Part shown: positions 1-47,396 of the stretch, in pieces
Numbering within the stretch: the first letter of the stretch is position 1
How the letters are laid out: every line of letters starts with the position of its first letter
Virus record (IMG/VR): IMGVR_UViG_3300020473_000046
Span: 1 to 47,396 of that record
Length of the DNA stretch: 47,396 nucleotides
Reading direction: 5' to 3' (one strand)
Source: a virus
Position numbers and translations under genes: made by a program
Notes under the pieces: model-generated
What the model saw: only the letters and a program-made list of their open reading frames with translations
What the model was told of the DNA's origin: nothing
Databases searched by the model: none

Positions 1-275
1 ATGAAGCTATAACAGAACAAGGGGTTGAATACGTAGAGTCAGATTTTGATACTCCACATCGTTTAGAAAATGCATACCCTAACTTAGATGTAAGTTTTGC
101 AAAATTTATGGAAGAAGATTTAGAAGGACCATATATGTTTGAAGGAGAAACATATTTCTTTGACCGAAAAATGGGTTCTTGGTTTTCTGTAAGTGGAGAA
201 GATTACGTTGATGAAGATATGAATAAACATCTTTCTCATAATTTTATCAAATCTGAATTAGTCAGAGTAAATTAA
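1..275 (+). CDS. 3' end of an unidentified gene (partial)
   Basis: An open frame enters from the left edge (first full codon at base 3) and stops with TAA at 273-275, giving about 90 C-terminal residues. The protein is acidic, with many Asp/Glu and aromatic residues and short stretches such as EGETYFFDRKMGSWF. I do not recognise a family. It lies 28 bases upstream of a virion protein gene and its AT-rich composition matches the neighbours, so a structural-region or small early gene is equally possible. The start is outside the window. Confidence 0.6.
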   Translation, partial: EAITEQGVEYVESDFDTPHRLENAYPNLDVSFAKFMEEDLEGPYMFEGETYFFDRKMGSWFSVSGEDYVDEDMNKHLSHNFIKSELVRVN

Positions 276-303
276 ATACAATTTTTTTAAATAGGAGATT
301 AAA

Positions 304-924
304 ATGGCCTTATGGGGAACGGATGGAGATGCATCCACTAATAAACCTAAATGGTGCCCAGATGACGCTAACAGTAAATACGATGTAACTACTGTTTTCG
401 GTAATCAAAGTGGTTGGGTACGAAGAGCAGGAACTTCTGCTACTGGTAATGGTAATACAAGTGCAGACCCAGAAATTTTAGTAGCAATCGGTGGTCTTGC
501 TGGTGCAACTGCATCAACTGGATTGAAACATCCAACAATGACTAAGTATAGAATACTCACATCAACTGCTCATGGAACAACAGGTAATATTACGTTTGAA
601 ATTTCTTATGATGAAAAAGTCAAGTATGAGGAAGGAAGTGCTGCAACCTTAGTGTTGACTGCTGGTTCTGGTACAAATGCAACTGCAACATTGACTCATA
701 TGGATGGTGTTGCACTCGCAGATGATCTAACTGGAAATACTTTAAGATTTACAGCGACAAGTAATGCAGCTACAACTTATGACCTTGCAGATGATGTTGC
801 AATGGGAAATAGAACAGACCTTAAAGATGCTGTAACTGGAACCGCATTGGAATTAGCATCTGGTAAGTTTACAAGTGCAGTCAAAACTGCAATAGGTTAT
901 AGTCAGATAACTGTCGGTTCGTAA
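304..924 (+). CDS. putative virion structural protein (MALWG-type)
   Basis: This 206-residue protein begins MALWGTDGDAS and is rich in Ala, Thr, Gly and Ser with few charged residues, as expected for a beta-rich virion decoration or fiber-associated protein. The MALWG start followed by a KPKW segment (residues 14-17) resembles small structural proteins I know from marine T4-like phages; their exact role is not established to my knowledge. A good Shine-Dalgarno (AGGAG, 293-297) precedes the ATG. A strong hairpin follows at 962-986, so it may be a single-gene transcript. Structural role is inferred from composition and neighbours. Confidence 0.6.
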   Translation: MALWGTDGDASTNKPKWCPDDANSKYDVTTVFGNQSGWVRRAGTSATGNGNTSADPEILVAIGGLAGATASTGLKHPTMTKYRILTSTAHGTTGNITFEISYDEKVKYEEGSAATLVLTAGSGTNATATLTHMDGVALADDLTGNTLRFTATSNAATTYDLADDVAMGNRTDLKDAVTGTALELASGKFTSAVKTAIGYSQITVGS

Positions 925-961
925 CCTAAATAATTTTAATTGAGCGTCTGAAGAAATTCCT

Positions 962-986
962 TTGGGGAGAAATTGGTTCTCCCCAA
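962..986 (+). terminator. hairpin, probable transcription terminator
   Basis: TTGGGGAGA (962-970) and TCTCCCCAA (978-986) form a perfect 9-bp stem with a 7-nt loop. It lies in the 122-base gap between two structural genes. No strong U tract follows (TCTTCAG), so it could attenuate, protect the 3' end of the upstream mRNA, or terminate only partly. Confidence 0.55.
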
Positions 987-1046
987 TCTTCAGCGTAAAT
1001 AATCCAAGGTGTTGAGTCCCAACATCTTTTGCCTTAGGAGATTCAG

Positions 1047-1607
1047 ATGGCAGATAAGAAAATAACGGCGTTGACCTCATTGGGTACAGCTACAGCGAGA
1101 GAAGATTTACTTCACGTTATAGATGACCCAGGCACGTCACCCACAAACAAAAAAGTAACAATTGGTGAGTTTGCAAATGCACTTGCTGCTCCAGTAGTGG
1201 TAAGTGCTTCGGGTGCAACACTTACTGAAGCCGCAAATGCAGCTCGAGTAAATTTAGTTCCAAACGTTGCCGGTGATATTGTATATACATTACCTACTCC
1301 AATTGCAGGAATGCAATTTGAGTTCATCAATTCACAAGGTGCAACTGGTGGATTGACAGCAGCGGATGGACATGATGTTCAAATTGCAACAGCTGGTTCT
1401 TCAATCTTTTTTGCTGGTTCAATTATGCATCATGATACCAACGAAACTGGTCAAACTTCAGCGGTTGTTTATCCTAATGGTACTAACCATTTCAGATTGA
1501 ACATTCTGTTGCCAGGTGCTTTCCATGTTTGGTTGTGGGGTGTATCAGCAACTGTTTGGGCAATAAGTGGTTTTGTTGCTAGTAACGATGCTCCAACATT
1601 TACATAA
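1047..1607 (+). CDS. putative virion/fiber protein with MADKKI-type N-terminus
   Basis: 186 residues. The first 45 residues ([12 protein letters not shown], then DLLHVIDDP, then [10 protein letters not shown]) form a short module seen at the N-terminus of many marine myovirus fiber and structural proteins; the 1895 gene carries a related version. The rest is a small beta-rich domain with Gly/Ala/Thr-rich turns and a Trp-rich end ([17 protein letters not shown]). It probably forms a fiber tip or capsid-attached trimer; this is inference. TTAGGAG (1034-1040) is the ribosome binding site, and an intrinsic terminator (1626-1649) closes the unit. Confidence 0.6.
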
Positions 1608-1625
1608 TAGTAACTAGTTATATTT

Positions 1626-1649
1626 GGGGGGAGACAATCCCCCCTTTTT
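1626..1649 (+). terminator. rho-independent terminator
   Basis: GGGGGGA (1626-1632) pairs with TCCCCCC (1638-1644) around a five-base GACAA loop, and TTTTT follows directly (1645-1649). This is a textbook intrinsic terminator, 18 bases after the stop of the 1047 gene, and the clearest one in the window. It separates the two small structural genes from the long fiber gene. Confidence 0.85.
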
Positions 1650-1677
1650 GATAATCATAATAATAAGGTGAAACAAA

Positions 1678-1905
1678 ATGGAAATGGTTGAAACAGTAAA
1701 ACAAAAACGTGAAAAGTTACTAGAACAATTCAACTCACTACAAGACAAAAGAGTTGAACTTGAAAAACAACTCAAGGTTGTTGACCAAGACATCCTAACG
1801 TTTAGAGGTGCAATTCTTGCTTGTAATGAGCTGATTGAAGAGAACGAACCAAAATCTAACGAACCAGAAATCGTTGATTTAGACAAAGAAAAAGATGGCG
1901 GATAA
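1678..1905 (+). CDS. small coiled-coil protein upstream of the fiber gene
   Basis: 75 residues, almost wholly charged and helical: residues 5-45 ([18 protein letters not shown], then [16 protein letters not shown]) show heptad-like spacing of Leu/Val, followed by an acidic tail. Its end overlaps the fiber gene start by 11 bases, so the two are translationally coupled. A coiled-coil adaptor or trimerisation partner, or a fiber chaperone, fits this place, but no family is recognised. AAGGTGAA before the ATG is a plausible ribosome binding site. Confidence 0.65.
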
Positions 1906-4099
1906 ACTAATATCAGAGTTAAATGCTTTAACTACCATTGATGATGCAGATTTGATTCTTGCTTCTGATACTTCAGCGTCAGAAACCAAAAAGATTACAT
2001 TTTTAAATTTTAGAAACAGTATCGCATCTGGCGGTGGAAATCTTACAGATATTGTTCAAGATTTGTCGCCTCAGTTGGGTGCAAACTTAGATGTAAATAG
2101 TAAGACAATTACATCTGCATCAAATGGTAATGTTGATATTGATCCCGATGGTACTGGTGATATTCTTCTAGGAAATAATACTCAAATCGATGGTGCAACT
2201 GATTATTTACTTTGGAACGCACCATATTCTGCTGAAGGTGATTTACCAAGTGCATCAACATATCATGGAATGTTCGCACACGTTCATGGAACTGGAAGAT
2301 TCTATGGTTCTCATGCTGGTGGTTGGATCAAGTTGCGAGATGAAGCAACAACTCTAGTAAATGCAGATATTAGTGGTACTGCTGCAATCGCACAATCAAA
2401 ACTTTCACTTTCAATCACGAACTCAGAAGTTAGTGGTACAGCTGCAATTGCATTATCAAAATTAGGTACAACAACCGCTGATAGAGCACTTATTACAAGT
2501 GGAACAGGTGCAATTGAAGTAAGTGCAATTACCTCTACAGAGTTAGGGTATCTTGATACTGTATCCAGTAATATACAAACTCAATTGGATGCAAAACAAG
2601 CATCTGATGCAGAACTTACCGCAATTGCAGGGTTGACTTCTGCTGCTGACAAGGGAATACAATTTACTGGTTCAGGTACAGCGGCAACATATGACTTGAC
2701 CGCAGCTGGTAAAGCGCTTCTTGACGATGCAAATGCAGCGGCACAAAGGACGACTCTAGGACTAGGAACTGCAGCTGTTGCAGCTGGTCCATCTGGTGAC
2801 ATAGTAGGAACAACTGATACTCAATCACTTACAAACAAAACGATTACTACGATTGATGAAGGTGTAACTTTTACAAATCACACATCTGCACCAGGCACGA
2901 CTACAAATAAACTTTATGCAAACAGCACATCACTCTATTTTGGAACTACAGATGTTCTTGCAACTGGTTCTGGGATGTCATCCTTTTCTGCAGCTGGTGA
3001 TTCAGGAACCACACAGTCGATAACAAATGGAAATACACTTACAATCGCTGGTGGAACAGGACTAGATTCTGTAGCAAGTGCAACTGATACAATCACTTTG
3101 AATATTGATGCTACAGTTGCAACTCTGTCAGGTACACAGACACTTACAAATAAATCTTTAACTGCACCCACACTTACTGGTTCTTCAAGTGCAGCCGGTT
3201 CTATACTTTTCAGAGAGGATACAGATAACGGAACCAATGCAGTCACACTTATCGGTCCTGCAGCAACAGCAGATGTTACTGTAACTCTCCCTGCATCTAC
3301 TGGAACAGTCGCTCTTACAAGTGACATTACTGTAACTGAAACCTCATCTGTTGCATTATCAAACAAGACACTTACAAGTCCAGTATTGAATGGAACATTG
3401 AGTGGTACTGCATTTTTAGATGAGGATAGTTTTAGTTCAAACTCTGCAACTGCTGTTGCCTCTCAACAATCCATCAAGGCTTATGTTGATGCAAATTCAG
3501 GTGGTGCATCAAGTTTGAATGGATTGTCTGATGCAACCATATCAAGTGCAAATGCTGGTCAGGTTTTACTACACGATGGAACAGATAGTTTTGACAATAA
3601 AGATATAGATTTTTTTGGGACTACTCTAAACTATACTGCAAAATTAGCACTTTTCATGGGTGGTCATATTTACACAGTTGCAAGTGTTGACGGAAGTTCT
3701 CATTACGTTTTCTCTGGTTATAACGCTGATGGAACAAATGCAAATGACCCATCTCTTTATGTCATAGCAGGTCATACTTATATTTTTGACTTAGCATATG
3801 CAAATGGTTCACACCCTTTTGCGATTAGGACAGGAGGAAGTGCAGCTGGAGCTGGAACGAACTTGTCATCCAGTAATGGTGGAAACAACCTTATACATAT
3901 TAGTACAAATGGAACAGTAACAACTGGAACTTCTGCGAATGCTCAATCTTCTGGATATCTGATTTGGAAAGTACCGCATTTTGCTGCTAACCAACATGCT
4001 TCGACAGGAGATTATCATTATCAATGTACATCTCATGCAGCGATGTTCGGACAGATTTTTATAATGTCAGTATCAGCAAGTGGCGGGAGTTTTGCATAA
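1895..4099 (+). CDS. tail fiber-like protein with C-terminal cupredoxin-like domain
   Basis: 734 residues. The N-terminal ~45 residues ([12 protein letters not shown], then KKITFLNFR) are the same kind of anchor module as in the 1047 gene. A long repetitive region follows, with SGTAAIA and TSTELGYLD motifs, NIQTQLDAK, and [14 protein letters not shown] elements, typical of trimeric phage fibers. The last ~130 residues differ: [14 protein letters not shown], an AGHTYIFDL strand, H640 in GSHPFAIR, then YHYQC711TSH714AAM717FGQIFIM. H...C-x2-H-x2-M after a beta-rich stretch resembles the plastocyanin-type copper site (H, C-x2-H-x4-M), one position tighter. Receptor binding is inferred for this last domain. 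Metal binding is not shown. Confidence 0.75.
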
Positions 4100-4106
4100 C
4101 TAAAGA

Positions 4107-4517
4107 TTGATGAACTTATTTGATGATTTGAATGATGATAATTACATGATGTTTGCAATGAAATATTATGAAAATATTCAATGCACATCTGTAGATGAAT
4201 TTAACGATGACTTGAACAAAATCAAGTATGTGAAAAGATTGTTCAATCGGTTTCTTGAAACTGGTGAACTGAAGACAAACTTGATACTCAATCATCTCAT
4301 TGTAATCTACAATGTATTTGAGAATCAAGCAGCAACACGATTGTTGTTTTACAGTATAGAGAAAAAGTTTTATTCCATACTTAAACCTTTTCTCATTTTT
4401 TTAGACCGGCTTCCAGAAAGAATTACTGGAATCAACGGAGAAGATATTCTAACAAATCATATTCCTCTGAACGAATCAACAATCAAAGAACTTAGAAAGA
4501 TTTATCCAAACAAATGA
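4107..4517 (+). CDS. conserved uncharacterised T4-like phage protein
   Basis: 136 residues, largely helical, with a hydrophobic helical core (LILNHLIVIYNVF, then LLFYSIEKKFYSILKPFLIFLDRLP) but no clear membrane segment. The pattern (MFAMKYYEN, then KYVKRLFNRF, GELK, LILNHLIVIYNVF, TRLLFY) is one I recognise as a conserved small protein of marine T4-like myoviruses, function unknown. It starts seven bases after the fiber gene and its stop overlaps the next start by four bases (ATGA), so it is co-translated with the next gene. Confidence 0.7.
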   Translation: MMNLFDDLNDDNYMMFAMKYYENIQCTSVDEFNDDLNKIKYVKRLFNRFLETGELKTNLILNHLIVIYNVFENQAATRLLFYSIEKKFYSILKPFLIFLDRLPERITGINGEDILTNHIPLNESTIKELRKIYPNK

Positions 4518-5233
4518 GTATCGTATCGACAATCGGAAATATCTATTTCGTCTACCAGTTCCTCAAGAAACTGGTAACACCCTTTGAAAAGACAAAGGCA
4601 TTTGAGTTAGGAATCATAGATGAAAAAGGTAAGATTCTCAAAAGACGAAGAGATTTGAAAACCAAAGACGAAAAAGAAGCATATACTCTCTCCGATACAC
4701 TCATTTGGAATATCAAAAAATTATTGGGTAAAGTTCCAGGCGGTCAATCACGAATCGCATCATACGCAGCTGCATTGTTCCTCATCAAAGAACAACATGG
4801 AGATTATAAGATCACTGATGAAGAGTTAGAGAATCAGTTCTTTGATAAGTTTGAACAGATGTACAATGATGATAAACTTTTATTTGATGAAAAGACATTA
4901 CGTAAAGTTACAACTGTACTCAATGAAGAAACACCAACAACTGTTTCTGGTAATGTTGCTATGAGAGACATGAAACTTGGAAAACCACCAAAAGGTTTAG
5001 TGATGAAGAGATTTGGTGGAGTTGATGTTTTTGCAGTGGACCCAAACATTTATATGAAGTCACGTTTTGGTAAAAAGAAATTTGAAAGATATAAAAAATA
5101 TGTTGGTGAAGATGAGGTTGGTGAATATATTCGTATGTTCGCAAGAAAGAATCCAAAAAAACCAATTATATTGATGGATACATCTACTGGATGTATGCAA
5201 TTCCTCAGACATGGATTTAAAAGCGGATTTTAA
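4514..5233 (+). CDS. conserved uncharacterised phage protein
   Basis: 239 residues. The N-terminus has a hydrophobic helix (STIGNIYFVYQFLKKLVTPF), then KAFELGIIDEKGKILKRRRDL and the motif LLGKVPGGQSRIASYAAALFLIKE (residues about 71-95), a conserved stretch I associate with a family always found near the 4107 gene in marine T4-like phages. No catalytic motif is visible. The basic C-terminal half (KKKFERYKKY) might bind nucleic acid. Start and stop are coupled: four-base overlap upstream, and the next gene begins one base after the stop. Confidence 0.65.
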   Translation: MSIVSTIGNIYFVYQFLKKLVTPFEKTKAFELGIIDEKGKILKRRRDLKTKDEKEAYTLSDTLIWNIKKLLGKVPGGQSRIASYAAALFLIKEQHGDYKITDEELENQFFDKFEQMYNDDKLLFDEKTLRKVTTVLNEETPTTVSGNVAMRDMKLGKPPKGLVMKRFGGVDVFAVDPNIYMKSRFGKKKFERYKKYVGEDEVGEYIRMFARKNPKKPIILMDTSTGCMQFLRHGFKSGF

Positions 5234-5234
5234 A

Positions 5235-5528
5235 ATGATGAAATTCAAAGAGTATTTAAAAATAGAGTCAGACGATTCTATCAACCAAGTTATGTCTGGT
5301 GAATGGATTTCTAAGTCACGAAGTTCATGGAAAGCAGTTGATGATGAAGACAATAAAATAGAAATTCATAATGATGGTCATGATCCAGAATTGCATGGGG
5401 AATCTTGGACAGTGCATGAGAATACATTTGCTCCCAAAGCGTTTGCACATTATTGCAAACAGTTTTTGGAGATTGTCAAACCAGTAGAATTGTCTTATGC
5501 CGGAACAAGAATCTATCCTACAACTTAA
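5235..5528 (+). CDS. small hypothetical protein
   Basis: 97 residues from ATG 5235 (MMKFKEYLKIESDD). An in-frame ATG at 5211 would overlap the previous gene by 23 bases and lacks a ribosome binding site, so I prefer 5235. The protein is acidic, with DDEDNKIEIHNDGHDPELHGESWTVHEN-like His/Asp/Glu-rich content (residues about 38-66), perhaps metal-binding, but no family is recognised. Its last codons overlap the following gene by 32 bases in another frame. Confidence 0.55.
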   Translation: MMKFKEYLKIESDDSINQVMSGEWISKSRSSWKAVDDEDNKIEIHNDGHDPELHGESWTVHENTFAPKAFAHYCKQFLEIVKPVELSYAGTRIYPTT

Positions 5529-5910
5529 AGCAGAAATTCAGACATTAAAAATTAAAGATGAGTATCGCTCTAAGGAACTTGATGCTCTGATGTCTAAATT
5601 GGATGACACAACATCCAAGTTAAATTCTCTGTCCGAAAACATTGGTCGTTTATTAGCAGGACAAGAGTCACACAAGGCAAATGATAACGAAGTTCGTGAC
5701 GAATTAAAGATAGTTCATTCTCGTATCGGTGACCTACATGATAAGATGAATATTATGTTAGATAAAACAGAAACGAGAGTGAGTGGTGACCTTGATGATA
5801 TTTGGAAAAAGATTGATTCACTTGATCGTTGGAGATGGATTACAATTGGTGCAGCCACTTTGATTGCATGGTTACTTACACATATTATTCCCAAGTTAAT
5901 ACAAAATTGA
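5497..5910 (+). CDS. coiled-coil protein with C-terminal membrane anchor
   Basis: 137 residues. Residues 5-105 are one long amphipathic coiled coil (KAEIQTLKIKDEYRSKELDAL, LSENIGRLLAGQE, IGDLHDKMNIMLDKTE), then a Trp/Arg hinge (WRW) and a single membrane helix near residues 112-131 (ITIGAATLIAWLLTHIIPKL). This layout matches XhlA/hemolysin-type and other phage membrane-anchored coiled-coil proteins that act in lysis or superinfection functions; the assignment is by architecture only. It is last in the run of coupled small genes, and a promoter for the replication operon begins two bases after its stop. Confidence 0.65.
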   Translation: MPEQESILQLKAEIQTLKIKDEYRSKELDALMSKLDDTTSKLNSLSENIGRLLAGQESHKANDNEVRDELKIVHSRIGDLHDKMNIMLDKTETRVSGDLDDIWKKIDSLDRWRWITIGAATLIAWLLTHIIPKLIQN

Positions 5911-5911
5911 T

Positions 5912-5939
5912 TTGACTTTTTGAGTCGTTGTGTTATACT
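5912..5939 (+). promoter_or_regulatory. sigma70-like early promoter for the primase operon
   Basis: TTGACT (5912-5917), a 16-base spacer, and TATACT (5934-5939) with TG-like bases before the -10. Transcription would start near 5946, about 32 bases before the primase ATG. It sits in the only noncoding gap of this region and matches three further promoters in the window (9777, 12970, 16755), which supports it. Confidence 0.75.
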
Positions 5940-5977
5940 ATATTTAAATCAGTAACACAACCTTTTCAGATGATGCA

Positions 5978-6994
5978 ATGCCTTCTTATATTGATACAAA
6001 ATACGTCAACCTAGTTTCTTCTCGTTTACCTCTCTTCAAACAAAAAACAACCAACCTTTACAACTTTCGTTGTCCGTTCTGTGGTGATTCGCAGAAAAAG
6101 AAAACGAAAGCTCGTGGATATCTCTATCAAAAGAGGACGGATCTTTTCTTTCACTGTCATAATTGTGGACAGAGTAACACGTTCACAAACTTTCTCAAAC
6201 AGGTTGATGGTGAATTACACAAACAATATGTCCTTGAGAGATACAAAGAGGGGTTGACAGGCAAATCAACGACAACTCCCGATCCAGAGTTTAAACATAA
6301 GAAACCAGTTTTTTATCAGTCAATTGAACTTCCTAAGATAAGTGAACTTGATGATACGCATTATGCAAAACGATATATCGTCAATCGTGGGATACCACCA
6401 AGTTATCTTAATCGTCTTTACTTCACAGATGACTTCAAGGGATTCACTTACAAGTTGACTCAAAGACATTATGACTTGAATGAAAAAGAAGCACGAATCA
6501 TCATTCCCTTTTTTAATGAAGACAAGAATTTGATTGCATTCCAAGGTCGTGCTTTTACGAATACTAAATTAAGATATATCACAATCAAAATTGATGAAGA
6601 TGCACCAAAGATATTTGGACTTGATACTCTTGATATGACAAAACCTTTTTATGTAGTTGAAGGTCCAATAGATTCAATGTTTCTGCCAAATTGTATTGCC
6701 ATGGCGGGTTCTGACATCAAAGTAAGTGCAATGGGAGATGTTTCCAGTGCAATGCAAGACGGAATAGGGACGATGGTGTTTGACAACGAACCAAGAAATT
6801 TAGAGATTATAAAAAGAATAGAAAGAGTGATTGATTATGGATGGAAGGTTTGTATCTGGCCAGATCATGTCAAACAGAAAGACATCAACGACATGGTGAA
6901 TGCAGGGATTACTGAAATTTCAGAAATGATAAATAAATTCACTTACCAAGGATTACTCGCAAAAACACAACTCGCAATTTGGAGAAGGAAATGA
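5978..6994 (+). CDS. 61: DNA primase, T4 gp61-like
   Basis: 338 residues, close to T4 gp61 (342). It makes the short RNA primers for lagging-strand synthesis, working with the phage helicase. An N-terminal zinc-binding module is clear: C32PFC35GDS and C60HNC63G, separated by a basic stretch. A TOPRIM-type core follows, with VVEGPIDSMF at about residue 224 (the conserved Glu of TOPRIM) and FDNEP near residue 268 as the acidic metal site. It is first in the operon behind the 5912 promoter, and its last four bases overlap the reductase start (ATGA). No strong ribosome binding site is visible. Confidence 0.9.
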   Translation: MPSYIDTKYVNLVSSRLPLFKQKTTNLYNFRCPFCGDSQKKKTKARGYLYQKRTDLFFHCHNCGQSNTFTNFLKQVDGELHKQYVLERYKEGLTGKSTTTPDPEFKHKKPVFYQSIELPKISELDDTHYAKRYIVNRGIPPSYLNRLYFTDDFKGFTYKLTQRHYDLNEKEARIIIPFFNEDKNLIAFQGRAFTNTKLRYITIKIDEDAPKIFGLDTLDMTKPFYVVEGPIDSMFLPNCIAMAGSDIKVSAMGDVSSAMQDGIGTMVFDNEPRNLEIIKRIERVIDYGWKVCIWPDHVKQKDINDMVNAGITEISEMINKFTYQGLLAKTQLAIWRRK

Positions 6995-8943
6995 CGTTAC
7001 AAGACCCAGCTGTATTACCCACACAATACCAACAATTTATTCACTTGTCAAGATACGCAAGGTGGGACTATGAAAATGAACGCCGTGAAACCTGGGCAGA
7101 AACAGTCAATCGTTATTTTAACTTTTTTCAAGAACATTTACAAGAACAATGCGACTACACTTTAGAGAACGGAGAACTGGAAGAGATGAAACAAGGAGTT
7201 CTTGCTCTTGATGTGATGCCATCTATGAGATGTTTGATGACTGCTGGTGAAGCACTCAAGAAAGAAAATGTTGCAGGGTATAATTGTTCTTACGTTAAAA
7301 TAGATTCTCCAAGGTCATTTGATGAGATTCTTTACGTGTTGATGAATGGAACTGGTGTTGGATTCTCTGTAGAGGATGAATTCGTAAATCAAATGTCACC
7401 AATCGCAGAAGAGTTTCATCCAACTGATACAACTATTGTTGTTGCGGATTCCAAACTTGGATGGGCAAAAGCACTCAAAGAACTTTATAGTTTACTTTGG
7501 ACAGGACAGGTTCCAAATTGGGATTTATCAAAGGTTCGTGCTGCAGGAAAACCTCTCAAGACATTTGGTGGTCGTGCATCTGGACCAGAACCATTAGATG
7601 ATCTCTTTAATTTTTCAGTTAATATGTTTCGCAATGCAGCTGGACGAAAATTACGACCAGTTGAGTGCCATGATCTTGTTTGTAAGATTGCAGAAATCGT
7701 AGTGGTGGGTGGAGTTCGCAGAAGTGCTTTGATTTCTCTGTCAAATCTGAATGACGAAACGATGAGACACGCAAAGTCAGGTCAATGGTGGGAGTCACAA
7801 CCACAAAGAGCGCTTGCAAACAATTCAGTTAATTATAAGGGAAAACCAGATATTGGAACATTCATGAGGGAATGGTTATCACTCTATGATTCCAAGTCAG
7901 GTGAAAGAGGAATCTATAATGGTGTTTCTGCCATGAAGCAAGTAGAAAGGATGAATACAGATGAGCAAGAAAGAAGACAACCAAGAGAAGATTTCGGAAC
8001 TAACCCCTGCTCTGAAATCATTCTTAGAAGCAGAGAATTTTGCAACCTCTCAGAAGTCGTTATTCGTAGATGGGACACTGCTAAATCACTTCGCCAGAAA
8101 GTTAAGCTTGCGACAATCCTTGGCACTTTCCAATCCACTCTTACCAACTTCAAGTACCTCACAAAAGAGTGGAAACGAAACTGCGATGAAGAACGACTTC
8201 TTGGAGTTTCCCTCACAGGAATAATGGATAACCCGAAAACAAACGGACAGGAGGAAGGTCTTGAAAAGTTATTGGACGAACTACGAGAAGAAGCAATCAA
8301 CACAAACAAAGAGTGGGCAGAAAAACTCGGAATCCCACAATCAGCGGCAATCACTTGCGTTAAACCTTCTGGTACAGTTAGTCAGCTTGTTGATTCTGCC
8401 TCTGGTATACATGCTCGTCATAATCCTTATTATATTAGAACAGTACGAGCGGATAACAAAGACCCACTCTGCAAAATGATGAAGGATGCAGGATTTCCAA
8501 ACGAAGCAGATGTGATGAAACCAAAACACACAACTGTATTCTCTTTCCCTATGCAATCACCAGAAAATGCTGTTTGTAGACAAGACATGACTGCAATAGA
8601 CCAGTTGAAACTATGGCTGACCTATCAAACTCATTGGTGTGAACATAAACCATCTGTCACCATTTCTGTCAAAGAGCATGAGTGGATGGAAGTTGGTTCT
8701 TGGGTTTGGGATAATTTTGACACAATCAGTGGTATTTCTTTTCTTCCTTTCAGCGAGCATACATACAGACAAGCACCTTACCAAGATTGCACTAAGGAAG
8801 AATACGAAGAAGCACTCAAAACAATTCCACAGGAAGTGGATTGGGCACTACTTTCAAACTACGAAGCACAGGATTATACAATTGGAGCACAAGAGTTAGC
8901 CTGTTCTTCTGGTGACGGAGGATGTGAAGTAGTGGACTTATAA
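6991..8943 (+). CDS. nrdJ: adenosylcobalamin-dependent ribonucleoside-triphosphate reductase (class II, monomeric)
   Basis: Reduces ribonucleotides to deoxyribonucleotides using a B12-derived radical, supplying phage DNA synthesis. 650 residues from ATG 6991, preceded by GGAGAAGG (6981-6988); an in-frame TTG at 6979 lies before that site. The active site follows the Lactobacillus leichmannii RTPR plan: Cys99 in GYNCSY, the NPC340SE342 motif (thiyl Cys and Glu) and Cys351 in EFCNLSE. The 340/351 spacing of eleven equals the 408/419 pair of the model enzyme. A C-terminal Cys pair (C638, C645) ends the protein for re-reduction. T4 itself and most cultured cyanomyoviruses carry class I enzymes, so this is a notable replacement. 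Confidence 0.93.
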   Translation: MTLQDPAVLPTQYQQFIHLSRYARWDYENERRETWAETVNRYFNFFQEHLQEQCDYTLENGELEEMKQGVLALDVMPSMRCLMTAGEALKKENVAGYNCSYVKIDSPRSFDEILYVLMNGTGVGFSVEDEFVNQMSPIAEEFHPTDTTIVVADSKLGWAKALKELYSLLWTGQVPNWDLSKVRAAGKPLKTFGGRASGPEPLDDLFNFSVNMFRNAAGRKLRPVECHDLVCKIAEIVVVGGVRRSALISLSNLNDETMRHAKSGQWWESQPQRALANNSVNYKGKPDIGTFMREWLSLYDSKSGERGIYNGVSAMKQVERMNTDEQERRQPREDFGTNPCSEIILRSREFCNLSEVVIRRWDTAKSLRQKVKLATILGTFQSTLTNFKYLTKEWKRNCDEERLLGVSLTGIMDNPKTNGQEEGLEKLLDELREEAINTNKEWAEKLGIPQSAAITCVKPSGTVSQLVDSASGIHARHNPYYIRTVRADNKDPLCKMMKDAGFPNEADVMKPKHTTVFSFPMQSPENAVCRQDMTAIDQLKLWLTYQTHWCEHKPSVTISVKEHEWMEVGSWVWDNFDTISGISFLPFSEHTYRQAPYQDCTKEEYEEALKTIPQEVDWALLSNYEAQDYTIGAQELACSSGDGGCEVVDL

Positions 8944-8950
8944 GGAAGTT

Positions 8951-9085
8951 ATGTTGATAGACGCTGATTTTGAATGTCCAAATTGTAATGCAGAATATAC
9001 CATTTCATTTGAAGAGGGATTCGTTCCTGAACACTGTCCTTTCTGCGGCATTGTATATGAAGTAGAAGACGAGGATGAAATCTGA
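8951..9085 (+). CDS. zinc-ribbon mini-protein
   Basis: 44 residues, with two Cys pairs, CPNC (residues 9-12) and CPFC (residues 29-32), enclosing an acidic segment, and a tail of Glu/Asp. This is a rubredoxin/zinc-ribbon fold in miniature. It begins seven bases after the reductase stop with AAGGAAG as ribosome binding site and overlaps the resolvase start by 11 bases. The position suggests a redox or regulatory accessory of the reductase, but that is inference; any zinc-ribbon adaptor is possible. Confidence 0.75.
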   Translation: MLIDADFECPNCNAEYTISFEEGFVPEHCPFCGIVYEVEDEDEI

Positions 9086-9653
9086 CGAATATATTGCTGG
9101 AGTTGATTACTCACTAACTTCTCCAGCAGTATGTGTTGCAAAGGTGGTGAACGATGACATCACCTTTGAAAACTGCACCTTTCATTTTCTCAAACAAACC
9201 AAGTCACAAAAATCTTTTGATAAGATTTACTCTTACGACTACCCAGAATATGCAGATGACATTGAAAGATTTTCAGCACTATCTAGTTGGGTGCTTGAGA
9301 GGATACGATGGTTCAATGGTAGAGTACAAAAAGTTTTTCTTGAGGATTATGCATTCGGAGCCACAGGTAGAGTGTTTCACATCGCAGAGAACACAGGAAT
9401 ACTCAAGAAAACTTTGAGGTCATCTGGTTTTAGATATGACACGTTACCACCTACAGTTGTCAAGAAATTTGCTACTGGTAAAGGCAATGCAAACAAAGAT
9501 TTGATGTACGAAACCTTTGTGTCCGAAACAAAGATTGACTTGCAAGAAAAACTATCACCTAAATCAAAACAGATTGGAAACCCTGTCTCTGATATTGTAG
9601 ATTCATTTTACATTGCAAAAGCTGGTCTAAACCTCTTGAACAAGGATACATAA
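9075..9653 (+). CDS. RuvC-like Holliday junction resolvase
   Basis: 192 residues with an RNase H fold pattern: D11 in AGVDYSLTSPAV (first strand), E90 in FLEDYAFGATG, and D173/D176 in NPVSDIVDSFYIAKAG near the C-terminus. Spacing and order match the RuvC catalytic tetrad (D, E, D-x2-D). Proteins of this type replace T4 endonuclease VII in many marine T4-like phages and would resolve recombination and packaging junctions. It is translationally coupled to the zinc-ribbon gene and is the last sizeable gene before the next promoter. Confidence 0.82.
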   Translation: MKSDEYIAGVDYSLTSPAVCVAKVVNDDITFENCTFHFLKQTKSQKSFDKIYSYDYPEYADDIERFSALSSWVLERIRWFNGRVQKVFLEDYAFGATGRVFHIAENTGILKKTLRSSGFRYDTLPPTVVKKFATGKGNANKDLMYETFVSETKIDLQEKLSPKSKQIGNPVSDIVDSFYIAKAGLNLLNKDT

Positions 9654-9655
9654 CT

Positions 9656-9793
9656 ATGATGACATGGACAAAGGTTCATTTGGAATCTATGAATATTTTG
9701 CAATTGAGAGAACTCAAGCGTCATGTGGATAGTGTTTTAGAAAAAAAGATACAACAATCTGAACGCATAAAAAAACTTGACAAAGACGAATAA
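9656..9793 (+). CDS. small basic helical protein
   Basis: 45 residues (MMTWTKVHLESMNILQL, then a Lys/Arg-rich helix) starting two bases after the resolvase stop. It is largely helical and basic, without a recognised family. The -35 box of the next promoter (9777-9782) lies inside its last codons. Coding status rests on an uninterrupted frame filling exactly the gap between resolvase and promoter; the upstream Shine-Dalgarno is weak. Confidence 0.5.
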   Translation: MMTWTKVHLESMNILQLRELKRHVDSVLEKKIQQSERIKKLDKDE

Positions 9794-9805
9794 AATTGTT
9801 ATAGT
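9777..9805 (+). promoter_or_regulatory. sigma70-like early promoter
   Basis: Consensus TTGACA (9777-9782), 17-base spacer, TATAGT (9800-9805). Predicted start near 9812, leaving a leader of about 32 bases before the 9844 gene. The 50-base noncoding gap 9794-9843 contains nothing else I can support. Confidence 0.8.
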
Positions 9806-9843
9806 ATGACTGTAGTCATTAATGATTAAATAAAAAAACATAT

Positions 9844-10185
9844 ATGAGTCACTGGAATCACAGATTAGTTAAAGATGTTGAGAGTGGTCGGTTAGCGATA
9901 CACGAAGTATATTACGATAACGATGGCACTCCAACTGGATACACCGAAAATCCTGTTGTTATAGATACCTTTCCAGACGATGAGGGTTGGTTTTCTGATG
10001 GTATTCCCGAATCACCTCAAGCTGCAATCTGGCAAGCAATAGAACAAATCACTGGTGACATTCGCAAAAATGATGATATAATTTACTCTACTGATTTTGA
10101 AAAGGGTGGACGTTACTACCAAGAAGATGGTCTGGATGCACTTGAAAAAATTGAAGCAATTGAAAAGATTGGAGAACCTGAATGA
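9844..10185 (+). CDS. conserved hypothetical phage protein
   Basis: 113 residues beginning MSHWNHRLVKDVESGRLAIHEV with GYTENPVVI at about residues 33-41. I recognise the pattern (MSHWNxRLVK, then AIHEVYYDxxG, GYTENPV) as a small protein common in phages and some bacteria, with no assigned function. It is acidic at its C-terminus. First gene behind the 9777 promoter and overlapping the glycosyltransferase start by four bases. Confidence 0.7.
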   Translation: MSHWNHRLVKDVESGRLAIHEVYYDNDGTPTGYTENPVVIDTFPDDEGWFSDGIPESPQAAIWQAIEQITGDIRKNDDIIYSTDFEKGGRYYQEDGLDALEKIEAIEKIGEPE

Positions 10186-11210
10186 GTGGGATGATGAATT
10201 TTGATACCTCAAAAATTGAGGAAATGAAAAGAAAAAGAGAGGAAGGACTACCATACATTTCTGAAGATGTGGTAGAAGCATCAAAGAATGCAAAGGGTGG
10301 TAGTGAACTTATTTACGGAAGAGTCAAAGACAGGGTGCCTGAGGACTTATGGAACTACTTTCAAGTCATACTTTCCAGAGTTCGTGAACTAGAGGACAAA
10401 CCAAGAATACTTTGGTTTCAGGACACTTCAAGAGATCCAGAAGTCCAGTTTCTCAAGAACAAAGAGTCAAGAGATAAGTTTGAGCGATTTGTGTTTCCAT
10501 CTGATTGGTCACTTGAAAAATATCATCTTGATCTTGGTCTTGAATATGAAAAGAGTGTAGTTCTCAAGAATGCAATTGTTCCGATTCCTTCACATACAAA
10601 ACCGAAAGAGGGACCAATAAGATTAGCGTACATCTCTACACCTCATCGTGGTCTTGATGTTCTAATAGGAGCCTTTCGTGCATTAAAACTAGAGAATGTA
10701 GAACTAGACATCTATTCCAGTTTCAAAATCTATGGTTGGGAAGAAAAAGATAAAGAGTTTGAAAAACTATATCAAGTATGTCAGGACACTCCAAACGTAA
10801 ATTATCATGGGAGTGTATCTAACGAAGAAATTCGCACTGCACTTCAACAGACCCACATTCTCGCTTATCCGAATGTCTATCCAGAAACAGCATGTATTTC
10901 TGTGATAGAAGCGATGAGTGCAGGGTGTGTTGTTGTGTGTCCGAATCTTGCAGTCCTTCCAGAAACTTGTGCAAACTTTGCATGGATGTATGGTTTTGTC
11001 CAAGATAAGACAGAACACGCAAGGAAGTTTGCATACGTGTTGAAGGATGCAATTGACAATTTCTGGGAACCATCAGTTCAGGCTGGTCTTGGTTTTCAGA
11101 AACAATATTTTGATATGCACTACGACATTGAAACTACTGCCAAACAGTGGGAGATGATGTTGCAGACAATCAAAAATAACATTGAACGTTCCAAGGAGCA
11201 AAAATCGTAA
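10182..11210 (+). CDS. GT4-like glycosyltransferase
   Basis: 342 residues. The C-terminal half is a GT-B nucleotide-sugar domain: RLAYISTPHRGLDVLIGAFRAL opens it (about residue 146), YHGSVSNEEIRTALQQTHILAYPN follows, and the donor-site E-x7-E motif is PE235TACISVIE243AMSAGCVVV. The N-terminal acceptor domain is short (about 140 residues) with an RILWFQD strand. It would transfer a sugar from an activated donor to phage DNA, virion protein or a host surface; the acceptor cannot be told. It sits in a four-base/one-base overlapping operon with genes of unknown function. Confidence 0.85.
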   Translation: MSGMMNFDTSKIEEMKRKREEGLPYISEDVVEASKNAKGGSELIYGRVKDRVPEDLWNYFQVILSRVRELEDKPRILWFQDTSRDPEVQFLKNKESRDKFERFVFPSDWSLEKYHLDLGLEYEKSVVLKNAIVPIPSHTKPKEGPIRLAYISTPHRGLDVLIGAFRALKLENVELDIYSSFKIYGWEEKDKEFEKLYQVCQDTPNVNYHGSVSNEEIRTALQQTHILAYPNVYPETACISVIEAMSAGCVVVCPNLAVLPETCANFAWMYGFVQDKTEHARKFAYVLKDAIDNFWEPSVQAGLGFQKQYFDMHYDIETTAKQWEMMLQTIKNNIERSKEQKS

Positions 11211-11803
11211 TGGCAAGAAAGAAAATCGTAGTTGAACGCAAACCCATGAAGGTAAAACGTACTCGTAAGATTACCGAAGAACAACGTGAGGCTCTTCGTC
11301 AACGCATGATTGAAATGCGAAAGAAACGTAAACCAGCAGAGTACAAGAATATAAGTAAGGTTGTCCTTGCACTTCCAGATGAAGATGAGTATTCTTTCAA
11401 GAATGTCAAAGAGTGGATAAAAGAATCAAAGGATTTAGTTTCTCAGTACAACAAACAAGCACGTAGTGCAAAAAACAGTCCACAAGATAGACAGATTGCA
11501 TCTAACCTTGCAGATAACAAACGAGCATATATTCGTATGTGTGAACACTATCTCAAGACAGGTGATTGGATTGCAATGTACTCTGGAAAGAACGAGGAAC
11601 ACAAAGTCATTACAAAATGTGTTGCTATGGCATATTATCCAGATGGAACACCGAAAAGGTCAGTAGGGGTATTCTATCCAGACATCAACATGGTCTGGAC
11701 CAAAGATATGGATGAAAGTGAGTTTGTGACTCAAGAAAATCGTGAATATATAAAGAACGAAACAGTTGCAATGACAGATAAACAATTTATAGGAGAAATG
11801 TGA
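11210..11803 (+). CDS. hypothetical protein with basic N-terminus
   Basis: 197 residues. The first ~45 residues are extremely basic (MARKKIVVERKPMKVKRTRK, later MRKKRKPAEYK), suggesting nucleic-acid or nucleoprotein binding. The rest is a mixed alpha/beta domain with a repeatedly aromatic segment (CEHYLKTGDWIAMYSGK, MAYYPDGTPKRSVGVFYPD). I recognise no family beyond similar proteins placed before DUF6433 genes in marine phages. Its start shares a base with the glycosyltransferase stop, and its stop overlaps the next gene's start region. Confidence 0.65.
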   Translation: MARKKIVVERKPMKVKRTRKITEEQREALRQRMIEMRKKRKPAEYKNISKVVLALPDEDEYSFKNVKEWIKESKDLVSQYNKQARSAKNSPQDRQIASNLADNKRAYIRMCEHYLKTGDWIAMYSGKNEEHKVITKCVAMAYYPDGTPKRSVGVFYPDINMVWTKDMDESEFVTQENREYIKNETVAMTDKQFIGEM

Positions 11804-12279
11804 TGGCACTTAGTATTGCAGAGGTCTTGGAAGATGTTGCAAAGGCCAAGACAAGAGAAGAAAAACGAGAAGTCCTAAAGAAAAATGAATCTTGGTCTTT
11901 GAGAGCACTTCTTCAACAAAATTTTCATCCAGACGCTAAATGGTTGATTCCACCTGGCGCCCCACCTTATAATGCAAATCAGAATTCTGCTGATACTTCG
12001 TTACTTTATGAAGCGAAGAAGTTAGAGTATTACACAAACGGACAGAAAAATATTCCTATGTTGAAGAGGGAGGCAATGTTTGTGAATGTATTGGAACGAT
12101 TGAGTCCAGATGAAGCGGAAATTCTCATTGCAATCAAGGACCAGAAGTTATCTTATAAGGGACTCACCTATAAACTTGTAAAAGACACATGGCCGGACTT
12201 ACTCCCAGAACAGGAAGAGAAATCAACTACTTCAGTTACGGAAGAGAAAGAACCAAAAGCAGAAGTCGAAAACGCATAA
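11803..12279 (+). CDS. DUF6433 family protein
   Basis: 158 residues from ATG 11803; AGGAG at 11791-11795 is correctly spaced for it, so I reject the in-frame GTG at 11800. The sequence follows the DUF6433 pattern of T4-like marine phages: SIAEVLEDVAKAKTREEK, then WSLRALLQQNF, PPGAPPYN, LLYEAKKLEYY, LKREAMFVNVLERLSPDEAEILIAIKDQKL and YKGLTYKLVKD. The function of the family is unknown. An acidic low-complexity tail (residues 134-158) contains the late-promoter candidate for the hydrolase gene in its last codons. Confidence 0.82.
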   Translation: MALSIAEVLEDVAKAKTREEKREVLKKNESWSLRALLQQNFHPDAKWLIPPGAPPYNANQNSADTSLLYEAKKLEYYTNGQKNIPMLKREAMFVNVLERLSPDEAEILIAIKDQKLSYKGLTYKLVKDTWPDLLPEQEEKSTTSVTEEKEPKAEVENA

Positions 12280-12282
12280 ATA
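12275..12282 (+). promoter_or_regulatory. late-type promoter candidate for the cell wall hydrolase
   Basis: CATAAATA matches the T4-type late promoter (TATAAATA; NATAAATA in marine relatives). It overlaps the end of DUF6433 and lies 75 bases before the hydrolase ATG. A lysis enzyme under late control makes functional sense. Single 8-base motif, so moderate confidence. Confidence 0.5.
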
Positions 12283-12356
12283 TAAGTACACTTTGGTTAA
12301 GATGGTTATATCAATTCAAATTCTTGATTGACTTAGAAACCGAACAAAGGAAACGC

Positions 12357-12959
12357 ATGATTAAAGCGGTAAGATACTGTCTTACTCTTTTAACTGCACT
12401 TTTGATTCTTTCAACTCCTACGAACAGTAAAGTAAGCGATTCTTTATTCATAATAGAACCAGCAACTTTATCACTCAAACCCGATTATTTTAGCAACATT
12501 ACTTACTCTAATGAAGAATTAGAGTGTCTTGCGCTAAACATCTACTTTGAGGCAGGAGTCGAAAGTACAGCAGGGAAGCTAGCGGTAGCAAATGTCACTA
12601 TCAATAGAAAAAATTCAAGTGACTACCCAAACACGATATGCAGTGTGGTAAAAGAAGGTAAACACTATCATGATAAAAAAGTAGATAAAAAATATCCACT
12701 TAGAGACAGATGTCAATTTTCATGGTACTGTGATGGGCTAGTAGACAAACCAAAAAAGGGAAGAACTTGGAATACTTCTCTTGAAGTTGCAGAAATTGCA
12801 CTCAAAAAACATTATGCTGATATTCTCATAGACATTACGGATGGTTCAACACACTATCACGCTAATTGGATGGAGAAATATCCCTCATGGGCATATACCA
12901 AGAAAAAGATGGCTACCATTGACAGACACATCTTTTATAAGTCAAAAAAATACCGATAA
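12357..12959 (+). CDS. secreted SleB-type cell wall hydrolase (Hydrolase_2)
   Basis: 200 residues from ATG 12357, chosen because AAAGGA (12346-12351) precedes it and the open frame further upstream runs through the DUF6433 gene. Residues 1-24 (MIKAVRYCLTLLTALLILST) are a signal peptide or signal-anchor. The catalytic domain matches the SleB/Hydrolase_2 family: ECLALNIYFE65AGVESTAGKLAVANVTINR, then CSVVKEG, CQFSWYCDG, AEIALKKHYADIL and THYHANWMEKYPSW. E65 in the YFEA motif corresponds to the family's catalytic glutamate. It would cut peptidoglycan glycan strands for lysis; the signal sequence implies export before holin action. Confidence 0.85.
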   Translation: MIKAVRYCLTLLTALLILSTPTNSKVSDSLFIIEPATLSLKPDYFSNITYSNEELECLALNIYFEAGVESTAGKLAVANVTINRKNSSDYPNTICSVVKEGKHYHDKKVDKKYPLRDRCQFSWYCDGLVDKPKKGRTWNTSLEVAEIALKKHYADILIDITDGSTHYHANWMEKYPSWAYTKKKMATIDRHIFYKSKKYR

Positions 12960-12969
12960 ACAACAAAAC

Positions 12970-12998
12970 TTGACAATATGAGTTCAATGATGTATACT
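12970..12998 (+). promoter_or_regulatory. sigma70-like early promoter
   Basis: TTGACA (12970-12975), 17-base spacer, TATACT (12993-12998). Start expected near 13005, followed by AGGAG (13015-13019) and the ATG at 13026. The whole 66-base gap is accounted for by this promoter and ribosome binding site. Confidence 0.8.
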
Positions 12999-13025
12999 AT
13001 AATCATGAACTGATAGGAGATTGAT

Positions 13026-13301
13026 ATGAAAAAATTATTGTTATCGGTATTTGTTATGTGTGCGATGTGCGAGGCATCATGGTCAAAAACTGAAAGAATT
13101 TGTGTTGCACCAGCAGGATGTCCTATTGTGATGAATACTGGTGAGTGTCCAACTTGTATCGATAAACTCATATCTGAAATCAAAATAAAAATCAACAAAG
13201 TTGAAAGAAAGTCAGTAATTAAAAAAGTTAAGTGGAAATGTAACGTTGGGTCATGTAATGATTGGATTGATAGTAATGGAAATCTTATTGTAAAAAAGTG
13301 A
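13026..13301 (+). CDS. small secreted cysteine-rich protein
   Basis: 91 residues with a signal peptide (MKKLLLSVFVMCAMCEASWS) and a mature part holding six cysteines in CVAPAGC, CPTC and CNVGSC contexts, suggesting disulfides in the periplasm or a metal site. The middle is basic (EIKIKINKVERKSVIKKVKWK). No family recognised. It is the first gene after a strong early promoter, so an early envelope-directed role (for example superinfection exclusion) is possible but unproven. Confidence 0.65.
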   Translation: MKKLLLSVFVMCAMCEASWSKTERICVAPAGCPIVMNTGECPTCIDKLISEIKIKINKVERKSVIKKVKWKCNVGSCNDWIDSNGNLIVKK

Positions 13302-13302
13302 T

Positions 13303-13869
13303 ATGAACGTATTTTATTTGCATTCTAGTCCAATAGAGGCTGCTCGTATGCACTGTGATAAACATTGTTGTAAAATGATTATTGAGTACGGACAACTATT
13401 GTCTACTGCTCATCGTGTTCTTGATGGCACTATGGAATGGGGTCAAACAAAAACTGGTAGAAAAGCAAAAAGATGGAGATTGCCAGATGATAGAGAACGA
13501 GAACTTTACCTTGCTTCACATATACAACATCCTAGTAATATATGGGTTCGCTCCTCTAGTGGGAATTACGATTGGTTGTATAATTGTTTCGTTACGTTAT
13601 GTGCTGAGTTTCATAAACGATATGGTAAGATACACGAAACCGCAAGGAAGTTGACTTTTCCTCTCCAAATCCATCCTCAAAATATTTCAATATCAGATAT
13701 GACAGAACCACCTCAATGTATGCCCGATGATGCTAAAACAGATTGTTCTCTAAGTGCATACCGCAACTACTATATAAAGTATAAACATGAGTTTGCGAAA
13801 TGGAAAATGGGCAACATACCATCATGGTATTCTGACAACTTAGAGAAAGGTGAATATGCCCTATTATGA
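13303..13869 (+). CDS. conserved hypothetical phage protein
   Basis: 188 residues. The start MNVFYLHSSPIEAARMHCDKHCCKMIIEYGQLLSTAHRV, the middle HPSNIWVRSSSGNYDWLY and the end MPDDAKTDCSLSAYRNYYIKYK match a protein pattern widespread in phages (NIFxLDxDPxxCAxxHxDKHVxKMxLExxQxLSTA, then HPCxxWxR, then AYRNYYxxEK), whose function I do not know. The conserved His/Asp/Lys cluster near residue 20 looks like a binding or active site. It overlaps the next gene in another frame by 14 bases. Confidence 0.72.
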   Translation: MNVFYLHSSPIEAARMHCDKHCCKMIIEYGQLLSTAHRVLDGTMEWGQTKTGRKAKRWRLPDDRERELYLASHIQHPSNIWVRSSSGNYDWLYNCFVTLCAEFHKRYGKIHETARKLTFPLQIHPQNISISDMTEPPQCMPDDAKTDCSLSAYRNYYIKYKHEFAKWKMGNIPSWYSDNLEKGEYALL

Positions 13870-14107
13870 TTATCATTGTACATCTTGTGGAAATGAGTTT
13901 GAGAAGAATATGCTCATTCGTGATCGTAAGAAACCTACTGAGGAACCTTGTTCAGAGTGTTCCGAAAGTACTGTAATTCAAAAACTTGCCACACCATATC
14001 AAGGTGACCCATGGCACTTCGCAGGAAAGAAGCCGGATGACGGATTCAAAGATCGTCTTAAAGAAATAAAGAAATCACACTATGGTTCAACTGTAAACAC
14101 ATGGTAA
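13856..14107 (+). CDS. FmdB-type zinc-ribbon protein
   Basis: 83 residues from ATG 13856 (MPYYDYHCTSCGNEFEK). CTSC (residues 8-11) and CSEC (about residues 33-36) form the zinc ribbon of the FmdB regulatory family, with the usual MPxYDYxC start. The C-terminal part (KPDDGFKDRLKEIKKSHYGSTVN) resembles versions carried by marine T4-like phages. Role unknown, perhaps a transcription or translation adaptor. The in-frame GTG at 13850 adds only two residues; AAGG at 13847-13850 fits the ATG better. Confidence 0.78.
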   Translation: MPYYDYHCTSCGNEFEKNMLIRDRKKPTEEPCSECSESTVIQKLATPYQGDPWHFAGKKPDDGFKDRLKEIKKSHYGSTVNTW

Positions 14108-14128
14108 CTTCTTAATCTTTAAGGCTCT

Positions 14129-14893
14129 ATGGCGAAACGTAATCGTAAACTTCGCAATGAGTTGAATGAATTAGAACAATCAGAAAGAAACTTATACTTA
14201 ATCAAAAGTAAGAACGACAATATCAGTAATCGTATGGATGGTCTTTCATTGAGAGAAATCCTGCCTAAAACTCAAGCACAGTCAGATACTTTTGATGCAT
14301 ATAATGAAAAATACAATCTATTATTGCATGGATGTGCTGGAACAGGGAAAACGTTTATTTCTCTGTATCTTGCATTGCGTGAAATTTCAGAAAAATCATC
14401 TCCTTATAAGTCAATAACTGTAGTAAGGTCTGCTGTGCCAACAAGAGATGTTGGTTTTCTCCCAGGCGCATTGCACCAAAAACTTGAAGTATATGAACTG
14501 CCGTATCGTTCAATCATCAATGAACTGTATGGAAGGGGTGACGCTTTTGAGGTTGTAAAGAAGAAAGAGAAGTTGAACTTTCTATCAACTTCTTATGTTC
14601 GTGGCGTTACTCTCAAGAGAACTATCGTCATTGTTGATGAATGTGAAAATCTAAATTTTCATGAACTTGATTCAATCATCACTCGTATAGGTGATCATTG
14701 TAAAATACTCTTTTGTGGTGACTTTAAACAGACAGATTTCAGAAACGAGCGAGAAAAACAAGGTATGCATAATTTCATGGAAATACTGTCATCAATGAAA
14801 TCTTTTGATATTGTACAATTCACACAAGAAGATATTGTAAGAAGCAATATGGTACGTGAATATATAATTCAAAAGGATAATCTCAACTATTGA
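14129..14893 (+). CDS. phoH: PhoH-like P-loop ATPase
   Basis: 254 residues. A Walker A motif GCAGTGK74T follows a conserved LHGCAGTGKTFISLYLALREI stretch, and Walker B is TIVIVDECENLN at about residue 167. RSAVPTRDVGFLPG is the typical PhoH motif between them, and ILFCGDFKQTDF is the sensor region. PhoH-like proteins are frequent auxiliary genes of marine phages and are thought to be RNA-associated ATPases; phosphate control in phages is not established. A charged N-terminal helix (residues 1-30) precedes the domain. It is followed by a hairpin at 14901-14927. Confidence 0.92.
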   Translation: MAKRNRKLRNELNELEQSERNLYLIKSKNDNISNRMDGLSLREILPKTQAQSDTFDAYNEKYNLLLHGCAGTGKTFISLYLALREISEKSSPYKSITVVRSAVPTRDVGFLPGALHQKLEVYELPYRSIINELYGRGDAFEVVKKKEKLNFLSTSYVRGVTLKRTIVIVDECENLNFHELDSIITRIGDHCKILFCGDFKQTDFRNEREKQGMHNFMEILSSMKSFDIVQFTQEDIVRSNMVREYIIQKDNLNY

Positions 14894-14900
14894 CTCAAGG

Positions 14901-14927
14901 GCGGAGAGTCCCAATAAGATTCTCCGC
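14901..14927 (+). terminator. hairpin after phoH
   Basis: GCGGAGA (14901-14907) pairs with TCTCCGC (14921-14927) around a 13-base loop. It fills most of the 42-base gap between phoH and the next gene. Only an AT-rich stretch without a clean U run follows, so it may be a weak terminator or an mRNA 3'-end stabiliser. Confidence 0.4.
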
Positions 14928-14935
14928 ATATTATT

Positions 14936-15289
14936 ATGTTCAAAGAATTTATGTTATGTTCCCTGTGTTTTCTTTTACTTTTATTTTATGCAACTAAAGT
15001 TAATGGTCATCCCGATGGCGCTACTCCATTTTGGTATCCTTCAAGTTTTATCTATGGTTACATTAATGGGTGTGCGGAATCAGTTGAACAAGGACAGTTT
15101 TCTTTTACTGAAGAATTTTGGCCGGATGAGGTTCGTTCTATTTGTGGTTGTGTAGTTGATTCATTACGACATTCCTTAGAATATGAAAAAATGCTTGATA
15201 ATAATTCTAAATCACAAGCAGCATCAATTGTATCTGCAACATTTCCAATTTGTATTACTGAAGAAAAATTGAAGAAAGAATACCAATGA
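14936..15289 (+). CDS. small secreted protein
   Basis: 117 residues with a signal peptide (MFKEFMLCSLCFLLLLFYATKVNG) and a mature domain containing Cys in GYINGCAESV, SICGCVVDSL and FPICITEE, plus helical segments. The pattern of a short secreted helical domain with paired Cys resembles the small Rap1a/immunity-like or periplasmic helper proteins, but I cannot name a family. It overlaps the nuclease start by four bases, so the two are co-translated. Confidence 0.6.
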   Translation: MFKEFMLCSLCFLLLLFYATKVNGHPDGATPFWYPSSFIYGYINGCAESVEQGQFSFTEEFWPDEVRSICGCVVDSLRHSLEYEKMLDNNSKSQAASIVSATFPICITEEKLKKEYQ

Positions 15290-16035
15290 AACAATTTAAT
15301 TATGATCTCCTTGAAAATAAAAAACATCTTTTAGAACAGGACAATTCAGGAAGTGACAGAGTATATCATGGTCCAAACGGAACATACGCATCCGTGACTA
15401 ATATGTTGTATTACATGGTGACAAAACCAGGCATTGATGCGTGGAAAGAGAGAATCGGAGAAGAAGAGGCAAAAAAGATTTCCACAAGAGCTGCAAGTCG
15501 TGGAACTCGTATTCACAACTCTATAGAAAAATATCTACGTGGTGATGATACTTATTTTGAGGATGTTCCTCAAGAGAATCGTGAACTGATTCAACTTGGA
15601 CTGAAACAGATTGATGAACGAGTTGATAATATTCGTGGTATTGAACTTGGTATGTGGTCCGATTCACTTGGACTTGCTGGAACATCTGACCTAGTAGCAG
15701 ATTACCAAGGTGAGTTGTCTATCATTGATTGGAAGACAGCTACTTACATAAAGAAAGAAGAAATCATGTTGTCTTACATTCTACAAGGAACCGCATACAG
15801 TAGAATGTTATATGAACTTTATGGAATGATTCCAAAGAATATTATTATTTGTTCTTTTATTCGGTTTGACCCAAAGAAACCAAATCCTTTTATGGATCAA
15901 GATATTTACATTGATTGGAGAGTTTACAATCCTTTGGATTACATTCGTAAATTAAAGTCAATCGTTGATGCTTTTCACTATCAACGAAAACAAAGAGAAA
16001 TAAATAATTCTGATACTGTAGATATGCATGGATAG
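15286..16035 (+). CDS. PD-(D/E)XK exonuclease, RecB/Cas4-like
   Basis: 249 residues. Motifs in RecB-family order: GTRIH77NSIEKYL (motif I helix), LAGTSD135LVADY, SIID148WK150TA (the D-x-K core) and YILQ167GTAY171 (the QxxxY motif). This is a single-domain phage DNA exonuclease without a helicase part, probably used in recombination or host DNA breakdown. Its last four codons (residues 247-249 and the stop) also encode one strand of the P2 helix of the tmRNA that follows (16025-16035). That makes the C-terminus (DTVDMHG) constrained by RNA structure as well. Confidence 0.85.
   Translation: MKQFNYDLLENKKHLLEQDNSGSDRVYHGPNGTYASVTNMLYYMVTKPGIDAWKERIGEEEAKKISTRAASRGTRIHNSIEKYLRGDDTYFEDVPQENRELIQLGLKQIDERVDNIRGIELGMWSDSLGLAGTSDLVADYQGELSIIDWKTATYIKKEEIMLSYILQGTAYSRMLYELYGMIPKNIIICSFIRFDPKKPNPFMDQDIYIDWRVYNPLDYIRKLKSIVDAFHYQRKQREINNSDTVDMHG
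15999..16006 (+). promoter_or_regulatory. late-type promoter candidate for the tmRNA
   Basis: AATAAATA inside the end of the nuclease gene, fitting the NATAAATA late motif. Late promoters start a few bases downstream of this box, so RNA would begin near 16012, just before the acceptor-piece helix strand at 16025. The placement is striking, but an AT-rich 8-mer can occur by chance. Confidence 0.35.
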
Positions 16036-16073
16036 CAATTAAGACGCCGGTTCGATTCCGGCCATCTCCACCA
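16015..16073 (+). ncRNA. ssrA: two-piece (permuted) tmRNA, acceptor piece
   Basis: The tRNA-like 3' part of tmRNA, which in permuted genes lies upstream of the coding part. T arm: GCCGG (16046-16050), loop TTCGATT (16051-16057), CCGGC (16058-16062). Acceptor 3' strand CATCTCC (16063-16069), discriminator A16070 and an encoded CCA (16071-16073). CATCTCC pairs fully with GGGGATG of the coding piece (16169-16175), including G3-U, the alanine identity pair. Upstream bases 16025-16042 form the 3' strand of helix P2. The piece would be alanylated and enter stalled ribosomes. The 5' end is an estimate; the piece overlaps the nuclease gene. Confidence 0.88.
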
Positions 16074-16080
16074 AAATTAC

Positions 16081-16167
16081 ATGGACGGACAAGATATATT
16101 ACTTTCATTTGTTATATTTGGAATAAGTGCTTTTATAATATGGGCACTTGGATTCGTGTTATTTTGA
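16081..16167 (+). CDS. tiny hydrophobic ORF inside the tmRNA intervening segment
   Basis: 28 codons from ATG 16081 to TGA 16165-16167. The product has a short polar start (MDGQD) and then about 22 hydrophobic residues (ILLSFVIFGISAFIIWALGF), enough for one membrane helix. It fits exactly between the encoded CCA (ends 16073) and the first base of the coding piece (16169), so it lies in the segment that should be cut out of the precursor. No Shine-Dalgarno is visible (CACCAAAATTAC precedes the ATG), and AT-rich sequence readily encodes hydrophobic residues, so expression is uncertain. Confidence 0.3.
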   Translation: MDGQDILLSFVIFGISAFIIWALGFVLF

Positions 16168-16168
16168 T

Positions 16169-16360
16169 GGGGATGTTAAGGTATTCGATTAGTTGATTAT
16201 GTCATGTAAGGAGGTATCCAGTTGAGCAACGACTGTGAAAGTGCAACTAAACATAATCGCAAATAACGCTGATTATATATCTGCATCGGAATATTACGCA
16301 ATTGCTGCGTAACCGATAGCCGAGTACGAGGGTCACTTGGGAACAGAAGACCCTCACTTT
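16169..16360 (+). ncRNA. ssrA: two-piece (permuted) tmRNA, coding piece
   Basis: The mRNA-like part. It opens with acceptor strand GGGGATG (16169-16175), then TTCGAT in the D-loop-like region. Helix P2 joins it to the acceptor piece: 16189-16195 with 16036-16042, 16197-16200 with 16032-16035, 16202-16208 with 16025-16031, 18 pairs (four G-U) with single-base bulges at 16196 and 16201. Before the tag, ATAATCGCAAATAACGC parallels TAGTCGCAAACGACG of E. coli tmRNA, giving GCA (16259) as resume codon. A 7-bp hairpin (16328-16334 with 16349-16355) lies after the tag, near the likely 3' end. I could not resolve the pseudoknot PK1 expected at 16209-16250. Confidence 0.88.
16259..16312 (+). other. tmRNA tag reading frame
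   Basis: From resume codon GCA 16259 the frame reads ANNADYISASEYYAIAA and stops at TAA 16310-16312. The end (YAIAA) keeps the hydrophobic-Ala-Ala signal read by ClpXP in known tags (YALAA in E. coli). At 17 residues it is longer than the E. coli tag and does not resemble any tag I remember beyond its two ends. Confidence 0.85.
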
Positions 16361-16380
16361 TAATAAATTTAGGAACAATC

Positions 16381-16752
16381 ATGGCTATATTTAAAAAGAA
16401 AAACGATAGTGATGATGGAACAATTGATTCAGTTGAAGAAATGGTAGAATATGAAGAAAAAAAATTATGGGAACAAAATCCAATGGAGGCGTTAAATCAC
16501 AACAATGTTGAAAAACGCAAAAAAATGAATTGGTATGCTAGATTTGTTCTTTCTATTATCATAGTTACAACGTTCATTTTTTTGGTTTGGTTATTATTCT
16601 ATGCTGAGTTACCCCAAGCATCAAGAGATTTGGTTAATATCATGGTTGGAGCCTATGTTGCGGTATTAGCAAAATCAACAGATTATTGGTTTAAGGATAA
16701 GGATGACCCAGAGCATAAAGAGAGTCAAGACCTTAAAGAAAAACCAGAATAA
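16381..16752 (+). CDS. two-TM membrane protein, holin-like
   Basis: 123 residues. A charged N-terminal half (MAIFKKKNDSDDGT to KRKKMN) is followed by a membrane helix at about residues 53-74 (ARFVLSIIIVTTFIFLVWLLFY), the short loop AELPQASRD, a second helix at about 84-98 (LVNIMVGAYVAVLAKS), then TDYWFKDKDDP and a charged tail. A two-helix hairpin with the second helix ending near YWF and a charged tail resembles small phage holin-like proteins; this is by architecture only. Weak ribosome binding site (AGGAA at 16371). It follows the tmRNA directly and ends two bases before the next promoter. Confidence 0.65.
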   Translation: MAIFKKKNDSDDGTIDSVEEMVEYEEKKLWEQNPMEALNHNNVEKRKKMNWYARFVLSIIIVTTFIFLVWLLFYAELPQASRDLVNIMVGAYVAVLAKSTDYWFKDKDDPEHKESQDLKEKPE

Positions 16753-16754
16753 AC

Positions 16755-16782
16755 TTGACACTTTCGTTAATAATGATATAAT
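16755..16782 (+). promoter_or_regulatory. sigma70-like promoter for gp33-gp59-gp32
   Basis: TTGACA (16755-16760), 16-base spacer, perfect TATAAT (16777-16782), the best -10 in the window. The expected start near 16789 leaves a leader of only about five bases before the gp33 ATG at 16794. Confidence 0.8.
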
Positions 16783-16793
16783 ATGGTTATAAA

Positions 16794-17030
16794 ATGAATA
16801 TGGAACAGACATTAAACGTGTATACATCAAGTCAGTATAATGAAGAGGTTGAAGAATTGGTTGAGAGAACAGGTATGAAGTATCTCGATGCCATTCTTCA
16901 CCATGCTGACGAAAACAAACTGGAATCGGAAACGATTGCAAAGTTGATAAACGCAAACTTAAAAATGAAACTTCGTGAAGAAGCGGAACAATTGCACTTT
17001 TTACCGAAAACAGCAAAACTCCCTATATGA
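16794..17030 (+). CDS. 33: late transcription coactivator, gp33-like
   Basis: 78 residues (T4 gp33 is 112). gp33 links sigma-like gp55 and RNA polymerase to the sliding clamp for late transcription. The pattern here (EEVEELVERTGMKYLDAILHHADENKLESETIAKLINANLK, then KLREEAEQLHFLPK) matches the short gp33 of marine T4-like phages: a helical RNA polymerase-binding body and a C-terminal clamp-binding tail. Assignment is strengthened by the gene order 33-59-32, identical to T4. Its stop overlaps the gp59 start by four bases. Met3 (16800) is an alternative start. Confidence 0.82.
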   Translation: MNMEQTLNVYTSSQYNEEVEELVERTGMKYLDAILHHADENKLESETIAKLINANLKMKLREEAEQLHFLPKTAKLPI

Positions 17031-17641
17031 TTCCAAAGGTGACTCCCTTTGAAGTATATCAAAAGTATTTGTCGTTGAAACAACATTTCAACAAGGTTGA
17101 CTACGATTACTTCAAGTTCAAGGGTAAAGTAAGAGCGAATGCAAGTTCGTTTGAAAACAGAAAGGACAAGCATCATTTTGTCCGTCTTTCAAAAATTTAT
17201 AAAGAAGAAGACCTCACTAAATTTTTTGTCTCTAATTTCGTTAAGTCAAGCGACCTTTGGATTGGTAATCTTACAAGTCCAGAGGGCAGAGAAAATTATA
17301 TCTCATGGAAGTCAAAGATTCAGAGCCTTCCATATGTTTTCGAGAATGAGGTTGATGAGATTCTTGATGATTGTTATGATTTTAATACACTTTTTGATTG
17401 TGTGGATGGTCAACATCCACCTGTGCTTCGCTCGGTATTTGGCGGAGATTTGTCGATTGAGTCCTTCATTATCATGGACTCGATTCTTAGGTTCTCTTCG
17501 ATTTTTAATGAAAAGATAGAAGAGTCGGTCATGTGGCCGAACCTATATAGTATGTGTATTAAGTATGCGCCATTCTTGGTTGTGAATAAGCAGAAATATG
17601 TAGACATACTGAAGAAACAAGTAGAATTACATTATGAATAA
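17027..17641 (+). CDS. 59: DNA helicase loader, gp59-like
   Basis: 204 residues (T4 gp59 is 217). Loads the replicative helicase on gp32-coated forked DNA. The alignment in memory to T4 gp59 is good: VYQKYLSLKQHFN (T4 VYKLYLMIKQHMN), DYFKFKGKVRA, FENRKDKHHFVRLSKIYKEEDLTKFFVSNFV (T4 RRDKYFFQKLSEKYKLKELALIFISNLV), LWIGNLTS and ESFIIMDSILRF (T4 ETFILLDSFL). All-helical, basic in its first half. Coupled to gp33 and 38 bases upstream of gp32, the T4 arrangement. Confidence 0.92.
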   Translation: MIPKVTPFEVYQKYLSLKQHFNKVDYDYFKFKGKVRANASSFENRKDKHHFVRLSKIYKEEDLTKFFVSNFVKSSDLWIGNLTSPEGRENYISWKSKIQSLPYVFENEVDEILDDCYDFNTLFDCVDGQHPPVLRSVFGGDLSIESFIIMDSILRFSSIFNEKIEESVMWPNLYSMCIKYAPFLVVNKQKYVDILKKQVELHYE

Positions 17642-17679
17642 TGTGAATAATCAGAAACACGTAGTAATAAGGAGATCAA

Positions 17680-18579
17680 ATGTCATTTGCTACACTCAAA
17701 AAGAACAGTAAAAACAGCCTTCAAAAACTTCAGTCAGAAGTTGAGAAGATCAACAATCCCCAAAACAATCAGAAGAACTTCGGTGACGATGATCGGTTCT
17801 GGAAAGCAGAACTCGATAAATCTGGAAACGGATATGCGGTCATTCGTTTTCTGCCGGACCAACACAATGAAGACATGGCATTTGTCCGTGTTTTCAATCA
17901 TGGATTTCAAGGTCCAGGCGGTTGGTACATCGAAAACTCTCTGACAACTCTTGGTCAGAAAGACCCATTAGCGGAGTATAACTCCACTCTTTGGAACTCT
18001 GGTGTTGAAGCGAACAAGGAGATTGCTCGCAAACAAAAACGTAGGTTAACCTACTTCTCAAACATCTATGTCGTTGAGGATAAGGCAAATCCTCAGAATG
18101 AAGGTAAGGTTTTCATGTTTCGTTACGGAAAGAAAATCTTTGACAAGATTAGTTCGATGGCAAATCCTGAGTTTGAGGATGAGTCACCAGTAGATGTATT
18201 CAATCTCTGGGAAGGTGCGAACTTCAAGTTGAAGATTCGTAAGGTTGACGGATACTCTAACTATGACAAGTCGGAGTTTATAACTGCGGCTCCTCTCTTT
18301 GATGATGATTCAAAGTTGGAGAACGTTTATACTCAAACTCACTCTCTTCAGGAGTTTTTGGACCCAAAGAACTTCAAGTCCTACGATGAGTTGAAAACTC
18401 GTTTGGATGTGGTTCTTGGTAATACTCCATCTCCTGCGATGTCAGCGCCAACTTCCGTAGATTCATCGGAAGTTCCGTTTGACGGAGGAACACCAATGGA
18501 GACATCTTCTTCTTATCGTGAGGAAGAGGTTTCTGATGATGAAAATCTTGATTATTTCAAGAAACTCGCCGAAGCGTAA
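17680..18579 (+). CDS. 32: single-stranded DNA-binding protein, gp32-like
   Basis: 299 residues (T4 gp32 is 301). Coats single-stranded DNA in replication, recombination and repair. The N-terminal B domain has LKKNSK, the core has FLPDQHNEDMAFVRVFNHGFQGPGGWYIENS, NIYVVEDKANPQNEGKVFMFRYGKKIFDKI and VDVFNLWEGANFKLKIRKVDGYSNYD, and the acidic C-terminal tail (DDENLDYFKKLAEA) is the protein-interaction domain. Unlike T4 gp32 it has no cysteine at all: the CPxTxGxxCPVC zinc site is replaced by SLTTLGQKDPLAEY. AAGGAGAT gives a strong ribosome binding site. Its stop abuts the stop of the converging tape measure gene with no base between. Confidence 0.94.
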   Translation: MSFATLKKNSKNSLQKLQSEVEKINNPQNNQKNFGDDDRFWKAELDKSGNGYAVIRFLPDQHNEDMAFVRVFNHGFQGPGGWYIENSLTTLGQKDPLAEYNSTLWNSGVEANKEIARKQKRRLTYFSNIYVVEDKANPQNEGKVFMFRYGKKIFDKISSMANPEFEDESPVDVFNLWEGANFKLKIRKVDGYSNYDKSEFITAAPLFDDDSKLENVYTQTHSLQEFLDPKNFKSYDELKTRLDVVLGNTPSPAMSAPTSVDSSEVPFDGGTPMETSSSYREEEVSDDENLDYFKKLAEA

Positions 18580-20262
18580 TCATCTCATATTAACTTTGTC
18601 TCTCCCCTCACCAACTAAGGCTGGACCTCTGGTCTGGGGAGCGGCAACGTTTGTCTGATTGATAATGGTAGGTTGTTGACTGTTATCAATTACAACTGGA
18701 GCAGCAGAACCTGTCATCCCACCCATTGTTCTATCCATTTGTAATCCATTGATCACTGCACCAGATTGAGGTAGGTAAGATGCAACAAAGTTATCAATTC
18801 TATCAGAAGATGGTCGGTCAAACACAATTTCACCAGAGTGAAGTTTATACAGACCTGTTTCTGATATTCTACCCCCTGTTTGTCTTGAACCTTTAATTAT
18901 TCCTGCTTTTCTTAATTCCAATTCTTGAATCTTTTCTGCATCTTCTTCTCGACCTTTACCTTCTCTACCAAAATAAACATTCTCACCACCCTCTGAACGT
19001 GATATTCTGTCTAGTGCTCCTTTGATTGCAGTTTCAATTTCTTCTAATTCTTTTTCTTGTGATTGTTCGGTAAGACCTGTAGCATCTAATGCTTTTCTTA
19101 AAAGACCACCCTCTGGAGCTATTGTTGCTAATATTGCATCTGTATCGATTGAAAAAATTTCACTAAAAAAGTTTTTGATTTTAGTTGTAAAGTTATCAAT
19201 ACTCTCTTTGAAGAAGTTCTTAATGTTTGTTCCAATATCACTAAAAAACTTACCGATATCATCACCTAGATTTTTCAGTGTTGTTTTTGGGTCTATGATT
19301 AAATCTAATAGAAAATTTGCAACACTTAAAATACCATCTATGACTTTTCCTATACCATCTCCGATCAAGGTTACTACAGACATTAATGTATTTTTACCAC
19401 CAGCATCTTCAAATGCATCTGCTAGAAGTGCAGTTATTTTATCGTATACTTGTCCAATTTTAGTCACAAAATCATCAAACTTTTTTTTAATACCATCAAA
19501 GTTTTTCATAAAACCCTCACCAAATGCATCTGAAATGTCTTTGACAAAATCAATGATACTTATAATGGTATCTTTGACTGCTGTGAATGTTGCAGTTTCA
19601 AATTTTTGTTTATCTGCTTCCGAAACTTGCATTGACTCTGGAACAAATGCATTGTAAATATCAACTGCTCCAGATACAATCTTTGAGAACACGTTTGCAA
19701 CACCTTTTGCTATATCTTCTTTCAATTTGTCAAACTCTGCATCTGTCAACATAAAAGATGCAACACCTACTCCTGCAAAGAGTGCTGCGATAGCACCTAA
19801 ACCTGTTACCAATGCAGCTGTACTTGTTAATGCAGCTCCTAGTGTACCCAAAAAAGCAAAAGGTTTGAGTAAAAAAGCACCAAACTTTAAAAAGAGTTTT
19901 CCAACAGAGCCAAGCGCAGAAAAAAGTCCTTTAATCATTTTGATAGGAAAACCAACAATACCAGACAACATTTTTTTGAGAAACCCACCTTTTTTTGAAT
20001 CTTCTCCACTATCACCAGAAGAACCATCACTTTCTATTGCGTTAATTAATTCTTCATGTTGTCTATCACTTTCTCTCTCTTCCTCATCTTGTGTTTCCTG
20101 TGAGGGTAATCTTTGAAGTGCCTCTACGATAGAATCTGTTTGAGTTTTAATACGCAAAGTTGCATTACCACTTTGTCGCCATACTCCTGAACCAGAGAAA
20201 GTTTGTTTTCTGACTAATGATGCGATACCATCCGCCATTTGTTGTTGAAGTGCATTTGCCAT
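18580..20262 (-). CDS. tail tape measure-like protein (gp29 counterpart)
   Basis: 560 residues (T4 gp29 is 590). A long, mostly helical protein with Ser/Asp-rich segment at 50-85, a hydrophobic stretch from about residue 90 to 180 (LGTLGAALTSTAALVTGLGAIAALFAGVGVASFML) and repeated Phe/Lys/Ile-rich helices, typical of tape measures. The C-terminus carries a conserved GLYKLHSGEIVFDRPSSDRIDNF segment and an Asn/Gln/Thr-rich end (VVIDNSQQPTIINQTNV) I know from this gene in marine T4-like phages. It would fix tail length inside the tube. The gp26/frameshift unit lies four bases upstream, as chaperone genes do before tape measures. Confidence 0.72.
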   Translation of the reverse strand: MANALQQQMADGIASLVRKQTFSGSGVWRQSGNATLRIKTQTDSIVEALQRLPSQETQDEEERESDRQHEELINAIESDGSSGDSGEDSKKGGFLKKMLSGIVGFPIKMIKGLFSALGSVGKLFLKFGAFLLKPFAFLGTLGAALTSTAALVTGLGAIAALFAGVGVASFMLTDAEFDKLKEDIAKGVANVFSKIVSGAVDIYNAFVPESMQVSEADKQKFETATFTAVKDTIISIIDFVKDISDAFGEGFMKNFDGIKKKFDDFVTKIGQVYDKITALLADAFEDAGGKNTLMSVVTLIGDGIGKVIDGILSVANFLLDLIIDPKTTLKNLGDDIGKFFSDIGTNIKNFFKESIDNFTTKIKNFFSEIFSIDTDAILATIAPEGGLLRKALDATGLTEQSQEKELEEIETAIKGALDRISRSEGGENVYFGREGKGREEDAEKIQELELRKAGIIKGSRQTGGRISETGLYKLHSGEIVFDRPSSDRIDNFVASYLPQSGAVINGLQMDRTMGGMTGSAAPVVIDNSQQPTIINQTNVAAPQTRGPALVGEGRDKVNMR

Positions 20263-20265
20263 GTC

Positions 20266-20454
20266 TTAACCGCTTTGTTGTTGCTTTATTCTTTCGTTTT
20301 CTTCTTTAACCCAATTGGTCAGAAGTGTTACGTATATTTCTCTTTCGTAGGGCATCATATCCTCTAGTTCGGTCAAACTCCACTTATGATGTTGAATCAT
20401 GGCAAAATTCGTGAGATAATAATTCTCAAGAGAGTTGTGACTCAGGCCTACCCG
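20266..20454 (-). CDS. gp51-like downstream frame, probable -1 frameshift extension of gp26
   Basis: This frame encodes 62 residues after the slippery site: RVGLSHNSLENYYLTNFAMIQHHKW and onward to LTNWVKEENERIKQQQSG. It is open only from just before the gp26 stop and has no start codon there; the first ATG (20398-20400) lacks a ribosome binding site and would remove the conserved-looking ENYYLTNF segment. The pattern FAMIQHHxxSLxELExMxPxERxIY, then EEN/ERI resembles the small gene after gp26 in marine T4-like phages, sometimes called gp51 (baseplate hub assembly). Ending four bases before the tape measure ATG, it is best read as the C-terminal part of a gp26 fusion of about 290 residues. Confidence 0.7.
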   Translation of the reverse strand, partial: RVGLSHNSLENYYLTNFAMIQHHKWSLTELEDMMPYEREIYVTLLTNWVKEENERIKQQQSG

Positions 20455-21140
20455 AAAAAAGAGTCAAGTCCTTGTAAAGTTGTTTCCTTTTCTTCTCCAC
20501 ACTTCTCACATTTGTAATTGATAGTGTGTTCTAATTTAGGCATAGTATCAAAAAACTCTTTGATTTTTGCAAATTGTTTTGTGTCCATGCTGTCTATGAA
20601 TTCGTCCAGTTCTTTTGTAGTAAAAGAATCACGTTCATGCGTTTCCTCTTCAGTAAAAATCATTTCAATGCAATCCTTAACGATTGCCATACCATCTTCT
20701 TCTGTAATACCAACTGTCTTTATAACAGGGTAAGACATCATCACACCTACTTCATCAGATATCATAATTTTTCGAGTATGTCCCTCTGATCTTGTTACCT
20801 CAATCTCATCCATGTTGATTGAAATTTGATTGATCCCACCGCATTCTGTGTCGGTGCATTTTAATCCAATCTCTGAAATCTCTCCTATTGACTTTGAACG
20901 TAGTTTGAGAAAGAGATATTCAATGTCAAATAATGGTAATCTTTCTACGTCTATTTTACCTTGAACACAATTTTTAAGTATTGTCTTGATTGCATTCATT
21001 AACGCTGTTTGACTTCCGTCTTCCATCGCTGTGAGTAAAACTTTTTCTTCCTTTACTAAAAATGGTCTAAACTTTATAACCTTATTGGTTGATGGTAAAA
21101 TCGCTTCATAAACTGGTGTATTCAGTTTTGGTAATGACAT
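20448..21140 (-). CDS. 26: baseplate hub assembly protein, gp26-like
   Basis: 230 residues (T4 gp26 is 208), of the T4 baseplate family I know as PF12322. N-terminal LPKLNTPVYEAILPSTNKVIKFRPFLVKEEKVLLTAME is its hallmark. Two Cys pairs, CTDTEC (about residues 110-115) and CEKC (about 215-218), suggest a zinc site closing the fold. Needed for assembly of the hub in T4. The last sense codons carry TTTTTTC, so a fraction of ribosomes may continue into the 62-residue downstream frame. Ribosome binding site AAGGAT. Expressed leftward between the tube-fold protein and the tape measure. Confidence 0.82.
   Translation of the reverse strand: MSLPKLNTPVYEAILPSTNKVIKFRPFLVKEEKVLLTAMEDGSQTALMNAIKTILKNCVQGKIDVERLPLFDIEYLFLKLRSKSIGEISEIGLKCTDTECGGINQISINMDEIEVTRSEGHTRKIMISDEVGVMMSYPVIKTVGITEEDGMAIVKDCIEMIFTEEETHERDSFTTKELDEFIDSMDTKQFAKIKEFFDTMPKLEHTINYKCEKCGEEKETTLQGLDSFFG
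20454..20460 (-). promoter_or_regulatory. T-TTT-TTC slippery heptamer in gp26
   Basis: On the minus strand the gp26 end reads TCT TTT TTC GGG TAG. The seven bases T TTT TTC fit the X-XXY-YYZ rule for -1 frameshifting. A one-base slip leads directly into the open 62-codon frame (next codon CGG) instead of the stop two codons later. Confidence 0.7.
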
Positions 21141-21160
21141 GATCTAATCCTTTCATATTA

Positions 21161-21742
21161 TTATGGTCCACTTGGACTTGTAAATGCTGGTTGTGATGAT
21201 GATGGTTTTATATCATCTGTTTCAAAATATGCGTATTGCATTTCAGCGTTTACACGTAATGTTGTATTTTGCGTTGAATGATTTAATTGAATTGATTGTA
21301 TACTCTTGGGATAAACCTCTCTGTAAGTTATAGTAAATGCCTTCGTCACTCCGTCTGGTTTAAGTGATGTGACATTGAGTGAGCAGTTTTTTGCATAAGT
21401 ATCATAATATGCAACATCAAATCCGTTTGTCGAATCTACAATCAAATTATTCCATTGGTCCAATATTCTTTTTTCTTTAAAATCACCAGTGCAAATGAAT
21501 GTTAGATTTAATGGATTGTAAGCTGGTGCATTGTATGCTATTTCTCTACGAATACCATATTCAAGATTCATTATAGATTGAACACTACGTCCTGCTATGT
21601 CAACTTGTTCGCACATGAAATCAAGTTGACGATCTGTAGGTCCAACTGGAATGCCATCGAATCTTACTTTAAACTTATTTGGAGATGCAAGACCAAAGGT
21701 GGCTAGTTTACCTGCAAATTCTGTGATTGTGAATCCTGTCAT
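21161..21742 (-). CDS. tail tube-fold protein (gp54 or gp19-like)
   Basis: 193 residues. The layout fits the phage tail-tube fold: NKFKVRFDGIP, MCEQVDIAGRSVQ, IRREIAYNAPAYNPLNLTFICTGDFKEKRILDQWNNLIV, VAYYDTYAKNCSLNV, FTITYREVYPKSIQSIQLNHS and a C-terminal LRVNAEMQYAYFE strand. Size lies near the major tube protein gp19 (163), below gp54 (320). The location beside hub and tape measure genes, away from any sheath gene, favours a baseplate tube-initiator (gp54-like) role. It starts one base inside the end of the upstream gene. Confidence 0.7.
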   Translation of the reverse strand: MTGFTITEFAGKLATFGLASPNKFKVRFDGIPVGPTDRQLDFMCEQVDIAGRSVQSIMNLEYGIRREIAYNAPAYNPLNLTFICTGDFKEKRILDQWNNLIVDSTNGFDVAYYDTYAKNCSLNVTSLKPDGVTKAFTITYREVYPKSIQSIQLNHSTQNTTLRVNAEMQYAYFETDDIKPSSSQPAFTSPSGP

Positions 21743-22335
21743 TATCCAAACTTTCTTTTACTATCAGACCAAACTGATGTTTTTGATGCTTTTCTAAAAC
21801 GTTCTAATGGAAGGAAGATCGCAATCTCTTGTTCGTTTTCCTCTATCGGAATCACTTTTCTCATGATCTGGTCAAATCGATATTTCTTGACAGTCGGTGC
21901 AACTTGCGGAATCTTTGAAATCTTCTTCCAGTTTATTATTCCTCTTCCAACTTTCGCATTTACTCTGTCTAACAAAATAGCACGAAACTTGGGTGGCAGA
22001 TAATGAAAGTTAAGACCAGTAAAAGTATCTTGATCCGCTCCAATCAACATAATCATTGGAAACATATCATAAAATGGTAACTCGTTTCTATACTTGGGGT
22101 TATAGTAATAACAATATATGTCACCCAAACTTGCTCTTCGTCTTAACACATTCGGATTAATCTTTTCTTCCGCTTCACGATAGAACTTAGCTGCATTTGT
22201 TGAGGTGAACTTATTTCTCAGTTCTCCTTTCAACCCTCTAATTTTGTCACGAAACCATTGTGCTGACCTTCGTGTTTCTTGTCCGATTTTACCAGTTCGG
22301 ATAGTATCGGTCAACTTATCCAATAAATCTGCCAT
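21742..22335 (-). CDS. conserved virion-assembly protein of unknown role
   Basis: 197 residues. N-terminal basic helices (RRSAQWFRDKIRGLKGELRNKF) are followed by a conserved-looking core: SLGDIYCYYYNPKYRNELPFYDMFPMIMLIGADQDTFTGLNFHYLPPKFRAILLDRV. I recognise this pattern from marine T4-like phages next to gp4 and gp53, where it is left as hypothetical. A C-terminal IAIFLPLERFRKASKTSVWSDS completes it. No enzymatic motif. Position between gp4 and the tube-fold gene supports a head-tail or baseplate assembly role. A late promoter candidate lies nine bases upstream of its ATG. Confidence 0.7.
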   Translation of the reverse strand: MADLLDKLTDTIRTGKIGQETRRSAQWFRDKIRGLKGELRNKFTSTNAAKFYREAEEKINPNVLRRRASLGDIYCYYYNPKYRNELPFYDMFPMIMLIGADQDTFTGLNFHYLPPKFRAILLDRVNAKVGRGIINWKKISKIPQVAPTVKKYRFDQIMRKVIPIEENEQEIAIFLPLERFRKASKTSVWSDSKRKFG

Positions 22336-22342
22336 AGTACAA

Positions 22343-22792
22343 TTATTTATCTGGGACTAACTGTTTTTCTGTGAGAATCTGAAAACTCCAACCCTTTTTC
22401 TCGCATACTTTGGTTGCAGCTTTCCACTTTGCTTCATTCACTAACCAAGTTTGAACTGACTTTATATATCTTCGTTTCTTCTTGAGTTCTAGGTTCTCAA
22501 CAACAAGTTTCTTTGGTGGTCGAGATTGTGTGAGTGGTTTGACTTCTATGAGAAACCAACCTTTTGGTGTTTGGATGAGAAAGTCGGGAAAGTAACGATG
22601 TTGTTTGTTGTCAATAGGTGAGATGTAAGGAATAACAACCTCTTCACTACTCCACTTATAACATTTATCGTTGGAATCACACCATTCCATGAATCTTCTT
22701 TCCATTAAACTACGATAAATAATATTAGTCGGATTTCCCAAATACTTGTTGGGATTCTTAATTTTATATTTACCTTTATATCGCTTTCTCAT
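22343..22792 (-). CDS. 4: head completion protein, gp4 (gp50)-like
   Basis: 149 residues, equal to T4 gp4 (150). Required to finish DNA-filled heads before tail joining. The sequence is very conserved in form: MRKRYKGKYKIKNPNKYLGNPTNIIYRSLMERRFMEWCD, WSSEEVVIPYISPIDNKQHRYFPDFLIQTPKGWFLIEVKP, and KAATKVCEKKGWSFQILTEKQL. The E-V-I-P-Y, then PDFLI and IEVK elements look like a PD-(D/E)XK nuclease-type fold (D, E-x-K). Its ATG shares the palindrome CATG (22790-22793) with the divergent gp48 gene. Confidence 0.9.
   Translation of the reverse strand: MRKRYKGKYKIKNPNKYLGNPTNIIYRSLMERRFMEWCDSNDKCYKWSSEEVVIPYISPIDNKQHRYFPDFLIQTPKGWFLIEVKPLTQSRPPKKLVVENLELKKKRRYIKSVQTWLVNEAKWKAATKVCEKKGWSFQILTEKQLVPDK
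22344..22351 (-). promoter_or_regulatory. late-type promoter candidate (minus strand)
   Basis: GATAAATA on the minus strand, overlapping the stop codon of gp4 and nine bases before the 21742-22335 gene start. This would give an almost leaderless transcript, so it could equally be coincidental. Confidence 0.35.
22714..22721 (+). promoter_or_regulatory. late-type promoter candidate for gp48
   Basis: GATAAATA on the plus strand, 69 bases before the gp48 ATG and inside the divergent gp4 gene. It has a mirror-image partner at 22851-22858 for the opposite strand. Confidence 0.5.
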
Positions 22793-23771
22793 GGCAGAGT
22801 ATTATCAATATCCAGAAACATTAAAATCAACAGAAGAAGCTGGTCAACACTATTTATTGATTGATTCTTATGAGTCAAAAAATGCAATAACCACTGGAAA
22901 TAAAATTTCTTCTATTGCATTATACGTTCCACCTAATTCATTGCAATACTCACATGGTGCTAATTATGAGGGATTGGATCAAGGAGCATTGTTTGGTGCA
23001 GCTGGAGCAAAAGTAAGAGAAGTTGTTGAAGGAGGTGGTGGAATTAAAGGAATTGTCGCTGCAGCAATCGGTGGTGGAAGTCAGGAGGCTGCAAGAGCGA
23101 GAGGTATTGTGTCAGCGGTCAGTATTGCAAATAAACTTCCAGGCGTGGGAGGAAATGCTTCTGCTGTTTTAAGTGCTACAGCTGGACTTGCAGTAAACAA
23201 CCATATGGCACTTGTTTATCGAGGACCAAACTCGTTTCGATCTCATACATTCAATTTTTCATTCTTTCCAAAAAATTCAAGAGAGTCAGATGCAGTCCAA
23301 AATATTATAAAGGACTTCAAGAATGGTATGTTGCCAAGGTATACTGGTGCAGGAAAATCAAATGGAAGGTTGTCATCACCATTCTTTAAAATGCCTCGAC
23401 ACTATAGGTTGGAAATTTTAAATTTGACTACTGGTCCAAACTCTTACTTAAATGATGAGATGTTTCCAAGAAACAGTAAAGGAGACAAAATCAATCATGT
23501 TATAACAAACATGACTGTCAATCATGACCCAAATGGAGTCGTATCATTTCATTCAAATGGCGCTCCAGTTCAAACTAATCTATCACTTACGTTTCAAGAA
23601 ACAGAGTTTATCACAAGTAAAGATGCTGTTGATGATAGATATGAAAGTGCGATAAGTCAAAACATAACAAGACAAGCACAAACACTTAGTTTACAAGAAC
23701 AAGCGGATGCATTTGCTCCACAAAGTGCAGCACAAGCGCTTGAAAGAGTAAGACAGGGTAGAGGTTTTTAA
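22791..23771 (+). CDS. 48: baseplate tail-tube cap, gp48-like
   Basis: 326 residues from ATG 22791 (MAEYYQYPETL); an in-frame upstream start at 22746 would add 15 residues that only reflect antisense gp4. T4 gp48 is 364. It caps the central hub and starts tube polymerisation. Features: SIALYVPPNSLQYSHGANYEG, a Gly/Ala-rich insert (residues 75-140, EGGGGIKGIVAAAIGGGSQEA and similar) and the tube-like domain with FNFSFFPKNSRESDAVQNIIKDFKNGMLPRY, FKMPRHYRLEIL and an NMTVNHDPNGVVSFHSNGAPVQTNLSLTFQETEFI strand pair. No Shine-Dalgarno is visible. Confidence 0.85.
   Translation: MAEYYQYPETLKSTEEAGQHYLLIDSYESKNAITTGNKISSIALYVPPNSLQYSHGANYEGLDQGALFGAAGAKVREVVEGGGGIKGIVAAAIGGGSQEAARARGIVSAVSIANKLPGVGGNASAVLSATAGLAVNNHMALVYRGPNSFRSHTFNFSFFPKNSRESDAVQNIIKDFKNGMLPRYTGAGKSNGRLSSPFFKMPRHYRLEILNLTTGPNSYLNDEMFPRNSKGDKINHVITNMTVNHDPNGVVSFHSNGAPVQTNLSLTFQETEFITSKDAVDDRYESAISQNITRQAQTLSLQEQADAFAPQSAAQALERVRQGRGF
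22851..22858 (-). promoter_or_regulatory. late-type promoter candidate for gp4 (minus strand)
   Basis: AATAAATA on the minus strand, 58 bases upstream of the gp4 ATG, inside gp48. With 22714-22721 on the other strand it makes a symmetric divergent pair around the shared start codons. Confidence 0.45.
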
Positions 23772-24349
23772 TGGCAAATTATTTTAGAAACATACCAAAC
23801 GTTCAATATGACATAAACGGAACTGAACCAAATCAGTTTACGACTGTTACGAACATAATGAAACGTGTTCGTTTCAAACCTTCTGTCATAGAGAACATCA
23901 CTGATTATTATCCTTACTATGTCAAAGAAGGTGAACGACCAGACATTGTGTCTTTTCAAAAATACGGAACAGTTGCGTATGCGTATTTGATTCTTCTCTT
24001 GAATAATATTGTTGATCCTTTGTTTGACTGGCCTCTTCCGTCAAGACAGTTTGAAAATTACATCATCGAACAATATGGTAGTATTGCAACCGCACAGGCG
24101 ACAAATAAGTATTACTATCAGATAGTTCGTGCAGAGGTTGCAAGGACAGGAACAAGTGAAAGAGTGCCAGAGTATAAAATCATAGTAGATCAAACAACTT
24201 ACAATTCACTTGATGCTTCTGTGAGGTCTGCACAAAACGTTTACGACTATGAGGTTGAATTGAATGACAACAAAAGAAATATCAATATCATAAATCCAGA
24301 TTTCATACAAGACATAGATTATGAAGTAAAGAAAACACTTTTATCATAA
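23771..24349 (+). CDS. 53: baseplate wedge subunit, gp53-like
   Basis: 192 residues (T4 gp53 is 196). gp53 joins neighbouring wedges to each other and to the hub. Pattern fits: MANYFRNIPNVQYDINGT, MKRVRFKPSVIENITDYYPYYVKEGERPDIVSFQKYGTVAYAYLILLLNNIVDPLFDWPL, then FENYIIEQYGSIATAQ and an acidic C-terminus with INIINPDFIQDI. The R-PD-x-(V/I)-(S/A) ... W element at about residues 55-95 is the LysM-like core of the family. Its ATG overlaps the gp48 stop by one base. Confidence 0.88.
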   Translation: MANYFRNIPNVQYDINGTEPNQFTTVTNIMKRVRFKPSVIENITDYYPYYVKEGERPDIVSFQKYGTVAYAYLILLLNNIVDPLFDWPLPSRQFENYIIEQYGSIATAQATNKYYYQIVRAEVARTGTSERVPEYKIIVDQTTYNSLDASVRSAQNVYDYEVELNDNKRNINIINPDFIQDIDYEVKKTLLS

Positions 24350-24359
24350 TTGATTGATC

Positions 24360-25991
24360 ATGGCAGAAACCAACGTTGATTCCAAAGCAAAAAGTCCAGA
24401 TTATGCAGCTCCTAATTTTGATGGAGATTTTCGTCTTCTTGAATTATCTCTTCATTCACCAAATAATGTTGATGTAGTGCAACTTAACTCTTCATCTGTA
24501 TTTCAACAGATGGAGATTTTTGAGGACTTATTTTCAAACGTTCTACGTGGAACTTTGACAATTCTTGATTCTCAAGGACTTGCAGAGTTGTTTCCGTTTA
24601 TTGGCGAGGAAACACTTATCATGACGTTCTTCACTCCAGGCGGTGAAGGGACATCCCTTGAACAAAACAGAACATCACAAACTAGTATCGAGGAAACATC
24701 TCGACAACGTTTCAAGGTTTATGACATTGTAGAAGCTGGTACAAAGGAACGAACAAAAATCTATAAACTATTTTTTGTAAGTGAAGAGTATGTTTTCAAC
24801 ATGAAGAAGAAAGTCAGTAAAGGATATAAGGGTAGAGAATATTCCTTCATCGTTGAAGATTTGATGAAAAAGATTAATGAAAACGTCAAAGAGGATTTTC
24901 GTAAAAAGGTTTTCATAGAAAAAACTTTGTCAATGCAAAATGTGATTGTACCAAACTGGACTCCATTTCAAGCAATTAACTTTTGCGCTTCACGTTCTTT
25001 ATCATCAGACATTGAACCTACTGAACAAAAAGATACAACTGCACCGCCTCCACCAAGACCAGTTGGTTCTTTGTTTGTCTTCTATGAAAAATTAGGAGCA
25101 GGATTTTTCTACGAATCCATAGAAAGTTTGATTGTCAAACAGAAAATGGCTGGTGACTTACCACTTTATCAATATGCACCAAAACTCGCAGAGAGTAAAA
25201 GTGGAGAACTAGCAGTAGGGTTTTTTCACGTAGAACAATTTGAGGTAGACACATCTTTTAAGACACTTGAGAACTTGGGTTATGGTTTGTTCGCTTCAAA
25301 ATTGATTGCATATGATCCACTTCGCATGAAATATGATACTATCAAATATGATTATTATCAAAAGAAAAGTAATCAATCAATAAAGGTTGACGATGATACT
25401 GGTGTGGAAGAAATAAAAGAAGAACCAGAAAATTTGACAGATGATTCTAATAGGGTGTTTGGTGACTTCATAGCAACAGATATAAATCCTATAGACAAAA
25501 AACCTAATAAGTTAATAAGTTCAGAATCAGAATTTTTAGGTTCAAACGACACAAGTATAAAGTTATCAACCACTACTAAAAATCATGGTGAGTTGTTTTT
25601 ACCATCTGCAAATGGTTCTTCAATAGGTGTTAAGAGTGACACGTTTAAAGATCCTGAATCAAAACAAAACAATGTTGAAAACTGGTTATTACAAAGAGAA
25701 GCTCAGGTTCAAGAGTTTGGTAGTATAGTTGTTAAATTTACTGTGCCTGGTAATACGTCAAAACACGTAGGGGATTTAATTCGTTTTGAAATGCCGACAA
25801 GTATTCCAGAAGACGACCCAAATATTAATTCATTAGAAATAGGACATCAACTTTACAGTGGCAATTACTTGATATCAAAAATAAGACACGTTATTACAGT
25901 TGATAGTTATGATATGGATATGGAGATTATTAAGAATTCATTTGCAAAAAGAATCGGTGGACAGATAACAGAGGTTCAAAATGCAAACTGA
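24360..25991 (+). CDS. baseplate hub protein, gp27-like
   Basis: 543 residues from ATG 24360 (MAETNVDSKAK); an in-frame TTG at 24354 is less likely. The core LLELSLHSPNNVDVVQLNSSSVFQQMEIFEDLFSNVLRGTLTILDSQGLAELFPFIGEETLIMTFFTP is typical of the hub protein directly upstream of gp5 in marine T4-like phages. T4 gp27 has 391 residues, so this version carries insertions (Lys/Asp/Asn-rich linkers at about 340-430). It ends with LIRFEMPTSI, then YLISKIRHVITVDSYDMDMEIIKNSF, as seen in VgrG/gp27-like proteins. It overlaps gp5 by 11 bases. Confidence 0.72.
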   Translation: MAETNVDSKAKSPDYAAPNFDGDFRLLELSLHSPNNVDVVQLNSSSVFQQMEIFEDLFSNVLRGTLTILDSQGLAELFPFIGEETLIMTFFTPGGEGTSLEQNRTSQTSIEETSRQRFKVYDIVEAGTKERTKIYKLFFVSEEYVFNMKKKVSKGYKGREYSFIVEDLMKKINENVKEDFRKKVFIEKTLSMQNVIVPNWTPFQAINFCASRSLSSDIEPTEQKDTTAPPPPRPVGSLFVFYEKLGAGFFYESIESLIVKQKMAGDLPLYQYAPKLAESKSGELAVGFFHVEQFEVDTSFKTLENLGYGLFASKLIAYDPLRMKYDTIKYDYYQKKSNQSIKVDDDTGVEEIKEEPENLTDDSNRVFGDFIATDINPIDKKPNKLISSESEFLGSNDTSIKLSTTTKNHGELFLPSANGSSIGVKSDTFKDPESKQNNVENWLLQREAQVQEFGSIVVKFTVPGNTSKHVGDLIRFEMPTSIPEDDPNINSLEIGHQLYSGNYLISKIRHVITVDSYDMDMEIIKNSFAKRIGGQITEVQNAN

Positions 25992-27888
25992 ATATTTTCA
26001 AGGTAAAGACGGATATATTTGGTGGCATGGAGTCGTAGAGGACCGCAAAGATCCACTCTTTCTTGGTCGTTGTCGTGTTCGTATTTTAGGGTGGCACACC
26101 GAAAACAAATCAGAATTACCAACAAGTATGTTACCATGGGCTCAGGTTTTGATGCCTATCACTTCTGCAAGTCAAACTGGTGTAGGTCATGCACCAGTTG
26201 GACCTGTGGAGGGAACGTGGGTCATGGGGTTTTATCGTGATGGAGAACTCGCACAAGAACCTGTGATGATTGGGACACTTCCAGGCATTCCAGAAAGATT
26301 TGCAAGACAAAATACTGGTTTCTATGATTCCAGATTAGACACACCAAGTGTAAACAAAAATGCTGTTACCACATCTGGTGATGCTAAAATAACAGGGACC
26401 AAACTTAATTTACAATCATTTCCTTATCCACCAAAATCAGTTGAATACAAGGCAGGACAGGAAGCGATTGTCACTCCCTACACTCATGATGAACGTATTG
26501 CACTTCAATCTAAATCTCTGTATCCAAGAGAAGTCAATAGACCAACGACTCCAATTTATGCAAGAGGTAAAGAAGATTCAACGACAAAAGTTATTGAAGG
26601 AACTGGAACCACTAATAAAACGGATACTAAATCAGTTTCTTCTGGTGTGTCTTCAATCATTGCAAATAAAAATCGAAATTTGTTGTCTCAAACATTGACG
26701 ATTTCATTTACACCAAATGAAGTAATAACTAAAACTACGATAAACAATGCAAAATATTTCGATGATACTGATTCATTTTCAGCGACAAATGACATTAAGG
26801 ATATAAATCAACCACCTTCTGCATATGATGCTGAATACCCATTTAATCATGTTTATGAATCAGAGAGTGGACATCTTTTAGAGGTTGATGATACTCCTTC
26901 CAAAGAGAGATTGCATTGGTATCATCGTTCTGGTTCTTTTACTGAATTTTCACCAGCTGGAAATCGTATAGACAGAACAGTAAGTCATCGTTACAACATG
27001 ACCACTGGAAATCAAGAAACAATTATTCAAGGTGATGAAATTAAAGGTGTTGCACAAGATGGATTTTTAGATGTTGGTGGTAAATTGACCATGGCTTCTG
27101 GTAAAGACATGAAGTTGATTTCTGAGTCAGGAAATGTTATTGTGGATGCACCTACTTTGAATACCATTATATCTGGAAAAAATGTTCTCGTTGCTGCAAC
27201 TGATACACTTGTTTTAAAAGGTGGAACTAAAGTTATTCGTGATGATGACTCTGCTGTTGATGTAGTAAAGGGTGATTATCAAATGCAAGCACAAGGAGGA
27301 TATGAAGTAAATTCTGGTAAAATATCATTGGGTTCTTTGGGTGCAACAAGTATTTCTTCTTTTGGTCCTTTGACTCAAGTGGTCACTGGAAATTCTGAAG
27401 AAACAATTGCGAACTCTGACATCATTTTTGGAAACTTAAATGCAAAGTTAATTAAGGCATTATTAGGTAAAATAGTTTTAGAATGTACGGAACCATTTGC
27501 TACAGGTGGTATAGATTTAAATATGGGTCCATTTGGCACAATTGCATCTATTAAAATGTTACCAGGCGGATTAATAACAGTGACTTCATCCCTTGGAACT
27601 GTAAATGTTACTGGAACATCGGGAGTATCTATGACATCCGCTGGTCCTGCATCTGTAGTCGGAACAGCTGCAACATCAGTAGGATCAAGTGGAACTGCTT
27701 TGACATCGGTAAACGGAGCATTTATCACAGTCGGTGGTTCAAGTTCTCCTGCATTACTTGCAAAAGATTTTTTAAAACTATTCGCAGAACATAATCATCC
27801 AAGTTCAGTTGGACCAACTGGACCATTATCTCCACAATTTGCGAGTAAATTAATTCAAACAATGTCAAAGAAAGTATTTTTATCATAG
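25981..27888 (+). CDS. 5: baseplate central spike, gp5/VgrG-like, without lysozyme domain
   Basis: 635 residues. The N-terminal OB-fold domain is clear: GKDGYIWWHGVVEDRKDPLFLGRCRVRILGWHTENKSELPTSMLPWAQVLMPITSASQTGVGHAPVGPVEGTWVMGFYRDGELAQEPVMIGTLPG (about residues 9-105). The centre (residues 280-345) has YPFNHVYESESGHLLEVDD, then ERLHWYHRSGSFTEFSPAGNR, the VgrG-like entry to a needle, followed by repetitive beta-helix strands (KLTMASGKDMKLISESGNVIVDA). T4 gp5 has a lysozyme domain between the two; I see no lysozyme catalytic pattern here. It would pierce the outer membrane. Confidence 0.85.
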   Translation: MQTEYFQGKDGYIWWHGVVEDRKDPLFLGRCRVRILGWHTENKSELPTSMLPWAQVLMPITSASQTGVGHAPVGPVEGTWVMGFYRDGELAQEPVMIGTLPGIPERFARQNTGFYDSRLDTPSVNKNAVTTSGDAKITGTKLNLQSFPYPPKSVEYKAGQEAIVTPYTHDERIALQSKSLYPREVNRPTTPIYARGKEDSTTKVIEGTGTTNKTDTKSVSSGVSSIIANKNRNLLSQTLTISFTPNEVITKTTINNAKYFDDTDSFSATNDIKDINQPPSAYDAEYPFNHVYESESGHLLEVDDTPSKERLHWYHRSGSFTEFSPAGNRIDRTVSHRYNMTTGNQETIIQGDEIKGVAQDGFLDVGGKLTMASGKDMKLISESGNVIVDAPTLNTIISGKNVLVAATDTLVLKGGTKVIRDDDSAVDVVKGDYQMQAQGGYEVNSGKISLGSLGATSISSFGPLTQVVTGNSEETIANSDIIFGNLNAKLIKALLGKIVLECTEPFATGGIDLNMGPFGTIASIKMLPGGLITVTSSLGTVNVTGTSGVSMTSAGPASVVGTAATSVGSSGTALTSVNGAFITVGGSSSPALLAKDFLKLFAEHNHPSSVGPTGPLSPQFASKLIQTMSKKVFLS

Positions 27889-27894
27889 GAAAAT

Positions 27895-28386
27895 ATGCCC
27901 TTAATACTACCAACATTGCAAGCAGATTTGATCAATATATACGAGAAGGGTCCAACAGGAAATCCATCACCACAACTTGTGGGAGTTCAAACTGCACAAG
28001 CATATAATACTTATTGTTCTACGATTATGAATATGGGAGGGGGTGCGTTTTCTGGAATGCCTGGTGTTAGTGCATTAGGTTCTGAGTTAGGAAATATTTT
28101 ATCTGCCGTGAGTCCAGCTGGTGCATTGACCGCACAGAAAATGGCAAAAGCATTCAACGATTGTCTGTCAACTTTACTATCAGTTTTTCAGACGACAATC
28201 GTAACAGCGCCTGGTTTTGCAGCTTTGATTCCAGAATTGATTGACCTTTTTAGTTCACCAAAACCATCTTCAACACTTTTTGCGACAAAGTTTGGAACAG
28301 CGTTAAATAACTTTACAAGTTCTGCAATCATTATTGGAGTGGTTCCTGGCACTCCACCAGTTCCTTTTTCTGGACCACCAAGTTAA
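27895..28386 (+). CDS. putative structural protein after gp5
   Basis: 163 residues, small and hydrophobic-helical (MPLILPTLQADLINIYEKG, then SALGSELGNILSAVSPAGALTAQKMAKAFNDCLSTLLSVFQTTIV, then FATKFGTALNNFTSSAIIIGVVPGTPPVPFSG). The end with VVPGTPPVP resembles the small protein that follows gp5/VgrG in marine T4-like phages. It might be a spike-tip companion or an assembly factor. No signal peptide. It begins six bases after gp5 with AGGAAAA as ribosome binding site. Confidence 0.6.
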   Translation: MPLILPTLQADLINIYEKGPTGNPSPQLVGVQTAQAYNTYCSTIMNMGGGAFSGMPGVSALGSELGNILSAVSPAGALTAQKMAKAFNDCLSTLLSVFQTTIVTAPGFAALIPELIDLFSSPKPSSTLFATKFGTALNNFTSSAIIIGVVPGTPPVPFSGPPS

Positions 28387-28396
28387 CTGAGAAAAA

Positions 28397-31300
28397 ATGG
28401 ATATAGAAGAGAAAAAAATACAAGTCCAAGAAGACATTGCAAGACAACCAGCAAATGTTGTTTTTGCTCGTATTGACATTGTAAATGAAATTCAACTTGC
28501 AGATTTAATGAAAGCAGAGTTTACTCCTTTTTTTCGACAAGCTGCAAATACTTCTCATTCAAATACTGATACTTTACACGCAGTTTGTGTCAATCTTGCA
28601 AAACAACGAGCACTTTTACAAGGTGCGCTTGCAAGTGACGTAATATTCTTCAACATACATTCGACTACAAACAATTCAAATGTATTACCATACACAACAA
28701 ATAGTGACCTGACATTTCCAACTCTCGAAGATGCATCCTTTAGTAATAAGACATCATTGCCATTTACAGTATTGCACGATCTAAACGCAGATGGTGGAAC
28801 TGTTACACTTTCGTCAACTTCAAATGCAAATACTTCTATTACAAATGATGAGGGTGAACCAGTTAAGTTTTTTACTGACTTCTCAAAATATTTTTTGACT
28901 CGTAGTCGTGCAAATGGAGAGTTGATTACAATTGACGAAAACAATGCTCCATACACAACTCCAACAGTTGCAGAACCATTTGTGCCTGCAAACACAATTA
29001 ATGGAGAGACATTTGTAGGCACTGCATCTGATCCCACGGCTAATTCAGATGTAAGACATGAATTTTCTTTGACTGTAAACACAACAGCAGTAGGATTCGC
29101 TGGTGCAAATAATGATATCACAGAAAACAAATTTCAAGGAAATACTTTTGTTACTTTAGCACTTTCAAATGCAACTGGTACTTTTTCAGTCGATCAAACA
29201 ATAACAGATTTTGATGGTAATACTGCAACTATCAAAATTGCATCCAACACAACATCAGTTCTACTAGAATCGGGAGATGTAAAAGGGACGTTCCAATCGG
29301 GTGAAATACTTACTGATGGAAGCACCAATGCATCGATATCAACTATAGAAACTGCAAATACTTCCGCTTCACTCACTTTAACAGGAAACACGTTTTTAAC
29401 AGGTTCTAATACAAGTTTAGAACTTGGTTTCACAGTTGCAAATACCATCACACTTGATGAAAATACTGTAGTAAGAACAGGATCAAAAGTTGTCGTAACT
29501 GCAAATAATCACGGAGTTTCGCCTGGTGAATATATCGTACTTAAAGGTGCAACTGATGATTTTAGCGAGTTCAATGACACATTCATTGTTCAAGACGTAA
29601 CACAGAATACTCTATCTTTTACCACGACAAATGCAATATCTGCAACACCAACTGGTGATTTTAGTATAGTTAAAAATGTTGTATTTGGAAGAACCAGTAA
29701 TGCATCTGCAGCAATAACATCAAGAACAGTAAACGCAAGTGCAAATATTGTTTTTCAATCTGATGATTTAAGTGCAGGATTTCCGATAGGAAACACGATC
29801 ACAAGTCCAACGGCAAGTGGAGTGATTGACAGTAGAACAATCGGTGGTGCTTGGTATCAAGTAAAGACAAATGAAGTAAAAACATACTTTGCGGCTTCTG
29901 ACTCTGGAACTTGGGATTTTGATGCAGCAAACAATCCACAAGGTATTGAATCGTCTGCAAACACTGGTGAGTTTTGGTTAAAGAACAATGAGATGGTAAG
30001 AATCAATCAACTCGTAGCAGGAACGAATGCAGGAACATCAACTGAAACTGTACCAAAGATGGTTTTAGATATTTCACTTGCAACATCATCTGATAAGTCA
30101 GGAGGATATGACTCTACGATTGATACACAAGTGCCTGGAGTGTATTTTGCATATCCTCTTAAAACTTACGAGGATCAAGTTCACGATGGAGTAACAACTT
30201 TGGAGGCATTTGATAATTTTGCAAATGTTGTCATTGCACCAGAAGGATTGGATATAAACTTTAATTGGAAACCCCTTGCAAATAGTTCTGGTGTTGCGAC
30301 TAACTCAACTCATATCAACGCAGATGGTTCAGTTACAAACTCTTCTTTTAACCCAGAAGAAGTTACGACACTGAATAAAACAAACTTTGAGGCACATCTT
30401 GCAAATTATACAACATCTACTACAAATGATGTGTTTCTTTCTGCCGATCCAAGTGTAAAGTCAAGTGGTGCAAAAGATGGAACAAATCAATTTCTTAGTG
30501 TAAATGCAAATCCTTTTTTTCCTGCTGTAAATGGAACACATAAAAGAGCAAAAGTAACAACTGGTCCAAGTGGAACAGGCACTACAGTATTTGAAGCGAA
30601 TACCGCAAATGACTTAACAGGAACTCAGCCTGGTGGATTAACTGCAAATGACATTTATGCCGGAGCATTTACAGAAGTTCAATCTGGTGCTACTTTACCT
30701 TCAGGAAATAATAGATATCGTATTTGGAATGATATAAAATGGAGTTATGGCACGAATCCACACGGAACTGGTGCATCAGAAACAAGAGCATATAATACAC
30801 CAAGTAATGATGCATTTTTAGAAGTTTATGATGGTGAGATAGATACTGAATTAGCCGCTGTTCAATCACAAGCGACTGTTACCGCAGGGTCGATGAGCAC
30901 TTCTACAGAGGATAGAGATTTACCAGAAAGTGATCAAGCATTAACTATATCAGCAGGAACTTATACTGTTTCTTCAGTCAGTGGTGGTATGTTTGTACGA
31001 ACAGTGCATACAGTAGCGGCTAGTGGTACTGGTTTTTCTGATACTGCTGGAAGTCCAACTAATCATGTCAATGTTTATAATAGAGTTCAATTTCTGATCA
31101 ACAAAATCAAATCAACTAACATAGGTGGAACTTCTGGTAACTTTACTGTAAATGATATGGAGACAAATTTTGGACTATTGTATCAACTATTGAAGGACTT
31201 AGAAGCATCACATGGTAAAGATTATGAAGATCCAGTAGAACCAAGTACATCTGGATATGCAATTGGTCAAAGTGACGCTAGTTTTAAACAAGAAACTGAA

Positions 31301-31786
31301 GATATCAAAACATCGATGGATAATTTGATATCGGCTCATAACACACAATTTGCTAGTATAACCACTCACGATTTTTCATTTAGTGGGACAGCGGATAATT
31401 CATATACAATACCAACAAGTTATGTCACGACACTCAATGCTTTTCTTGATTCAGGGACAGGTGAATTGCCATCGTATCGAAACGTAATCAAACGAAGAAT
31501 AACAGAAATATCAAATCGTATAGGATACGTAAATAGTAAAGACGTTGCAGGAGGTGGAACAACATCAAGTCCTGCAAAATCTGTCTCTGGTACAAATCAA
31601 GGTTTTCAAGGATATTCATTTAATAATGGGAACGGATATGCAAACACAATTTATTCACACGCAAACTTTCTTGCAGGAAAGAAGATAAAACTATTTGAGA
31701 AAATCATTACTGCAATAAATGATGTTCAATCACTTTATGATCAAGTAAAATCAAAAAGATCGGAGTATTTTGAGTTCAACCAGTAA
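28397..31786 (+). CDS. large virion structural protein, unknown class
   Basis: 1129 residues. The N-terminus (MDIEEKKIQVQEDIARQPANVVFARIDIVNEIQLADLMKAEFTPFFRQAAN) is helical; the body is Asn/Thr/Ser-rich beta sequence. Repeats such as FSVDQTITDFDGNTATIKI and FQSGEILTDGSTNASISTI (about residues 260-320) are of the GETxTGxxSGATA type found in several proteins of this window. The C-terminal ~200 residues return to helices (VQFLINKIKSTNIGG, KIKLFEKIITAINDVQSLYDQVKS). Likely a baseplate-attached or fiber protein; identity unknown. Confidence 0.65.
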   Translation: MDIEEKKIQVQEDIARQPANVVFARIDIVNEIQLADLMKAEFTPFFRQAANTSHSNTDTLHAVCVNLAKQRALLQGALASDVIFFNIHSTTNNSNVLPYTTNSDLTFPTLEDASFSNKTSLPFTVLHDLNADGGTVTLSSTSNANTSITNDEGEPVKFFTDFSKYFLTRSRANGELITIDENNAPYTTPTVAEPFVPANTINGETFVGTASDPTANSDVRHEFSLTVNTTAVGFAGANNDITENKFQGNTFVTLALSNATGTFSVDQTITDFDGNTATIKIASNTTSVLLESGDVKGTFQSGEILTDGSTNASISTIETANTSASLTLTGNTFLTGSNTSLELGFTVANTITLDENTVVRTGSKVVVTANNHGVSPGEYIVLKGATDDFSEFNDTFIVQDVTQNTLSFTTTNAISATPTGDFSIVKNVVFGRTSNASAAITSRTVNASANIVFQSDDLSAGFPIGNTITSPTASGVIDSRTIGGAWYQVKTNEVKTYFAASDSGTWDFDAANNPQGIESSANTGEFWLKNNEMVRINQLVAGTNAGTSTETVPKMVLDISLATSSDKSGGYDSTIDTQVPGVYFAYPLKTYEDQVHDGVTTLEAFDNFANVVIAPEGLDINFNWKPLANSSGVATNSTHINADGSVTNSSFNPEEVTTLNKTNFEAHLANYTTSTTNDVFLSADPSVKSSGAKDGTNQFLSVNANPFFPAVNGTHKRAKVTTGPSGTGTTVFEANTANDLTGTQPGGLTANDIYAGAFTEVQSGATLPSGNNRYRIWNDIKWSYGTNPHGTGASETRAYNTPSNDAFLEVYDGEIDTELAAVQSQATVTAGSMSTSTEDRDLPESDQALTISAGTYTVSSVSGGMFVRTVHTVAASGTGFSDTAGSPTNHVNVYNRVQFLINKIKSTNIGGTSGNFTVNDMETNFGLLYQLLKDLEASHGKDYEDPVEPSTSGYAIGQSDASFKQETEDIKTSMDNLISAHNTQFASITTHDFSFSGTADNSYTIPTSYVTTLNAFLDSGTGELPSYRNVIKRRITEISNRIGYVNSKDVAGGGTTSSPAKSVSGTNQGFQGYSFNNGNGYANTIYSHANFLAGKKIKLFEKIITAINDVQSLYDQVKSKRSEYFEFNQ

Positions 31787-31946
31787 GAAAGAAGATACAA
31801 CAGATTGGCAAAAATGGGGTGATGGAGTAACAAATCCAGACCTCAAGAAATATATTGAATTATTAATTCAGTATAATAATCAAACCAAAGAAATTTTAGA
31901 GGACACAAAAGAGTGGCTACTTACGAATGGGAATCGGTCACGCTAG
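31770..31946 (+). CDS. small TTG-start protein between structural genes
   Basis: 58 residues from TTG 31770, with GGAG (31762-31765) four bases upstream. The sequence (MSSTSKKEDTTDWQKWGDG, PDLKKYIELLIQYNNQTKEILEDTKEWLLTNG) is a charged, helical, coiled-coil-like segment. It overlaps the previous gene by 17 bases and the next by 34 bases in different frames, filling an otherwise empty 126-base gap. Tight packing, ribosome binding site and helical composition support it; the TTG start and lack of a known family lower confidence. Confidence 0.6.
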   Translation: MSSTSKKEDTTDWQKWGDGVTNPDLKKYIELLIQYNNQTKEILEDTKEWLLTNGNRSR

Positions 31947-33721
31947 GACAAAACGCAGAGATTCAAAAAATTGTCTCCGCTGCTGCTCAAGCGTCATCTC
32001 TTCTTAATACAAATATAGGACTTGCAAAAACTGGTTTACAACTCGCACAGGCATTTCTTCTTGGTGTTTTAAGTCCAAAAATTCTTATTCTAAACGCAAT
32101 CGCAGATGAAATTGATAATTTTGTCGCTGATTTTCGTAACACTGGTTTTTTTATCTTAGAGGTCACTCCCACAGGAAAAGAGTTAATTCCAAAAGATGCA
32201 GATGGAAATCCAATTGCATTACTTGTAAGTAGTGTTGGGGTTGCAAGTAGTTATGCATTATCTGCATCAGTTGGTCAAACAGCAGAATTTTTACAATGGA
32301 CTGTGAACACACTTGGAATTGAAAACTATGAAGTAACTGGTGCTCCCAATGAATTTTATAGTGTAAATGTAGGAAAAGCTCTTCCATTATCTGCAAGAAC
32401 AGAAAATGCAAATGATGATACTCTTGCAACAAAAGACCCTTTATTTGGAATCTATAAGTTTACTCCTTCACAAGTAATCGCACAAACAATAGCTGCGATG
32501 GATGACCAATTAGATGAAAGAAGACCTATTTTTTCTTCAAGTGCAGAGGTTGGTGCAATTATGATTATTGTTGCATATAAAGATTTGTCTGTTAATTTAC
32601 CAAACATAAAAACCGCTGTTAACGCATTAGTTTCTTTTTTTGGTGGAGAAAATGGATTATTCACGAAAGGATTTCAAAAAGCAGCAAACATTATTGGATC
32701 AATAGATGATGCTGTAAATGGAATAAATGATATTGACGTTACTCTAACAGTAGAACAGATAAGTGGTGTTCTTGGAACAGATGATGATGATGTTGCTGAA
32801 GAAGATAGAAATTTTGTTGATTCTTTTGAAGTAAATGATTTTGTTGTCGGACCAAGAGTAAAATTTGGTGCAAGAGCAATTGGGTATGTCAAGAAAGCCT
32901 CAGATCCAGAAACTCCAAACACAAATGAAATTTATCAAAAACAAGAGTTAGTGATAACTCCTGCATCTCGATTAGACAAAATAGCATTTGAAAGTTTGGG
33001 TGCTGGTGCGACATTGCAATTGGGTCATTATGAAAAGAAACAAAGAACTTATATTGATGAGAACACAGGAAAACCAATAACAGGTCAGGATTATAATAAT
33101 TATAAACTTTTAGAAGAGTTATCTAATGATCCTGTTAATATTCAAGATGAAGATGCCTTAGGTGAATCACAAGAAGCGGTTACTAAAGTAGAGAGAAAAG
33201 AAGGTGACCCATTTTTTACGAAAGTGAAAACTGAGGACGTAACACAAAATTATAATAATAAATTACTCAAGAAAACAGTCGTTGGTAAGATAGAAACTCC
33301 TAAGACACAAAAAGCACCACCACCAAATTTCAAGGCTGCAAAATTAGAAGATTTGATCGGAGATTTTAGTACCTTCTATAGTGCAATCGCTACACTTACT
33401 GGTACTTTAAGAAATATTGCTGGTAATTCTTCAACTGAACTGGATAAATTTATTAAATATCTTGATTCAAAGATAGAGGAACTTGATGAATTGAATGATT
33501 CCTTGCAGAAGATATTGAAATTATTTACAGATGGAATACCAAAGGGCGGTGTTTATGTTCTCACAGTTCCACCAACTGTAGGAGGAAATGATCTTATAAA
33601 ATCTGCATTAAGTAGTGCATCTAATAGACCACCAGATGATTTAGATTTTGCAGTTGGATTCTTTATGATGGGTGGTGGTCCAAGTATGAAAGTTCTCAAT
33701 GGTCTGCTCAATTCTGTTTGA
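31913..33721 (+). CDS. putative structural protein
   Basis: 602 residues from GTG 31913, preceded by AGAGGA (31898-31903). The first ~80 residues form hydrophobic helices (KIVSAAAQASSLLNTNIGLAKTGLQLAQAFLLGVLSPKILILNAIADEIDNFVADF); similar helices recur near 205-250 and at the end (TELDKFIKYLDSKIEELDELNDSLQKILKL). The middle is acidic and low in complexity (residues 280-450). The last residues (VGFFMMGGGPSMKVLNGLLNSV) are Gly-rich. I know similar proteins ahead of gp25 in marine T4-like phages, annotated only as structural. Overlaps the gp25 region by four bases. Confidence 0.6.
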   Translation: MATYEWESVTLGQNAEIQKIVSAAAQASSLLNTNIGLAKTGLQLAQAFLLGVLSPKILILNAIADEIDNFVADFRNTGFFILEVTPTGKELIPKDADGNPIALLVSSVGVASSYALSASVGQTAEFLQWTVNTLGIENYEVTGAPNEFYSVNVGKALPLSARTENANDDTLATKDPLFGIYKFTPSQVIAQTIAAMDDQLDERRPIFSSSAEVGAIMIIVAYKDLSVNLPNIKTAVNALVSFFGGENGLFTKGFQKAANIIGSIDDAVNGINDIDVTLTVEQISGVLGTDDDDVAEEDRNFVDSFEVNDFVVGPRVKFGARAIGYVKKASDPETPNTNEIYQKQELVITPASRLDKIAFESLGAGATLQLGHYEKKQRTYIDENTGKPITGQDYNNYKLLEELSNDPVNIQDEDALGESQEAVTKVERKEGDPFFTKVKTEDVTQNYNNKLLKKTVVGKIETPKTQKAPPPNFKAAKLEDLIGDFSTFYSAIATLTGTLRNIAGNSSTELDKFIKYLDSKIEELDELNDSLQKILKLFTDGIPKGGVYVLTVPPTVGGNDLIKSALSSASNRPPDDLDFAVGFFMMGGGPSMKVLNGLLNSV

Positions 33722-33741
33722 GTATAATAAATAATAATACT

Positions 33742-34131
33742 ATGTCTATATCAACAAGAACATACAAAGACCTTGCATTTTCGATGTTTTCAAATCCAAT
33801 GAACGGAGACATCGGAAAATCAACTGGTGCAACAGCTGTTAAACGTGCAATCGTTGGAATACTCAAGACGAACTTCAATGAAAGAGTATTTCAACCAGAG
33901 TTTGGTTCTAATATACGAGCATTATTATTTGAACCAATGAATCCAATCACAGAACAACGCATGAAAACAGAGGTTGAAGAAGCAGTGAAGAGACACGAAC
34001 CAAGGGCTCAAGTAATTGGTGTAACTGTAGAAGCACAAGAGGATCAGAATCGTTACATGGTCAAGGTTCTTTTCAATCTTTCATCAGAAGCAGAACCACA
34101 AGAATTAGAAACCTATTTTGAACGAGTATAA
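33742..34131 (+). CDS. 25: baseplate wedge subunit, gp25-like
   Basis: 129 residues from ATG 33742 (T4 gp25 is 132). Member of the GPW/gp25 family, which starts sheath polymerisation at the baseplate. RTYKDLAFSMFSNPMNGDIGKSTGATAVKRAIVGILKTNFNERVFQPEFGSNIRALLFEPMNPITEQRMKTEVEEAV covers the whole fold, with the QPEFGSNIR-LLFE motif diagnostic. A TTG at 33718 in frame would add eight low-complexity residues; neither start has a clear ribosome binding site. AATAAATA (33726-33733) lies just before the ATG. Confidence 0.9.
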   Translation: MSISTRTYKDLAFSMFSNPMNGDIGKSTGATAVKRAIVGILKTNFNERVFQPEFGSNIRALLFEPMNPITEQRMKTEVEEAVKRHEPRAQVIGVTVEAQEDQNRYMVKVLFNLSSEAEPQELETYFERV

Positions 34132-36008
34132 TGGCAGAAATCACGAAACTTAATATTACAGAATTAGATTTTGATGCTATTAAAGGCAATTTAAAAGATT
34201 ACTTTGCATCTCAAAGTGAATTTTCTGACCATGACTTTGAAGGGTCTGCAATTTCAGTGATGTTAGATGTTTTATCTTACAATACCTACTACAATGGTTA
34301 TTATATCAATATGCTTGCAAGTGAGGCATTTCTTGATTCTGCACAGTTAAGAGATTCAGTTGTCGCAAAAGCCTCGATGTTGGGTTATACACCAAGGTCT
34401 TCAAGAGGTGCAAAAGCAAATGTTGCGATTACAGTAACACCAGGCGATTCTCCTGCGACCATCACTATTGACAAGAACACACAATTTACCTCAACTGTCA
34501 ATGGAACATCATACATCTTCTGCACATCAAACTCTCATACAATCACACCAGCAAATGGAGTTTACACTGCATCGGGAGTGGAGTTAACACAAGGAGTACC
34601 AGTAACATTTAGATACACAGCGAATACTGCAAACACAGAACAAAAATTTCTACTTCCAAACGAAAATACAGATACGGACACTTTAACAGTTACAATACAA
34701 GAATCGGCGACTGATACAAACACAGCAGTTTATACATTAGCGACAGATATAACAACAGTTAACTCCACTTCTAACGTCTATTTCTTATCTGAAGACACAA
34801 GTGGTCAGTTTGAGGTTGAGTTTGGAGATGGTGTTTTGGGAAGAAAACCAATCACAGGTAATATCATACTTCTTTCTGGTCTTGTGACAGAGGGTGCAGA
34901 TGTAAATGGTGCAAATACATTTTCTGCATCTGGCACAGTGGGTGGATACTCTACAGTTTCGGTTGCAACATCAAATGCAGCTGCTGGTGGATTGAACAGA
35001 GAGACAGTCGAAAGTATTAAGTTCAATGCACCAAAAACTTTCGAGACACAAAATCGTGCAGTTACAACTGATGACTATAAGTCAATTGTAGAAAGAGAGG
35101 TTTCTGGACTCGACAGTGTTTCAGTTTGGGGTGGACAAGACAATGAAACTCCAGCATTTGGAAAAGTTTTTATTTCCGCAAAACCGGCGGGTGCAACATC
35201 TCTTTCAACTTCTCAGATCGCATTGATTAAATCAGCAGTTTCAAGTTACAATGTAATGTCAATTACACCAGAGGTTGTGGACCCAGACATCATAGATTTG
35301 ATTATGAGTGTGACTGTAAAGTACGACTCACGATTAACAACACTTTCTTCAGGTGCCATTGCAGAGAAAGTGGTAACCACAATAAACGATTACAAAGATC
35401 AAAATTTACTCAAGTTTGGTTCTATTTTTAGATATTCAACATTGTCAACACGAATTGATAATACTGATACATCGATTGTTAATAACTTAACGACAATTAC
35501 TGCAAAGAAGGGCATAGTTCCTTCAACAACCGCAAACAATACTTATACTATAAGTTTTAACAATCCAATTTTTAGTGAATCGACAACTTACGAAGGTGCA
35601 GTAGTATCATCTGCATTTTCTTTTACTGATGCAGCTGGTAACACTTACAATTCTGCTTTTTTTGATGATGTAAACGGAACTATGAGGATTTACTATCTGT
35701 CTGGTTCAACAAAAGTTCTACTTTCAAACAATGCAGGAACAGTAACTTATTCCAATGGTCACATTTCATTGTCATCATTTAGACCAAACTCATTTACTGG
35801 TTCAGAACTTGAGTTTACGATTAAACCATCGGTAAATGATTTGATACCAATAAGAAACCAGTTATTTGATATTGCAAATACAAATATTACTGTCACAATG
35901 CAAGATGATGCTGGAACAGGAACAACTGTAACATCCACAAGTGCAACTGGTACTGTTTCGTCAACCACAACTGGAACCACATCTGGTACATTGAGTACAA
36001 CCTACTGA
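34131..36008 (+). CDS. 6: baseplate wedge subunit, gp6-like
   Basis: 625 residues (T4 gp6 is 660). gp6 forms the inner ring that holds wedges together; the family is related to baseplate J. N-terminal ITELDFDAIKGNLKDYFASQSEFSDHDFEGSAISVMLDVLSYNTYYNGYYINMLASEAFLDSAQLRDSVVAKASMLGYTPRSSRGAKA is diagnostic. The central domain has QFEVEFGDGVLGRKP and AGGLNRETVESIKFNAPKTFETQNRAVTTDDYKSIVEREV, matching baseplate J. Its ATG overlaps the gp25 stop by one base. Confidence 0.93.
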   Translation: MAEITKLNITELDFDAIKGNLKDYFASQSEFSDHDFEGSAISVMLDVLSYNTYYNGYYINMLASEAFLDSAQLRDSVVAKASMLGYTPRSSRGAKANVAITVTPGDSPATITIDKNTQFTSTVNGTSYIFCTSNSHTITPANGVYTASGVELTQGVPVTFRYTANTANTEQKFLLPNENTDTDTLTVTIQESATDTNTAVYTLATDITTVNSTSNVYFLSEDTSGQFEVEFGDGVLGRKPITGNIILLSGLVTEGADVNGANTFSASGTVGGYSTVSVATSNAAAGGLNRETVESIKFNAPKTFETQNRAVTTDDYKSIVEREVSGLDSVSVWGGQDNETPAFGKVFISAKPAGATSLSTSQIALIKSAVSSYNVMSITPEVVDPDIIDLIMSVTVKYDSRLTTLSSGAIAEKVVTTINDYKDQNLLKFGSIFRYSTLSTRIDNTDTSIVNNLTTITAKKGIVPSTTANNTYTISFNNPIFSESTTYEGAVVSSAFSFTDAAGNTYNSAFFDDVNGTMRIYYLSGSTKVLLSNNAGTVTYSNGHISLSSFRPNSFTGSELEFTIKPSVNDLIPIRNQLFDIANTNITVTMQDDAGTGTTVTSTSATGTVSSTTTGTTSGTLSTTY

Positions 36009-36017
36009 TAGAGAATC

Positions 36018-39000
36018 ATGTCTGCAAAAGTCACTGCAAAAGCTGTTTCACAAGTATCGGAACAACTTCCCTCTTTTATAGGTGAGGATTTTCCTCTCTA
36101 CGAAAAATTTGTCAAAAACTATTTTGAGTTTCTTGAGACAATTGTTGTTCCATATGAAATTGTAACAGGTTATGAAAATGCATTTACTTTTACAGTAGGT
36201 GAAACAGTAACAGGTCAAACATCTGGTGCAACTGCTGTCGTAAAAGGAACGGGTGCTAACTCTGGTCTGAATAAACTTTTCTTAGAACCTACGAATACAC
36301 TTGACTTTGCAGCTGAGGAAACTATAATTGGTAGTACTTCTTCTGCATATGGAAGTGTTACATCTGTTACACGAAATCCTGTCAACGCATTAAAACTCTT
36401 CACTACGTTAATAGACCCATCACAAACCTCTGATGGTGTTCTTGAGTTCTTCAAGAAAGAGTTTTATCCAAATATTCGTCAATCATCCACAACTGACCTA
36501 AGAAAGTTTATACAACACCTAAAAGATTTTTATCGGTCAAAGGGAAGTGAGAATTCTTTTAGAACATTGTTTCGTATTCTTTACGGACAGGAAAACGTAG
36601 ATTTTTACTTTCCAAAAACTGACCTTCTTAAAGTATCAGATGGTAAATGGTCACAAGACGTAGTTGTTCAGTTAATCTATGATGCAACTTATCTATCTTT
36701 TAATGGTCTTACAATTACTGGTGGTTCATCTGAATCTACAGCGTTTGTATCAAATGTTACTGACAGAAAACTTGGTACAATTCCAATTATCGAACTCGTT
36801 CTCACAGATGCGAGTGGAACTTTTACTCTTGGTGAAACGATTACTGCAACAACGGCTGCAGGAACAGTTATCTCTGCTACAATCACAGGACAGTTGACAG
36901 ACATTACAATCAATGATGGTGGTGCAGGGTATAATAATGCTGATGAAATAACAATTACAGATTCGACACTTCAGGGTTTTGGTGCTGTTGCCACAGTTGC
37001 AAACACATCTGGTGATGAAGTCACCATTATGACATCGACAAATGATGGTAATGGATATGAAGTAAATGATACGTTCACCTTTGACAACACAGGAACAAAT
37101 GCAGATGTAACAGCAGAAGCAAAAGTCACTCAACTGAGAGATACTTATAATCTTAGTGTAATTACATCCCAACTATTATCTGCTGTAGAAACAATCTCAT
37201 TTAATTTAGCAGGTGCATCTACAGCGTTACCTTTTAACGTTGCAGTTCAAGCAGGATTTCTTGTTGCAAATGATTCGACTTATGCAAGTGCAACAAAAGC
37301 AGGTGAGGTTATCTCAATCACAAATTCTGAGATAAGAGTTTATGACCGAGCAAATGAGGCGCCTGGAGCGCAATATACGGACTCTGGTCAAACCGCAGCC
37401 ATTCCAAAAGAATATACTGCATTTGCAAACGGAGACACACTTTTTCTATTCGATGAAAACGAATCTCCAATCACAGGCGCTTTGTCAGTGACAATTGATG
37501 ATGCATCATTCACAACTGTAACTACTGACATTTCTCTTAATGGTTCTTTTGGTTCTGATTTCAATAACGCAGCGATTGGTTCATCTATTCAAGATGCAAT
37601 GACATTCGACACTAAGACATTTGGTAGAATCAATGCAGTTTCAATCACATCTCATGGAAGTGGTTATGAATCAGTTCCAACTGTAAGTATCACAAATGAT
37701 TATTATGAAGACCTTTTTGAACCAGATACAGATTATGGTGGACTTAAAGGAAAAAATGCAGCCTTTACAATAGGAACACTTGGTGGAGAAATTACTGAAA
37801 TTACAATTAGTGAAGGAGGTTTTGGTTACATCACAGATCCAACTGTAACTGCGACAACAAACTCTTCTTCATCTGGTTCCGTTTCGGCAAACCTTTCACC
37901 AGTATTGACTGCAACAAGAACAAAAACGGGTGTGTTTACTGATGACTCAGGAAAACCAAGTTCTCAGAAGAAAATACAAGATAATGATTACTATCAAGAT
38001 TTTTCATATGTAATTCAAACATCCGATTCTATTGACGTATGGAAACAAGACGTTCTGAAATTATTACATCCAGCTGGATTGAAACTTTTTGGTGAAGTTG
38101 CGATTGCGACATTGTTAAATGCAGAAATGTTTGATAGGGGATTGAATAATATCAATTCGACACTTGACAATGGTCTTACACAATATCGTGAATTATCATT
38201 TCAGTTGATATCGGAAGTTCTCAATAATCTTTATGTGACTGCTGAAGTTGAACTTGCAAAAGAAGTTCAAATGGATATCTTTTTGCAGACACTTGTTCAA
38301 TCAACTGCAAGTATCATTGAATATCTACAAACAGTTCTATCAACAAATGGATTTCCAGCAGAGTTCTTTTCTTTACTGTCTGTTAAAAATATAACCTCTA
38401 TCACAAATGACCCAGCACTTCATTTAGAAACTGCAACTGAAGCTGATGGTGGTGTTCTTCTGCTAGAGGACAATAATCAATTACTAGCAGAACAACCAGT
38501 GACAAAGGTCGTGACATCTGACCCACACTTCTTCCATGAAAATGATGAAATTTTCTTAGATGACTTTACTGGAAGCACAATTCTAATCGATAGTTCAGAT
38601 GGAACATCGGATGCTGGTGATAATTTATTACTAGAAGATAGTTCCAATATTCTAAATGAAAGTTCAAATACAGATGCTATAAATGGTAAACTTTTCTCTG
38701 TACAAGATGTAGACATAGAAAACTCATCATTAATACTAGAGGATGGTAATTTTCTATTATCAGAGTCAAATGATGACCACATATTGACAGAGGATGTTGC
38801 AAAATTTACACTTAAAGATCCAATCTCTCTAACAGATTATGGCACCTTAGATTTTGATTCAGATGATGTTGATTCATCTGATTTGACAATTTCAACTCAA
38901 GGAAAAGTATATAGACCAAGTAAAACTGCATCATCTGGATTACCTATTGAGTTGTTAGGTAGAGAGTTTATTGGAGAATATGTTGACAATCAAATTGATC

Positions 39001-39485
39001 ATTATCAATTTCATCATTTTACTGATGATTTATCATCTATAGTTGCAGACGATACTCTAATATTTCAAGAACGTAGAATTGCAATTGAATCTAATATACT
39101 GTTAGAGGATGGGGATGATTTATTGCTTGAAGATGGAGTACCAACTACTTCAGGAACTTATAGTGGAACAACTTCTGGTTTAGGAATTGTACTAATAGAT
39201 GCAGGAATCTTATTACAAGATTCAGGTGGATATGCAGATATTATGTTGACAGAAGCACAATCAAAAGTAGTGATGGGTTCCTACCTTGAAGATGAATCAG
39301 ATTCTTCCTCTGGTGAAGACAATATTCTTTTAGAAGACAATGGTAAAATAGAAATGGAAGATTCTGTATTTAGAAAAGGTGTTCTATATTTCGATCAGCC
39401 ATTTGATTACAAAGCACAACCGCATGAAAATAATAACGGATTTGGATATTTCAAACACAGAGTTGACCAAAGAGTTTCCGTATAA
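36018..39485 (+). CDS. 7: baseplate wedge subunit, gp7-like, with C-terminal LLLEDG repeats
   Basis: 1155 residues (T4 gp7 is 1032). N-terminal LPSFIGEDFPLYEKFVKNYFEFLE and YPNIRQSSTTDLRKFIQHLKDFYRSKGSENSFRTLFRILYGQENVDFYFPKTDLLKVSDGKW are the hallmark of gp7 in marine T4-like phages. Inserted beta modules (FTVGETVTGQTSGATAVV; INDGGAGYNNADEITI; SHGSGYESVPTVSI; SEGGFGYITDPTV) follow. From about residue 810 to 1105 the protein holds six copies of an acidic repeat of the form xLLLEDxxxLLxE, ending with DQPFDYKAQPHENNNGFGYF. The stop codon is inside the late promoter of gp8. Confidence 0.88.
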   Translation: MSAKVTAKAVSQVSEQLPSFIGEDFPLYEKFVKNYFEFLETIVVPYEIVTGYENAFTFTVGETVTGQTSGATAVVKGTGANSGLNKLFLEPTNTLDFAAEETIIGSTSSAYGSVTSVTRNPVNALKLFTTLIDPSQTSDGVLEFFKKEFYPNIRQSSTTDLRKFIQHLKDFYRSKGSENSFRTLFRILYGQENVDFYFPKTDLLKVSDGKWSQDVVVQLIYDATYLSFNGLTITGGSSESTAFVSNVTDRKLGTIPIIELVLTDASGTFTLGETITATTAAGTVISATITGQLTDITINDGGAGYNNADEITITDSTLQGFGAVATVANTSGDEVTIMTSTNDGNGYEVNDTFTFDNTGTNADVTAEAKVTQLRDTYNLSVITSQLLSAVETISFNLAGASTALPFNVAVQAGFLVANDSTYASATKAGEVISITNSEIRVYDRANEAPGAQYTDSGQTAAIPKEYTAFANGDTLFLFDENESPITGALSVTIDDASFTTVTTDISLNGSFGSDFNNAAIGSSIQDAMTFDTKTFGRINAVSITSHGSGYESVPTVSITNDYYEDLFEPDTDYGGLKGKNAAFTIGTLGGEITEITISEGGFGYITDPTVTATTNSSSSGSVSANLSPVLTATRTKTGVFTDDSGKPSSQKKIQDNDYYQDFSYVIQTSDSIDVWKQDVLKLLHPAGLKLFGEVAIATLLNAEMFDRGLNNINSTLDNGLTQYRELSFQLISEVLNNLYVTAEVELAKEVQMDIFLQTLVQSTASIIEYLQTVLSTNGFPAEFFSLLSVKNITSITNDPALHLETATEADGGVLLLEDNNQLLAEQPVTKVVTSDPHFFHENDEIFLDDFTGSTILIDSSDGTSDAGDNLLLEDSSNILNESSNTDAINGKLFSVQDVDIENSSLILEDGNFLLSESNDDHILTEDVAKFTLKDPISLTDYGTLDFDSDDVDSSDLTISTQGKVYRPSKTASSGLPIELLGREFIGEYVDNQIDHYQFHHFTDDLSSIVADDTLIFQERRIAIESNILLEDGDDLLLEDGVPTTSGTYSGTTSGLGIVLIDAGILLQDSGGYADIMLTEAQSKVVMGSYLEDESDSSSGEDNILLEDNGKIEMEDSVFRKGVLYFDQPFDYKAQPHENNNGFGYFKHRVDQRVSV

Positions 39486-39488
39486 ATA
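39481..39488 (+). promoter_or_regulatory. T4-type late promoter for gp8
   Basis: Perfect TATAAATA, the T4 late-promoter consensus, overlapping the gp7 stop (39483-39485). It lies 27 bases upstream of the gp8 start with TAGGAG (39504-39509) between, a sensible leader. Best late-promoter candidate in the window. Confidence 0.7.
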
Positions 39489-39515
39489 TATCAGAATAAA
39501 CTTTAGGAGAAAAAA

Positions 39516-41348
39516 GTGGCCGCACTAGTAACACAAAATTTTAGAGTTCACAACGCAAAGCAGTTTCGTGAAATGTTTGACGAAACTGAACTTTTTGGAG
39601 GAACTTCAGTAACGGATGCACAAGGATTGTTGAATACAAATGTGTATCTTTTCATCGGTAAATCAGATGCATGGTCTGGTTCTTATAGTGATACAAACGT
39701 ACCTAACCCTGCAACTGCTACAAACCCTTCATCAGATACAACAGCAAATACATCTTACACTCACTGGAAGGACATGATTGCGGCCAAGAAAGTTGCTTCC
39801 TCTGATGTAAGTCACGTTGTCACCAGACACAATTGGACTTCTGGTAGACATTACTCAATGTACGACCATACAGAAACAATGACAAATCTCCTAGCTGAAA
39901 GAACAGGACAAACTATCAGTTCTGGAACAGGAACTTTGTATCCAATGTATGTGATGAACACTAACTTTAATGTTTACAAATGTCTATTCAATAATAAGTC
40001 GGAAGCAGGAGTTCCACAACCATCAACAACGGAACCAACTGCAACAACCACAACCGCAGGAGCTCCTGCAGCACTTGCAGATGGATACATATGGAAGTAT
40101 ATGTATTCTGTCTCCGCCGCTGATGCTCTAAAATTTGTGACATCTGGTTATATTCCTGTTAAACAACTCCGTGATGCAAATGCACTTGGAAACACAGGAA
40201 CCGCAGGAGGACTTGGTTCTTCTGGAACAAAAAACGATGGTTCAGATCAAGCAACAATCGAATTTAATGCAGTAGATGGTGCATTAGATGTATTTGTAAT
40301 TTCTAATGATGGTGCAAATTATCACTTTGAAAATAATATTTCAATTGCATCGGGAACAGGAACAACTCTTGTCCTTTCATCTCCAACTTTAACAGATGAT
40401 GACAAATATAATAACTCTTCGGTTTACTTCACTTATAGTGGATCATCATACGTGAGAAAAGTTACAGACAGTTCTTATAATTCAGGAACTTCTCAAGCGA
40501 CTCTCACTCTTGACTCTACTTTAGGAGTTACACTTTCTGGAACAATCACTGCTAACGTAGCACCTTTTGCACAGATTATCGGTGACGGGCACGGACAAGA
40601 AATTGTATTGACAGCAAACAGTTCTGCTGCTAATTCAGTTGGTGGTGTGACAGTAGTAAACTCAGGAAATAGTTTTACAACTGCAACTTTGAATGTTCTT
40701 CAACAAGGGACAGGTGCAGGAGCAAGTGCAGCCGTAACACCTATCATTCCACCAAAGGGCGGTCATGGATATGACCCTGTTACAGAATTGGGTGGATATT
40801 TTATTATGATTAACTCAAAATTGACTCAAGATGAATCTGGAGCATTTACCACAACAAATGATTTTCGTAAGATTGGATTGTTGACAGATCCCAATTCTGA
40901 TGGTGCATTTACAAAATATACAGCTGCAACTGCAACTCAATCTAAAACATTTACTTTCACATCAAATACTGCCGCTATTAGTGGAGATATTACTCTGTCA
41001 CAAAATAGTGTTGGTGCAAATGGTGCAACCGCTTACGTAGTGGATGTAAATGCATCTGCAAGTACGATCAGAGTTATTGACGTTACAAATGGTGCAAATG
41101 CAAGTGCAGGATATGATGGAAAGCCAGGTTCTTTTCAATGCACAACCTCTAATTCAGCGAGTGGATTTACTGGTGTAAATAATACTACTGCAACTTTTAC
41201 CTACACAGGTGGGTCAGCTGTATTGACAAATGTCGCAAATGGTTCAATGCAAATTGGTTCAGGTGACATTATTTACATAGAGAATCGTGCTCCAGTTGCA
41301 AGAGCATCTGACCAAACAGAAGATATTAAACTTATCATAGAATTTTAA
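39516..41348 (+). CDS. 8: baseplate wedge subunit, gp8-like
   Basis: 610 residues from GTG 39516 with TAGGAGA before it. The N-terminal ~220 residues match gp8 of marine T4-like phages: TQNFRVHNAKQFREMFDE, NVYLFIGKSDAW, WKDMIAAKKVASSDVSHVVTRHNWTSG, YPMYVMNTNFNVYKCLFNN and LADGYIWKYMYSVSAADALKFVTSGYIPVK. T4 gp8 has 334 residues, so this version has long beta insertions, including VVNSGNSFTTATLNVLQQGTGAGASAAVTPI. The last residues (ENRAPVARASDQTEDIKLIIEF) are the conserved gp8 C-terminus. Confidence 0.88.
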   Translation: MAALVTQNFRVHNAKQFREMFDETELFGGTSVTDAQGLLNTNVYLFIGKSDAWSGSYSDTNVPNPATATNPSSDTTANTSYTHWKDMIAAKKVASSDVSHVVTRHNWTSGRHYSMYDHTETMTNLLAERTGQTISSGTGTLYPMYVMNTNFNVYKCLFNNKSEAGVPQPSTTEPTATTTTAGAPAALADGYIWKYMYSVSAADALKFVTSGYIPVKQLRDANALGNTGTAGGLGSSGTKNDGSDQATIEFNAVDGALDVFVISNDGANYHFENNISIASGTGTTLVLSSPTLTDDDKYNNSSVYFTYSGSSYVRKVTDSSYNSGTSQATLTLDSTLGVTLSGTITANVAPFAQIIGDGHGQEIVLTANSSAANSVGGVTVVNSGNSFTTATLNVLQQGTGAGASAAVTPIIPPKGGHGYDPVTELGGYFIMINSKLTQDESGAFTTTNDFRKIGLLTDPNSDGAFTKYTAATATQSKTFTFTSNTAAISGDITLSQNSVGANGATAYVVDVNASASTIRVIDVTNGANASAGYDGKPGSFQCTTSNSASGFTGVNNTTATFTYTGGSAVLTNVANGSMQIGSGDIIYIENRAPVARASDQTEDIKLIIEF

Positions 41349-41353
41349 AATAA

Positions 41354-44300
41354 ATGGCAAATGTAACTACAGATTTCAACGTAAATCCTTATTATGATGA
41401 TTTCGATGAGGATAAGGGATTTTTACGAGTTCTTTTCCGCCCAGGATTTGCAGTCCAAGGAAGAGAACTAACACAACTTCAAACTATTCTCCAAAATCAA
41501 GTTGCAAGATTTGGAGATCATATGTTCAAGGATGGTTCAAAAGTCCTTGGAGGTGAAGTTACTCTTGACACAGAAGTTCAGTTTCTAAAACTTTCCACAT
41601 CAGATACCGCAAGTACATTTGCTTCAGGAATCATTAATGACAATAGTTCTACAGTAGGTGCAGGAACTACACGAGCGCAAGTCATCTCTGCAATCAACTC
41701 TGTTGGTTCAGATGCACCAACTCTTATTCTCAAGTATCTCTCAGGTACAGCATTTTCAGCTGGTTCAACAGTTTATCTTGAAGGTACAACAACGACTGCA
41801 ACTGTAGCCGCAACGAGTGCAACAGGTGATGCATCGATTGTAAGTATCAATCGTGGTGTGTATTTCACAGGTGGTTTTTTCACATTAGTATTACCTCAAA
41901 CTCTCGTTCTCGAAAAGTACAACAATACACCAACTTATCGTATTGGATTAACAACGACTGAAGCGATTATAGATAGTGCTTCTGACACATCTTTGTTAGA
42001 TCCTGCATCTGGAACAACAAATGCAAATGCTCCAGGCGCAAATCGTTTTAAAGTTACACTTACTCTTGCAAAGAAAGAAACATCTTCAACTGATCCTGTA
42101 GCTGCAAATGCAGATGCAAACTTCATAGAGTTGATGAGAGTCGAGAGTGGTGTTCCTACAAAACACGTAAAGTATCCGATCTATGGTGAAATTGAAAAAA
42201 CACTCGCAAGAAGAACTTTTGATGAGTCAGGTGATTATACAATCAAACCATTTCCAATTCAAGTTATCGACCATCAAGGAGCTACTGGAACAACACTTGC
42301 ATCGTCTGATACAACAATTACTGGTGTTCTCACAGATTTTGAAAACGATTTTGCAGTTGGTGATAATATTCGTTTATCTTCTGGAACTGCGACAGCAAAT
42401 GTTACATCGATTACAAATTCGACCTCAATGGTTGTCAACACAGCATTAGGTAATGGAACTTCACAGACATTATTTAACAATGAACGTATTTCTGCTGCTC
42501 TTGAACCAGGCAAAGCATATGTAAAAGGTTATGAATATGAAAGTATTGGTGTAGAATACGTAGATGTCAAAAAAGGTAGAGGAACAACTACAACTACAAG
42601 TTTACCTATCAACCCAAATATGGGAAATAATTTGAAGGTAACGAACTTTGATTTCGGTACGTCTTTAGGTAGTGAAGCGGTTTTTAATCCAGAGGTATTA
42701 ACCACGACTTTTGATTTACACTCTGTAACATCTAACAACATCACTCAAACAAGTGCAAATACTTACAACTCAACCAAAATTGGTACAACAAAAATAAGAC
42801 AGATTGACTACGTTTCTGGTGATTTTGCAAACGTAGCCGTAAGTAATACTGCAATATTTGATGCGTATATTTTCGATACACAGTTTGCACCAATAACAAT
42901 GAATGTTGGAACACCATACACTTCAGGTTCAACTGATATCACTTTGGAAAGAGCCAAAAGTACAACAGTCGCAGATGCTTACAATGGTGCAAAAATTACT
43001 CTGGGTTCAGAAACAAGAGAAATTACAGATTATGCAGAATCTTTTTCCGTAGGACTTGAAGATGGTCTTGGAAGTATTGTTTTAGACAGCACAGATGGAG
43101 TTTTAGATGCTGACGATGACGTATTGTTAGAATTTGGTGGTGCGACACTCAACTTGTCATTCTCAACAAGTGCAGACATTTCAAATACAGTAACACTTAA
43201 CTTCTCAACAAGAGAGATAGAAGCACTTGCAATTGCTAACTCTACCAACGGAATCGCAAATACTCCTTCAATGGATATTGACTTGTCAAGTAAAGTCAAT
43301 GTAAATGATAGAGCAAGTAATACAACCCTTTTTGATACTGATTTGAACTCATTGGTTTTTCCCATTGGAATCGATAATGTAAAAAGTTTGAATAACGAAG
43401 CACTGACATTTCAAGCAAAAAAAGTTATTGATGCAACATTTTCTGGTTCAGGTCCAACTGCAACAATTACTGCACCTTCTAACTTTACTTTTGAGACAGA
43501 AGGTAAATCATCTGGAACACTTGAGTCACCAAAAGCAAATTATCTTGTGTACGCAACAAACTCAGCTGTATCTCTAGCAAACTCTGCTGGTTCAATCACA
43601 ACTGGAACAAATTTTATTGCAGCTGGTGAGATAGTTGACGTAACTATCGGAGTCAACTCTGGAACATCACTTACACTTACTCCAACTAGAAATGGTAATA
43701 CGTTTACCGCAGGGTCTTTTACTGCAAAGGTATATGCAACTGTAGATACAACTGCACAAAACGAAAAGACAAAAACATTAAGAAGTGCAACTGTCCCTGC
43801 TGCTGGTGCGAACATAGAGGATGCAGCCTCTACACTTACAATAAGTGGAGATACAAATACAACAGATCGTCTTGCAAATGGACAATTTTTGATTGCACCA
43901 TTTACTGGAACACAGTCATTACTTGTCTCTGATATTTTTCAGATAAACTCAATTATCGAAGCAGTTGCAGCAGACGGAACCGCTGCATCAACACAATTTA
44001 CCTCGGCACTTTTGACCGCCGCTGTTGGTAATACCGCACACGTAAACAATATTACTTCACGTTATATTTTCAATAACGGACAGAAAGATAACTTTTTAGA
44101 TCATGGTTCTATCACTTTGAAGGCAGGACAAACAAAACCAGCGAACACTATATTTGTTCTTTTTGATTATTTTGAACATTCAACAAACGATGGTTTTGCA
44201 AGTGTAGAATCTTATACTGGTATAACTTACGAACAAATTCCAGCATTTGTTTCACCAATAACTGGTGTAAGAAAAGAACTCAGAGATTCTATTGACTTCA

Positions 44301-47300
44301 GACCAATCAAATCAATAGGTTCAGCTGGAACTTTACAAGCAAACGACAAGATACCAGATGCGGATGTAAATATAACAGCAAATGTTGTATCGTATCTTGG
44401 AAGAAAAGATAAACTTACTCTTACAAAAGACAGAGTATTTAGTGTTATAGAGGGTGTATCATCTGAAGAACCTATTCTTCCAGCAGATGATGAAGATGCA
44501 ATGACACTTTACAATCTTGACATTCCACCTTACACTTTCAATGCAAGTGATGTAGACACACAATACATTGACAATCGCAGATTTACAATGAGAGACATTG
44601 GTAAGATTGAAAAACGTGTTGACTCACTTGAATACTATACCGCATTGAGTTTGTTAGAAAAAGAAGCATCTGACCTTTCAATCAAGGATGGTGCAACTGG
44701 AACAGAGAGATTTAAGAATGGTATTCTTGTTGATTCTTTTAATGGACATAATATTGGAGATGTATCAAACGCAGATTTTGAAGCCGCAATTGATTTTGAG
44801 ATGAAAGAGTTACGACCTTCTTACTACGCTGATTCATTTAAGTTTTCACATGACTCAACTGGTTCAAGTGCAAACACAACCAAGACAGGTGATTTGGTTA
44901 CACTCAACTATTCATCTTCAAATCTTGTTGTGCAACCTCTTGCAAGTAACACAGAAAACTTGAATCCATATGGAACGAATCAACTCAACGGACAGTTGTC
45001 TCTTTCACCAGCAAGTGATGTTTGGTTTTCTGAAACAGGAAGACCTTTGGTTCTCATCAACCTAGAAGGATTGAACGATCATTGGGTGCAAGGTAATGGA
45101 AATGGTTTTGGAAAACAATGGGATGATTGGAGTTTTACTTGGAGTGGTTCACAGGTCAATGATGATAATTTGATTAAGACAAGAAAAACATCTGCTACTT
45201 CTAATACCATCTCTCGTTTTGCAAATGTAACAGGAAAGAATAAAACACGAACAGGTATTGTTTCCACAAAACCACCAGAGACAATCAAAAGATCAATCGG
45301 AAATAGAACAGTAAGTGTTTCTATTGTTCCATTCATACGAGCACAAAAAGTTCAGTTTGTTGCAAAGGGTATCAAACCAAATGCGACCTTTTTCCCATTT
45401 TTTGATAATCAATCTGTTACTGGAAATACAAAACCCGCTTATGCGTTGACTTTTACTGCAAACACTTCTTCTGCTAATTCTGGTGTTTTTAATACGAACA
45501 CAGGTGAACAGGTAACAATTACGCAGACAAACAACAATGGTTCTGTAAACGTAAATGCAACTGCAAAGGCATTGTATCAAAATTCATCAACTGTACTTAT
45601 TTCTGATATAACTCAAGAAGTAACTTTGTCAGTAGCTCCTTCTGGATTGACAATTGGAGAAACAATTACACTTACTGATGGAACTGATACTGTCACATCA
45701 ACACTTCAAGCGTTTAATAATACAAACAAAACTCTTACAGTCAATAGTATCTCTGGAACGATCACAACCGCAATGAATGCTATTACTGGTTCAACAACTG
45801 GAACTATTTCTGGTACAGTTGCACACGCTGGAGCGTTTACAACTGGTGAGGTATTTACTGGAACTGGTTCTGCAAAAGCAAATGGTAATATTTCAGCGGT
45901 AGGTTCAGCTGTTCCTGCATTCGGTGGAACATTAACTGCTGATAAAAATGGAGTTGTCGCAGGAGAATTGACAATACCAACAGACACATATCGTGTTGGT
46001 GAAAGATTGTTTCGATTGACAGATAATTCAACGGATACTGTAGCAAGTACAGAGTCAGTTGCAGAAAAAATCTTTAGAGTTCAAGGACTTTTGGAATCAC
46101 GAACTGGTAGAATTTCATCAACAAGACCTCTAGAACCAAAACGTGAAAACGTCAAAGAAAAGAACGTTACTCAGGATACGATCAATCGTATCTCAACATC
46201 TACGAACTGGATTAATCCACTTTCACAAACTTTTATTGTAGACAGAAATCTTCATGAGAACGGAGTATATGTCAGTAGTATAGATGTCTTCTTTTCTTCC
46301 GTTGATACTATTTTACCTGTCACATTACAAATAAGACCAGTAATAAATGAGGCACCAAGTTCTTCACAGATCATACCTTTTTCTGAAACAACAGTCAATG
46401 CCTCTGATGTGAATGTAAGTGCAACTGCACCTAACGTTGCAACATCATCTACATTTACTAGATTCACGTTTGACTCACCAGTTTACCTTTTTCCAGATGA
46501 GTATGCAATTGTTCTAACTTCACCATCTGAAAATTATTCAGTACACGTTGCAAATCTTGGTGAGACAGTAAGAAACACAACTGACACAAAAGTTTCACAA
46601 CAACCTTTCGTTGCATCTTTCTACGAGCCTCAAAACTCATCAATCTGGCAACCAAACGTTGAAAAACAAATGATGTTTAGAGTTAATCGTTGTAATTTTG
46701 ATACTGGAACTCATGCTGTATTTCTTTCACTCGAAGCAAATCCACTTTCTGGAAATACTTCAGGTGTGAATTATGACGTATTCAAGTTATCGACAAGTGA
46801 ACTGACATTCTCAAATACGGCAATTGCGTATTCATTCAAAGGAATCGATGAATCAAAAACAGTAAACAGTGATTCATCAAGAACATCTCAAATTGATTCT
46901 GCGTTTACAAGTTTTTCTGCAAATCGCAATATCACACTTGGGACACAGAAAAAAGTTGTTGCACCAATAAGTTCAACTGGACAAGTAACTTTTGCAGCCA
47001 ACAATTATTATCTACGTGCATTATTTACATCGAATGATTCAAAGATTTCTCCTGCAATTGATATGTCACGTATCAACTTGATTGTAGTAGAAAATGAAAT
47101 CAATCGTGGTTCAATTGCAAATAGTGACATAGTGGTTACAAATAGTGGAACAGGATATTCAAGTGCTCCAACTGTAACAATTTCAGGTGGAGGTGGTTCT
47201 GGTGCTACTGCAACTGCAACATTAGATGGAACAACAGTAAGTGGAGTTACAGTAACCGCTGGTGGTTCTGGATATTACGAAACTCCAACACTTGCATTTT

Positions 47301-47396
47301 CTGGTGGTGGAGGTTCATCCGCAACCGCAACAATTGCTAGTGAACTTGGCGCAAATGGTGGAAACGCAAAAACAAGATATATATCCAGAAGAGTTA
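41354..47396 (+). CDS. DUF4815-type giant baseplate/tail protein (partial, runs off the window)
   Basis: At least 2014 residues from ATG 41354, open to the last base. The N-terminus (NVNPYYDDFDEDKGFLRVLFRPGFAVQGRELTQLQTILQNQVARFGDHMFKDGSKV) is the DUF4815 signature of marine T4-like phages. Further marks are FEHSTNDGF, FVSPITGVRKELRDSIDFRPI, YTFNASDVDTQYIDNRRFTMRDIGKIEKRVDSLEYYTALSLLEKEA and VSIVPFIRAQKVQFVAKGIKPNATFFPFFDN. Near the window end, two copies of a Gly-rich module (GTGYSSAPTVTISGGGGSG; GSGYYETPTLAFSGGGGSS) precede KTRYISRRV. Probably a peripheral baseplate or fiber-bearing protein after gp8, where T4 has gp9/gp10. Only shadow frames exist on the other strand. Confidence 0.88.
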   Translation, partial: MANVTTDFNVNPYYDDFDEDKGFLRVLFRPGFAVQGRELTQLQTILQNQVARFGDHMFKDGSKVLGGEVTLDTEVQFLKLSTSDTASTFASGIINDNSSTVGAGTTRAQVISAINSVGSDAPTLILKYLSGTAFSAGSTVYLEGTTTTATVAATSATGDASIVSINRGVYFTGGFFTLVLPQTLVLEKYNNTPTYRIGLTTTEAIIDSASDTSLLDPASGTTNANAPGANRFKVTLTLAKKETSSTDPVAANADANFIELMRVESGVPTKHVKYPIYGEIEKTLARRTFDESGDYTIKPFPIQVIDHQGATGTTLASSDTTITGVLTDFENDFAVGDNIRLSSGTATANVTSITNSTSMVVNTALGNGTSQTLFNNERISAALEPGKAYVKGYEYESIGVEYVDVKKGRGTTTTTSLPINPNMGNNLKVTNFDFGTSLGSEAVFNPEVLTTTFDLHSVTSNNITQTSANTYNSTKIGTTKIRQIDYVSGDFANVAVSNTAIFDAYIFDTQFAPITMNVGTPYTSGSTDITLERAKSTTVADAYNGAKITLGSETREITDYAESFSVGLEDGLGSIVLDSTDGVLDADDDVLLEFGGATLNLSFSTSADISNTVTLNFSTREIEALAIANSTNGIANTPSMDIDLSSKVNVNDRASNTTLFDTDLNSLVFPIGIDNVKSLNNEALTFQAKKVIDATFSGSGPTATITAPSNFTFETEGKSSGTLESPKANYLVYATNSAVSLANSAGSITTGTNFIAAGEIVDVTIGVNSGTSLTLTPTRNGNTFTAGSFTAKVYATVDTTAQNEKTKTLRSATVPAAGANIEDAASTLTISGDTNTTDRLANGQFLIAPFTGTQSLLVSDIFQINSIIEAVAADGTAASTQFTSALLTAAVGNTAHVNNITSRYIFNNGQKDNFLDHGSITLKAGQTKPANTIFVLFDYFEHSTNDGFASVESYTGITYEQIPAFVSPITGVRKELRDSIDFRPIKSIGSAGTLQANDKIPDADVNITANVVSYLGRKDKLTLTKDRVFSVIEGVSSEEPILPADDEDAMTLYNLDIPPYTFNASDVDTQYIDNRRFTMRDIGKIEKRVDSLEYYTALSLLEKEASDLSIKDGATGTERFKNGILVDSFNGHNIGDVSNADFEAAIDFEMKELRPSYYADSFKFSHDSTGSSANTTKTGDLVTLNYSSSNLVVQPLASNTENLNPYGTNQLNGQLSLSPASDVWFSETGRPLVLINLEGLNDHWVQGNGNGFGKQWDDWSFTWSGSQVNDDNLIKTRKTSATSNTISRFANVTGKNKTRTGIVSTKPPETIKRSIGNRTVSVSIVPFIRAQKVQFVAKGIKPNATFFPFFDNQSVTGNTKPAYALTFTANTSSANSGVFNTNTGEQVTITQTNNNGSVNVNATAKALYQNSSTVLISDITQEVTLSVAPSGLTIGETITLTDGTDTVTSTLQAFNNTNKTLTVNSISGTITTAMNAITGSTTGTISGTVAHAGAFTTGEVFTGTGSAKANGNISAVGSAVPAFGGTLTADKNGVVAGELTIPTDTYRVGERLFRLTDNSTDTVASTESVAEKIFRVQGLLESRTGRISSTRPLEPKRENVKEKNVTQDTINRISTSTNWINPLSQTFIVDRNLHENGVYVSSIDVFFSSVDTILPVTLQIRPVINEAPSSSQIIPFSETTVNASDVNVSATAPNVATSSTFTRFTFDSPVYLFPDEYAIVLTSPSENYSVHVANLGETVRNTTDTKVSQQPFVASFYEPQNSSIWQPNVEKQMMFRVNRCNFDTGTHAVFLSLEANPLSGNTSGVNYDVFKLSTSELTFSNTAIAYSFKGIDESKTVNSDSSRTSQIDSAFTSFSANRNITLGTQKKVVAPISSTGQVTFAANNYYLRALFTSNDSKISPAIDMSRINLIVVENEINRGSIANSDIVVTNSGTGYSSAPTVTISGGGGSGATATATLDGTTVSGVTVTAGGSGYYETPTLAFSGGGGSSATATIASELGANGGNAKTRYISRRV

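Follow-up and report, generated by a model that had tools for sequence, protein, structure and literature searches.

Does the small gp51-like reading frame that directly follows gene 26 in many marine T4-like phages constitute a gene of its own, or is it the end of a longer gp26 that is reached by a ribosomal frameshift? The list of hub assembly chaperones of phage T4 includes gp26 and gp51, the latter being required for assembly and absent from the particle (PMC3004832), and a 2010 comparison called the gp51 of cyanophages truncated and that of Aeh1 missing (PMC3037559). We addressed the question in a 47,396-base linear IMG/VR virus record, hereafter the window (the whole stretch of DNA that was analysed), which originates from an uncultured T4-like phage. 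A sequence-only reading had proposed that a -1 frameshift joins gp26 to a gp51-like extension, the two forming a tail assembly chaperone (TAC) pair ahead of the tape measure gene. The heptamer conservation, -1-frame coding, homology and gene order established here support this proposal. It is very probable, judging from these comparisons, that gp26 is the short form (TAC-N) and that a minority of ribosomes slips by -1 on the heptamer T-TTT-TTC to yield a long form (TAC-NC).

Gene order and protein families

On the minus strand of the window, the genes follow each other in the order tail tube, gp26, -1 extension and tape measure (Table 1), such that gp26 and the extension lie where TAC-N/TAC-NC genes are found, after the tail tube gene and before that of the tape measure. 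Both parts match profiles of the T4 gp26/gp51 baseplate hub chaperone family (PF12322, PHROG 150/634). The extension, a member of the gp51 family, additionally matches the C-terminal part of phrog_150 as well as phrog_23772, from which it follows that some database members already fuse it to a gp26-like part. An AlphaFold2 model of gp26 (pLDDT 81.7) had no significant Foldseek match in the PDB, the solved TAC-N of HK97 (gp13, 2ob9) appearing below significance (E 4.1, prob 0.16, TM 0.42 of target), and its matches among viral models were other gp26-family proteins. A megablast search of positions 18580-26000 against isolate phages returned no match.

Table 1. Coordinates of the tail genes, the predicted slip site and the candidate elements in the window
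Feature	Positions	Strand	Evidence and remarks
Tail tube protein	21161-21742	-	Adjoins gp26 upstream; phrog_45 5.9e-24, PF23849 3.2e-09
Gene 26, predicted short form (TAC-N), 230 aa	20448-21140	-	PF12322 9.1e-65, phrog_150 8.9e-69
Candidate SD-like element AAGGA (weak)	20469-20473	-	8 nt ahead of the heptamer
Slippery heptamer T-TTT-TTC, gp26 frame	20454-20460	-	Sequence; conserved in relatives
gp26 stop codon TAG	20448-20450	-	One codon past the heptamer; spacing alike in nearly all relatives
Candidate hairpin GAGT-CACA-ACTC (weak)	20432-20443	-	About 10 nt past the heptamer; 74% of cells paired, mixed controls
-1 extension (predicted TAC-C; 'gp51' in cyanophage annotation), 62 codons + stop	20266-20454	-	phrog_634 1.9e-29, -1 coding signature
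Predicted long form (TAC-NC), ~291 aa	20266-21140	-	Co-linear with T4 gp51
Tape measure protein	18580-20262	-	Next gene downstream; phrog_1272 4.2e-14 and several other tape-measure families

A slippery heptamer at the end of gene 26

The 3' end of gene 26 reads TCT (20462-20460) TTT TTC GGG TAG (20450-20448), so that T-TTT-TTC (20460-20454) stands in the register that a tandem -1 slip requires. The sequence-only reading had these letters and coordinates right, as it had the 62 open codons of the -1 frame (20454-20269). The frame closes with a stop codon at 20268-20266, and three bases, GAC, separate it from the tape-measure ATG at 20262 where four had been counted. The predicted long form would thus consist of gp26 through Phe-Phe, followed by RVGLSH... 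in the -1 frame. The extension had also been said to have no usable start. An in-frame ATG, of the type used by cyanophage annotators, does exist at 20400 and would leave 44 codons, but the conservation described below puts the start of translation in the -1 frame further upstream.

In the open reading frames of the window of at least 100 aa, 75 in-frame slippery heptamers were counted, two of them within 30 nt of a stop codon, and only the one in gp26 opens a long -1 frame (62 versus 7 codons). The other, AAAAAAA, belongs to a 256-aa reading frame on the plus strand (12189-12959), 13 nt ahead of its stop codon, and a -1 slip there would meet a stop after 7 codons. Because an open run of 62 codons is not rare by itself, occurring in 17% of random placements, the case for the slip site rests on its conservation.

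Conservation of the heptamer in relatives

With the extension as query, IMG/VR yielded 393 relatives, in which it is up to ~98% identical, and the 80 that were kept formed, together with 3 isolate cyanophages and the window, a first set of 84 loci. A further scan, from phage syn9, gave together with two Vibrio phages a second set of 58 unique junctions. TTTTTTC or a variant, TTTTTTA, stands in the gp26 frame ahead of the gp26 stop in 82 of the 84 loci, and TTTTTTC in all 58 junctions of the second set, the gp26 stop being at a constant distance in each of these 58; since the loci are related, these counts do not represent independent events. The slippery site was therefore found where the sequence-only reading had advised to look for it, at the same place in gp26 homologues. 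What that reading had named as contrary evidence, homologues combining a good start codon and ribosome binding site with the loss of the heptamer, was not encountered in T4-like phages of the marine or the Vibrio/Aeromonas lineages. Both exceptions in the first set (L017 and L025) read G-TTT-TTC, which re-pairs more weakly in the P site and counts against a slip there. This sequence is similar to GTTTTT, the motif that chaperone genes of Vandenendeviridae are reported to carry (PMC12846349).

The codon ahead of Phe-Phe is AGT, TCT, GCT or GAT in the second set and always ends in T, while the residue at this place varies among relatives between Ser, Ala, Asp, Thr and Asn. A constant base combined with a changing residue is what a slip site would demand, and not what protein coding would. 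In gp26 codon usage, TTT and TTC account for 71% and 29% of Phe, TCT and AGT for 34% and 20% of Ser, and about half of the Ser codons end in T; because of this different usage, the fixed TTT-TTC and the fixed preceding T cannot be attributed to codon bias. The same conservation bears on a trivial explanation, a sequencing or assembly error or a decaying gene: single-base frame breaks commonly arise in T runs, yet ~80 loci, the 58 unique junctions of the second set and the isolate genomes sequenced by several laboratories all share one frame relation, by which this explanation is refuted and its probability reduced to practically nil.

Translation of the extension in the -1 frame

In the stretch from the gp26 stop to the first conserved ATG, comparison of nearest neighbours gave 60, 42 and 139 substitutions at the first, second and third codon position of the -1 frame, and 106 synonymous versus 35 non-synonymous changes among codons with a single change. 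This excess at the third position, before any conserved start, implies that ribosomes are already in the -1 frame there. It can be set against the alternative that gp51 is a separate small gene translated from a start of its own, either the ATG at 20400 or a weak one close to the stop of gp26. Such a gene is annotated in S-SM1, Syn1, syn9, Sf-FP1 and others, and the ATG is indeed present in frame, but the heptamer, which lies upstream of that ATG, is where protein-level conservation and third-position bias set in, no start codon conserved between heptamer and ATG was found in the relatives, and the invariant heptamer would lack a reason. On these sequence comparisons we consider a separate gp51 gene very unlikely. 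In S-WAM1, VH7D, AsFcp_2 and Aeh1, gp51 is not annotated at the 3' end of gp26, and a joined coding sequence for gp26/gp51 was absent from all isolate records examined.

The same long protein could also arise if RNA polymerase slipped on the T run and inserted a base in some of the transcripts. The run comprises six T, or seven in Sinorhizobium phage phiM7 and Pseudomonas phage pf16, which read T-TTT-TTT at the junction. Six T is however a short run for transcriptional slippage, and the site keeps the ribosomal X-XXY-YYZ register and ends in C, with TTTTTTA as one variant, which makes slippage of the polymerase even less probable than a separate gene.

Relation to T4 genes 26 and 51

In T4, genes 26 and 51 lie on opposite strands. 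Residues 1-201 of T4 gp51 match the gp26 domain (PF12322 3.9e-52) and its C-terminal end matches the extension family (phrog_634 1.2e-23). A profile of 44 predicted long forms from marine and related phages aligns to T4 gp51 right through the junction (15-243), whereas T4 gp26 aligns to this profile only up to Phe-Phe. T4 gp51 being a full-length gp26 paralogue aligned across the junction, T4 thus encodes the short and the long form as two genes. The T4 proteins are accordingly homologous to those of the window, gp26 corresponding to the short and gp51 to the long form; they differ in that T4 has two paralogous genes that lack the heptamer, and the window one gene with a predicted frameshift. 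The end of T4 gene 26, GAG TTC TTT GAG TTA CTA TAA, has kept the Phe pair and lost the slippery codon order. Reading of the extension by a -1 frameshift from gp26 would explain why gp51 looked truncated in cyanophages and missing in Aeh1, which carries both the -1 frame and the heptamer.

Candidate stimulatory elements

A strong stimulatory structure is absent at this junction. The 50 nt past the heptamer have a mean folding energy of -8.0 versus -5.5 kcal/mol for synonymous shuffles (Wilcoxon 1e-5, the sequences being related), but the downstream 50 nt of the window itself fold no better than dinucleotide shuffles, nor did 81 nt of the window folded against such shuffles give a signal (z -0.09), and RNAalifold found no consensus structure in the 64 nt past the heptamer of 47 sequences. 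The candidate hairpin downstream is small and the evidence for it weak, as covariation counts are mixed and one slid control scores higher. A CTTTC/GAAAG stem in one relative (L072), considered as a compensatory change, was rejected because its register differs from that of the GAGT/ACTC stem. The SD-like element upstream gives a signal for the group (p ~0.01 versus synonymous shuffles) and is not significant for the window alone. We regard it as a doubtful, rather speculative idea that strict stop spacing, downstream hairpin and upstream SD-like element together might form a composite stop-proximal signal, specific to T4-like phages, that sets the chaperone ratio, and that T4 gene 26, having lost it through synonymous changes, would record a switch from recoding to gene duplication.

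Predicted mechanism and comparison with known systems

We infer the slipping, the slip rate and the chaperone action as follows. On the heptamer, the P-site tRNA-Phe would move from TTT onto TTT and its A-site counterpart from TTC onto TTT, upon which the slipped ribosomes would bypass the gp26 stop and append the 62 residues of TAC-C, giving a TAC-NC of ~291 aa. Phage lambda likewise encodes a short G and a frameshifted long GT form before the tape measure gene, and the window shares with it this gene order and the two predicted forms; the slippery site of lambda is GGGAAAG, unlike the T-TTT-TTC found here. The analogy with G/GT suggests that the tape measure protein would be coated by the short form and tail-tube subunits recruited through the C part of the long one, and that the slip rate would set the ratio of short to long form and thereby control tail assembly.

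The abstract of a 2022 study by Vladimirov, Gautam and Davidson is said to name genes 26 and 51 and to describe frameshifting as conserved in several T4-like groups. In the passages of PMC10885494 and PMC12846349 that cite it (Virology 566:9-15, doi 10.1016/j.virol.2021.11.003), this study is credited with the identification of the T4-like tail assembly chaperones, with the poly-T sites at which the TAC-N genes of such phages undergo a -1 slip (PMC12846349), and with the finding that some T4-like phages have two genes instead, a short one and a long, fused one (PMC10885494). The novelty that the sequence-only reading had implied for gp26/gp51 as a TAC pair is, as far as these passages go, lost to that work, although the pair is still not annotated in this way in the isolate records examined. 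The window, which shares with the chaperones described there the protein family and the short and long forms, adds a further, uncultivated member, and its frameshifted gp26/gp51 is a solid new example of a mechanism that is already published. A related case is the TAC locus of Vandenendeviridae and Andersonviridae, another phage family, in which a conserved -1 T-run slip also precedes the tape measure gene and the downstream reading frame is misannotated as a separate gene; the slip site reported as invariant in Vandenendeviridae is GTTTTT, compared to TTTTTTC here (PMC12846349).

The present comparison allows the annotation to be corrected in hundreds of marine T4-like genomes, in which gp51 appears as a tiny gene of its own, is missed, or was called truncated or absent (PMC3037559). 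Moreover, it provides a large comparative set for one highly conserved phage recoding site and points to two routes, recoding and gene duplication, towards one chaperone pair.

Junction variants in isolate phages

T-TTT-TTC is present at the junction in the Vibrio phages VH7D, D480 and KVP40, the Aeromonas phages AsFcp_2 and Aeh1, Pseudomonas phage Milchi, Synechococcus phage MA10, syn9 and Syn1. Rhizobium phage RHph_I1_9 (L089) has T-TTT-TTG plus a TGATG stop-start overlap near 1483-1500, which could start the extension by itself; this phage possibly stands midway between a frameshifted and a separate gene. In Ackermannviridae and relatives (L097, L100-L120), a gp51-like -1 frame directly follows gp26 and the X-XXY-YYZ heptamer is lacking. 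Their junction reads GA(A/G) ATT TTC ATT TAA TTTTTGAA in L103-L116 and L120. A TAATG stop-start overlap, or an ATG at the junction, is present in L117-L119 and in two Vibrio phages (L100, L101); the remaining loci of this group have TAATT, so that their extension would need either to start at ATT or to be reached through a slip site that has escaped recognition. Campylobacter phage CPt10 (L091), finally, fuses the gp26-like and gp51-like parts in a single open reading frame (1356-2090).
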